From contig NC_089726.1 of assembly GCF_035083965.1 (NCBI RefSeq), forward strand, positions 11,041,501 through 11,105,500: a stretch of 64,000 nt of DNA, written 5' to 3'. Under the pieces are notes generated by a model. It searched no databases. It had not been told where the DNA came from and saw nothing but the letters and a program-made list of their open reading frames with translations. Made by a program: the position numbers and the translations under genes. Each line of letters begins with the position of its first letter. The stretch's first letter is position 1. Positions 1-64,000 of the stretch are shown here, one piece after another. This stretch comes from Branchiostoma lanceolatum. Its lineage: Eukaryota > Chordata > Leptocardii > Amphioxiformes > Branchiostomatidae.

Positions 1-26
1 GTCCCTAAAGGAAGGAAGGTTGGGTG

Positions 27-84
27 AGCTTGATTAAATCGCCACAGAAGCCCTTACGGCTTCTGTGGCGATTCAACCAAGCTC
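27..84. repeat. Perfect-stem hairpin with imperfect outer arms
   Basis: Inverted repeat. The core arms ATCGCCACAGAAGCC and GGCTTCTGTGGCGAT are perfect 15-mers around a 5-base spacer. The pairing continues outward imperfectly through GAGCTTGATTAA and TTCAACCAAGCTC. I see no target-site duplication and no nearby gene start. It could be the end of a foldback element cut by the window edge. The flanking bases 85-780 contain no gene I can support. Confidence 0.7.
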
Positions 85-781
85 GGCCCACGGGGCTTGC
101 CCGTACCGGATCCCTTGCCGGTCTGGATCCCCTAGATAAGAGCTTCCAAGTTCCAAGTTCCATGTCGACAGTCAGAAGCCCGGACCTATAAAGTCTTTCT
201 AAAAATTCCTGTGAAACTGGGCGAAATGTCAACAATAAGTGAACAAGGAAATATATCAATAAATACTGACATTCCATGCAAAATGCATTGTCTTTTCCTG
301 CTCATAACCAAGTCATAACCAAATGCTGAACCGTCAAAACATAACCCCCTGGGGACCATAGAAAACATAGAAATCGGCCAAACTAGGGTGACTAATTGGC
401 CAGTGGAGCCAGACCAGAGAATGATAAACTTGGCGGGCTCATTCCACTGATTTGGCTAATTTCAACAGGACAAGGTGACCATAACTTTGCCGGTGTTGTC
501 TTTTGTGTAAAAAACACACCTTAGCTGAAGTACTAGTAATGGTCGCATGATGACGTTACTAAAACATTAACGCTTTCCACCTCCCATCATCCTTAGCGCG
601 TCCTGTCCAAAAATGCGAAACAGACGGGTTATTTTGTCCATTCGAGACCCATGACATCGTCACAGTACTTGACATTTTGCCGTTTGTAACTGGCACACAC
701 AACTTGTCAAAAATAATCTACCTGAATTATCTCAAAATACAGAGTTTGTACTAATGGGGAATCTTTCGGTAGTTCCCATGT

Positions 782-854
782 GCCTCGATGGCGCAGTAGG
801 CAGCGCGTGAGTCTCATAATCTCAAGGTCGTGAGTTCGATCCTCACTCGGGGCA
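782..854 (+). tRNA. trnM-CAU: tRNA-Met (CAT), elongator
   Basis: The sequence folds as a complete 73-nt cloverleaf. The 7-bp acceptor stem is GCCTCGA with TCGGGGC (one G-T pair), with discriminator A at 854. The D stem is GCGC/GCGC. The anticodon loop CTCATAA places CAT at 815-817, and the T arm contains TTCGATC. The T-T pair at the base of the anticodon loop is also typical of animal elongator tRNA-Met, while the G-C start of the acceptor argues against the initiator tRNA. Internal A-box (around 789-799) and B-box (GAGTTCGATCC) sequences are intact. A T-rich RNA polymerase III terminator follows from 859. The gene has no intron and CCA is not encoded, as expected for a eukaryote. Confidence 0.93.
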
Positions 855-1945
855 AAATCTTTTTGTTTTTTTTAATGTTGAATATCTTCTTCACATGGTT
901 CAAAACAGTCAACTCCCTTTTTTCCAGCGTCACACGTTTTTTTGCACCTATGAAATAGCAACCAACAGCTATCAGCCAATCGTTTGTTTGTATACCTTAT
1001 CAATTTATCAATATCATATCAACTTATAAACTTCGTTTTGCAGACAAAGGAAAACTACACCTCTTTACAACAAACCGTGTACAATAAGAAACAATAAGAA
1101 AAGATAATCAGAAAACAGGATATCATATGCCAAAATTAGATAAAAGAGCCGAGCCGACATGCCTGCTAACGAGCCTAAAAACACATGCCGCCCGCACTGA
1201 CCTGACCGCTTGGGTACCATAAATCATCTGGCAGCGCCGCCTGCACATCCGTCTCAGTTCCCGCGAAAACTTGATCATGTGATATGGAAGCCCCAGTGGA
1301 ATATAACGTTAGTGCTGTGAAAATAAAGCACGCCATGACATGCCTGAACCAAGGATGCCTGAACAGAGCACGAAAAAATAAAACTCCAAAACTATTCAAA
1401 AATTACGGTAATCTAGACAAGGGCGTTGGGATGAGGGCTAACTATAGACAGCGATACTGTATGTCATTTTTGTCAACATAATCCACTTCAACCTCGCTAC
1501 ATATATGCAAATTTTTCATTATCATCTCAGTCCCCTGTTCACGCAGATGCATGCACGTGAAGACGGGATCAGTATTAAAAAAACTCTCATGAAGTTTCTG
1601 TAGACAATGCATAGTCGCAGTGCAATGATAAATAACACACTGAACATGCAGCAGGAGTGACGAATGGTTGAGGTGTCATCTGTGCAACTTGGAAGCTTGC
1701 AAGATGTTACACAATCAACAACACCAACGACAAAACAAAGATGGCCTTTTTCTTTTCAGCCGGCCTGATTATGCTCCGGTCACATCTGTTTCCACCAACA
1801 TGTAGTTCCTGGCTACGTTCACAAAAAGCATATCAACAAAGCTACCACACGAAGAGCTAGACTTGCACCACTCTTGGACGTCATAGAGAACGCGAAAAAG
1901 CTCCTAAATACTCACAATCACAGTCAATCGTCACCTTCCCCCGTC
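855..1945. other. Intergenic, no gene seen
   Basis: AT-rich sequence after the tRNA terminator. Only short open frames with no recognisable domain, splice pattern or codon bias. I see nothing further in it. Confidence 0.5.
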
Positions 1946-2155
1946 CACTGGCGAGCAGCCATCTTGTAAACAACAACCTTGCTGTGATTGGTCCTTTTCC
2001 CCCTACTTCTGACCAATGGGGTTCAAAAGCTCCAAACGTTCCAAGAGACTTATGCGAGGGGTAGGCCGGAGAAGCACACCGAAATTGAAACATTTGGAGA
2101 ATTGGACCCCATTGGTCAGAAGAAAAGGACCAAGATGGCTGCCTCTCGCCCAGTG
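1946..2155. mobile_element. Foldback-type palindromic element, about 210 bp
   Basis: Imperfect palindrome centred near 2060. The left side reads CACTGGCGAGCAGCCATCTTG, then ATTGGTCCTTTTCC, ACTTCTGACCAATGGGGT and CTCCAAACGTT. The right side carries the complements AACATTTGGAG, ACCCCATTGGTCAGAAG, AAAAGGACCAAGATGG and GGCTGCCTCTCGCCCAGTG in mirror order, with small indels. This fits a non-autonomous foldback MITE. No clear target duplication is visible. Each arm carries an AGCCATCTT/AAGATGGCT motif that resembles a YY1 site. Short open frames on both strands here result from the palindrome. Confidence 0.6.
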
Positions 2156-2286
2156 AGTTGGGATGCTAAGTTGTTCATTCCGTGTAGCATGTTCCTTGCG
2201 TGTTGTTTCAATTTATGTAATATTAGTTATTGTATTCTCAGTATTCTCCAACTTACTTGTTGGAAGAACGTTAAAGAAAGGGCAGA

Positions 2287-2333
2287 CTGTAACCAAGGAG
2301 GTTTGAATCTGATTTAAACCTCCTTGCTGTAAC
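2287..2333. mobile_element. Palindromic mini-element, copy A, with 7-bp target duplication
   Basis: The 33-bp near-perfect palindrome at 2294-2326 starts CAAGGAGGTTTGAATC and ends GATTTAAACCTCCTTG. It is bounded on both sides by the direct repeat CTGTAAC (2287-2293 and 2327-2333). The same arms with different 7-bp duplications occur at 25832-25852 and 53380-53411. Confidence 0.8.
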
Positions 2334-3810
2334 ATTCTCTGACTACTGAAACGACAGGCAGTCATAAATCATAACGATCTCCCCTCTTTTGTAAAACTTC
2401 CACATAGAAATTGTAGCGATGGAGATGAGAGACAGAGGACCGGTTAAAAGTTTATTCCTCGCTCTTCACAAAAACTTGCCTAACTACTGATGATGCTATT
2501 AAAGAGGACATAGATAGATATGTCAATCAATCAATCAATCGGGCAAGAAATTAAAATAATATTTCAATACAAATGGTAATCAACGTTTCTGTAATCTTAT
2601 ATTGAGTCAAATCTGATTGCTGTGCTATTGATTCCAAATGATATTGGATTTAGATCCTGATATCTGTAGTTCAGTGATTGATTTATCCATTAATCTGCTA
2701 AGTTGATTTTTGGTCCATCATGATGCTTTATTTGGGCACTTTCTGTCTTCAAAATAGAGAGTTTCTCCATCCATACATTTGTGCAAGGCACACAAACAAT
2801 GATCTATCTATCTCATTGTATCATTATTATTCTTGAATGTCCATGGTCACACATACTACATCTACAGCGAATGTTCACACCTCCACCTTTTGCTGAAATA
2901 TAACCTAAGTACGCATGTACGCCATGTACCTGTAGGTACATTTGCGAAAGTTAAGTGTTGGTTACAGAAGAATTCAGTAGGAACATTTCTGAACTAGAGT
3001 ACAGAATTTTGAACAGTATCACACAAGTTGAAAATACTCAAAGCTCACAACTATTGCATTCATACATTTTTACTACACCATAAAAACAGCATTGTTCAGG
3101 CAAAAAATATCAGGGGCGACAGTGTACAGTCCTGTCAGTCAGTTGCAATTACAACTTAAGTACCAAAATGACCGACCAAAAATTGTGGTATTTCATCCCC
3201 ATGGTATTTCATGTCTAGACACATTACTGTGATAAAAGGACATTCTATACAGTATTACAATTACAACTAAAAAACCGAAAGATTTCCACACAAACACAAT
3301 ATGAACTGTATTTACTATTCAATATTCCATGCATTTATAGACTTTTCAAATACTGAACAGTAGGTTGTCTTCTAGAGTAAATAGATAGTAGTTGATAATA
3401 ATTAAATGAGTTACTAGTAATCTGGGGTATTGTTTGCTGATTGGCCAATATGGCCATTTAGAAAACCATACCATTAAACAGGGGTAATGTTCCATGAATA
3501 TCAACAAAGAGGCCATTAGTGCACATCCAACTGACCCCACCATGTGGTTTTAGGGTGCAGCCTTCATTAATAATGGCTCTCTTAACACACATGACAGCAC
3601 TTATTATTTCATGTGTTAATGCAAATATCATGTATATATCATAATTACATCTTATCAGGAACTACCTGTAGCAAAATGATAACATTGTTCTCAGAAGACA
3701 TTTAAACATAGTCAATATTTCTACTGAAACAAAGTCTTTGCGCACAACCAATTAATGTGCCCTAAACTGCTAGTGTATGTTCTATCTAAATATCAACAGA
3801 AAAGAAGAAC
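2334..3810. other. Intergenic, no gene seen
   Basis: AT-rich sequence with a short AATC-type microsatellite at about 2521-2540. No coding exon or RNA gene could be supported. Confidence 0.5.
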
Positions 3811-4544
3811 TAGAGTCAATTCCATGTCACCGAGAGGGTTTTCAGATGATATTGCTAATAAGTTTGAACAATTTTAGAGAAAAGACTATTTCAGTCAAAA
3901 TAATTCCAGACCGTTCAAACAATTAGAAATGAAAGTCTGAACATGTTTGAACTCATTTATATATTTTGGAAATATTATGAAAGTATTTGCACAAATATCT
4001 CTTTATTTAGAACAGTGTTCAAACATCTGTGTGATTGTTCTACTGTTGGAACATGTTCCAACATTTTGCATCATTCTCAAAATGGTAGATTTGGGTTATT
4101 GCCCCCATAAAAGTAGGTGCTAATCACGCTCTATTGTCTGCCTCTGTATATTTTTAGATTTCACGTCTGGACACTGGCAACTCTTTTGTCTTTAAGTGTC
4201 TATGCATGGCACATAGGCCTAATCCCCTATACTTTGAAGGGATGTGTGAATTGCCCTGTTCCCAGCCCACTGACCCAGTTATATCATATTTGTAGAATGT
4301 TGGAACATGTTCAAACAAATGATCAATCTATGTTGCAACAATTTAGAAACTAATACAAATAATGTGTTCAATGTTGGAAATTTGTTTAACCTGTTGGAAC
4401 ACAGCATAGAATATTTAGAACATCAAATAAATGTTGGAAATTGTTCTTAACAGTTACTTATCTCACATAGATTGTTACAAAGGTTTTGTAAATGTTAGAA
4501 CAAAAGGCAACAAACACCCTCTCGGTAATGTGGAATTGACTCTA
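3811..4544. mobile_element. Tc1/mariner-like MITE, copy 1 (734 bp)
   Basis: Terminal inverted repeats TA-GAGTCAATTCCATGTC and, at the far end, ATGTGGAATTGACTC-TA. The inverted repeat continues through ACCGAGAGGGT in both arms, and a TA dinucleotide sits at each outer end, as expected for Tc1/mariner insertions. No transposase is encoded, so it is non-autonomous. A second copy, about 97% identical by eye and in the same orientation, lies at 27395-28123. The interior contains several GAACATGTT palindromes. A 78-codon open frame inside is present in both copies but resembles nothing known to me. Confidence 0.85.
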
Positions 4545-4654
4545 GTTGTAAAATTGTAAAATGTAGTGGTCATGGAAGTGTTGAAAATGTATGTTGAAAG
4601 TAAATGCATTCCTATGGGAATCATCCCCCTGTTTAATAGTGATACGTTTGAAGG

Positions 4655-4886
4655 TCTAGCCTCATCCTGGTCTAGATCTCTCACCATAAGGTGGAGGTGG
4701 CTGTTTGGTGACGGGGTACTGCTGGTCGTACGGGTACTGTACTGGGTACCCCCTCCCCGAGCCTCATCCTCCTGCAGGTGCTGCTTTGGTGGAGGCACAG
4801 CTAAGGCTCGGCTTGTTGGTCTCCTCCTCTGGCGTACCACAGCAGCACTGCTGCATCTTCTTCAGGCACCACTCGATGCCTGCATG
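4655..4886 (-). CDS. Doubtful minus-strand exon, cysteine-rich then proline-rich, with in-frame TGA
   Basis: On the minus strand a good acceptor (CTTCCATGCAG) is followed by an open frame that begins IEWCLKKMQQCCCGTPEEET and runs to KAAPAGG. It then meets TGA (about 4764) and continues in the same frame as GSGRGYPVQYPYDQQYPV and a PPPY motif. A second TGA lies near 4655, and a possible donor (TATG/gtgaga) lies just before it. The two halves look protein-like in the same frame. The TGA could be the real stop, a missed intron, a sequence error or a recoded codon. I do not recognise the family. A CRE-like TGACGTCA at 5226-5233 lies upstream on this strand. Confidence 0.25.
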
Positions 4887-4909
4887 GAAGGAGAGATGAC
4901 GACATGACA

Positions 4910-6490
4910 TGGTGTCAGCATGGATTTCTTTTTTGTTGAATTTTAGAAATCCTAAACGAGCGATCACTGTTGTTGTTTACATCCGGGGTATTCGGCACAC
5001 GCGCACTGACTTGTAGGCAGAAAGCATTGGCAGATCACATTAAGAAATAGCTTACTAGCGCGGGAACAGATCGTATTGTTGACAGTTTAGCATATTTTTT
5101 ACTGCGTTTTTGAACTTTTATCGCAACTAGTGGCTTTATTTAAACTTGTGTACAGTTTTCTCACTAATTCTTTGTCTAGTTGTTAGTTTCTTGCACATTA
5201 TTTCGGGGGAAAAACGACGTAACTGTGACGTCATCGCGATCACTCGTATTGAACTGAATCTAATTGAAATGTACATCTGGGGGACTGCAAGACTGAGCTA
5301 TTACATCATGTGTATATGACTGACATTCTGAGGCAAGCTTGAATACACAAAAAGCTGTATTTCTGCATGACTGTGTCACACATAAGAGAATACTTCAAAT
5401 ATAAAAAGCATCCGATGTGTTGAGTGGCTCTGACTCTTGCCTGCTGGCCCAGCTAGCTTCTATTGTGTTCACTCCATTGTTCAGTCCAACTCAGAAGTTA
5501 AGTGGACCATAAGATCAGGCCAGAAAGGCAGCACTCGAAATGGCTCAAGAACAGTCTAGTGTTGCCACTTCAACCAATACAATAGCAGTGTTTCTTCTGC
5601 TGATGGACATTTGTATGGATTTTAAAAAATTGTTCCGGGGCCTCCACCTTTCTGGGAGACATATTTTGAGAAATAATGGCTACTCTTTGCTTGACAGAAA
5701 ATACAATGTAGTAGGGTGTGTCCAGGAAACAAAAGATTGCCACAAGATTTCAGACTGAACACCAAGACAGTCTTAAAACCACCTGTTTTATATTTGTCTG
5801 CAAAGGTTGCAACAGGTAGATTTCAACTCTCAACATTTTGTCTCTGCAACATTCTAAAGAATCTAAACGCACCGATTTAACAACCAGATAAAAATGCAGG
5901 TGAATCTGTTGAGTGAAATCATACGTATCTTGTCCTATTGACAAGGTTGCTCTAATCCCCTTGCCTTGCTCGCATCAAATTATGTACGTCTTCAGAGGGG
6001 TTTATATATAACTAGGGAAGGAAAATTTACATCCCTCTCACCTGAGATTATAACTCAGCACATGTTGCTGTTTGACGTTGGTCTCCTTTCCTGCTTAAGA
6101 TTTGTCCTCGCTCGGATCAAAACGACGAGAACTGCGCACTGCTGTTGTCAACCCTGCTGAGTCACCCTGTCCGCCGAATGTTGCTTTTGTTGTCGGCGTA
6201 AACCCACCTCACGACCTCCACGGTCAGCTGAGAATTTGTCAACAGCCTGACCTCTGGTGACCTTAAGAGAACATTTCATTACTCCTCAAACGGGGGAAAG
6301 TATTGATCCTTACTTGATGTGTTGCATCATTAAGTTGTACTTATAAATCATAAAAGATTTTGTATTCAATGCTCTTATGTATCTCAGTGTACAATTTCGG
6401 TCAGAACGTACATAGAGAAGGTGAAAACGTGGAATATTTTGAACAGTTACACCTTATTGATACCAATAGTGGACTATTCCAATAAGAAAG
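4910..6490. other. Intergenic region upstream of GRAMD4
   Basis: No supported coding exon. It contains a TGACGTCA palindrome (CRE-like) at 5226-5233, beside CG-containing sequence that is unusual for this AT-rich region and may mark a promoter. The rest shows nothing recognisable. Confidence 0.4.
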
Positions 6491-6495
6491 TATCG

Positions 6496-6643
6496 CGAGA
6501 TCGAGCGAGGAGTGACGAGATTTCATCTTGTCAACAGTTCATTTGGTCACCTGTCTCTGCCTCGCCACTTCTTATGCCGAATATTCCAGTCTTTTAATCG
6601 CCCACAAACATTGATTTTCCCCAAACCTAAAGGCTTTTTCAAG
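6496..6643 (+). other. GRAMD4: Probable 5' non-coding first exon of GRAMD4
   Basis: A strong 5' splice site (CAAG/gtgagtg) ends at 6643, with no long open frame before it. The first coding exon at 8856 starts only two bases before its ATG, so a spliced 5' leader is required. This is the best candidate seen. The left boundary is a guess. An alternative small exon starting at about 7472 (ATGAGTGTTCGTT after an acceptor-like tract) cannot be excluded. Confidence 0.4.
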
Positions 6644-8857
6644 GTGAGTGAGTACAGATGTGTTTCGGTGTGTAGGTTGGCTAATTTTGGGCTACTGGGA
6701 TGAAATTTAGGCTGCTTTCAGGAGCCTTACGTGACCAAGCGTAGCCGAGAAGATACGTAAACACGAACGACTCAAGATGATGTTGTTGTACATTCGAATA
6801 AGATTTTGCTCTTGTCTGGAAGCTTGGTTGCTTTGTCACGGCCCTTCATAGTTACCAGTGGTGTAAACCAATTTCTGTGTCATTGGGGCTGCGTGTACTT
6901 CCTACATAAGTTAAGATCCTCCCAGTCAGTGTGTTACTGGGATGAGGAAGAAATTATACAAACAAAATGTAACGTTACACGATTTATAACTTACTTCCTC
7001 CATCACAGATACATGTAAACGTATTCCCTGTTAGTAACGACAGCTATGTATAAAGGATTGTAGATATGATAAGCTATGGCTTTCTTCTAAGAATCCTTTT
7101 GCAATCCATGAAATATTTACGTGCAGGGGTAAGAAGTTTTAATTTGCAGTCATGATTTATGAAACATGATCAAACATGCTGTTGAAACTGCTGGTGTTAT
7201 GTTACATCCCACCAGCTTATATGTATATAACGTTTATATATGTTCAAGTTAATTTTGTCATGTGGGAAGTTCACTCATGCAGTGTCAATTGTTATTGGGA
7301 GAAAAATGTTAAAAGTTATGATTTTGAATAAATAGATAAAATAATACATTTTACTAGATAGATAACATTACAACTCTAGATGTTATTTGCTGTAATATTT
7401 TGGTACAAACAGTGTTTGTGTTCACTTTTATTTTTACCTCATTTCTTACAAGTTATATTTATTATTTTCAGGATGAGTGTTCGTTATTCTGTTACCCATG
7501 AGTCAACTGGGCAAGTATTGCTTTGAATTTTGAATTTTGCTTATTGTATCTGAATTATCAGACACTCTAGTAATAATTCTTGGAAATTTTTCTATTTCCA
7601 AATGACCGGATGAGATGACATGTAGTCTTCTCAAAGCCTTCACCTCAATCAGGGTGGAAAGCCTATTGGCACAAGGGTCGTGAACTATCAGAACGCTGCG
7701 GGAACATTCAGGTCCTTTTCAATTAGATTTGTAGCAAGGGCCACCCTTGTATTAAAGGCAGACTTGCAATGAGGTAGACATGGTAATGTATCTGGGTCAA
7801 AGACATTTTACATCTCTCAGCGTGCTGAAAATGAATTTCCATGTGATTGGATTTGGAAGAATATTTTAGCTGCAGTGTCTTCGGGTTTTGATTTTGTGAT
7901 GTAAGCTATGGTTATAAACTGGCACACCCAAATCTGCTTGAGCTGGAAGCTAATTCTATATCTCATTAAGATTGATTGTAAATGAGGTTTTGATCATATT
8001 TTGCTCTACACTATGCCATATGTTTATTCATGTATCTTAAGGTCGATGCATCATTTAATGTCAGAGTCTATATATATATATAGTTTGTTTCATCACCATA
8101 TGTTCCTCTTCTGGAGCAAAATTGTAAAAATCTTGCAAGTTGCATGCCTGTTTTCATTTTCTCAATCTTAACTAATTATACAAATGTGGATAAAACAGAA
8201 CAGTTGTTTTTCTTACTTAACCTGTGTTTTCTTCAAGCTAAGCCTGAGATCCTTCTTGAACTTTCTTCTGACCTTTTCACTGGTGACAAACATAATCAGA
8301 ATATTGATTTCTCATTGATCACCCCATTGTAATGTTGGGCCTGCACTGAGTGAAGTGATACCCATAAATTGTATCTAATTTCATGTTTTGACATAGAGGG
8401 GGAGGGGGCAGCTTGATAAAGAGTCCGGCTTTAGCTTCTTCTTGGCTCTAGATCATGATGACGTTGTGACTTTACTAACACAGCCCTGCATACTAATGGG
8501 TCTTATTCGGGTGTTGTATATCATATGATACAGACTGATCTATGCAGTCAATCCTTTTGATCCTCTATCTATGATTCTGATCACCCCCAATTTGTTATCT
8601 GCACTTTGACCAAGTTTAAGAGATCCTCACACCTTTTAATACTAAACCACTGTGCTTGAACTTTTGGGGGTTGCATGCAGGTATGACCCATTAATAAGTG
8701 GTTGCCTTGGAGTTCTATTGTCTTGGTGCACTTTTGGGTTGAGTTGGAAGTCTTGGATGCACTTTCCCCATGATTTTTTTGGATGGAATGGTGTCTTGTA
8801 TACTCCTGCATGCGACCTTCTACTGGCTAGCATGCCACTTTCCCTTTATTTCCAGGA

Positions 8858-11800
8858 ATGTCTAGAATCCGCTCCCGCGTAGGGAAGCTTGTGGGATCCA
8901 AGGATCATAAAGGCCGGGCCAGTAGCCTGGATGAAACCAGCACTTCGATTGCGGAGGGTAACAGTAGTGTTGTTATGCTGAAATACCACAGGCCTAGGAT
9001 GGGCTCCCTGGAGGACTCCGACCATGTGGAGGTGATTAGCTCTCCTGGACCACAGTCTCCAGGAAAAACCTCTGCACAGGTAAAGTGGTGCCACATGTTT
9101 ATAGTGTACGATATAAACCTATTTAGTATAAAGTTGAGAACACACACCTATGAAAATTAAGATTATGTGATATGTTATGTTACATATTCTCTAACTTCAA
9201 ATATGATGATACAGGTTTTTGTGTGTATATTAGTGCAAGTAAACCTAATACGTTTCTGCATTGATCTTGAAAGTTTTATTTGATGCTACTTTATTTCACC
9301 TTTGTATTAGTCCTTTGAAGTTGGTAAATCTGTGTAAAACTAAAAGGTTACAAAACACAGAATGACTGTGTTTAGAATTCCCTCGGAGTCAGGGCGTCAT
9401 GCTGACAGCGGCCTATTCTCACATTCACAAGACCTTGACATTTTCAGGCGTGTGTCCTGAATGTGGTGTACTGAGTTAAGATTGATCGCATCTTCCCTTC
9501 TCAGGCAAAATCTATTTGGTCAGTACTGGTAAATGTATATAGCAAAATGAATACAATTATATAATGATCATGATCCATCATTATGCAAATATGGCACAGC
9601 AAAATTTTACATCAGACCCAATACAAAAAATTTTGGTACACACACAACATGTGTTTTCTGGACGTCTGCCAAAGAGTATTGTTTTGTTATGAAACTGTTA
9701 CTTTTGTTTATATTATGGCTTGTTATAAGGTATTTTCGGTCAAAATGTCTGAAAAGTCAATGGTTAGTGAACAAAGAATTATTCACATTAACAATCAAAT
9801 ATATCAGCCCTGGTATATATCAGATGATGATTATGTTCTTTGAAAATAGTGGTTCATTCACGGTACTGTAGTATATTGGTACGTACGTCCAATATTCTAA
9901 TGCACAGCAAAGTTATCTGTTCAAATATAGGAAGTGCAATTGTGCTAACTGGATTGCCGAGGGCTTTGCCAATGTCACGACAAGTTGGCACACCCATGTC
10001 TATAAGTATATACCTAATCAAACCCAGACTCGTAATGCCTCCAATGATATAGGACGTCCTTTCTGCATAATGACCCTCTAGATCTACTGAATACAAATAT
10101 CTGAATAGACATACTCTCTTACTTAGTCAGGATACCACTACTACAAATAGCCAGGCCATTTGGCTGGCAGCCTGACGTTGGTGTAGACAAACATTCATGT
10201 ACTTCCTATAAGTGTATATGACTCATGCAGAGAGAGGTTAGCAGCCATTTTCCTATTCAATGTGTATTGTTAGTAAAGAAAATGTTTGCCATGTATGATG
10301 CACATGTCTTTTGTAAAGAAAAAGATGATTAATTTGTTGACATTTTTCTCATTGTTTGCCTGCGAAAGGTCACATTGAAGTTGTATATTGATATAACTGT
10401 AATGTGCCAGAGTAGGTCAGTTACGTGTTATGTGCGTCAGACTTGGCATACTGTTTTACTTGGAATGGTACAGGTCATTTTGGTGTGAATCATATTAGGG
10501 AATCTAGGGTCACAGTGGGGTGTGTACGTTAGGTATTTGATACAAGATAGTTTTATTGTGCATAGAAATTTAAAAAAATTGCAGATTATGTTTTCCATAT
10601 CTTTCTGGCATGGTTGATAGAATGAAATATTGAGGGATATCGTGTCAAGGTGTTAAACCGGATTGTGTCAATTTGCACCTCTTCTTCATCTCTATAATTA
10701 TGCCAAGAAATGCATTATAATTACCTTGTGAAAGATAACATTATCTTTTTTATTTATTACCTACTTTAACACTTCTATAATTCTCGGTATTTGCAGTGAC
10801 CCCTTCATTTTACGTAAGCTTAAAACCACTGGTGTATCCATTACTGTACAGTATCCAACTATAGCGCTACTGCAAACTTAAAAACCACCGTTAACACTCC
10901 ATTTCTCCTTGCAGCAAATTCAAATCAGCACAACTTAAAGTTACAGGCATCATTATTGTTTTACAGTATATTCTCCTTATTGGTCAACCCATAAGTGAAA
11001 ACAAATTTGGTGGTAAAGGCTACACAAATGATCTTAAATGAAGGAATGGCATGAAAAGCTGTTTGCATGACTTGTCTGTAGTTGATGGCAGACTTGAATT
11101 AATCCGTCTGCTGGTTAGGCCATGTTGATACAATTATATGGATGACATCATCTGGGAACCCCAAAACTGTTGCGAGTGTGCGAAAAGTTTGGCAAAAAAG
11201 TTACCTTCATGATAAAATCTATTAGTAAGTGGTCAAGAAGTTTTAACAACTGACAAACACGCATTGGTATGTCAAGCAATAGATTCTTCAGTTTTGTTCT
11301 TTCACATCTTCTTTGACTTTGGAATTGACATTTGCATTCTAGGACTTTTCCGATATTTTTTTTGCAATCTACGTCACATATTTGTATGAGTTAGGGTATG
11401 GTCAAAAATTTATTTTTCTGGAAATGGACGAAAATTGATGTGTGCGCAGGTGCCATCCATATAATCATATGAACATGGCTTTATTTGTGCTGGCAGGGTT
11501 CGGTGGAGAGCCTCCCCGGCTCAGAGAGGGAGATGTACGAGCGTCAACTGGAGCAGCTCCAGGAACAGCTGGTGGCGGCCATGATAGAGAACCAGAACCT
11601 AGGTCAGGAGGCACGGCAGTCTTAATCAGCCAATCAACAAGAAAGCCCTTTTGTCTATGGAGCAGATTTGTCCTGATATTTCTGACACCTTGCTATGGCT
11701 GCCAATCTAATATACTAATATATATTGGCATCAAATACAAAGAAGTCTAAATATTATGTAAACAGAAAATCTGATATTATGCAGAGGATTATCTTTGATA

Positions 11801-14800
11801 AAGACATAATTTATATACCTTTTGTTGTACAATCTGCTTTGTAATGTCATTTCCATATCTTTTCCAAGATTTTTATAATCTATATGTATTTCCAGACAGA
11901 TGTCATAATCTGTTCCTATAATATAGCAGAAAATGCTACTGGAGCAGTGTAAGTCAAAATCAAGTCCTCCCTCCCATTGTCCCTACAGAAAAGGTCCACA
12001 CAGAGTTGAAGAAAGAAAGGGACAAGAATCAGGAGCTACAGAGACGAATACACGACCATGAGTACAGCCAGGAGGAGTCACCAGCCACACCCAGGTACAG
12101 TGCTGGTAGCTCAAATTCACCTCCTGTCTTACCCAGGTACATATAATACTATATACCTATCACACCCAGGTACGGTTAGTACAAATTCAACTGTCAAATC
12201 TACGTACACAGCTGTCCAACACAGGCACACACCTGTCACATCCAGGTATACCTGTTACACCCAGGTACACATCTGTCACACTTGTATGCACACCTGTCAT
12301 ACCTAGGTGCACACCTTTAACACTTAAGGGCACACCTGTCAGATCCATGTAGAGTACACATGCACCTGTCATACACAGTCATGTTTCCCACTTGCTTTTT
12401 TCCATCTTGTCATGGAGTACACAATAGCATGTTCTACACATGCATGTAGTAATGCTGTCATATTTCTCTCACTCAACCAAAGTGTGCTTTTATCCATCTT
12501 GCCATGCCCATCTGCAAACATAGACCGGCCCTGACATTTACTTTACTCTTGAGTTTTGACATATCTATGTTATCTAATGAGAAAAAAAAGAAATGGAAAT
12601 AAAAAGAAAGGTAAAAGGTCAACTGCTGCAGCACCTCCAAGTCAAAGACAGATGTTGAGCTGTGCAACTTGGCTTTCATTCATTGATTTAAAATAGTACC
12701 ACTGACATTTTGCTTAAAGGTGATAGAGAAGGTCAACATATGGCAGACCCTGAGTGGGAAATGCGACTCATGTAAAATTTAACAATCTAGGCATGCTATA
12801 CTGCTGTTATGGGAAAAGGGTTGCCTTCAGTCAGGTGAAGTGTCTTTATGAATATTACATCATCTTTTAGCAGTAGGAGTGGAAAATGTCTCAGTGGTAT
12901 AAAATGTTGGTCTGTTACCCAAAGTCACGATTCTGGATATCCCATATGATCTTTATCAAGGTCTTACATGATCATTTATCTGTTTTCTCCGACAATTCAC
13001 AATGACATTTTTTATATTCACAAATGCACCATTATATATATAAAGGCCAGGGAAATAGTGCATACTAGCCCAAATTGAGGACATTATATAATGTACTTCC
13101 CCAAACCTTGCATGTTCTGTTCAAGTTTATTTCAGTCCATTTAATCCATTAGCCCATGAACTGTATGTAAATGTACATGATATACTCGATGCATTAGCTC
13201 CCTGACTTGTTCCACCCAAATGACTCTACGGCAGTCTACGCTATGTAAAATACTTTAAATTCACACATTGCTTTATTCACAATTCTACATGTATGTCCTG
13301 TGTGTTTATTCAGACTTGGCTTGTACCAGATAAGGATGATTGTCCAAAACATCTGTTGGTACATTTTGTAGGCAACTTACTGTGTAATAGAGAATACCAT
13401 GTAACAGAGCTTGATCATCAGATGTTGCTTCTGCAAGGTTGCATGGATGTTGTTCATTAACCAGCAATCCTATTAGTGGGAAACCTGGAAAGCAAATTGA
13501 ATGTAATACAACATTGTGACAACGCTAATTACTGTGACATTCTCCTGGTGACTTTACTGGAATACCCCCTTATTACATGGGGAAATCCATCACTAATCAG
13601 GCCATCCATTCATTGTGCCAGGATCTCATTACTTCCAGCCAATTTTGACCAGTCTGCCCTGTTATCAAGACCATGATGGATTCTATGTGTAGCCCAAGAC
13701 AACTACTTTCCCTTCCTCATTGCCATAGCTTCCCTAGAGTTTATCTACAATTATGCTATATTTATAGCATAGTGTCTGGCAATGGTGACATTACGACAAT
13801 TTCAGAGCTATGTGTTTTATGAAAAATTACAGATGAAGATTTGGATTCAGAGATAATTTTGCAGTTGCATCAATGTTCCTCAGTAAAACTTCAGATCTGT
13901 TGTGATCAGGATGTCGTAAAATTTGTAGTCTGGCGGCGCAATCCGTATTTTATCCCGTGTCTTTCTGTTCGCAGACACCTGTGTTATTCCGCACCATGCA
14001 CAGGTGCCTTTGCTTTACCCAGTCTCATTCTGCAAGGCAATGATGGCTTGTAATATTCCCTCTATGGACCTGGTGCAGCTCCTGATTGATGATTAGAACC
14101 GTAGCGAGCTCCTGATTCTGTGGACAGAGCTAGCTGTGATCAGGTGGCACAAGCATAGCTCATCATAAATAATTACCTCAAACCAATTGGCATTCTGATC
14201 CGACAAGTCCCTGATACTTCCTATAAATGGCCGGTACAACAATCTGCTTTTGTAGAAGGGATTGTGAAGTGGAATAGATGTAATTCATGCGTGATGCAGA
14301 GCCTTTCCCAGCTGCAGGTAGTTGATTAGTTTGTAATCAATCTTGCTGTATCTGTATCTGCCACCTCATCACCATGGCAACCTTCAATTAAAAGAAGGAG
14401 TACAAATTGTCAACACAGCTGAATGTATAATGGAATCTCTGCTGTGGGTACCCATAATTCTGTGTTGTCCCATGATGCAGCATTCTGAGAAGGCGGCGCC
14501 CCCCTGGTGATGTTGACCCCGCGGATGAAGCCCTGGAGAACCTGGACCATACCAACAGAGGGGTCCAGCAACATGGCAAACAGCAAACTGGTAGGTACCT
14601 CTTTCCTTAACATTATTTAAAATATGTATTTCGTATGTACCAACGTAGGCCAAATGTTTCACAAGACCTGTTGTCTTCATGAAACAGTTTCTGCAGACTG
14701 GAATTTTTAATACATGTAAGTTGATTAAAGATTTTCTTAAGCTATTGGCACATCAACTCTAGAGATCATTTTGTGCTGTATTAAAGCTACTAGATAAGTA

Positions 14801-17800
14801 TTTGCTGTATTGTGCAAATCTTACATTTGACTCAACTTAACATGGTGATTAAAGGTACATGTATATGAAAAATGTTGTCAATAAACATTGTACATGTATA
14901 ATCTAACTTTCACCAAATAAATCCTTAAGATTAAAACAAGGAAAAGCTGTACCTATGATTGCAAATATAGTATACTATGTTTTTTGCCTTTGGTGGCACA
15001 TACAGACAAAAAGAACAACCCTGCAGCCAAAGTGACATTCCTGGAACGAATGATGGAGAAAGTTTATGAACTCATGCAAGACTTCTCAGAGGTAGCCAAG
15101 GAGGAGAAGGTGCAGGTGGAGCAGGAGGGAGATCCTCTCACGGTCAAGAAGTCAGTCTTAGATTTTATATCTGGTTTTGAGACATAAGCTACAAGTCTAG
15201 AACATTTCTTAAACTTTTGTGCAGGGTATTCTAAGTCAGGGCTTTTTGTGAAGAGACTAACTTTACTGTACTCCATCCCCCTATTCAGTCTGTCTAATGG
15301 TAAATTCCTGATAGGCTTGTGTCACCCTATGTATTTTGAATAATTGTTTTATGAATCAAATGTTTTTGTTGTCGAAATGTTATTATGATGATAATTTTTC
15401 TAAACTGCAAAATGTTGTCTCCTGCTCTGCAGGCTGAAAGAGAATCTCAAGAGATTCAGTAAGTTCCCCTTGCCTCATCTTTTAAGCTGAACATATATCT
15501 ACAGCTATTTATGTATTTTCAGCTGCACATTCTCAGGTCTATTGGTCTATTTCATAGTCAACTACTACTAGCCTTGGTGCCATGCTATTTACTACCAGGG
15601 CTCCCATACTTGCTCCCTCAAAAGGCAATAGGATTGGATAGGATGGCACCCAGACTATGCTACTACAGTAACTGTAACACTAAAATTGTAAGAGGAACAT
15701 GTGCGATATGGTGATCAGTAGTTGGTTATTCAAAACTATGGTGAACTGTAATGTCATAATAACAACTGTCACATGCCTTTGCTACCATTTTGATACTTCA
15801 ACAGTACATCTACAACAATTGACCCTTTGTCTTTCTTCCCCAGGTACAGATTCCAAGCCCGTCTGGGAGTTTGGAAGTTCCTTATCTGATCTCCTTGGGT
15901 GGAAGACTCCTTCTGCAACCTTCATCTCTTTTTTTGTGAGTCTTTAAAAACCAATAATTTGATGAAATGGCTTTGTCATTGTTTCAAATAAATGATATTA
16001 GGCATAGTAGGATCAGGTACTACCTGGAGTAAATTTTTTGCCGGGCGCGCCCCGGCTTAGAGCCCGGTTTAATTGGTAGTTTGGTTTGGTTGTTTGGTTC
16101 GTTCGTTCGTCCAATTTACAGAATCCTGTCGACATGCCATGCCATGCTTAACTGTTTGTGGCCATTGATAAAAAAAGCACTTCAGATTGGCTACATTAAT
16201 GTACATATACGAGTAGAGCAGTGCATCAAGGCAATGAGATAACATAAAAATTTTGCATGAGCTGTTAACAAACTGAAGAAAAATATGCTTTACTAACTTC
16301 TGCATAAATTATGTATATGAGGTTTTGGGTTTGTATATCGCGCTTACAGAATCCTGTCCAGATGCCATGCAATGCCATAAGTCATTCCCTATGCCATATC
16401 CCCAGAAATGACCATATTACATATATAGCACAAAATTACACAAAAAGGAATTGATTTTGTTAAGAAAATGAACAAAAATTGACAAAAATGGTACCGTGTA
16501 GTGAGGTTTAAAGTTTAGATATCTTTAAAAACCTGGTGCAACAGCTAATTCGTGCAAGTAGCTCAGTCGGTTAGTGCTAAGGTATAGGTCGCTTCAGGTG
16601 GATCGGGAGGTTGTTGGTTCAAGACCGGGGTCAGGGACCTTCTTTTCTTTTCTTTTCTTTTTTTTCTTCTTTTTATATAAGGAGGAAATATTTTGTTTTT
16701 GCTAGCGTGTTCTTATTCTTTCCTTTTCCTTCTTTTTATCCTTATCTTCCAAATGCGCCCCGGCCAGCTTTTTTTAAAGCTTTCTTGTTTGAGAAAATAT
16801 AGGTTACATGTAACTTTGTGCATGTTACGTACTCAGTTAAAAATACTGTATATAATACATGTTGTACATGTATTACTATATGCGTATATAGATATTTAAA
16901 CTATTAGAGAAAATATGTGCACTGCTATTAAAGTGTCCTGTAAATGACGCTAATAGAACTGCCATCATTTTCAGTAGTGAGGATACTAAGTGATAATTTG
17001 GATAATAACACTTGATGATTAAAAAATAGTTATCAAGAGAATCATTTGATATTAATGAAAAATCTCTGTCCTTCCTTCTGCAGATTTACATGTACTTTGC
17101 ATGGCAGGGCTGGCTTCTCCAGTTTTTCCTTTTCATGTGCATTCTGAGACTTTCCCTCAACTACCTCATTGCCAAGTAAGTAAACACTGCACCATTCTTA
17201 CAATATAAGGGTACAAGAAAACATTTCATCCAATTCTTTTTTGTTTGTTTTCCTCATTGCATAGACTAGGAGAGTCAGTGGGAATTTCAGTCCTTCAAAT
17301 CTTTTTGAAAAAAACAACAACAACATATTACCATCTATTATGGGCAAGTCTAGCGATTAAGAAAGCAGCTTAAATGCTTTGTAATGTATCAATTTGAAAA
17401 CCAGGAAAGGTTTCTCAGGAACTACTAAATTTGTTTGGATCATTGTTTTGTGGATAAAGCAGACTCTATCAGCATAGAACCAACCTTCAGCTGGCATTAC
17501 ATTTTTGTCTTTTACCCAGAGGATGGAAGATCTCGTTTGAAATCATTCCTCGAAGAGCACAACCAAAGAAGGAGGTATCAAACCTTTGTTCTTCTATGAT
17601 GGGTTGGGTGATCCAGATAAAGATGGCTTCAAATCTTTTGATGTCCAATTATGTGTGCTTCACTGGTTTAGTCTTCCTATTGTTTAAAAGACTTTTACTG
17701 CCTTACTGTACATGTTTTACAATTAAGCTCTGTCTGCAAAGTTAGATGCACAGTCTGACCCTCAGCCCCTCCATTAACGGAGCTATCACCCTCTATTACA

Positions 17801-20800
17801 CACGTGTGCTGTTTATTGTTAATGATGGTCAAATTGTTTTTCTGTCAAATTTTGAAAAAATGACATGAAAGAAAACATTTTTTTTGACATTTTTGCTTTT
17901 AAATCTAAAGAAATCAATGAAAAAGCTCTAATGCATGAAAGGTTGCCTGTGAATTTCTTTTGTTGGCAGTGATGTGCAAGTTACCATGTTGTGATTATGT
18001 CCTGTCTGCTAATACTTGATTCCTCTTGATTTGTGCTATGTTGTGTCCTGATCAAATCATCGCTTGGATCGCCGTCTAATCGTAGCCAGAGGTAGGCCTT
18101 AACATGATTGGTGCTTGATATGGGGGCTGTAAATGCAGATTTATGTGTCAATCACTCCCGAATGATGTGTTGTCTTTCATATGTGGTTTTGTTTATTGTT
18201 TAAAGTAGTATTGCTCTGTCGGATTTAATCAACTGTTGTCCCTTGCTTAGTTTTTCTCAGCCATTACAATGAGATATCTGCTTTCATTGAGGAGGGTCTC
18301 ATTTTCAAACAGGGTTTTAGTATTTGCTGTGTCTCTGCCAATATGATATGTTTTTGAGTGGGTATCCCACAACATGTAACCACAGCTGTTTGAAAGAAGT
18401 ATAAGGGTCAGTAATGTAATGTTGAGGGTTCTCATATCACATTATAATTTCTTGGCAAAATCATATCAATTTCAACAACAGGAATGTTGTCATCTTTTCA
18501 AGCACACAAGGCAAAAACATGACTGTATTTGTTGGCCACAGTTCAGACAGCCTAGTTAGGTGACAGAAAGATAAAAATCTGTTTTTTATCAACAGTGCAT
18601 TGTACCATCATATCTAAGGTACGGTACTGTCAGCACAATGGATAAATGATTAAGATTTCCTTTATGTTTGTGTCTCAGGAGAGTCAAGAAGCTGTTGGGA
18701 TGGCTGACAAGTTCCAACTGGTGCTGCATGTGGCAAGGAAGGTCCAGGTCGGTCGGACAGTTGAATGCCCTGCTACATTTTGTTCCTGGTTCTTGATATA
18801 TACATGAACTAGTACATCAAAACACTGCCACATGTGCATAACAAATGCATTGGTTTGATTTTGATACTTAGTGATAACAAACTTCTCATTTTATCGAAGG
18901 TTAGCGTTGCATATCAAAGTGTAAGGTTTTTTTGTTCTACAAAGATTGGGTATTGATTGTGTAGTACATTATGAATAACTGACATACCTTTTCAAATTTC
19001 GATGCAGAATAATTTGGGACAGGTGGCAGACAGTTTGGAGAAACTCAAGAAGTAAGTCCTGGTTTCTCTTGTCCTGAAATTGTAGATTTCTGACAATTTG
19101 AAAGCAAATTTGAATGTGCTTTAAACAAAGACAAACATTTTGAATGTATTCGTGTTCAAAAAGGATAGTAATACTGGTATGTACAGCCGTATTATGCAAA
19201 TATTTACTTGAGGAAGTGATATCAAATGAATATATTTCCATGGCTTGTATCATCTATGTGTACCACCCATCTACGTGTATGATCTATGTTTACCACCAAT
19301 AGGATAAAAAACACCAAGAATCAATGCAAAACCACTTCAATCCAAAATTGGATAAGAATGTAACATTATAATCAGATTGTATTTTCCAGTGCGATTGGGG
19401 AAGATTGATCTCCAGCTTGTAATCACGTGTGTCTGACTGTTGTGTTGTGTCTGTAGTCTCCTGACGTGGCAGCACCCTGAGGCCGCCCGACAGCTGTACT
19501 CTACTCTGTGGATGGCCTTCTTGGCCAGCTGTGTCATCCCAGGACAGTATCTGGTGCCCATGTTCGGTACGTCATCAGAATTATTCTGTAATACTTAATG
19601 TGTTAATTATCATTAGTGGTAATGCATAGAGTCTGTTAGTCATTAAGTAGTCAGCAGTGAAGTGCCATCAGCATCATTGTTGTCCTTGTTGTTCAAAACT
19701 GCATGGTGGAATGTACGCTTTTTTTAACTTGTGTGAAGCTGATATACAATTCAGCACCAAGGATAGGTACACTGTCTGGAACTGATAAACAAATACTACT
19801 CTGAACAGTTCCAGCTACAAGTGAAAACAAAACACTTACTGCCTTTTGATACTATTTTGCTTATCTAATGAATGGATAACATTGTGATTGCTGAGCTGAG
19901 AGCTGAGTAAAGCATTACATGTCCATCGATCCTACAAATACTTCATATTCAATTTCTGCATCAAGTTTGTCAGTACCATAACTCCTTCCCCATGTCTCCA
20001 CAGGAGTTGGTCTTGGTATCAAGTTGTTCCTTATCGACTACGTCTTCAAGCGATTCCCGCGAGTCCGGGCGAAGTACGACAACACCCACAGGATCTGGCA
20101 GACACTGCCAACAGACCTGCAGCTGAAGTCAGGCAGCTGGGTCGTGGTGCAGGGGTCAAGATCGGAGCCATATCTGGTACAATTGACTCACCTAACCTTG
20201 TTGGGCTGCTTGTCTAGGCTAAGTTCACCTAGAAAGTCTAGACCTCGCTTCTGTCCAAGGCAAATTGTACATATATACATATTGGGTACCACTCTTCACC
20301 AGAAACTGGCAGTTGCCGGACATATTTTTTGTCACTATGTAAAAGTAGCCACGCATTACTTTAGTTAGCAACTTCTACCTTAGAACAACAGTTTGTGGAA
20401 AAGGTTTGCCTTTTGTTAGTATCATTCAGTACATTGTGGTAGAAACGTCTAGCAACTTCATGGTTAGATTTAAGTGAATTAAAGGGGTCTACACTGTGCC
20501 TATCACATGTGCCTTTCCTGTAGAAGTCTCAGTAAGTATAGCCCCTCCTGAACTTGACCTTGATATTTGCAGCCCATCCCGTCCACACCGCCCCCAGAGG
20601 CCGATTCCTCAGCTGTTGTTAACAGTGCCCCGACCAGCCTGGCCACCACGCCCACTGGCACAGACACCACAGAGTTCCTACAGCTCTTCAACCTACCCTC
20701 AACAGAGGTGCCACAGCAAGGTACAGGCATGGAACACTTGTTATTTACATGGTTAAGTACATATTCACAGACCTTGTCGTTGCCATGTGGAAGTTTAAAT

Positions 20801-22306
20801 TTCCATTTTACGGCTTAAGAATGTACTGGGAAGTATTGACAGAGTCAACTTCAGCTATAAGGCATTGTTTGATTTTCTTCCAAATTTTATCAGACATCCC
20901 TGAAGAATAGATTGTTTTGATTAGCTATAATGTATTGGGCAGGATGATTATAAGACTGTTTCTGTATGTAACAAATTGTACATACAAAACAAGATGTAAG
21001 ACACCATTGCACAACTACAGGTTTTGAAGCAATTGCCCCCAAAATGCCTAAAAGGTATTTTTTGAGCACCATAACACATAACTACAAGTCTTCATGCCTT
21101 GCAAAAAGTGTACATAAAGTGTTGAACTACTGCACATCTTACACCGGTACACATATTGACATCTTTGAATGTGCTGTTCGTTTCTGCAGAGTGGGAAGAT
21201 GGCCGCCATTGTGTGCTGATTGACAGGGACAAGGGACTGACATCGGGGGGAATCAAGCATGGCAGGCTCTATCTCACCAAAAAGTGAGCGTCACAATTTT
21301 TATTGAGTATTCTTTGATGTTGTGTCCTCATTGTTATGGTTTGTTGCTTATTCATCCTCCTGTTCATTTGCTAACTGCATCGTTGTTTCTCTTCCAGTTT
21401 CTTGTGTTATGAACGCTCCAAGAGTAATCCTTCCAAGAATGTCAAAATCCAGTTAGCTGACATAGTTGGACTAGAAAAGGTGAGACTTTCTTGATGTATT
21501 TAAGGTTCAGAGGAAGAAGAAAACAGGTTAAAGAAAAATTTTGTCATTTCATGGCATTTCTTAGAAAATACCAGAGTTTCTGATTGTTTCTACTCAAAGT
21601 TGTATTAACATACCAAATGGGACACATTTCCTCCACCAAATCAAATCAAATGTTTGACTCCTGGTATATAAAGAAGATTATGGAAGAGAAGGCCTTATGG
21701 TAAGGCCAATTTGCATGAGACCCTTAGAATGGACCAGTTTGGGTTAAGTGGACAATGTGAAATGTTTTATAGCTTGCTTTAATCTAACCTAATGTATTTT
21801 GTAATGTAATTGCTCTGATGTTGAATATCTTGGTTCTTCTTCTAGGCCAAAGCTCTACCCTTTATGCCAGGCAATGGGATGTCCTTAGAAGTGAAAGTCA
21901 ACAATGCAGAAAAGGTATGTGACCGTTTCCCATCTGTCAGAACTAGAGGAAAATGTTGTCAACTGGTCAGTCAATCAATGTCCATAGAAAATATGATAAC
22001 TTTGATAATGTATTGATAATGTATTGATAAAAGTCAAGAGTCACTTACCTACATGTATTAGTGAGTCTTTTAGAGACAAAGTTCTTTCTATGTTCTGTAG
22101 TTCCCTTCAGTACTGAATAAATGAGAGCTAATTGTAGTTGTTGCCTTTGTTAACTCTGAACCCTTATGTTTCCCTAGCCCTACTTGTTTGGTGCAATGAT
22201 CAACAGGGATGAAGTCTACGACCAGGTGTTGGTTGCTGCCAGACAGGCATCACAATCATGGGCAGTCGATGAGGAGGAGGAGGATGAAGGAGAGGGGTCC
22301 TCATGA
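8858..22306 (+). CDS. GRAMD4: GRAM domain-containing protein 4 (GRAMD4) homologue
   Basis: Eighteen coding exons: 8858-9079, 11497-11602, 11989-12094, 14481-14590, 15006-15150, 15433-15458, 15844-15935, 17084-17175, 17520-17574, 18679-18747, 19008-19051, 19457-19566, 20004-20176, 20573-20720, 21190-21283, 21398-21479, 21846-21914, 22178-22306. Phase is continuous and gives 623 residues (human about 578). The N terminus is basic, and a coiled coil follows (about 75-145). A hydrophobic hairpin (about 258-298) includes ILRLSLNYLIA, a near match to vertebrate GRAMD4. A second membrane region (about 370-410) ends in IKLFLIDYVFKRFPRVRAKY. The C-terminal GRAM domain (about 500-605) contains LFGAMINRDE, and an acidic tail follows. 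In mammals GRAMD4 is a membrane protein of the ER/mitochondrial compartment linked to p53-independent apoptosis. The GRAM fold binds membrane lipid. The start is the first ATG after the acceptor at 8855. The least certain join is the donor at 20176. Confidence 0.92.
12095..12375 (+). repeat. Minisatellite of 19-21 bp units in GRAMD4 intron 3
   Basis: Degenerate tandem units approximating CCCAGGTACACACCTGTCAC follow directly after the exon 3 donor (CACACCCAG/gtacag). Several units repeat ACCCAGGTAC, the exon-intron junction sequence, giving a row of possible decoy donors. Units become more diverged toward 12375. Confidence 0.7.
16558..16680 (+). mobile_element. tRNA-derived SINE or tRNA pseudogene with pyrimidine tail
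   Basis: GTAGCTCAGTCGGTTAG (A-box type, from about 16558) and GGTTCAAGACC (B-box type, about 16616) lie at tRNA-like spacing. No acceptor stem pairs, so it is not a working tRNA. A TTTTC-rich tail follows (16638-16672). It sits in the intron between exons 7 and 8 of GRAMD4. Just upstream, TACAGAATCCTGTC with ATGCCATGC occurs twice (about 16118 and 16345), hinting at a larger composite repeat from about 16030. Confidence 0.55.
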
Positions 22307-25161
22307 ACCATTGAACCAGGCACTGGCCATGGTACCATGAACAGCTACCCTGTGGTAGTTTTAAAAAGTTTGAAGTGGTACCATGTATTCCATGGCCCCA
22401 GGATAATTGTCGCAGTATTGCAGATATATCAAGAAATGTTAGTTGTTGACAGAGAGTAGTCTAGCTGCTGTTCCCTCCAGGTTTTTCCCATCTACATTTG
22501 TGCTTTCATAGAATATAGTGGCTGCTGTTACCCTGACCCACGTAAATCCAACGTGTCTTGCTGTTCAAGGTTCCAGGTTATGAGTAGAATCAGTAGGTAC
22601 ATGTATGGTTTGTGGTGCAATAGTTACATGAAAATGAAATACAATTTCTGCTATGCTGCGCCATATATCTGCACTGCTACTGAGACAAGAAGTTACCAAA
22701 AGTCATTCAGAGTTTAGGATTACACAGGGTGGCTACCTTGGCTGGCATGGAATTGCTACTTTTTGCAATGCATCACAAACAGAAAGCATTAGACAAGAAA
22801 ATCTTTTGTTGGGGACTTTGTTGCAATACTAATGCAATTTACTATGAAAATACCCTTCAAATCAAAATTTCCTCTATATAACAACTTGTTTTTGAACCTT
22901 TTTTTACAAAATGCTGCTTTTTTTGTTTGTTTTCCGGTATGATGATTGAATGACTTGCAGATTTGTAATTTCACAATTTTTATTTGAGTTGTCTATCTTT
23001 GTTGTGCTTTTAAAAACTGTAAAGTTTGAAGCATTTCTTTATCTTTGTTGGTTGGTTTCAATACAGAAGCTTCTCAATGAGATGTTGTCAGAAAGGCAGA
23101 TGTTTTCTTCAAATATTTAACCAAGACTCTTGTTCTCCCCTGCCCCCCCCCCCCCCCACATGCTTCCACACACACACAGTAATCTCGAAAATAAGTCAAA
23201 TCTTTAGTTTTCCAGCAAACCAATACACAATGTATGACCTGGCTATGACCTTCTTTCCCAGTATTAGCCCTGTACTGCCCTCCTATGTGTTTTGTCAGTG
23301 TTACAAATATGAATGGCAAAAATATGTAAGACCACAAGCATGTTTGTTCTAGCTAGCTATGAAGTAAACATAGTTATGATTCATGGCAGTTCAAGAGTTT
23401 GATGAATATTATACATATATGTCCAATATCATATGGTATTTTATTTAGACAGGAATACCTTGGTACTAACTAGTGCTACTTATAAAAATTCTAGCCAAGA
23501 GCTGATTCAGTATTGTCTATTGTCTGACCATGTCAGGCCAGTCACTTGGTTCTTGTTTGTAAAGTTATATAAAGGCAGAAGGCTGGTGTAAACATCCTGA
23601 GTTAAGAGTGAGTTTACATTAATTTCATTGGCTGGCAGCAGACATAGCATAGATGTATGTTGTGATGTACATGTAATGATTATAGTTCTTTATAGGTATA
23701 CTGGAGTTGTGCTTTTGTTGAATTTGTCACAATATCTATTAGTAACTGATGGTCAACTGATATTTAGTCTGTTAATGATATTACATCATCGCATTCTTTA
23801 ACCTTATTCCTATAAGTTATGCTGTAGTCAGTATTAAGTTAGTAACCAAGCTAACCTGAAGCAGAGAGAAGGTTAACTTGTTAGCATAAGGATTTTGTGA
23901 ACTTGTTGATTAAACGTTATCATTGATTTTTTTTCTGGTAGGTAATGTTGCTGATGTGAATTTGAAATCTGTAACAGTATGTGTGTATAAATTATGGTCT
24001 GTATTGTATATGTAGATTTTTTATGAGGCATTATACTGTACAAATCTCCTGAGGAAGGATATGAATTGTCAAGAAGAGATTATTTTGATAAGGGACAAGC
24101 TGAAAAAAGCAACCGAATGAAAATAGTTTTAAGTTTTGTATACCAGTATTTGGTAGCTTTTTCAAAATACTTTTAATAACAGTTTATGTTAAGCTTACTA
24201 GGTGCTATCTTGTTATCTAAAGTTGGTTCAAAGCCCTATGTTATATAGAAAGAACATTTTTAGTTTAATTCACTTTGTTGGTTAATAGAAAAGTACTTAG
24301 TATGATACAATTATGTTTACAGATTTGCTAGCTAGGCAGTCACAGTATAGTTTCTGACATTAAGGATACATGTTAATGGATGGTTTATGTAGTGGCAAAG
24401 CTGAAGAATCCATGCAGAGCAGATTCAGACATTCCTTCCTTGCAGTGGACAGATGCTTTCATAAGAGACTATCAGACATTGGGGAGAACTGTTTTCATTG
24501 CAGTATCCAGTTTGACTGAGCAGACAGATTTTGGCAGTAATCTGTCCATCTCCGGAATTACCCATCCAAAGGTCTATCAGATGTCTGCCATGGGATAACC
24601 GTAGTCAATAGTGATGGGAAATCAAGTTCTATGTGGCTTCCTAATTATAATGTTTTCTACCAAACCAAGCTGTTGTAGCTGCAATGCTTACCCCCTGCAT
24701 CTACAAGAAAGAAACACACACACAAAAAACTGATATTGTGTTACACTGAAACTGTGCTTGCGGTGATTTCATGTTGAATATTACATGTATGTCATTGTTA
24801 ACAATACGGTTACAAGGACTCACTTGTCATGAAAGACAAAACTTTACATCGTGGTTTACAGTACGTTGGTTTGTAGAGACGTGCAAGTGGATGTAACGTT
24901 TACATTTGTGTATTGATGTTCATGAGCTGTGATACCAACCTATTTAGATGTGTGAGAAATGTGGTTGGTACTCTGGTGAATTGGAAATGCTCTTGTGTAA
25001 ACGACTTCACAGTCACTGGGACGTGGGACCTACGACGTTGTGATTTGTTCTCAATAAAATTGCGCTGAGGTCTTTTGGAACGGCTGAACTTGTCAATCAT
25101 TACTCAAAACTGTATTTGGCTCTGATGCAGTTACGTTTGTACCAATACCATATGAAATAAA
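22307..25161 (+). other. GRAMD4: Probable GRAMD4 3' UTR
   Basis: No supported gene between the GRAMD4 stop and two AATAAA signals at 25053-25058 and 25156-25161. The stretch contains a C homopolymer (about 23143-23157) followed by a short CA repeat. A long 3' UTR is the simplest reading, but transcript data would be needed to fix the end. Confidence 0.45.
25053..25161 (+). terminator. Candidate GRAMD4 poly(A) signals
   Basis: AATAAA at 25053-25058 and again at 25156-25161. These are the first canonical signals I see on the plus strand after the stop codon at 22306. Confidence 0.45.
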
Positions 25162-25824
25162 GGAGACTTATTATTTAAAAGCAACTCAGTGTTAATCATT
25201 CCGTTTAGGGTGTATTCCTTTCATGATATATAACGTTATACGTTTATACCAAAGCTCACGAGCATCAAGGGGCATGCAAACCTTAACAGTATTGAAACCG
25301 GATCCTGCTTTGTTATGTTAGTAAGGTTTAGAAACGTGCGTGTGTTAGGTGTTTATTAATTTTCTTTGCTATTGACCTGCTAGTTGTGAGATGAATGCAT
25401 GAAATGGATCTTGATGTTAGGTGTGAACGTACGCACACATCAACTCACCATACACCGACAAATCAAACATAATATATCATCTATGATATCGTAACAACTG
25501 ATAATAACCCAAACTCCAGCTGTCCGGGAATGACTGGTTACGGGTTCGGCGCACGACATGGCATATCGCCCACATATTGAAGATTCATTGAATTAACTCT
25601 CACATCGCCATATATTTCACAACTAACCCCCACATGTTATACATCATTCTAAAGCTTAGACAACGCATGTTACACACATGGATGGACATTTTCAAAAAAA
25701 GTTTAGATATCAAGGGTAAAAAAAGCCGGCAAAATTTTCAAACTGGTGGCAGATCACCTTAGTGTTGCGTAACAAAAACTGTGACCATACGTATTACCAA
25801 AATGTAGCTTGTCTTCTTCTCTAC

Positions 25825-25859
25825 GTCTAACCAAGGAGGTTATACCTCCTTGGTCTAAC
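25825..25859. mobile_element. Palindromic mini-element, copy B, with 7-bp target duplication
   Basis: The 21-bp palindrome at 25832-25852 has arms CAAGGAGGT and ACCTCCTTG around TAT/ATA-rich centre bases. Perfect direct repeats GTCTAAC flank it at 25825-25831 and 25853-25859. This is the shortest of the three copies. Confidence 0.8.
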
Positions 25860-25892
25860 TCTTCCCGTCGTGTTTACTGCTTCAAAACTAGA

Positions 25893-25925
25893 GTTCGGCG
25901 ATCCCATACCTTCGCGATCGCCGAA
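25893..25925. repeat. Short hairpin
   Basis: Inverted repeat TTCGGCGATC ... GATCGCCGAA with 10-bp perfect arms and a 13-base spacer, 41 bp beyond mini-element copy B. No flanking duplication is seen. Confidence 0.6.
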
Positions 25926-26144
25926 TGATGTTAACTTGTATGAAAGATGTGCGTGTTTGAAAGGTGTGTTATGAATTGCATACTTAATGTATGATGATGT
26001 TCACCTTCATCTAACTTCCGAATTATGCAAGTATAAATTTACCGTCGTTTACAACTTTGGAATCATAGCATGTTCTCATTAATTAAGCAACTTATGTCTT
26101 TATTTACATAATCGATATATCAATCAGTTTCCTCTCTATGTCAC

Positions 26145-26464
26145 TGAGCCCAAGTTTAGCATATTCGAAGACGCCTGTGAAATAATCAGGGTTACGGCTA
26201 TTTTGAACGTAGGGTTAGCATTGATTGCACGTTTAAGACCTTTAAAGACGTATAACTCCTCAAGAAAGCAAGATATCCCAAAACGGTTTTCTGATTACAT
26301 GTTCTGATCGATAGACCTTTCAAATGAGCCCAAGTTTGGCATATTCGAAGACGCCTGTGAAATAATCAGGGTTACGGCTATTTTGAACTTAGGGTTAGCA
26401 TTGATTGCACGTTTAAGACCTTTAAAGACGTATAACTCCTCAAGAAAGCAAGATGTCCCAAAAC
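26145..26464. repeat. Tandem duplication, two 140-bp units at 180-bp period
   Basis: TGAGCCCAAGTTT starts at 26145 and again at 26325. The following roughly 140 bases (through GCAAGATATCCCAAAAC and GCAAGATGTCCCAAAAC) match with only a few differences. The 40-bp spacer is not shared, or has diverged. No coding content is supported. The surrounding intergenic DNA (25162-27394) shows no gene. Confidence 0.8.
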
Positions 26465-27394
26465 TGATGCGCAGTGCAGAGGGAAAGCGCGCGGATCCCC
26501 AGAAAAGAACTCTGCATCAGAACTTAGCTTACAGATGTGACCTACATGTATGTGGCAGAGACAGTCTTTCTTGAATGGGACTGTTTAACCATAGTAGATG
26601 CTATAGGGATTATGTGAATGTGATTTTTACCATGGTCAATATTGACTGACAGAGGCCATACATGGATATAAAACCTCATAGATTGTGACATTGGACTGAG
26701 TAGTATTGATTCTGTGCAGGAACAACAGTCACAAAAGACACTTTTCATTGTAAAACTCAATTTACTCTTCTTTATTTTCCAGAAATGTACAAATATGTAC
26801 ACACAATAACAATAATTATATCTTTATGGAAGAAAGGTAATAACATCTACTAACATAATTCCACCAGGGTACATAATTCAACCACCCTGAAAAGATACGT
26901 CCTAACAGATCTCCAACCCATCGTACCCCAGTATAATGCACTCCTGTATGTCTAAATTGTGCAGGTTCAAGGTTCATACCTGGGGGTGCTGCACTAGAGA
27001 TCTCTCAAAACCCCTTTTTTTTAAAGTGGTGGATTTACGTAACCTGGGGGAATAATGTTAATGGAGGTTACAAACATATACAAGCATATATATTCCTTGT
27101 AATCTTTCTAAAAAGCAGCAAAATGCTCTGTAAGAAAGCTGCTACCCCAAATCTAAGGGCAACAATATAACACATTGGAAGAACATGTGACATCATATCT
27201 AGCACCATGTTGAAAAAAAAAGATTATGTTACATGGAAGAATTTCAGATGTCTCCAGTACTCTCTAACTTACAACCTTACTGTACTGTACTGGTCAGAGG
27301 GTCCAAAGGCAAAGAACAATATAGATTTGATCACTTATATATATGACAACATATCATATTTTCAAACGTGGAAAACAGACATTACCCTATACGG

Positions 27395-28123
27395 TAGAGT
27401 CAATTCCATGTCACCGAGAGGGTTTTCGGATGATATTGCTAATAAGTTTGAACAATTTTAGAGAAAAGACTATTTCAGTCAAAATAATTCCAGACCGTTC
27501 AAACAATTAGAAATGAAAGTTTGAACATGTTTGAACTCATCTATATATTTTGGAAATATTATGAAAATATTTGCACAAATATCTCTTTATTTAGAACAAT
27601 TTTCAAACATCTGTGTGATTGTTCTACTGTTGGAACATGTTCCAACATTTTGCATCATTCTCAAAATGGTAGATTTGGGTTATTGCCCCCATAAAAGTAG
27701 GTGCTAATCACGCTCTATTGTCTGCCTCTGTATATTTTTAGATTTCACGTCTGGACACTGGTAAGTCTTTTGTCTTTAGGTGTCTATGCATGGCACCTAG
27801 GCCTAATCACCTATACTTTGAAGGGATGTGTGAATTGCCCTGTTCCCAGCCCACTGACCCAGTTATATCATATTTGTAGAATGTTGGAACATGTTCAAAC
27901 AAATGATCAATCTATGTTGCAACAGTTTAGAAACTAATACAAACAATGTATTCAATGTTGCAAATTTGTTTAACCTGTTGGAACACAGCAGAAAATATTT
28001 AGAACATCAAATGAATGTTGGAAATTGTTCTTAACAGTTACTTATCTGACATAGATTGTTACAAAGGTTTTGTAAATGTTAGAACAAAAGGCAACAAACA
28101 ACCTCTCGGTAATGTGGAATTGA
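27395..28123. mobile_element. Tc1/mariner-like MITE, copy 2 (3' end broken)
   Basis: Same element and orientation as 3811-4544. The left end TA-GAGTCAATTCCATGTC is intact. The right end stops at GGAATTGA and lacks the last CTC-TA. It is joined directly to a 52-bp sequence duplicated at 30663-30714. It lies just past the 3' end of the C3orf20-like gene. Confidence 0.85.
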
Positions 28124-28173
28124 AAATCTTCTGTGAATGTAAACTTTCTGTAAGATTACACAAACAGGAGCCA
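28122..28173. repeat. 52-bp direct repeat, copy 1
   Basis: The run from GAAAATCTTCTGTG to AAACAGGAGCCA is identical, 52 of 52 bases by eye, to 30663-30714. It begins exactly at the break of the MITE copy ending at 28123. Confidence 0.85.
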
Positions 28174-28387
28174 TTATACCATTATAAGACATGTGGCAAA
28201 TAACTTTGAAGTTCTTGCATAGATCCAACAAGATAATCTTCAACCTTTTCTCAAAATAATCTCCAATAACTGTACTATATACATGCAACAAGACTAAATG
28301 TAGAATGATCAACATGTAACAAATATGTAATGCAACAGCTCACACAAATTTTCCAACTCACACACAAACTGTTTCCACAAGACAGGG

Positions 28388-28393
28388 TTTATT
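28388..28393 (-). terminator. Candidate poly(A) signal of the C3orf20-like gene
   Basis: AATAAA on the minus strand, about 400 bases past the stop codon at 28796-28798. Confidence 0.45.
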
Positions 28394-28795
28394 GGAAAAC
28401 TCTTTACCCAGAGATAAACAACTTTCAAAACAGATAGGCATGACAAAATTTGTACAAATTAGCAAATGACACACACCCATGTCATGTTGAGCTCCTATTA
28501 TTCCACATCATATTTCAATACTGATATGTCAAATCAGATGTCTTATGCCACCCGTACAGTTACTGTAAACTATGAAGGGGGAGAAGGGAGTGCAAGGGCA
28601 CTTCAGTGCCTTCCCTGTCCACAGATTTCTGTGTCTGCAGTCTTTCCATGTGTGAACATGTACTAAAATTGGTGGCAACTAACACTGGCATTTGTGCTGT
28701 CATTCAACAGCCTAGTACATATACTGTTCTTTCTGTCATAGATCTTGTAAAGAGCATTCTGCTGCATTTGCATATCTTGTATTGTTTCTTTTGAT

Positions 28796-31700
28796 CTACA
28801 GCCCGGCCCCCACAGATGGTACAGGCTGGAGTTTCGGTGTGCTGGGGTTGGCTGTACGGAGCTGCTCCTCCCGTAAGAAGTAGTAGTCTTTAGACAGGCT
28901 GAGGGTGACCACGTCTCGCGCTGTGCCTTGGCTGTGGGGAGAGAGAGTAAGATCATGAGACCTTGAGAACAGTTCCATGAACAACGTAGCTTACCAGAGC
29001 TTTTGTATTACAAGCTGCCTTCAGACAACATGCAAGATTTCCTAGTAAAAAACAGCTAAGGAATTCAGTAACCAATGTCATATAAAGCAGATAATAAAAC
29101 TATAGAGATATAAGGTCTTTCTTTGAATGTCATAATGAATAATTTCATTTGCTAATTGCTATATTTACTCACTGCTAGGACCCATCCCAAAACTATTTTT
29201 GTATTGTTCGGAGAGTAATAAATCATTCATTGTTTAGCAAGTAGAAGAATGACACCTCACCTCCAGCGATTTGTGTCCACAAAGAATTCCCGTGAGTCGA
29301 TGCTGGAGACAGACGGCGTTCTGTCCGACCTGGCGTCCCTGGGTAGTCCTGGCTTCCCGGTCTTCCCTATCCCCGTCCCCCCAATCTCTCCTCCCCAGGC
29401 AGCACGCGGGCCATGCTTCCCTCTGCTGGGGCTGGAATGGACAACAAAACAGAACGTTTTATCAGTATGTGTTGTAACTGAAGGGTATTCTTTGCTCCTC
29501 ACAAGTTTCACAACAAGCAACCTTGAAGTAGGGTTTTCCAGGAAACGTCCCTAAGGAAGGTAAAAGGCAATACCCCTCCCCCCACAAATGGATATTTTAA
29601 GGTTTTAAGTTTTAACCGATAGCATTTTAGAGAAATTGCCCTTGTCACAGGGATCTCGCACCCCCCGTGAATTTGAACCCCCCGGTTCGAAATCACTAGT
29701 GAATTTGCACCCCCCGGTGCGAAATCCCTAGCGATTTCGCACCCCTCTAGTGATCTCGCACCCCCAGGGTGTAGTATGTGTTCTGTTACGGCATTCATAA
29801 TTCCCAGTGGCTATCTTTTTAACAAATTGATCGGTAACTATAACTGACATTTCAAATGCTCTGTTGACTGAAGTGGTAACGAATTGGGTTGTGCAATGAC
29901 TATCTGGGAGTCATGGTTCTTGTGTTCAAATCCTGGTGGCGACATTTTTTTATCCCGTAGTTTTTAACATTAAATAACTAATAATTCTTACTCAGAAATG
30001 TCATAAGATTTCGATTAAGGCTTCGATAAATTTTTTCTAACCCTATTTAACACCCGTCATCCATTCAATATGTGATATAATTCTGTATGATAAAATGTTA
30101 TTCAAGTCTCTAAAATAATTAAAAAAATCAATTATGAACATTGAAGTAAAACTATGAACTAATCGTACATTCCTCATGGCACAAAGGAAGAATATTACAA
30201 CGAATCATCGTGCACAGAGAGTCACCATCATCGCGCTGTGCTGAAATACTAGTAGCATTACATTAGTCCAGGGCATGGGTTCCCGGAGTCTTAGATGTTT
30301 GTTCTGTCAGACACAGCAACTTGTAATACTCTCGATTACCACGTTAAACTATGGCTTTATTATATCAAAATGCAGTTTTGAATATAATTGCTGCACAGAG
30401 CACCTTTCGAAATATTTGGGGGGTTCAAAATCCCTAGGGGGGTTCGAGGAGGGGGTGCGAGATCCCTAGCTGGGGGGTGCAAGATCGCTAGGGATTTTGC
30501 ACCGGGGGGTGCGAGATCCCTAGTGATTTCGCACCGGGGGGTTCAAAATCAGGGGGGTGCGAAATCCCTGTGACACCCTCATATCCCTCACACAGAAACA
30601 TTTATGGAACAGTTCAAACCATACACACAGGACAGTGAACAGATCTGAAAGAGAAGAAAGAAGAAAATCTTCTGTGAATGTAAACTTTCTGTAAGATTAC
30701 ACAAACAGGAGCCACACGGGTGCTGAAAAATTGTACATGTGGTGCATTGAGGAGGTGCTTTTGTGCTGAATTAATGTTACATGTCTGCATCCGTGGAATT
30801 GTAGGACCTTATCCAGCACACCTCTAAAATGGACTTTCCTGCCACTCTGGCACTTCTTGACACCTAGGTAAGGAAATATAATATATGGTGTGATGTTTAG
30901 ACAGCTGCTGTGAATATGTGCTGAATGTGTGTTCTAGCCAGTATTGCTAAGAAGTAATTCTAAACAAAAATCTTCATTTCAAACAAACATGATAAACTTT
31001 TACAAAAAAAGGAGAAAAAGCTATACAACATGCACAACATAAAAAAGCTAATGAGAGTTGCACTCACCAAAATCTGAAGTCGGCTGGCAGGAAATTTCCC
31101 AGTTTGGCATCATGCTTGGTCTTCAGTATCTGCTTGACGAGGTCCTTCTTTGCATTCCCGTAACCGTTGAAGATGTGGTCGCAGAAGAGCAGCTTGCCGC
31201 TGTAGTACATCAGGAACATGCCGGCTACGGCGTTGTGTCTCCGTAGCAGCAGTGGCTGGTCATAGTCCGTCAGCTCCGCCGCCACTGCCATGTCGTACTT
31301 GAATATTCTGAAGGGATCGGACCGACTCTGCACGCACGGCATCGTCCTGTTTTTGTTACGGTCTATGTACATCCGTTCCAACATGGTGTCGCACGGGTTA
31401 GCGTTTGTGTAGTACGTGGAGGTGACAGCGATGATTATCAGCTGGTTCTTAGGAAGAAACTCCTTGAGAAGACGATCAAACTCCAGGTCCAGGACCAGGG
31501 GAACTTTGTGCTTGCTACACTTGCAGGCGAGGATGCCCTCTCCCAGGATCTCAGCACGCAGCGAGACGGGGCAGCCCTCCCGCAGCGGGGTACGCACCCG
31601 CTCGGGGGTGGACAGGTTGGCATGGCTGGCACTCTTGGGGAAGAGGCTGGAAGGAGCTCGCATTGGAGACCTGGAAAAAGTACAGCCAGAGGGTTAATGA

Positions 31701-34700
31701 ACTTTCACAGATGGTATCAGATGGCTAATAAGCAGATGTATCATTGTTTCATAGGCAAATGAAAGTACACATGAAGTACATGGGGAAAATAAACTGAGAC
31801 CACATCACCATGGTGCTCCAATAATTAATTTAGACAGAGACCAAAGGAAAACAAATATAAAGAGAAAAATTTGTCAGATGAAAGAAAGTCATGCTTCAAA
31901 AGACAATTGAAATTGCAAATCCTTACCCTGCACTAGAAGTGGACTGCTGCCTTGTCTTCGCAGACCCAGCCTGGGACTTCGGCTCTCCCTCTTTCGCACT
32001 CCCTAGATCGAGACGTACTTTGGAGTCTGTCTCACCCTTCCTTGACAACCCGTCAGCTGAGCTGAAGGGCCGCGAGGAGGCTGCTGTCAGCGGTCTCTCC
32101 TGGATCATGTGTCGTGGCGGCGCTGACGGAGAGCGGAAGGACTGGTGCTTCGTTGGAGGGTTCCTCTCCTCCACCCTCTCCCCTTCCTCCCCATCCTCCT
32201 CCTTGGGTATCTGGTGGAAGAGCGAGATCAGGGGAGTCTTCACGGCAGGGCGGGCAGACTGGACCGTGCGTCGGGCCGACTGCTTACCAGGACGGTGCGA
32301 CAGCGTGGCGAGGTGGGGAGATCTGATGTGCATGGCGATGCGGTAGTGCTCCATCCAATCATCAATCAGATTCCTACACGAAGGAAGATGGAAAGAGGAA
32401 TGAGACATTATAATTGGCTGATTGAGCTTTGATACCTGAGTTTGTAATCTGTAACATGGTATCTGTATCGGTATAGCCAGTATAACACACTAGCTTTGCA
32501 GGCACACCACATGGCAGCAGCTGGTTATATCACACTGGATGACCTGTCACATGTGCCTGCAAGCATTGTTTAAAGCTGTCTGGTGGGGACTTTAAGTCAT
32601 GAATATATTCCAACTGTCATCAGCAGGACAGACACCGTCCTTGGTGCTGAAACAAAACTCAACATCTAACATGATCTCTATTTGGGTAGTTTCCCTGTTA
32701 GAGAGAACTAATACTGGAGAAGCTATTTCGACAGTGTTTGTAGATTAATAATCATTTTAAAAATCTGTAATGAGAATCTGTCCCGGGCCCATCCAGGAAA
32801 AGGTTCTTCTTGGTTTAGGAAGCAAAAAAATTACTATCCCTCCTCAATTTCTAGGTACATGTACAGTATGACCGTAATAATTCAGGCCTCTTACTTGACT
32901 TTCCGCTGCAGTCTGACCAGGTCCTTCTCTGCCTGTGAGAAAAACTCATCCTTGTCTCCTGGCAGCTCCAGAATCTTGGTCAGCTCAGCCATCTGCTGGG
33001 AAACTCTCTTCTCCTGTGGACAGGAACATAAGTTATAGTACAGTTTACAGTAAAGTGGGCTGTACATCAGAAGGTTGATATGTACCAGAAAACCTTTATA
33101 GAGCTATGTGCTCATTCACCAAACCATCATTTTTAATAAAGGAAATAACAAACACCAACAAACATTGTATACCTAGTGAATTCATTATTGATAAACCTGA
33201 ACCAAACTTCAACAACAGGGTTAGAAAATACATGTTATTACTTTAGCCTAAAACAAATATTGAAACATTCTTTCACAAGATCTCTTGCTAACTGACTGAT
33301 TTTGCGTGATAACTCTTGGACGTCTGACTGACTTGCCTCCAGATTGCCTGCACTACCTGAAGCTTGTCTATCGGATGTTTCACCCCTGCCTGTCACTGAC
33401 TCTTTCCTATCCTGATCACTCCTGTCCTTAGCTGACCCCTGTCGGACCCCTACTAGACTGCCTCTGGGTGTAGCCAGCTGCTCACTGTCCTGTCTGAACT
33501 GGACAGCACTGCCTCTCGCTGAGTCAGCTCTTTCTATGTCCTTTCTATCTTTAGTAGCACCAAGGGCACTACGAGAAGAGGACTGCTTCCCGTCTCGCTC
33601 TTTTTTAGCGGCTATAGCCCTAGCTTTAGCCCATATTGACTAAAGAAAAAATGTAAACATCTTACATTATAAAATGCCAGTGATTGATGACATCCTATAC
33701 TTAAGTGACAGCAGTTTTTGGATGTACAATGTATGTTACAAAGTAGATTGTGACTACAATAATTTTGCACTATAATATCAAAGGTTTAGAAATAGATTTG
33801 ATGTGAAAAGGACTTTGACTTTGTGATAACATTCAGCTTCAACCTCTTACCTGTCCTTCCAACCATGACTATGATAAGCTGCAGTTCCATGGTGCAGCGT
33901 GCAGATAAAATATCTCATTAAAGCTTATGTAAAGCTTACATCATTAGGTACATTTGTATTTTTCAAGGTAATTTGGCTCATCTATGACGAACATGTCTCT
34001 GATGTATCATGATAAATCCTTTTATTAGCTAGGTCTGTCCATTTAACATTATAGGTCAGTATTAAATACTGTACAGTACAAGTTTTTTCTGGGTGAGTTT
34101 ATTGCTATATGCTACAAACACTGCATTAAAAATGCATTAAGAAAGCAGCTGCAGTGGTTCAAAAATGTATCCTTGAGGTACATGCTTATGTACATACCTT
34201 TGGTTTGACAAACCCTCTTCTCAATCTGTCCTTTTCCTTCTTCTTGGGTTTTACTGACTCTTTGGCTGCTTGGGAAATGAATGGTCCTTCTGTTTTCAGA
34301 TAACCCTAAAATAAAGGTGAAAAAAGAGTCCATTTAGATATGCATCCTCAACCGAGACTATGTTTACATGTAAAAAGTCTTACTTTTATAATAACAAAAT
34401 AAGCATTATGCTTTATATATACTGTGAAATTATACAGCAAAATTCCATGTCATAATCTATTGCTAGCACTATTGAACAAGAGAGAGTCTTACAGTAAACA
34501 ATATAACTTACTGCCAATGAAGGTTAGACATCCAGGAAATACAATACACAGGCACACCCAACCAACTGGATAGACTTTGGAAACGGTCAGACATTTCGGG
34601 TAGCATCCACAACCTTTTGTCAGTCACCGTAACATGACTCACCATTTCTTCCACCTTCGGCTGCACAGCCCCTGCATGAAGCCCAACGTTGAACTTGGCT

Positions 34701-37700
34701 GTCTCTTTCTGACAGGCGAAGTGCAGGACAACCGAGGAAAGGTTGGTACAACGGAGCACGAGCAACTCTGTGACCTGGTCAACACGAAATAACACTTATC
34801 AATGTTAAGATAAAAATTTGAGCTAAGATAAAACAGAGATCTATTTCTACAATGCATTTCCTAATGTTTACCATCCTTGTAGTGACTGTTATAACCAATA
34901 CTGAACACAAGCATTGTGGGAAAAACAGACAGGCAAAACTGCCCAAGAACACCACTCAGGGGACCAAGAAAATCTATGTGGACAGGTGGTCACTACAGAG
35001 TCAATGGAAAAATCATCTATGGGACCACCAGAAAGTAATCAGGTGGCCAGTTTATGTAGAGGTGGTCACTTGTACAGGTTTGACTCTATCATCAAATATT
35101 CCGTACTACAAAATTTGACTAAACCTTACCTGGACATTCACTGTCACAGGTAGTTTCCCTATCTTCGGCCAGGACCACTGTTTGGAGATGGTTCCGTCCG
35201 GTTCCATGAGCGTCCCTCCCTCTGGACTCATGACGAACCGCGGGACACCGTTGGGATGGTAGCAGCAGCCGTGGCCCGAGGGCGTGAAGGAGGCGAGCAT
35301 GGTGCCCTGCAGGTTGTCTGCGTACACGTTCGTGTACAGGCCCAGCTGGCCGGGTTTGGTGGGAGGGCTGATTGAGATTGCTACTCGACCTGAGGGGTAG
35401 CTGGGAACGGCTGTTAAGGCAATTACATTCACTCAAGCAACTGTCATCATCATTATTATTGGCCAGGGTCTGCATTGCTACATGTAGGAGCTTACAATTG
35501 GTGGGGCTGAATCACATGAGTCTGGAGCAGCTGCCATTCAGTGCTAACTCAGGTGACCTCAACACAACGGCAATTGCAATGGCTTCAGAAAACAGTAATG
35601 GATCAAAGGTGCAGCCTTGAGGTACACCTTTCTTTCTTATCTTATTTCCTTCTGTATTCTGGCATTGGCAACTGTGTCATACTACTTTTATTCATAGTTT
35701 TATGCCAAATTTTCTCCAAAGGTCTCCACTTTGCAATTTGTAAAAGACAAAGAAAGTAAGTCCATCTTCCTGTGAGATGAATACAGAATTGTGACCTTTC
35801 CTTACAGTTAAAACAAGCTTGAAGGATACAAGACAGAGCAGGACCCGTCTGGCAGCTGTCTCATGAGTTTCAGCCTGCCCTGCTCCACAGGGCTGTCCAT
35901 CCGGGGGATCTTAGGTGGTGACATCACCCTAGCACCCGGCTTCTGGCTGGGTGGAGGCTGCTTCTTGTACTTCAGCATGGCTTCTCGTTTGGTGTCACCA
36001 TAGAAACGGATGACGAGTGGCTTGTCGTGACCCAACTCAAGTGCCTTTTCATGCTGTTCAGTACTAATAGGATACAAAAGTATGGTGATTAATAAATTGA
36101 TACATGGCAATATATAAAGTAAAACAGCGCTATTATTGGTAATTAAAAGGTGGTATTTGTACAAGTTAATGGCTAAGATGATGTTATTCTGTTGGTGTCA
36201 AGTCAACAACATGGAATAGCATCTGAATTAATAGTCAAACAAAAAAGTCATAGACAAAGTTTTCTCTTCCCATTACCCAATTTCCTAAAGTACAATATGT
36301 TTAGATTGGTTTTGCACCTTGAGAGTGCCCTTTCAAATGAGGCATGGTTAAGTTTAAAGAGTTATTACTTACGATATTTTGATGGACAGGAGCAGTCTCT
36401 GTCTCGCCCACTCCAACATGGTTTGTCTCTCAGGGTCATCACGCTCATTGGGATGGACAATCCAGCCTGAAAAAGATTCACGAAGAACAAAACAGAGTCA
36501 GGAATTGATGGTTCACAAACAAAACTCAACAAGGGAAATCTGTCATTTGCATCACTGCAAAAGAAACTTAAATCTAAATTCAAGCTTGGGCCCTTCTTTT
36601 TCATCTATTAAAGGGTGTGAAATCACAAGTTGGATACTTGTCCAAAATACCATTCTGGGACTCAATAACATTAGACTCCATTCACAGAATGCAAGTAAAG
36701 ATTATCACTTACCCTTTTCCTCACAGGCCTTGTTGGCCAGAGAGAAGTTGAGAACAGACATGTAGCCAGCTGGGGTGTGGGCTGAACTGTACGGAAGAGC
36801 TAGAGGGGAGAAAAAAAGTACAGATGTTACAAATCATTCAACTCTAAAACACAAAATTACCAAGCGTATGTAAAAAGAGAACTGTCATCTTGTTACAGTT
36901 GACATTCTTGCAGGAATCAGCCTAATTCTGCAGTGAACAGTGGATGATACACTCAATGATTCCTTGGCTGGGCTCTTGGTCTGCTAAGCTTCATACATGT
37001 CTAGCCTCTACCAGGCTCTGCCCGATCGATGGGAAAATAGCTACCATGAGTTTGAATACATGAAATTTTCCCCGTTGGAAGCTGCCTGATATTGTCATGC
37101 CAGGAAATAAGTAAACAGCAATTGACAGGAAAATTTTCCAAAAGGTACTCAAAATTAAGAAATAAGAGCAGTGGCGCTACAAAGATCACTCACAACGACA
37201 GAAAATACAGCTTCTGTTGCCTCCAATTTGCAGTCTGAATGACCCCAGTTGTATAACAATGTCCGGTTATTAATGAAAAGGAGAGGTCATTCAACAAGCC
37301 TCAACAACCATCATCTGTCCCAGTAAAAACCTCCCATAATGCATCAGGCATCCAGGCAACCAATCACAGGGCAGGTAGGTATGTGACCACAGGGCAGGGA
37401 AAGAATACTAAGGGTCTCAGAGGTTCCTCAGTTTGCCAGATTTGCGATCTCTTTGTCATGGGTGAAAGGGGATTAAGAGCTGTTGGAGAGATTGAGTGGG
37501 GTGTTTTCATGAATAACTGCAGGATAATCAGGTGATCACCACATCATTGTACTCATGGGTCACGCCATTCTTACTCCGGTGATGTCCTCATTATAACAAA
37601 TTGTAGGAGTTTTAATCACACATAATCATGTTACTGATTGACTGTCACCAGACATGACAGCACTGATTTGAACACAGTTGCTTGGAAACAGTGTCTCAAC

Positions 37701-38498
37701 AAAATCCAACAGTTTACCAAACTTTCTCTCATAGCAAAACAAATACAACTTGATGAAATAACACAATGCCTGTAAAATCCACTTCTCTCTGCCAAAATAA
37801 TGAATAGTTTGAATAGAAATCAAAACAATAGACTGATGGTATCAAGTTAAATGCAACTTTTGATTACCAATAAATATGATCTCTTGGGTAAGTAACAGAG
37901 TCTCCCTAATATGTTCATCCAACTTAAGTGTCCTATTCCTACCTGTAGACACATCGGAGGCCTGAGACCGGGTGTCGTAGAACAATCCGCTGGCTCGGGA
38001 GGACATCAGGGAAACCTTCCTATCTGCACCGGCTGGAGGAACAGGATATACAGGTGTCACAAAAAACATTTAGCAACATACAGAATCTATCGCTATTCAT
38101 GAAAGCCTTTGATCAAAGTCGATTTACATGAATATTGGCATACAATCTTCAGGGAAACAGAAAGTGCTAAATAAAAGTACATTTAAGCTTTTCTTTAGTA
38201 GGTTTTCTAATCTAAGACATACAAAATGTAACATTTATATTCTAATTATGGCAAAAACACTGATGGCCATTTCTACAATAATTGTTTTCACCAAATTTTG
38301 GAGGATACAGTCATGTTGCATTGAGCAGCATTCTACTTGGCAACCTCATACTTTGAAAATCAACTGTTATGAAATCCACCGTACCTTAAGAAACCCAATT
38401 TAAGTCTTTTTTCTGACAAAAAACACTTAAAGCTTTTATCTGGGTCAAGCATTACTTAACGTCCTCAATATCACCCAAAATAACCTTATTTGTCCATC

Positions 38499-38548
<50 letters not shown>

Positions 38549-41500
38549 TATGTCATATATATCAAATTATGCATATATATATATGTCAAGGTTTACAAGC
38601 TTTGAATTCTGATGTTTTCAGAACAAACTACAGTAATCGCATCTGAGCCTTCTGTCCAGTTAATGATGCATCCTATTGTGGGTTAGTTCTCATTATCGCG
38701 TACATGTCTGTTCATTAACCTTAATCCCGGGCCTGACTTAACAGTTAACTACAACAGTGCAAGGACTTTAAATGATTAATAAGTAATTTAAAGACTTAAG
38801 TTTGTGGCATTCTTGTTTTCATATTCATATTTGGAGCTAAGTTTTCCTTGCTTCATTTCGAGTTCAAAACAGACTGTCAACCAACAGTTACACCGTATCA
38901 ACCCATTCACCCTGAAAAGGTTGAAAAGTACATACAATCAGTGGGCAGCCCTGTTATTCCTGTCAGAGAAAGAAAACAGGAACAGGATATGTGCTTTAAG
39001 AGGGGTTATGACATGAGAATTGTTTCACATGGTTGAAAAAGAACCGCACAAAGACGTGTCAAAGCGGTCTGGGCAGAGAATTAAAGCCGTACCAACAAGT
39101 CAAAGACAGCGTCTGCCATACTGGTTCATAAATCCAGTTAAAGAATGCAGTGTCTGAGTTCATAGGACTCCCTTTTGTGGGTCTTAATCCTTTAAAAGTG
39201 TTTTGAGTGATTGATACCTCTATCCCTCATTCGTCGTGCAACGCATGAAGGATCAATAAGATTTGTGCGGCCGAGATTCGGCATGCAAATAGGACGCCTG
39301 TGTAAACTTTGCGGGACAAAAAGGAGTGTGTACTTAACTCCTGCAATGGACCGCTTCTCGTCGGCCTGAAAAGGACCCTTACAACTGGTTCAAAAGGTTG
39401 ACAGTGTAAATGCGTCACAGTATCCAACTCTCATGTTAGGCGAGACAACTATGACATTTCTTCCAATCAACAAAATGGCATACCGTAAAATTCCTATTTA
39501 CGTACGCACCCCTCCTAACGTACGCACCCCTGATTTGGGGACGATTGCGGACCTGACTCAGTGAGTTGAAACGTTCAGGGGAAAAACCCTCCTAACGTAC
39601 GCACCCCCTCTCCAGCATTTCGGTGGATAGTTAAGAGGTTGACATGAATGATCATCCTTCCGATGATGTTTACCGACTTCAAGGGTTACTGAGAAAATGT
39701 TTCTGGGCAGAAAATATCAAACAATTTAAATATATGTATTATTCATTCTTTATTACTGATTTATTGTGTGGTAGCATTCTACACTTCATTTGCTTGAAGA
39801 TGTACCGTACTGTACATATGCTGATATGTGATTTTTACAAGGAAGAACCCCTCCTAACGTACGCACCCCGACTTTGGCGTCGGCCTGGAGCACCTGCTTG
39901 CAACTCGAAAAGTTTTTAAAGTGCGTACGTAAATAGGGATTTTACGGTAGTATATTGAAGCACATATAGACTTTAGAAGATTAAAAGCACTTTTTTTCAA
40001 CACAACTATTTCACAATCAATAATCTTGATGTTTGGATTTTTGATAGAAAGAAATGTACAAGAAAAAGGGAATCAAAACACCTATTGATAAAGAAAACAC
40101 TCGTTGCATGCACACTAAAAAATGAGCAGGGTGGTGTACAATGCTGTTTTTGATTTTACAAAAGTCAGTGAATTGAAAAGATATGTAAAACTGTACTACC
40201 AGATCTGAAAAGAGAAGGGTGTTGGGGTTAATAAGAGTTGAGTCGAGTGTGATGTAGTACTTTGCTGCCATTTAGCACGTTTTATCACCAGCTAACGCGA
40301 TGCCCACACAATGGTGGCCAACAGTGATTGTAATATATGGCGCACACTAACTCTATCAGCGCACATTCTTCCACAGATTACATGTTGACTTTTGGTTAAA
40401 CATGAACTCAGCTCGCTTTCTGGCAAGACAGTTGAATCATTTATTGAAACAATATTTCTATGGTCAAAAACTGAAAATGTGCTTCAGATCTGACTTCTGT
40501 TCTTGTTCTGGAACAAAGTTGAAAAGATACTAGCTTACAGTCTCTAAAAACTTTTCCCTTTGCAACTACTGACCATACAATACACTGGAAGAAACTGTTG
40601 CCAACTTTGAAAGAAAATTTACCATGTTAAGTCATAAAATGTAACTGTGACTACTGTATAACTGTCTGAAAGTCACATTTAGAAATAATCTGTGCAAAGT
40701 GTGATTATCTTTGTGAAAGTTATCTAATTTCTTACTGACCCATTTGTCATCATGGTTTCATGATATGCTGTTTACTGTATGCTGGGCAGTGGTACTGATA
40801 ATATATTATTGCCCTACATTGGTTTAATAATTAATCCCACACTAATTGATTTGTCACCATTTGTGATAACAATCCCTGACTAATTGATTGTGATGCTACT
40901 GTTGATTGCCATTTGTGTGGTCTTTTTGTACTTCCTTAACTTTTACCAATGGAATGTTACAAAGGTATAGGTTATAGTCTATGTTATTGACAAAACAAGA
41001 AAGTGCAACATTCTTAGATGGCTAAAAGCTTTTTTTCTCAAAAAACCCATGTCATGTTACATCACCTGTTTTATAGACAACAGGTGGTCCGCTTTGATTC
41101 AGTATCCCCTATTTTCCCGGTCAATAGTGACCAATCGAGGCCATGTTGTTATTGAAGTTGAATATCCTGCAGTTTTATGATCAAACTTTCAATTTTCAAA
41201 TCATGGTTTCTAAATGGATCAATAATGGAAGAACAGCTGCCCTACATGTATATGGAAGCAGCTGTTTCAGGAAAAACACCTGGTGAAATATAATACTGCT
41301 AGTGAACCTGCACCATCACCTACAGGAAAACACACCTTTATTTATTTGTACCAAATGTCATGTTGGTACACTGCTCAGCAAACAGTTGTCTTTTCAACAG
41401 TCGTGTTTAAGAAATAACAGCTGGATCTTTCTCTCGCTCAAATTCCTTTCTAAAATGCTAGTCTGTCTGCATCTAGTATTCAAGTTAGCTCTGTAATGAA

Positions 41501-42468
41501 AGAAAATTGGAAAATTGTTCTGAAACAGGTGTTCCATACATCTGAACCCACGCCCATATCTTACCTGGCAACTTGAACCTCTCTGCTCGAGTTCTGGACC
41601 TCCCACCACCAGACAGCACTCGGCCTTCTTTAATTTGGGCAAATCCCACTCTAGACCTCGAGTCATCTTGATCGTCGTCTCGCGGGGAGTCAACACTTTC
41701 CTCTGATATCACATCACTCCTCGTGCCCGCTCTTCTCCGTCTCCTTCTTTCTGAGCCCTCCTCATCTCTTGACGTTTCCCGATCGGCATCCATCCGACTG
41801 GTGGACGATTTTGATTCGTCCATTTGCGTATGGTCTATTGTACCTTCGGAGTGTTTCTTCGTCGCAGAGGTTCCCCTGTACGCATTTGACTGCCACTCGC
41901 GTTTGGTGAACACCACATCTAAACACAACTCCTTAAACCCCCAACAAAGTTGCCACACAATGTCTGTGTGAAGGTTCACTGTTTCTTCATGTTCAAATAG
42001 ATACAAAACTTTTGCCAACTCTACAAGTAGCGTAGGTGCAGCGTACTTTGACTCTTCAAACTGGATTTTCTGTGGATCATCCCAGGCTAGTTTGTTTTCC
42101 TGTTCTTGTTGTTCTAGCTGTTGTAAGTTCGAGGTAGCTCGATCTAGAGATTCTTGAATTAGAGACAAAGTTTGGTTAATTGCCGGGAGTAAACTTTCCT
42201 TCTTCTTGCCGCCTTCCTCTGTCTCCTCGTGTGTTCCCCCTTCGGTGTCAGCCTCGGCTTTCTTCTGCTTGTCCTGTTTTGTTAAGAAAGCGGCCAGACG
42301 AGGATTGAAGTTGGCAAACCGCAGAGACTGTGGAAGCTCGTCGGGAGACTTGCGGAAACGCTTGGCGGACTTGCGACTAGTCTGCTGCCAGAAGAAGGTC
42401 GATCCCGCTGTCCTCCAGGGAGGGGGCAACTCTTGCACAGGCGCTGATGATGATGCGATTGATGTCAT
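28796..42468 (-). CDS. C3orf20: C3orf20-like protein (FAM194 domain family)
   Basis: Fourteen coding exons in transcript order: 42468-41565, 38032-37943, 36799-36713, 36466-36373, 36063-35830, 35400-35130, 34774-34643, 34305-34198, 33639-33277, 33013-32895, 32373-31927, 31670-31068, 29431-29261, 28931-28796. All phases agree, giving 1252 residues (human C3orf20 about 904). A Ser/Arg/Glu-rich N-terminal region is followed by a FAM194-type domain at about 445-600, with LPDGSCSVFYPSGRVAISI, TPSGHGCCYHPNG and EPDGTISKQWSWP. After a charged linker comes a second conserved block at about 950-1150 (LIIIAVTSTYYTNANPCDTM, MYYSGKLLFCDHIFNGYG). The ERICH6/C3orf20 group is poorly characterised and tends to be testis-expressed. 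Assignment to C3orf20 rather than ERICH6 is from remembered domain order. The start is the first ATG in the open frame of exon 1, which follows an acceptor at 42502. The intron 35401-35829 is U12-type. Confidence 0.75.
29643..30575. mobile_element. Foldback transposon with iterated GC-rich arms (933 bp)
   Basis: The ends TGTCACAGGGATCTCGCACC and GGTGCGAAATCCCTGTGACA are inverted copies, flanked by CCCT on both sides (29639-29642 and 30576-30579). Each arm (about 29643-29770 and 30415-30575) is built from repeats of roughly 20 bp such as GGGGTGCGAAATCCCTAG. Many of these are locally palindromic (TTCGCACCCCCCGGTGCGAA). The interior is AT-rich and encodes no transposase. It contains a tRNA-like stretch at 29862-29944. 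The element is in the intron between the last two long exons of the C3orf20-like gene. Confidence 0.75.
29862..29944 (+). repeat. Degenerate tRNA-like sequence inside the foldback element
   Basis: AAGTGGTAACGAATTGGG resembles an A-box region. TGACT/AGTCA pairs as an anticodon-like stem with loop ATCTGGG. GTGTTCAAATCC resembles a B-box. The ends TGTTGAC and GGCGACA pair at most positions. The T stem does not pair, so I call it a tRNA relic, not a tRNA gene. Confidence 0.4.
30663..30714. repeat. 52-bp direct repeat, copy 2
   Basis: Identical to 28122-28173. This copy is in an intron of the C3orf20-like gene and is not bordered by MITE sequence, so it may be the source of the other. Confidence 0.85.
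35401..35829 (-). other. U12-type (minor spliceosome) intron of the C3orf20-like gene
   Basis: On the minus strand the intron starts GTATCCTTC, an exact U12 donor. It contains CCTTAAC (35419-35413) with its branch A 13 bases from the 3' AG, a match to the U12 branch site. This join is also the one that keeps the reading frame and rebuilds SVFYPSGRVAI. A nearer AG at 35411 would break the frame. Confidence 0.85.
35589..35628 (-). pseudogene. Reverse-transcriptase relic (non-LTR type)
   Basis: A minus-strand translation gives GVPQGCTFDPLLF, which matches the conserved GVPQGxxxxPLLF motif of non-LTR retrotransposon reverse transcriptases. Nothing else recognisable surrounds it. It is a short decayed fragment inside the U12 intron of the C3orf20-like gene. 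Confidence 0.6.
38498..38543. repeat. CT microsatellite
   Basis: An almost pure (CT)n tract with one interruption, in the first coding intron of the C3orf20-like gene. It is followed by a short AT-rich alternating stretch. Confidence 0.9.
39481..39949. mobile_element. MITE with 29-bp terminal inverted repeats (469 bp)
   Basis: Left end TACCGTAAAATTCCTATTTA then CGTACGCAC. The right end is the inverted copy with one mismatch (GTGCGTACG then TAAATAGGGATTTTACGGTA). A TA at each edge may be the target duplication. Three internal copies of CCTCCTAACGTACGCACCCC (39511-39530, 39588-39607, 39850-39869) share the inner part of the terminal repeat. No transposase frame. Located in the intron between coding exons 1 and 2 of the C3orf20-like gene. 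Confidence 0.8.
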
Positions 42469-42501
42469 GGTGATTTCCGATGAGGTCAAAATCAGATTGT
42501 T

Positions 42502-43002
42502 CTGGAACAAACTTCGTCAGTGGCTCACTCGGATCGGGTCTGGAACAAATTATTTGGAGGACGGAGTTAGTTGTTTTGCATGGCAATTCCCTGGAGTGCG
42601 AGTGACCCCTATGGCACCCAGGGCCTTACTTTCGACTCGTCAACATCATGATGGTGAATTTGCTGTTATCTCAGTATTTCAGACAGACACAAATAATCAA
42701 TGCAAAGACAGAAAGGTTACTATACTGCTAAAATATGCAGTGTAATCTCAGCGCGGTCCTCCCAACCTGAAGTTGCCAACAACGTCCCGGGACAGCCAAG
42801 TGGCCAACCTGCTCGGAGACCTGTTGCAGGTCAGAAAAGGCACTCAAAACAAGAAACATGATCACTTACCAATTATATATCATTCCCTGGTGATTCTTTT
42901 CACAGTTTAATCCTTCAGGAGGATGTTCAAAGCCTCTCCTATGGAGCCCTAAAGCCCGTCTCGAGAGAGACTCTCGGTACATGCCATGCGGGCCGCCATG
43001 TT
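42502..43002 (-). promoter_or_regulatory. 5' leader and promoter of the C3orf20-like gene
   Basis: An acceptor (TTTGTTCCAG) at 42502 precedes the coding exon. A strong donor (AATTG/gtaagtgat) at 42869-42861 suggests a 5' UTR intron of 42502-42869 and a leader exon from 42870 to about 43000. A YY1-type AACATGGCGGC on the minus strand (43002-42992) lies where the start site would be. Confidence 0.5.
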
Positions 43003-43639
43003 GACTGGGTACTTGAGAACCCCCACTGTTTATAGGTGTTTGGACTGGGGACAGTGGGGGCGTGGCCAGTCTCCCTGGAGACGGGACGCCTGACAGGTCC
43101 TACAGGTGTGCTGTAGCGTACGGTGCGACAGGGGTCATACCTGGTTGCTAAGGGGGAACGTGAGAACACATTCATCATGCCGCCTGGCAGGTTAGGGCGG
43201 TACTAGAATAGCACTTCACCTTTTGTTCGCGGGCAGCTGAGTACATTTGATCCTCGGGAAGGGGATACTTCAGTATTCAACCAGTTAGATTACTTTCAGT
43301 GATGTCTGTAACGATAAACATTACATGTGCGTTTGTTTTGTATCAACTTATTTGACAAGAGGGAAGTGGGGAACATCACCGATGATATGTGCGTTTATAC
43401 CTTATTGGTAAAAAAAGAAGAGAAATTTAGACAGGTTGTTACTTGATGGTGCGCGTGGAAGAATCCTTTTTTTTTAAAACGAAATCTGAATAGTTATTAA
43501 CAAGCAATGACTGGGGAAAATTCACAGAGGAATTTTTCCAACTTGAAAGATAAAAGACAATAACGTTACAGCTAGGAAAGAGATTAACCTAACTCTCTAC
43601 AATGGATAGTTGCGGTCATGCTGTAAATACATTCACTTT

Positions 43640-43820
43640 CACGGTGGTTTTAATTCGCGGTAGGAGGTGGGAAATGAGGTTTTAGCGATGCTTGAAATTC
43701 GCGGTTGAAACGATTTTGTATACAGGAGTAATATATAATTAAAACGCATATCCGGGGTGTCATAAATTTACGGTGGAGAGGTCAGCGCGAAAATAAAACC
43801 ACCGCAAGATTTTCATGATT
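43640..43820. repeat. Inverted-repeat element between divergent genes
   Basis: CGGTGGTTTTAATTCGCG on the left and CGCGAAAATAAAACCACCG on the right form imperfect inverted arms around an AT-rich centre. This is a MITE-like fold in the shared promoter region. Outer boundaries are uncertain. Confidence 0.45.
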
Positions 43821-44273
43821 TCACTTCAGTATTCAGAAGTTGTATAGCGGCTCAGGGTCTACTCGACTCTGTCTGGCACATGTGACCATTTTGTTTGTTT
43901 TGTGGAAAAACCGTAACAAATTATCATCTATACCAATAACGAATACTTGCTAAATTTTACTTGTATTCTTTAACCTCCTTGGTGCAGGTTGCAACATTTA
44001 TCATTTTACTTGAAAAGCGTCATGCTTCGTCCTCAGTCTATCCTCAGTCTGAGGTACGGCCGCGCCAAAGAAAGAAATTGGGAAAGACTGTTGCGTTTCA
44101 CGGAAATGTTCTCCAAACCGTAAATATTTGTTATCATTTTAGTCATTTATGTTTACATCGTACTTTTTTTCATCAGCAGGTAGTTGATGCCCCCGAGTCT
44201 TTTGAGGTGTAACAGGTGTCTCGAGAGATTCCGCAATCTGGTCCCTCTACCCCCCGCGGAGTCACTTTTCATA

Positions 44274-44324
44274 TCCCACAATGCACTGCTCATTTCCTAG
44301 GGAACGGCGAAACAAGATGGCGGC
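44274..44324 (+). promoter_or_regulatory. LRGUK core promoter: ZNF143/Staf-like and YY1-like sites
   Basis: TCCCACAATGCACTGC at 44274-44289 matches the Staf/ZNF143 consensus core (CCCANMATGCAYYRC). AAGATGGCGGC at 44314-44324 matches the YY1 site that in vertebrates sits just past transcription starts. Both are about 200 bases upstream of the LRGUK ATG. Confidence 0.6.
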
Positions 44325-44516
44325 CTTCGGATAAACTGTTCATATAGCTCAGTTGAATTTATTTGAAAACTTGTTAAATTCGGCCTGTCTCGGCACAAAC
44401 ACACTTTCAAGACGTGAAGCATTTGATCTACGACTCCATCCTGTGATTAGATCGCACGCATATCACCCTGTTTTCGCGCAAGGACGATTTTTGTGCCGAA
44501 GTTTACTCTGAAAAAT

Positions 44517-47500
44517 ATGGCTGACATGGACGGCATCTGGTCCCAACACGGAGGGATGGACGGTCTTCCGCCCAGCGACCCGCCAGAAATCAGCTTTGGA
44601 GCGCCGAACGTTTTCCAGGTCGGCACGTCGGACTCCCCTGCGTCCGAGCTGCCTGACAGCGCCCTGGGGTACGGGGTGCCTTACATACCGGACGACGATG
44701 ACGACTCACAGGAGGAGGAGGGGCCTGAGGTTGGGAGGCTAAAATGTTTTAATTAAACATGTCACAATTTACTATGTGGACGAAATGTCTTTCACTTCAA
44801 ATACCAACAAGTGAAGAGTTTTCCAATAAATACAAATGCAAATACTGAATGCCTGTTCATTACTTGTGTAGCTGTCTCCTGATGGAATCTTGGATGAGGA
44901 GACGGTGGCCCAGGGCCTGTCTAACCTGGGGAAGGCTGCCGGGGGCACGGCTCAAGTCTTCCTGCACCTCACATTGCCGGTAAGTTAAACTGGTACACAC
45001 ATGTAGTGCTCAGGTGTAGAAGAGCACACATGTACAGTACCATTACCTTCATTTCTGCAGTTGTTTTCATGGTTTTGCAGTACAGACAGATAAACTGTGC
45101 TTCAATCAAAATGCGTATAGAGGAGACATTCAATTGTTATAAGATTTACTACTAGTATTATGTACAAATTATGCACAGGTAGTAGAGAATTAAGAAGGGC
45201 GTTAAGTGCACACAGGTATATTCCATCTATTAAAAAGTAACATGTTCTTTGACAAATTAATCATTGAAAGCCGCAGTGGTAACATTCTTTCCAGCACTTA
45301 GGTGACCAGTTTACTCAATGGTGTGTGAAGATTTCCCAATTTTTTTTTACCCATTGTCTGTCCACAGGGTTATAACCTAGCTGACATCAGCCTGCTACAG
45401 GACTATGTCCATCTGCAGAGGCTGGAGATGCCGTACAACCAGATCACAGGTGTGGAGATGGCAGAAATATGCAGCTTTATTACGCTACATGTAGTTTACA
45501 TAACTGTAGTCATGTACACTGTATGTACAGACAGGTGATTGTACAAACTTCTGCTATAAATGTCATATATTTTTCAATATGCACTTAGAATCTTGGTCAC
45601 TGTGCAGCTTTTGTAGAAAGACTTTGTCTTTGTCAAAAAGTGGTTTGAATGCTTCTCCAAAGCTTTTAAAAGGAATATCTGCAAATTATACAGTGATACA
45701 TATCTTTTAAAACTTGTGTTCTTGTTTACTTCACAGACCTGTCTGCTCTGAGCTGTATGACACATCTCCTGTACCTGGATGTCTCCCACAACGAGCTGAG
45801 AGATCTGCTCAACTTTGAACCACCCATAAATCTGAAGGTACATATTGTAGTGGGCATCTGTAGCACGGCTATACGTTTTTAAGTGTTTATTACATGAATA
45901 GCTCTTGACATTTGTGGCATTTAGGCATTGTTGTGTGATGCTTTCATCAGATTTGAATTATTTTACAATGGAAGGCATTAACACACTAGTACTTTTATAG
46001 TTGTTGCAGTCATATCATGTTGTAGTAATAGTTTATTGCAGATATGAGTTGCTGCACCTTTCAAGTCTGCCAATCTTGCTTTGACTAAGAAGAAATAGTG
46101 ATGTCTTATGATATAGATATCTTTAAGCACTGGAGAGATCTAATTTCTGTGACCTTTTCCATTATAGGAGGTGGATTACTCCTACAACAAGTTGGAGACC
46201 ATTCAGGACCTATCAGAACACACAGCTCTCACCAAACTGACCCTGGACAGTATCCTTCATAGCTGTATTATAAACTTTATCAACTTCTATTAGTGATTAA
46301 TAGTTTTAAACTTATTTCTATCCAAATTTTCTATCCTCATTTAAAGAGATCATTTGCCCTTGACTCTTGTTCCTTCCAAGACAACAACATCGCAGAGATC
46401 TCAGGCTTGTCCAACTGCAGGCAGCTCAGATATCTGAGTATCGCCCACAACAACCTACAAAAGATCAGTGGACTGGATCACCTCAAGATCAAGTACCTCA
46501 GTCTGGTGGGTCATGAATTCTTTTACTGTGTTCTGTTAGGAGGTTGAAGGAAAACTTCCACATCATACGGTTATACAGTTATACAGTTATCATTGCCTTG
46601 ATTCAGAATTATATCATTCCATGTTAGGCAAAACTTGCTGTTTATGATGATGATTTACTGAATACATATTGATATTTTTACTTTTAGAGAGGAAACAACA
46701 TCAAGAGGATAGAAAACTTGGAGACCTTAGTGTACCTTCAGGCAAGTACCCACGATTTTTTTTTACTAAAATATGATGATCCCTTTACTTATGCAGGAAA
46801 GTAAAATGATTCAAAACTCTACTTTTTGATATGTCACCAATGCCAGGCAAATGTTTGTGCCAAGATAAAAGAAGAGTGATGATCTTTCTTCAGTCACCTG
46901 TGACACCTGTGTAGTCAGTTGGTTTGCTGGTAAGATGCTCTGGTCCTGAGGTGTCACTAAACACTAACCCCCCTCCTCTGCAGGTGTTGAACCTGTCTGG
47001 TAATGCCATCAGCAGCATGGCTGGGCTGGAGGGACACAACTATCTGGAGTCTGTGGATCTGGATGACAATGAGGTTAACAATTCAATACTTTTCATGTTT
47101 TGGAAAAGAGTTACTGATTACTTACTGATTTACTATCAAATTACATTGTAACTGCATATTACTAGATCAAAAAAATTAATTAAGAAAAATAAATTACCCA
47201 TCTTGTCACAGGTGAGCAGCATAGTTGAGGTGCAGTACCTGGTGGACCTGAGGCTGCTCACAGACCTGAACCTGATGCGGAACCCCATACAGGTCTGTCG
47301 GGCTGAATTTGTTCTCGTATAATCTCTTCAGTCACCTGCTTACCAACACAACAAAAAGTTGGACTTACTGAATATTTTGACTGTACAACACCAATCCTCT
47401 GCTTCTATTACCTTCATAGGATTGCAGATGAGACTGACGAGTACATTTTGCAAATTGCTAACCTGTAGAACACACTTGTATTGAGAAAGATAAAATCATT

Positions 47501-50500
47501 GTCTCTGTGATTCCTAGACTCATGGACTGATGTTTTCTTTGCCCAGGGCCTCCCTGACTACCGGCTGTCCATCCTGTTCAAGTTACAGCAGCTGTCCACC
47601 CTGGACAGAAAGAAAGCAGAAGTGGAAGAGAAGGTCAGGCAGGAATCATTCCCAGAATTGTCAATTCACAGTATGAAAATGATTTTGAAAAAGAAATTAT
47701 AAAATACCTAATGATAAGAAACAAATCTTGTGTATTAGCATAAAAGTTTATCAGTGTTGCTATACAATATATATACATGGAAAACTGTAACTATTAGTAA
47801 GTCCAATCTTTGTGTTGGAAAATGGAATAAATGTTTCCATAAATCATGTGTATTTTCAGGTTCAGGCAATCAACATGTTCAACCCTCCCCAGGAGGTCAT
47901 AGCTGCACAGGACCACATCAGGAATGTGGTGTACAGTTTCCTTACAGCCAGCAGAGTCTACGACAGGTGAGACTTTTGTATGTGGCAAAAACTAGGTACC
48001 GGTGTGGCCAAGCTATCATCATCATCTTATCTTAGATATCTAACTTTGCATGCGAGTGGAGGGGCTTTAGAACTTTCAGTCACAAACAACCAATCCACTT
48101 CTTTGACAAGATTTACCGATATTCAACAACTTGTCATTTATGGATGACCAAATCTTACAGTGGATGTCAGATTTTAGATGGTCCAACCTGATTCTGTCCA
48201 ACCATTTTGGAACACTTTTACCATGTTTACACAAATGTACATGTTTTTATCACAGCACGCTGCCCAGTATTGAGACCCCCTACCCCATGTTAGTACTGAC
48301 TGGTCCCCAGGGATCAGGGAAGAGGGACCTGGCTGTTCGACTGGTGCAGGACTTCCCAGACTACTTTGGATACGGGTAAGAACATTTGCCTCCCTGATGC
48401 CTCAGTTACAACACTCAATGTCCCAGTTCTGTACTTTGCTCTTTGCCATTTACAGTGCTTGTTATACTGGGTCTGTAACACTTGGTATTGTATGTTCCAT
48501 CTTTTGACAGAATTTCTCACACCACACGGCCCCCAAAGACAGGAGAGGAGGACAACAAAGACTACCACTTTGTGTCCATGGACAGGTTTGAGAACCTCAT
48601 TAGACAGGTATGCAAGTGACAAACATCATACACAAAATCTACCAGCATTTCATCCATTCTACTATTATCACTGACTATGGATTTGAAGTGGATGAAATTG
48701 TAGAGGATATGCTGATCCTAATGTTGTTGTTCTTCCTGTGTGTAGGGTAAGTTTATCCAGACCTGTCAGTATGCTGGCCATCTGTATGGCCTGACCATGG
48801 ATGCTGTGGAGGCCGTGGCTAAAGAAGGACTGGCCTGTGTGGTGCACATGGAACTGGAGGTAGGTTCTGTGGAATTCATCTCATAGAAATGTTAGGATGT
48901 TGTATTATTTTCCAGCCATATTGTCTTGTGTAGGTGTTATGCATCTACAGGGGTTTTAGAAATCACAATCACCTGATTATTGCTTACATGTGGTTCTCTG
49001 GAAGCTTAAGTATTATAAGTTTTGTCTTTTGATGATAGTATATGAATAGCATGGGTGTCACCCTAGGTTGCAAGGGAGCCCCAATAACTAATAAGGATGG
49101 CACCCAGGGTAGTACATGTACTTGTTTTCGATCAATGGCAATTGGATGCATTATGCATATCTAATCAATCTGTCCAAGCAGTTCCAAATTAACTGCTTCA
49201 TGATAGTAGGTACACATAGACGTATGTCCTTGAATATTATTAAGAAATAGCACTCTTGTACTCAGGGTGTGATGACGTTGAAGAACACCTACTTTGAGCC
49301 AAGGTACGTCCTCATCATCCCGGCCACCAGGCAGTACCTGGCCGAACGTCTCAGCTCCAGGGAGGGGATACAGCAGGATGAGGTGGCCTACAACATCACA
49401 CGATGGGACACCTACGTGGACACCAACCAGACCAATCCAGGCTTCTTTGACATGGCCATTGACAGTGGTAAAAACCTTCCTTGGTCTGACGGCATTGCGT
49501 CAATTCTGAAGTCTCATTGTATTCATAAAGCGTGTATCTCACTGAACTGCTGCACACAACCGAGTGATTTGACAGAAGGCTCAACAAATCTCATCGATAA
49601 AAATGCATGTTGTTATCTTTTTAGTCATACTTGTCCATTTTGCATGGTATTCCCATTATAAAGTCAAGGGTAACATAAATCCAATTCAAGTCACAGCAAG
49701 GTCGACAACATGCTGCAGTCCAGTGAAATACCCCCTTAAGTATACATGATTCTTCAGATAGTCTTATCAACATTTGGAGGCTCCCCTACCTGCCCAGAAT
49801 GTGAATTAAGTCAGTTAGAGCACCAATCGTATACTGATTGGTAGGATGGCAGAATTGTCTGCACCAAGTACTGACAACAATGTTCTGACAATATCTTCCG
49901 TTCATTTATGTTTTAGATGACTTTGGACAGGCCTACACGTCCCTACGGAAGTTAGTTATGGACTACCTGGGCATCAGTGATGCTGCATCATCAGAGACAT
50001 CCACCATTGATGGCGACTCCAGGTCCCAGAGTAGATCAGAGGCCAAGGATGGAACTATGAGTATGACTGGTGAGAGTATTCAATTTGTTTTTAAGAAAAC
50101 AATCAAGAAACATTAAAAAGGTTGTGAAGTAAATTCCACAAGATTACAACAAAAATTGATGTACAGCCTCCATATTTCAAATATTTTGTTCCTCACTTTT
50201 AAATTTGCCCATTGATTGCTGCCAGATTGTGGAGATATGACAACTTTGACTTGACTCTAAATTAGTGTAATGGGTTCATCTCTATAGGTGTGACATCCAC
50301 CAACTCAGCCACCAGGGCGACCAAGTGGAGCAAGCCTACAGGCTCCATCAGCATGGACATGGAGATGGGAGGGGGGGCAGCACGCACATACTCGGGACAA
50401 CTCCGCAAGATGGAACCCAAGAAGACACCTGTGGTAAGTGCACTCCATTATTTATACCAGTACTATCAGTCCTAAACAGACTCTTGTTAAGAATCTTGAT

Positions 50501-51805
50501 TTTGTTTTTCCCTTACAGCATTTTATTTCACCAGAATTAAGTTGATTAGAGACTATCTGTCAACCACTAGTCTTTTTAATGAAACAGTAGAGAGATAGGT
50601 AGATAAATTTTTTTTGTACTTTCCATTTTGACCTGCTGTTACCAATGCCAGTAACAAAAGTTGGGTAGGCAATCATTGACAAGCACTGCATATAACTTTT
50701 TCTGTGTAGAAGGTAAACATATGTGACCTTTGTCTCCACCAGTGTTTCTTATTGCATTCTTGCAGAGACAGTGTAGACTAATGACATTTCGACCGATAGA
50801 ATGCAAAGTATATGAGTCAACAAAATGAAATTTTCCCCTACAGGAGGAAGCATCCTATGCTCGCAGGTCGGCTGCAGCCAAAGCTGCTATCATCACAGGA
50901 ATCGTGCCCAACCCTTACCAGCAGCTCATGCAGAGGTACTACTCCACATTACATTTAACATCTTGCATCACCATTTGCACTTGACAATATCTAAATTTGC
51001 AACCCTTGTCAGTTTTGTGTCATTGTTAATGTAAAATTCTTGAGTATCCAAAGTGGATTTAATATATATGTAGTTTGATAAACCAATCAATCAATCAATC
51101 AATCAATCATTCACGAGCATCAGGAACTGATGCATAGCGCTTGCAGACAAATCTTAAATCTAAAGCTTACTGACTTACAAGTACAATCAAGTACAGTTAA
51201 GGTAGACTGAAATGCTTTACACTGAATCTGAATAATGTTGTCTAAAGAGACGTGACTGAGATTAGGGCAAATTCTGACCTTTCACCTTGTTCTCCAGGCC
51301 ACCAGGCACAGCACCAAGTAACACCTTGGATCAGGATGGCCTTGGCGACCATGATCAGCAACGCCCGGCGACGGCTCCCATCGATGCCAGCACCTCCTTC
51401 CTGTCCATGCAGGCCAACCCCAGCCAGGCGCAGCAGGGCAGCATCGACTCCAGCTCGGATGAGTCTGAGGAGAGTGCAAGTCTGTCGGATCTCTCCTCTG
51501 CAAGGCAGTTCTCTGCTGCAGGATCCTCCGACACGTCGGAACCGGGGGGTTACACTGAGAGAGTGGAAGGCTTGGACTTGGCTGCACTGGAAAATGCCCT
51601 GTCAGAGCATGGGTCCCTGACCTCACCCCCTCTAGCTCCACGACCTGGGTCAGGGGGGTCGGGTCAAGTGTCACTGCCTGGGTCAAGGCCGGGGTCAGCT
51701 AGGGAGCCGATGACATCGAGGCCTGGATCAAATCTCAAGCCTGTTCTACCACCCATCCCCTCTCACAGAGGGGAGGAACTGGACAAGAGTCTGCCTGATT
51801 TCTAG
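44517..51805 (+). CDS. LRGUK: Leucine-rich repeat and guanylate kinase domain protein (LRGUK)
   Basis: Nineteen coding exons: 44517-44729, 44872-44979, 45368-45449, 45737-45837, 46168-46249, 46381-46505, 46688-46741, 46984-47073, 47212-47292, 47547-47633, 47860-47966, 48256-48375, 48511-48607, 48746-48859, 49266-49467, 49917-50069, 50288-50433, 50844-50935, 51298-51805. They give 853 residues (human 825). An acidic N terminus precedes about ten leucine-rich repeats of SDS22 type (about 95-330; for example [14 protein letters not shown]). The guanylate kinase-like domain (about 385-590) has the P-loop GPQGSGKRD, then [19 protein letters not shown]. The C-terminal tail ends with [14 protein letters not shown], also present in the human protein. 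In mammals LRGUK acts at the manchette and in sperm-tail growth. Splicing is unusual at intron 5 (U12) and intron 7 (GC donor). Confidence 0.95.
46250..46380 (+). other. U12-type intron of LRGUK
   Basis: The intron begins GTATCCTTC and carries CCCTTGAC (46357-46364), with the branch A 17 bases from the terminal AG. Both match minor-spliceosome consensus, and the join keeps the frame (TLDNNNIAEI). Confidence 0.8.
51078..51112. repeat. AATC microsatellite
   Basis: About seven AATC units in the last intron of LRGUK, next to a short palindrome GCATCAGGAACTGATGC. Confidence 0.85.
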
Positions 51806-52376
51806 TCCATTTTGTACATATTAAAGTCAATAATCTCAAGAGATTTTCACCTTTCAATGAGGAAAGTCTGTTTTTCTGTATATAGTTACATCTGAAATTA
51901 TTCTTCACTTTTTTTGCATCTGTCAGCTATTACTAGTATGCAACCTCATGAATTCTTTGAATTTCCCACATCTGATTGTAAGAAAGTATTTGTTGTGTAC
52001 ATACTACCTTTGCTGAAGTCAAAGATTGATATTAACTTTGATCACGTTGTTTCAATTAGATAACTATAAGTACATCGTGCATACTTTCAGGAATGTTTTA
52101 AGCCGGTCAATAGCAGCATATTGCAATTGTCCATGTCAGGACAACTTAATAGTGGCTGTATGGATAACAATAGTTTCCAACGGAACACTCGCAGATTACA
52201 GAATACAGAGTATTTTATCTGTACTTTGAATGAGCTTCACATTAGTCATTTGGTGTTTCTGTGGTAGAGGTAAAATGGTTGAGCTGTAAATAGTAAAATG
52301 TCAAAACATTTTGATCTACAATATTCCCTCTTCCATTTAAAAGTCTGTGTATTGATGATGGTGTTTTGGAAAGAAA

Positions 52377-52382
52377 AATAAA
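52377..52382 (+). terminator. Candidate LRGUK poly(A) signal
   Basis: AATAAA about 570 bases after the stop codon at 51805. A nearer ATTAAA at 51820-51825 is an alternative. Confidence 0.5.
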
Positions 52383-52688
52383 AGGAATTCTATTTTAACA
52401 ACATGTCTTAATGTGCAATTGACCCCCTACATGCAACTAATATGTTTATTCAAATCTTTACTATACTAGCCTTTCTAACACTGTAAACAATTTGACAAGT
52501 GATTATACAGGACATTTTAGACTCTGACATGCTATTAATCATGAACTTTTTAGAGTTTTGCATTTTGAAGGTCCATAGGCTCCAAAACATGGATATGGGA
52601 TAGTACTATAACTACTTCTCTCAAGGAAGTTCTATGGTACTTGCTACAAAAGAGAGAAAGAAATGAAGTCAGGCTTAAGCAATATGAG

Positions 52689-52694
52689 TTTAAT
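52689..52694 (-). terminator. Candidate MRPS33 poly(A) signal
   Basis: ATTAAA on the minus strand, about 160 bases beyond the MRPS33 stop. LRGUK and MRPS33 therefore end tail-to-tail with roughly 0.3 kb between their signals. Confidence 0.4.
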
Positions 52695-52852
52695 TTCCTT
52701 CCTGAATGACCAGCCAGTTTACAACAAAAACAGAAACTGGTTCCCAAGGACTTGGGCACAATACAAGTATATACATTTAGTTCAAGATGTATTGAACCAT
52801 CACTTATCTAATGCTATTATGTTACTACAACAATGTAGTTATGATGCCAGGA

Positions 52853-54008
52853 TCATTTCCTTTTTGAAGCTCTTTTGCCTTCCCCTTTCTTAGGTTTGAC
52901 CTTTCCTCTTAACGCTCGTAGTCTTGTCATCTCCTCTTTGAAATCTTGGTGTTCGTCTCTGAAAGTAACAAGAACAACAAAAGTTGCCTTTTCTGTCTGG
53001 ACATTAGCAAAACACACTTGGTTATAGGAAGCCATGATGTTGAAAGGTATCCGTAACGGTAGACAGCTGCCAGTGTGGAAGTAAAAATAAGCTCTGTGGA
53101 AATTTAATTTGAACAGTACTTATTTATTCCTTCTTTCATAAAGATAGGAGCACCATCTTTACAAAGCAATAGTTAAGAGAGATGATTTTTTTCATCTGTT
53201 CTTCAACGGTATTCCAGAATAGATCGGATTGCCAAAGAATGGTGCGCAAGACCCTGCAGAGGGCCTCTCTACCAAACGTTGAGAAGACTTTACAACTTGA
53301 CATAAGTTCTTCTGATCAACACTTCCGTGTTAAGCTCTACTTAAAGTCCAAACTAACATGACATATTGGAAGGTCACATCAAGGAGGTTTAATCATGATT
53401 AAACCTCCTTGGTCACATGTACCAACCTGTACAGTCCCATCTTCCGAAGTTCAGCCATCATCTTGACCAGAACATCATGGTTTGGGTAGTAGTCGACAAT
53501 TTCCCTCTTGAGCCAGAGGGGCTTTTCACTGAACATCTTCACAACCTGAGTATTTTGAACAGGAGGATGTTTTAGTACATCAATGGTGACACCTGTCGTA
53601 TACTAGTACATGTATCTAGATGTTGAGCACTTCTTAACAATATCATCTTCATGTGACTATACTATAAATGCTTTATTTCATAATGCAGCAGGATAGCATG
53701 AGTACCATGACAAATCTAAAATCCGAGTACATGTACTTAGTACTATCATGCCTATGTGTTGAACACTAAATATCTGACGAATCATGCCAATCAGCTCCGA
53801 AAAAGAGTATTGTCTCAATTTCAAACATAAAGCTGTTCTCCAATATGTCCATGTATTAGGATTTGTCAGAAGAAATGCGTTTTATTAACTGCCCAAGTTC
53901 ATGGTGACATACCCTCATGGATTTTTTATCAGTGTTGCGTGTGACTTCTCCAAAGATCTGGGCACTGAGCCTCGCCATCCTTCTGGCATAATTGGACAAG
54001 CCGGCCAT
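52853..54008 (-). CDS. MRPS33: Mitochondrial small ribosomal subunit protein S33
   Basis: Three coding exons: 54008-53913, 53545-53427, 52958-52853, with continuous phase and 106 residues, the same length as human MRPS33. Recognisable family blocks are [52 protein letters not shown] and the basic C terminus [14 protein letters not shown]. It is a component of the mitochondrial ribosome small subunit. A 5' UTR intron is likely (acceptor next to 54016; donor GAG/gtaagtg with leader exon 54344 to about 54455). Intron 2 holds mini-element copy C only 15 bases from its 5' splice site. Confidence 0.96.
53373..53418. mobile_element. Palindromic mini-element, copy C, with 7-bp target duplication
   Basis: The perfect 32-bp palindrome at 53380-53411 has arms CAAGGAGGTTTAATCA and TGATTAAACCTCCTTG. 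It is flanked by GTCACAT at 53373-53379 and 53412-53418. It lies inside MRPS33 intron 2, right beside the donor of the middle exon. Confidence 0.85.
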
Positions 54009-54343
54009 AGTTGTGGCTAGAAGAAAGATATACAATGTATAACGTTAGTATTGGTAATCTATACTAGTTGCTTAATCACACACACAAAATCAAAACAATC
54101 AATATAAAGAGTCATCTGAAATCAAGAGGACAATCTGTATTTACTTACAGCTTCCCTCGTCGACTATTAATTTTCTATTTATACTTAAAGAATATCTGAT
54201 TCACTCTTGAACCTCTAACGTTTTATACTTTTTGCAGAATGGTCCTTCTGCCCCCCCTCCCCACTTTGACCCACCATCGTTTGTGTGGCGATATCGACCC
54301 TCTCCCGTTATTTCTGTCGCTAACATTTTATCCAAACACTTAC

Positions 54344-54456
54344 CTCTCAACTGAGATCCTTTCCTGTAGTTTTCTCTTCAGTTAACGAGGTACTCCTTGC
54401 TTAAAATTGGAAATATTACCACGGACAATTTTTCTCACAAGGGCAGCGCCATCTTG
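54344..54456 (-). promoter_or_regulatory. MRPS33 5' leader exon and start region
   Basis: AAGATGGCGC on the minus strand (54456-54447) is a YY1-type start-site motif. A strong donor at 54343 ends the leader exon. Both fit a housekeeping, TATA-less start. Confidence 0.5.
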
Positions 54457-55183
54457 ATTTCAGGGAGCCGGGCGATACCAATTGCTGTATTTACCAGGGG
54501 TGGCAATGACTGACTTTTTCTGAGGTAGCCCCGTGAGTGTTTCTTATAATCTGTGTCCATGCTGATGCTGATTGAAATGTAGATTTACGGGACAATTCAA
54601 AGGTATTCCGATGAGACCTACTTTCACCTCCTTATATCGTTGATTCACAACATTATCTGTTGCAAAAACAGATCTATTATGTAAACGTTATAAAAAAAAT
54701 CTATAGCAAAATTTTAAGGCTGCGAGTTGCCTCCCATACATGCTTCAATGTGGAAGCACAGAGTATCAGCTTCCAAATCAATTAAGATAGAACATGATAA
54801 CCTTATTGTTACAAGTGATGATAAATGCATTTTGTAGATTCGTCTATTCGATTATATCCAATAATGGCACTAACGTTACCAAATTTTGTCAGCCCTACGA
54901 AAATTAACTTTCCAATGAGAACATTTCGGACGACCGCCGAGGAAACGTATTTCCGGGGTGCCCCACTGCTGGCACTAGCCATGCTAGCTGTCCATGTCCT
55001 TAATCACAATGAACTTGAATTCAGTGGCCATACAAAATAAAATAGGAAAACAACACATGACAATACAGTCTTTTTGACATTGACAAACTACAATTCCGTG
55101 TTTCACGCGGCAACATTTACCCCTAAGGTAACAATGTAGTGAGTTTATAGGTCCTATCAGATGTCACGAGATGCAAGGGATGA

Positions 55184-55200
55184 TGACGTCACCTATATAA
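55184..55200 (+). promoter_or_regulatory. CRE plus TATA box of the TRIM-like gene
   Basis: TGACGTCA (55184-55191) is a full palindromic CRE, followed after two bases by TATATAA (55194-55200). The expected start is near 55230, leaving a leader of about 90 bases before the ATG at 55323. This suggests inducible control. Confidence 0.65.
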
Positions 55201-55322
55201 ACTAGAAACAAGTCCATCCTCCCTTTATCATTTCATTAATAACGCTTGATAAGGATGACATGTAAAGACCCCGGGCATTAACTGACTGGACTGGAACGAT
55301 CAGTCTATTCATTACAGCAACA

Positions 55323-56312
55323 ATGGCGGAGAAACTCGCAAGTGATATCACTCGGGAGTTTCTGGTCTGTCAGATCTGTTTGGACGACTACCGACAACCT
55401 AAAGTCCTGCCGTGCCTTCACACCTTCTGCCGGCGGTGTCTGGAGCGAATGGTTGGAAACAAGACCAGGATTTGCTGCCCGGCTTGTCGGCAGGAGGTTT
55501 CTATATATGAGAACGGTATTGCCGGTCTAAAGGACAACTTTTTCGTCGGCAAACTGCACGATGTGGTCCGGAACGCAACACACCAGGCGGCTCCTGAAAG
55601 GCACTCTACACCAAGGGATGTGTGTAGAAACTGCAGCGACATGTCTACTACAACCAGGTACCGTGATGATCGTGACGACTTTCTGTGTCAGAAATGCGCC
55701 GACTCCAACCGTCGTACAAGGGCGTCGTCACCGCGCCGAAAAATATCCTCATCCGCACCGACAGAAGAGAGGGAACGAACTTCACATTCACCACACGTTG
55801 ACTCTGATGTCGTCTATTGTAAGTCATGTCACGAGTTCATATGTCGGAAAAATAGCCTCTCCAAACACAGGGCACGTCTTCGCTCACAGGTACGAGAGGC
55901 AACAGAGAGAGAAGCAGCTTTAGTCAGGGCGCTCTTGGTGGAAACGGAGAAAGTTGCCGCGGCTCACGAGAAGAAACTACAGGAGCTAAATACAAGACGC
56001 GAAGTATGGCAGCAACAATGTGAAGAAAATATTGCGAAAATAGAAGAGCAAGCCAGGCGGGCTGTACAGACAATACAGATGGAAAGAGACGAGAGAATAA
56101 AGCAGCTCAAACGTGTGGAGACCACCAAGAACAGACAGTTGTTGGAGAACATCGCCGCGGTTGCCGTGAGCGCAGCCCGTGTTCGAGGTAGCTGCACGTA
56201 TGCGAGGGAAGCTTTAGAAAAAGGGACTCCAGAAGAAGTCTTGGCAGTTGCGCAGGAAGTAAAAGAAAGACTGAGACAGTGCTCCAAACTTAGGGCTCCC
56301 AGTTTTTCTTGA
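55323..56312 (+). CDS. RING finger / coiled-coil TRIM-like protein, intronless
   Basis: A single open frame of 329 residues. The C3HC4 RING near the N terminus has zinc ligands C16, C19, C31, H33, C36, C39, C52 and C55 (CQICLDDYRQP; LPCLHTFCRRC; CCPAC). Two weak B-box-like Cys clusters follow, near 100-125 and 165-185. The second (VYCKSCHEFICRKNSLSKH) keeps only part of the usual ligand set. A long coiled coil occupies about 185-290. The protein stops there, with no NHL, SPRY or filamin domain. A RING of this kind normally makes an E3 ubiquitin ligase. Amphioxus has many lineage-specific TRIM genes, and I cannot assign an orthologue. The lack of introns is consistent with retroposition or with single-exon TRIM clusters. 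The ATG context ACAATGG is good. Confidence 0.88.
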   Translation: MAEKLASDITREFLVCQICLDDYRQPKVLPCLHTFCRRCLERMVGNKTRICCPACRQEVSIYENGIAGLKDNFFVGKLHDVVRNATHQAAPERHSTPRDVCRNCSDMSTTTRYRDDRDDFLCQKCADSNRRTRASSPRRKISSSAPTEERERTSHSPHVDSDVVYCKSCHEFICRKNSLSKHRARLRSQVREATEREAALVRALLVETEKVAAAHEKKLQELNTRREVWQQQCEENIAKIEEQARRAVQTIQMERDERIKQLKRVETTKNRQLLENIAAVAVSAARVRGSCTYAREALEKGTPEEVLAVAQEVKERLRQCSKLRAPSFS

Positions 56313-57838
56313 CGATTTGGACTACGTAAAAAGTGCATACTTGGCTGTTAACATGTTGTAAAGTTGTAAATCCACACACCTTCTATTTTCAGTCAGATTG
56401 ACCTGTTGCCGTCCTTTTTAATCATGACTGACTGCATTCTATCTTGAGGGGAAACTAGAGTTGGTGGGACAAACTGCACACAATCTGTTCAATTCGAATT
56501 AAGGACATCGACTATAGGATGACGAATGCCTTTAGATGCAATGCAGTTTAAGACTTATTGTTCTCATCAAACCTTGTCCGTGCATATAACTGAGCTATTG
56601 TTTGACAAAATCAACAGTTACCAATGGCTCATTTGTGACATTTCACAAACACAGTGGCCTCAGGCAGTCACATTAACTCCCTGGTGAGCGCAGAAGTTGG
56701 GCACTGGTTGCTTTAGGTCATTAACATGCAGACTATTGAGCAATAGCCATACGGAATATGTATTGATCACATGAAGAGAGTATAGACTGCCAATAGGGCA
56801 TTCACAAAACTGAACAAAGGAGACAAATGACCTGTAAGATGACCTGTTGCCGATGACCTTTACCGTTTAATTTGCTAAAATGGGTATGGAGATGTTTTAT
56901 GCAAAATATAGATCAACAGAATTCACAGAAAAGGGAAGGTTTATGCTCAAAGGTAATGATAATGCTCAAACGAATATCTTCAATCAAACATTATATAAAT
57001 GTCCGTTGCATACATTCAATGATAGGTGACTAAACGATATCATAAAGTACCAACCAAAATAGGAAAATAGACTATGCTTTATACAGAAATACCATGACTT
57101 GTATAATATGACTTGTACAACATCTTTAACTTTGCTAGTACTTTTTAAAAGTACCATTAACAGTTGCTCCTTCTAGGCATCAGCTGCATTTCATCTGTGA
57201 CAAGAAACGTAACAGACAACAATAGAGATAATATAAATGTACACCATCTTTAGCATGATTAAAAATGGCACATATCTGTACACATTGCATTGTTTCCATA
57301 TATCAAACATTCTCAAACAGTAAATACAATTCAGTTCTGTTTAGTTCTGATGTAGAGTTCATTGCTTAGTGTCATTGATTGATAACTAAATGATGGCTTT
57401 ACAACTGTTCAACAACAGGTTTACTGTCCTTTTTTTGCATAAACAGCAATATGCAGAGTGTAAATTCTTGTAGTTTGAATTTAAACTTATGCTTACATAC
57501 AAAATGAAGTTAGTATCATAATGAAAGGCAGTGGGATATTTTGAAAAGTACCAATAAGCTATATAAAAGCCATATACAGCTGTAGTAACTTAAAATACGA
57601 ATGTTAAGTAGTTTTCATAATACCATACACTACTAGCAAATGTGCAATTAAGAGCAAAATTCATCGTTAAGTTGGATATAAGAGATTGCACACATGTCCT
57701 GATTACATTAGTTTTCCACAAAAAGGATTTAAAGGATTATGTATATCATTCACAATTGCCTATGATAATACTGCTGATAAAATGCACCAGGGAAAAACAC
57801 AGTTTGAAAGTTCTTGGAAGATGTTTTTAGCCATCTTC
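56313..57838. other. Intergenic, between convergent genes
   Basis: AT-rich sequence between the TRIM-like stop and the receptor kinase stop. It presumably holds both 3' UTRs. I see no clear canonical poly(A) signal close to either stop and no further gene. Confidence 0.4.
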
Positions 57839-60800
57839 TCATGCTCTTGCTAAGACATCAGTGTAGCATTCCTCAAAGTCTTGCACAGAGTGTTCCCCCT
57901 CAGGAGCGGGGCTGGTCGGTGGTAATGCCTCGCTCAGTCGTGACACAAGGTCATCGAAGGTCGGTCGGAGGTCAGGGTCTACCTGCCAGCACAATTGCAT
58001 CATGGTATAGCTGTGGGGAGGAAATAGGGACAGAAGCTTAGATTGGAGCCACAGAAACAAGTTCTTTCTATAGGAAGGAATTGTATTACTACAGGTTAAT
58101 CAAATTGGTTCTAAGATTTAGGTCCATGAAGCCTCCCGCCAGCTTAAATGGAGCCCTATGAAAAGAATCAGTTTTCAAGGCTAGACCATACATGTACATT
58201 GAACTTGACAGATTCCATATTCCCTCACTACTTACATGTGATCTGGGCAGTACTTTGGCTGCCTCAGCCTGCTGCCCCTCTGTAGGTACATGGCCAGGTC
58301 AAAGTTGTCCACATCTGGGTATGGGTTCACTCCTCTCATGGCTAGCTCCCACATCAACACTCCAAATGACCACTACAAAGATTAAGTAACACTCTGTTTT
58401 CATGCAGCCTACAAACTAGATGAATCGTTTGAATACAAACAATGAATGAATGCTCAGCTCTGACTGGAAATGTCTACTGAAACTGAATGGAATGCCAATG
58501 GAAAAATGTTTCAGATGTATAGTAAATCTCATTTGAACACATACAAGAAGAACCTTGCACAACACACTAAGATTGATAATCCAGGCATGGTTCTAAATAC
58601 TTACCACATCACTCTTGGTCGTGTAGGTACCATCTAACAAACTCTCCAGTGCCATCCACTTGACAGGCAGCCTGGCCTTCTTGTCCCCACAGGTGTAGTA
58701 GTCCTTCTCATACAGGTCTCTGGACAGGCCAAAATCTGCCACCTTCACAACCAAGTCTTCACTAACCCTGGAGGGACAAGGTTGGAGAAACTTGTTTAAC
58801 AAACTTAGGAAATGATCAAAGTAACAGAATAATTTGTCAAGCAATGAATCAATGATTTCATTTGAAATCAGTGTCAGCAGAATCTTTTACCATGAAGACA
58901 AATCTATCCCATAAATGAACTAAGGGCTCCATTGGAAATCAGTTACTGTTAACTGAAGGGACTACCCTAAAGATGAATAAATAAATAGATAAAGTGTGAG
59001 GATGGCCATCAGTAGCAAGGACAGGTATTTCTTAGTGTGAGGTGGTTCAGTACCAGGAACAGTTCTGCTGGGCCATGTGGATACTGTTCAGCACCAGGGA
59101 CAGGTCTTTGTAGTGTGAGGATGGTGTTCAGCACCAGAGACAGTTCTGCTAGGGCATGTGGATGGTGTTCAGCACCAGGGACAGGTCTTTGGTAGTGTGA
59201 GGATGGTCTTCAGCACCAGGGACAGTTCTGCTAGGGCATGTGGATAGTGTTCAGCACCTGGGACAGGTCTTTTTAGTGTGATGATGGTGTTCAGCACCAG
59301 GGACAGGTCTTTGGTAGTGTGAGGATGGTCTTCAGCACCAGGGACAGTTCTGCTAGGGCATGTGGATAGTGTTCAGCACCTGGGACAGGTCTTTGGTAGT
59401 GTGAGGATGGTCTTCAGCACCAGGGACAGTTCTGCTAGGGCATGTGGATAGTGTTCAGCACCTGGGACAGGTCTTTGGTAGTGTGAGGATGGTCTTCAGC
59501 ACCAGGGACAGTTCTGCTAGGGCATGTGGATAGTGTTCAGCACCTGGGACAGGTCTTTGGTAGTGTGAGGATGGTCTTCAGCACCAGGGACAGTTCTGCT
59601 AGGGCATGTGGATAGTGTTCAGCACCTGGGACAGGTCTTTTTAGTGTGATGATGGTGTTCAGCACCTGGGACAGGTCTTTTTAGTGTGATGATGGTGTTC
59701 AGCACCAGGGACAGGTCTTTGGTAGTGTGAGGATGGTGTTCAGCACCAGGGACAGACCTGCTAGGGTATGTGGATGGTGTTCAGCACCAAGGACGGGTCT
59801 TTCTTAGTGTGACTTTTATCTATCAATCTGTCTGCTTTCCTAACAAGAGAAAATATGGATTCAAATATGTGGAAAACATGATATCATAAAAAATGCCTAC
59901 TCACATGCAGTTCCTTGCAGCCAGGTCTCTGTGAACAAACTTCAGGCTGGACAGATAAGCCATTCCCTCCCCCACTTGCAGTGCAAATCCCAGGATGTCT
60001 TGCACGGTCAGCAACTGGAATCACAGAAAACCATTGGAATGTGTAAGGTAAAACAGTATTTTCAGATAATCAACTGCATGAAAATTGACAAGAAATAACC
60101 TGCCAAGTACCATACAGTGAAGTCTTTCAAGTTCAAAAGATGTATTTTACTAACAATTTCTAATGACAAAATATGTATAACATCACATCAGGTATATCTA
60201 TCTACACCTTAGCCAAAGACTTGTTTGAACAGATGAAAATGGGTGCCATACCTGTTGAGGGTTCCTGATGAAGCTGTGAAGGTCCCCTAGTTTCATGTAG
60301 GGCAGGACGACCAGTGGAGCACCTGTGGTGGGCAGGCTGACTCCCACCAGGTGGAGGACATGCTCGTGGTTAAAGTCCTTCATCATGATGCCCTCCCGCA
60401 GGAAGTTTTCTATGTCATTCATGTCACAATTGTCTGCTGGAAAAAAAAAGTATACATGGTGGTTGTAGTGTTAGCAGCAAAGAACCTAGAATGGTAGTTG
60501 TTGATATTTCTAATCAGATGGAGAAAGTGACAACATTTAATGACACGGTTCATCATTTTAAAAGAGTAGACAGAAACTTCAAAGCTCATAAAAAAACACT
60601 TTAAGATAGATACATAAAACTAAGGTAAACAACGAGAGAAACTGCAAACAGTTGTTATTTCTGTAGATAAAAATTATGCATACTGATAAGAGACAACCAA
60701 CCATGGTCAACCACATTGAGTACCTACTGTTGAGAGTCTTTATAGCAACTCTGACTGGCTCCTTCTCTTCTGGATGTTGGTATGTTCCATAGAAAACACT

Positions 60801-63800
60801 TCCAAAGAAACCTGCATTGCAAGATAGACATTCTTAAGCATATCATTAACGATAGCAACACTGCATTATCACATCTAATAATACTAACGAGGTTAAAGAA
60901 AGATCATTTATCAAGCATTCTGTTTAGTGTGATTTCAATGGCTGCTAACCACATACTGCAGTGACTTATTTATTTTAAGTCAGCTGCTGGCCCACTTATC
61001 TTTAGTATGTTATGTGAGTCTTCTTGTCTTTTATCTAAAATGTATTCATCAAAACTTCAACAGCTGCAGTACCTTTGCCGATGATGTTATGTAGGTGGAG
61101 CTTGTGTCTGGGGATCAGTGTCTCCTCCACGGATACAGCCAGGTCAGGGTCGTTGACCCTCAGTCTGTCCAGGGTGTCGTTCTCATACTCAGAGGGGAGG
61201 GACTCGTAGTCTGGGATGAAAAGTCGAGACAGAGATGAGAGGTGTAATGCAGTTCAGGTTGACACAATAACAAGGACTTAACCTACTGCATACAGGTCTA
61301 AGAATTAATTACAATTTGCAGGACATACAATATCTTATGTTTTCTGGTTTAGCAGGCAAAAGGCTTGTAAATTTTAGTCATTATAGGTAGTGAAACAATA
61401 AAGAGATAAAAGTATACCCTTGCCAAGAGTAATCTTTATGACTCATGTATCAAGTTACTCTATGTGTGAAGTTTAGACACATATGTTTTGTGATCCTAAA
61501 ATTTGTAGCATACACTGACATATAAAAGGGTCAAAATTTCATTCAGATAAAGGAGACACACATACTGTTGTCCCTGGACATCTGTCTGGCCAAACCGATG
61601 GGGTCTGGCTGTGGTGCAGGGCCGCTCATGTCCACCATGGCTATCTGTTCATCAGGGACATGCCACAGGCCGTTCCTATTGGTTCTCCTGATGATGGGGT
61701 TGCCATGGCGCCGCTTCCAGGCAACCAATAGAGCCACGAGTACCAGGATTGACAGACCAATGGCAGCACAGACATAGATGATGATGGCTTCAGGAACCTT
61801 CTTCTGGCGTGCAAACTGTAGTTTTAACTCACCAACAGTAAAATGAAGGTTTCCAACATTGACCTATAAACAAGAAAAGTACAATACATTTAACAAATCT
61901 TAGAACAGATGAAAGCAAGTAAGAGATAGTTTTCTGTAATTGCGCAACGTGACATTTTGTATATTATATACGATATATCATATGCATGTAAGATAATATA
62001 ACATACATGTAATATACTATAAATGTACAGTAACATGTTTAAATGAACAAAATCAAATTCAATATTAAGTGTATTTGATTAATGATTACCGTCACTGGGG
62101 CATCTGTAAAGTTGCCAAACTTCTGGTCTTCTGGCAAAACGCAGTGTAGTTCCTGAAACGCATGACAGAAAACAGACACATCAATGTGAGAATGAGACAA
62201 GAAAAGAAACTACTATGGAATCTTTGGCAATTGGCAATATAACATAAAAACATGCATACGTCAAACTGTTCAAAAGTTGTTGATAAAAGTTTGACAAAGG
62301 CATATCACCCAACCTGTGAGTTCAGCAATGTGATTCTGCAACTGTGTTGTCCCACAAGCACAGTGAACTCTTTGATATCATGTGCACTGTCAAGATGCTC
62401 ACCCTTTAAAATGAGAGAGGAGAGTTAGATAGATAAATGCATTGGGCACTAAGGATTCGCTTTTACTGTTTTACGATTGCAGTCTATTCCCTTCCTGCTA
62501 TCTAATTGCAATTACGATACTTTTCCTTGAAACTTTTATGGAGTTAATATGCTTGATATGCAAATAGAACCGCTCTCAACATCCATTTACATTCATTTTT
62601 TTTCTTACAATTCTTTGGTCATACATGTAGTTACATTAATCTACATATTCAGAGGCTCACATTCAGTCACAGTTACATACCCTTAGCATCAATGTTCTTC
62701 CAATCTTGGGATATGCCTTACTAAGGTCGAAACTGAAGAACACGGGGTCAGGGTAGTAGGTAAAATGTCTCCGCTCTGGAGATGGCTCATCCAGCATGCC
62801 ATCTAACACCAGAGAGAGCTGCACTGTGATTGGCTGTGGATCTGAGAGTGGGTGGAGCCTGCCAGTGATGTTGGGTGATTGGCAGGTCATCTGAGTTGAC
62901 CTGGCTGACTCTGAATGGATGCAAGGCTGGAAGGACACAATTGATGTCATATATCTGATAGATTTTGATAGATATATATTCTTGGTAAAGGCAATAAAGT
63001 TAATTTCAAACCCAACATTCAAATGTGGACTATATGTACTACATAGCCCTCTGTTTCTCAGTCTGCCATGTCATGTAACTTCTACTACGTCAAACCTAGT
63101 GCTGTTTTAATGACTAAATACTTTTAAAAAATTCATAATCATAAAAAATTTACTAGATAACATCTATTAGTTTCTTATGTACCTACCTCAAGGAATGAGA
63201 CCACTTCATTGCCCTGTAGAAAGCTGATGTTCATCCTGGGTTGAGCCACACTATGTAGATTCACACCAGTCACGTGGAGTTCAGTACCTCCACTGAAAAG
63301 GAAAATTTCATGTTGGGCATCTCTTGAATAGAAACAGAGGTCTTACTTTATGCTCAGTCAATCTGGACAATGTTTGATTATGGAAACCTGCATATGAGGA
63401 AATAATCCAAAGTGATAAATGTTGAACACAGAATTCAGTTGAAAATAAGACATCTGAATCAGAAAAGGGATCCCCTGTTGGCAGTGGTAGCAAAATGTTT
63501 TATTTGTGTATCACCTGTAAGAGCTCCTCTTTGGGTTGATGTCAGTGACTGTTGGGTTCTCCGTGTACGTGAACAAGTCACTGGCATGTCGTGTGGCTCT
63601 GTCCCAAGTCAGCATGACAGGTCCAGATGTCGGCACAGATGATGGGGCAGTCATGCACACCAATGTATCATCAGAAATACTGGGAAATAGGTGACTATTA
63701 GTTAGTAACATTCTTGAAGTTTGAAGATTGTCTCAATGAAAATTCAAAGCTTGCAAATGATCACTGAATATCTGTCATTTACAGTAACACTGCTTGTTAT

Positions 63801-64000
63801 TTGCCATACAACAAAACACTTCTTCATTTAACAAGACTGGAGATTTGGATGTGGTTTAACTCAGAGTATTATTTTGGCTTTATACAATGTACTGACCTGC
63901 AGGACAAATGCCTCAGTTTTCAATTGTTCTTACCTCTGGATCCTGCACACCTGTCCTGCTACAGACACCTGAGGGCCACTGCTGGTGTCCAGGTGTTGTC
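57839..64000 (-). CDS. MET: MET/RON-family receptor tyrosine kinase (5' end outside window)
   Basis: Fourteen exons in view: 64000-63934 (cut), 63679-63515, 63292-63187, 62926-62681, 62403-62314, 62152-62090, 61863-61566, 61210-61073, 60811-60728, 60436-60252, 60014-59905, 58767-58605, 58372-58236, 58010-57839, giving 673 codons in continuous phase. The extracellular part has IPT/TIG repeats ([22 protein letters not shown]). A TM helix ([20 protein letters not shown]) and a juxtamembrane segment with YESL and YEND follow. The kinase has P-loop [64 protein letters not shown], an activation loop with YEKDYY, and [11 protein letters not shown]. This combination is specific to the MET/MST1R family, which binds HGF-type ligands. 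The gene probably represents the single pre-duplication receptor, so the symbol means MET/MST1R. The C-terminal tail is only about 35 residues. Confidence 0.93.
59010..59812. repeat. 82-bp minisatellite in the receptor kinase intron
   Basis: About nine units alternate two related 40-42 bp halves, one with CAGTTCTGCTAGGGCATGTG and the other with GGGACAGGTCTTTGGTAG. CTAGGGCATG recurs at 59149, 59231, 59353, 59435, 59517, 59599 and (as CTAGGGTATG) 59761. The spacing is 82, or 82 plus one or two 40-bp halves. It lies wholly within the intron between exons 58605-58767 and 59905-60014. Confidence 0.9.

Follow-up and report, generated by a model that had tools for sequence, protein, structure and literature searches.

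What are palindromes of only 21 to 33 bp that lie between perfect 7-bp direct repeats in lancelet DNA: mobile elements in their own right, or something that a larger element left behind? The original prediction, which took them for a family of tiny insertions, named three loci with palindromes of 33, 21 and 32 bp, and each palindrome, with its perfect 7-bp repeat, was found there in the window (the whole 64-kb stretch of DNA that was analysed). The palindromes, their flanking repeats and an isolated half-site are listed below, with the analysis from which each feature comes in brackets.

2287..2293, no strand assigned: left CTGTAAC target duplication (direct-repeat scan)
2294..2326, no strand assigned: 33-bp palindrome with one arm mismatch, at position 12 (arm comparison)
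2327..2333, no strand assigned: right CTGTAAC target duplication (direct-repeat scan)
25825..25831, no strand assigned: left GTCTAAC target duplication (direct-repeat scan)
25832..25852, no strand assigned: 21-bp palindrome, 9-bp arms around TAT (arm comparison)
25853..25859, no strand assigned: right GTCTAAC target duplication (direct-repeat scan)
43972..43981, minus strand: isolated half-site (AACCTCCTTG on the plus strand), either a one-end relic or chance (end pairing and chance expectation)
53373..53379, no strand assigned: left GTCACAT target duplication (direct-repeat scan)
53380..53411, no strand assigned: 32-bp perfect palindrome (arm comparison)
53412..53418, no strand assigned: right GTCACAT target duplication (direct-repeat scan)

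All three palindromes have the outer ends CAAGGAGGT...ACCTCCTTG, start with CA, finish with TG and are at most 34 bp long, and the flanking 7-bp repeat is a different one at each locus. The 33-bp copy consists of 16-nt arms with one mismatch around a single T. In the 21-bp copy the 9-bp arms CAAGGAGGT/ACCTCCTTG pair perfectly and the tenth arm base is unpaired, so this copy is an inexact fit to the 10+10 pattern CAAGGAGGTT...AACCTCCTTG. The outer ends are constant over 9-10 bases or more while the centres differ among the three copies, with 0-3 unpaired central bases. The inner bases of the first and third sites also differ (TTTRAATC vs TTTAATCA), which needs either two subfamilies or a 1-nt indel. 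In a self-BLAST the sole match among the three loci paired 2288-2337 with the opposite strand of 53369-53417. It comprises the palindrome and 6-11 flank bases per side; the wider loci are unmatched. Hairpin folding is strong in the copies (z -6.28 to -7.28).

We compared these findings with several controls. The 10+10 pattern occurs twice in the window and was absent from 100 dinucleotide shuffles. When we scanned for 10-bp arms (one mismatch tolerated) enclosed by a 7-bp direct repeat, the window gave three matches, exactly these palindromes, and at this strictest setting all 20 Markov-random sequences were without a match. With the flank length set to 6, 8 or 9 bp, these arms gave no match in the window. 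Looser scan settings, at which the control means were 0 to 0.65, added the unrelated places 4380 and 38555/38556, as well as 14866 when the flanks were 6 bp long. Eight viral and two prokaryote stretches (nine distinct sequences) contain bare palindromes of this arm sequence, and a flanking direct repeat of more than 2 bp is absent from all ten. Since the flanks are 7 bp long here and never exceed 2 bp in the microbial and viral stretches, the duplications go with this palindrome family and mark insertion. This bears out the earlier claim that they record real insertion events (exact in three of three cases here, against none of the 20 random sequences and none of the ten microbial and viral stretches). 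The three palindromes are a real family, and a real insertion-derived feature.

Three other places were considered as family members and rejected: 30480 lies within a tandem repeat, 38555/38556 is AT-rich, and 45006 has other ends. The last of these is a 22-bp stretch (45006-45027) with 6-bp inverted ends and 7-bp ACATGTA flanks; its ends are unrelated and it is possibly due to chance. The half-match at 43972-43981, which had been put forward as a possible relic, is present, and an exact 10-mer of this kind is expected ~0.15-0.18 times by chance. Within 15 kb of it there is no partner end whose 7-bp flank matches, and the half-site may be a one-sided relic or a chance match.

Based on these features, we suggest that the palindromes are probably excision footprints of a P-superfamily DNA transposon with 7-bp target duplications. 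The P-element transposase cuts each end with a stagger of 17 nt, which is unusually long (PMC7776569, PMC10983969), and an excerpt of PMC7776569 names this stagger as setting P apart from the other characterised cut-and-paste transposons. What stays in the chromosome after P excision is the target duplication and a 17-nt transposon-end tail on each side (PMC2895639). By the same route, an element whose terminal inverted repeats begin CAAGGAGGTTTAA would have inserted here and duplicated 7 bp of its target. Its transposase would then have cut at the outer 3' ends and, on the other strand, ~17 (or 16) nt inside the element, leaving a broken chromosome with the 7-bp duplication and a single-stranded transposon-end tail on each side. 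End joining would have sealed the tails on an overlap of 1-2 nt or after trimming, giving two facing end fragments between two copies of the target site duplication (TSD). The palindrome at 2294-2326 could be a join of 17+17 nt ends with a 1-nt T overlap, that at 53380-53411 a join of 17+17 nt ends on a 2-nt AT overlap or of 16+16 nt blunt ends, and that at 25832-25852 a trimmed junction; the palindromes agree equally with an end length of 16 nt and of 17 nt. Both target duplications are retained in all three cases, at a length found in the P superfamily (7 or 8 bp), and the facing end fragments do not exceed 17 nt (arms of 16 with one mismatch, 16 and 9, in a small sample). The footprint reading rests on n=3 palindromes. 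The constant ends, the arms of at most 16-17 nt, the variable centres and the joins explicable by 1-2 nt overlap or trimming point to P-superfamily excision followed by end joining, and we infer that the source transposon belonged to this superfamily. The different centre lengths, previously ascribed to separate insertions or internal deletion, would be explained instead by end joining after excision.

Sealed P junctions from Drosophila offer a direct comparison. In these junctions a target duplication is followed by an end fragment, an overlap or filler, the facing end fragment and the second duplication (PMC2895639). We re-computed the 63 isolates of Table 1 in that paper in which both duplications are intact, and the length between the duplications ranged from 4 to 44 bp: 4-7 nt in 20 isolates, 16-17 nt in 4, 20-34 bp in 25 and, via filler, more than 34 bp in 14. 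Perfect palindromes were present among them (30 bp in 14 isolates, 32 bp in 5), and 36 of the 63 had perfect outer arms of at least 9. By analogy, the three window copies would fit the middle (20-34 bp) class. The likeness thus covers the two duplications, the facing ends of at most 17 nt and the overlapping, trimmed or filler-bearing join, and also the CA...TG termini, which are common to the window palindromes and the ends of Drosophila P and zebrafish Pdre2. There are differences as well. Drosophila P has an 8-bp duplication and CATGATGAAATAACATA ends, whereas the window palindromes have 7-bp duplications and CAAGGAGGTTTAA ends. The Drosophila junctions were made in the laboratory in Rad51-deficient (spn-A) flies, whereas the window palindromes are natural genome residues; the Drosophila junctions are also often only 4-7 nt long or carry filler, unlike the window palindromes. 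For zebrafish THAP9, larger deletions were left in a Drosophila cell assay (PMC10983969).

The target sites give a second line of comparison. Two relatives within the P superfamily make duplications of this length: the modal duplication of 1360 is 7 bp with the target motif GTTNAAC (PMC3276498), and the duplications of Galileo are mostly 7 bp, GTANTAC or GTATTAC (PMC4168063). The P element duplicates 8 bp, GTCCGGAC, and hobo, a hAT element, has a similar GT..AC core, GTNCGNAC (both PMC3276498). CTGTAAC, GTCTAAC and GTCACAT match a GTnnnAC core at 10 of 12 positions, a fit that triples of random window 7-mers reach with a frequency of 3.5e-5, and GTnnnAC ranks first among 16 motifs of the same shape for the three TSDs; the likeness was spotted after the TSDs had been seen, which calls for a correction by a factor of about 16. 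The corresponding random-triple frequencies against the 1360 and Galileo motifs are 4e-4 and 7e-3. With a similar core in hobo, the GT..AC core alone does not name the superfamily. The palindromes share with 1360/hoppel and Galileo the 7-bp duplications and the GTnnnAC target core. On the minus strand at 49475-49490, we also noticed GTCAGAC followed by CAAGGAAGG, a full GTnnnAC core beside what looks like a decayed end with 2 mismatches. This may be a chance match, as the underlying search gave 8 matches against 1.67 expected, six of the eight being known sites.

We looked for the parent in the same window. We paired 27 left with 30 right ends, each allowed 2 mismatches in its 10 bases, over distances of up to 15 kb and with no more than 1 TSD mismatch; this returned only the three palindromes and no longer element with these ends in the 64 kb. 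A Pfam scan (E up to 0.01) of 40 of the 72 open reading frames of at least 90 aa gave no transposase domain; its matches were a RING finger and a leucine-rich repeat, besides weak ones under the cut-off. These negative results speak against the footprint reading. So does the striking density of footprints without parents: if the 64 kb are typical of the genome, three footprints and not one parent would imply a very large number of excisions. Two candidates for shorter footprints, which resemble the shortest Drosophila junctions, were found at 309 (TCATAAC-CAAG-TCATAAC) and 1350 (CCTGAAC-CAAGGATG-CCTGAAC). Both were rejected because their direct repeats extend past 7 bp, to 10 bp, and because random sequences give comparable matches (in five such sequences, 0-5 at 4 end bases and 0-1 at 5 or 6). 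Exact-7 repeats with spacers of 3-17 nt number 77 in the window against a control mean of 43.6 (40 random sequences), and in none of the 77 does the spacer start with CAAG or end with CTTG (control mean 0.35). There is no convincing case of the short class (4-7 nt) in the window.

Lancelets have MITEs called LanceleTn. This name gave no match in the open-licence literature that we searched, and none of the titles and abstracts listed there deals with the present repeat (Repbase was outside the scope of the search). The similar name LanceletTn-2 is mentioned in PMC5802833. The palindromes would be a known kind of product, possibly from a family that is undescribed in the open-licence literature covered.

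The window contains other repeats and features. A ~740-bp repeat with 36-bp inverted ends (AACTAGAGTCAATTCC...) is present in two copies that are 97% identical (3808-4547 and 27395-28123), with no clear target duplication. Its second copy is adjoined by a 52-bp repeat that recurs with 100% identity (28122-28173 and 30663-30714). An element of ~930 bp (29643-30575) has 126-bp inverted arms (87%) starting TGTCACAGGGATC and short internal tandem repeats, and CCCT adjoins both of its ends, possibly as a 4-bp duplication. Two 140-bp copies, 97.9% identical, lie 40 bp apart (26145-26284 and 26325-26464), and 55266-56312 is an open frame of 348 aa that includes a RING finger. At 58993-59812, a match to the Rfam family mir-2060 falls inside a minisatellite with a 41/82-bp period. 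It scores 60.6 bits (gathering score 54.5), the only one above the gathering score among five mir-2060 matches that cmscan gave along the array at E up to 0.01, and the mir-2060 precursor thus looks like a tandem-repeat unit. To our knowledge, the mir-2060 family is confined to lancelets. The microRNAs of Branchiostoma belcheri include miR-2060c (PMC5650284), the first 16 letters of which are present in the matched stretch. On this ground, too, the window would probably come from a Branchiostoma.

Several other explanations of the palindromes were weighed. An unlikely one is that they are internally collapsed MITEs, that is, longer hairpin MITEs that inserted with a 7-bp duplication and then lost the middle by slippage or hairpin cleavage, without a transposase. 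Strong hairpin structures can delete, the copies do fold as strong hairpins, and no present-day parent is necessary for such an origin. There is no reason, however, why slippage should halt at 16-17 nt in two of the three copies, and the window has no uncollapsed or partly collapsed copy with a TSD. P-related MITEs are known from Anopheles, where P-derived ends of just under 100 bp each surround a central region and numerous copies have 8-bp duplications (PMC1562414). Like the palindromes, these P-related MITEs are non-coding with inverted ends and target duplications, but they keep ends of just under 100 bp and a centre, whereas the palindromes correspond only to the outermost 9-17 nt.

It is quite improbable, in our judgement, that the palindromes are footprints of another, uncharacterised superfamily whose cuts also fall well within the ends and whose target duplications are 7 bp long. 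The lack of a transposase among the 40 of 72 scanned frames would permit this, as would the GT..AC core that hobo has in common (PMC3276498) and the 6-7 bp duplications of Dada (PMC3706591). Dada, however, targets small RNA genes, and its U6 and U1 families are described in the excerpt of that paper as being without terminal inverted repeats, whereas the three sites overlap no Rfam match at the gathering threshold and have strong inverted ends. The 17-nt stagger that distinguishes P among characterised cut-and-paste transposons (PMC7776569) also speaks against it.

We strongly doubt that the palindromes are themselves mobile, as minimal 21-33 bp elements inserted by a transposase acting in trans, even though such elements would recur with shared ends and have clean 7-bp duplications, as these do. 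According to an excerpt of PMC1562414, deleted Drosophila P elements transpose and excise only if 138 and 216 bp of their ends are kept. A MITE has internal sequence and a mobilisable size; on the size reported there, the palindromes, at 21-33 bp with 0-3 unpaired central bases, fall far below. Both ends of a 32-bp DNA would presumably have to pair in one complex, and the variable centres are accounted for by end joining. Therefore the real family, the 7-bp duplications and the transposon origin stand from the original interpretation, but not the palindromes as the minimal mobile form or as the product of a new insertion mechanism. Finally, chance, or hairpins unrelated to insertion, is scarcely credible: microbes and viruses do have bare palindromes built from these arms, but none of the ten stretches has flanking repeats of more than 2 bp against exact 7-bp repeats in three of three cases here, and the strictest setting gave no match in 20 random sequences.

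If the reading of the palindromes as P-type excision footprints is right, they do not form a new class of tiny transposon but are scars, each of which records the departure of one transposon and the mending of the break. A genome-wide set of them would then test in chordates the 17-nt P cut that was measured in Drosophila, and would yield natural germ-line repair junctions. Lancelets preserve a high transposon diversity, with most superfamilies apparently active (excerpt of PMC4284660). More tentatively, and with somewhat less than even confidence, we propose that the lancelet genome may be a dense fossil record of P-type excisions, in which the footprints outnumber the surviving elements. If this is true, the 17-nt staggered cut would be shown to be ancient in the chordate members of the superfamily, and natural end-joining junctions would be preserved in their thousands, legible as a history of DNA repair.
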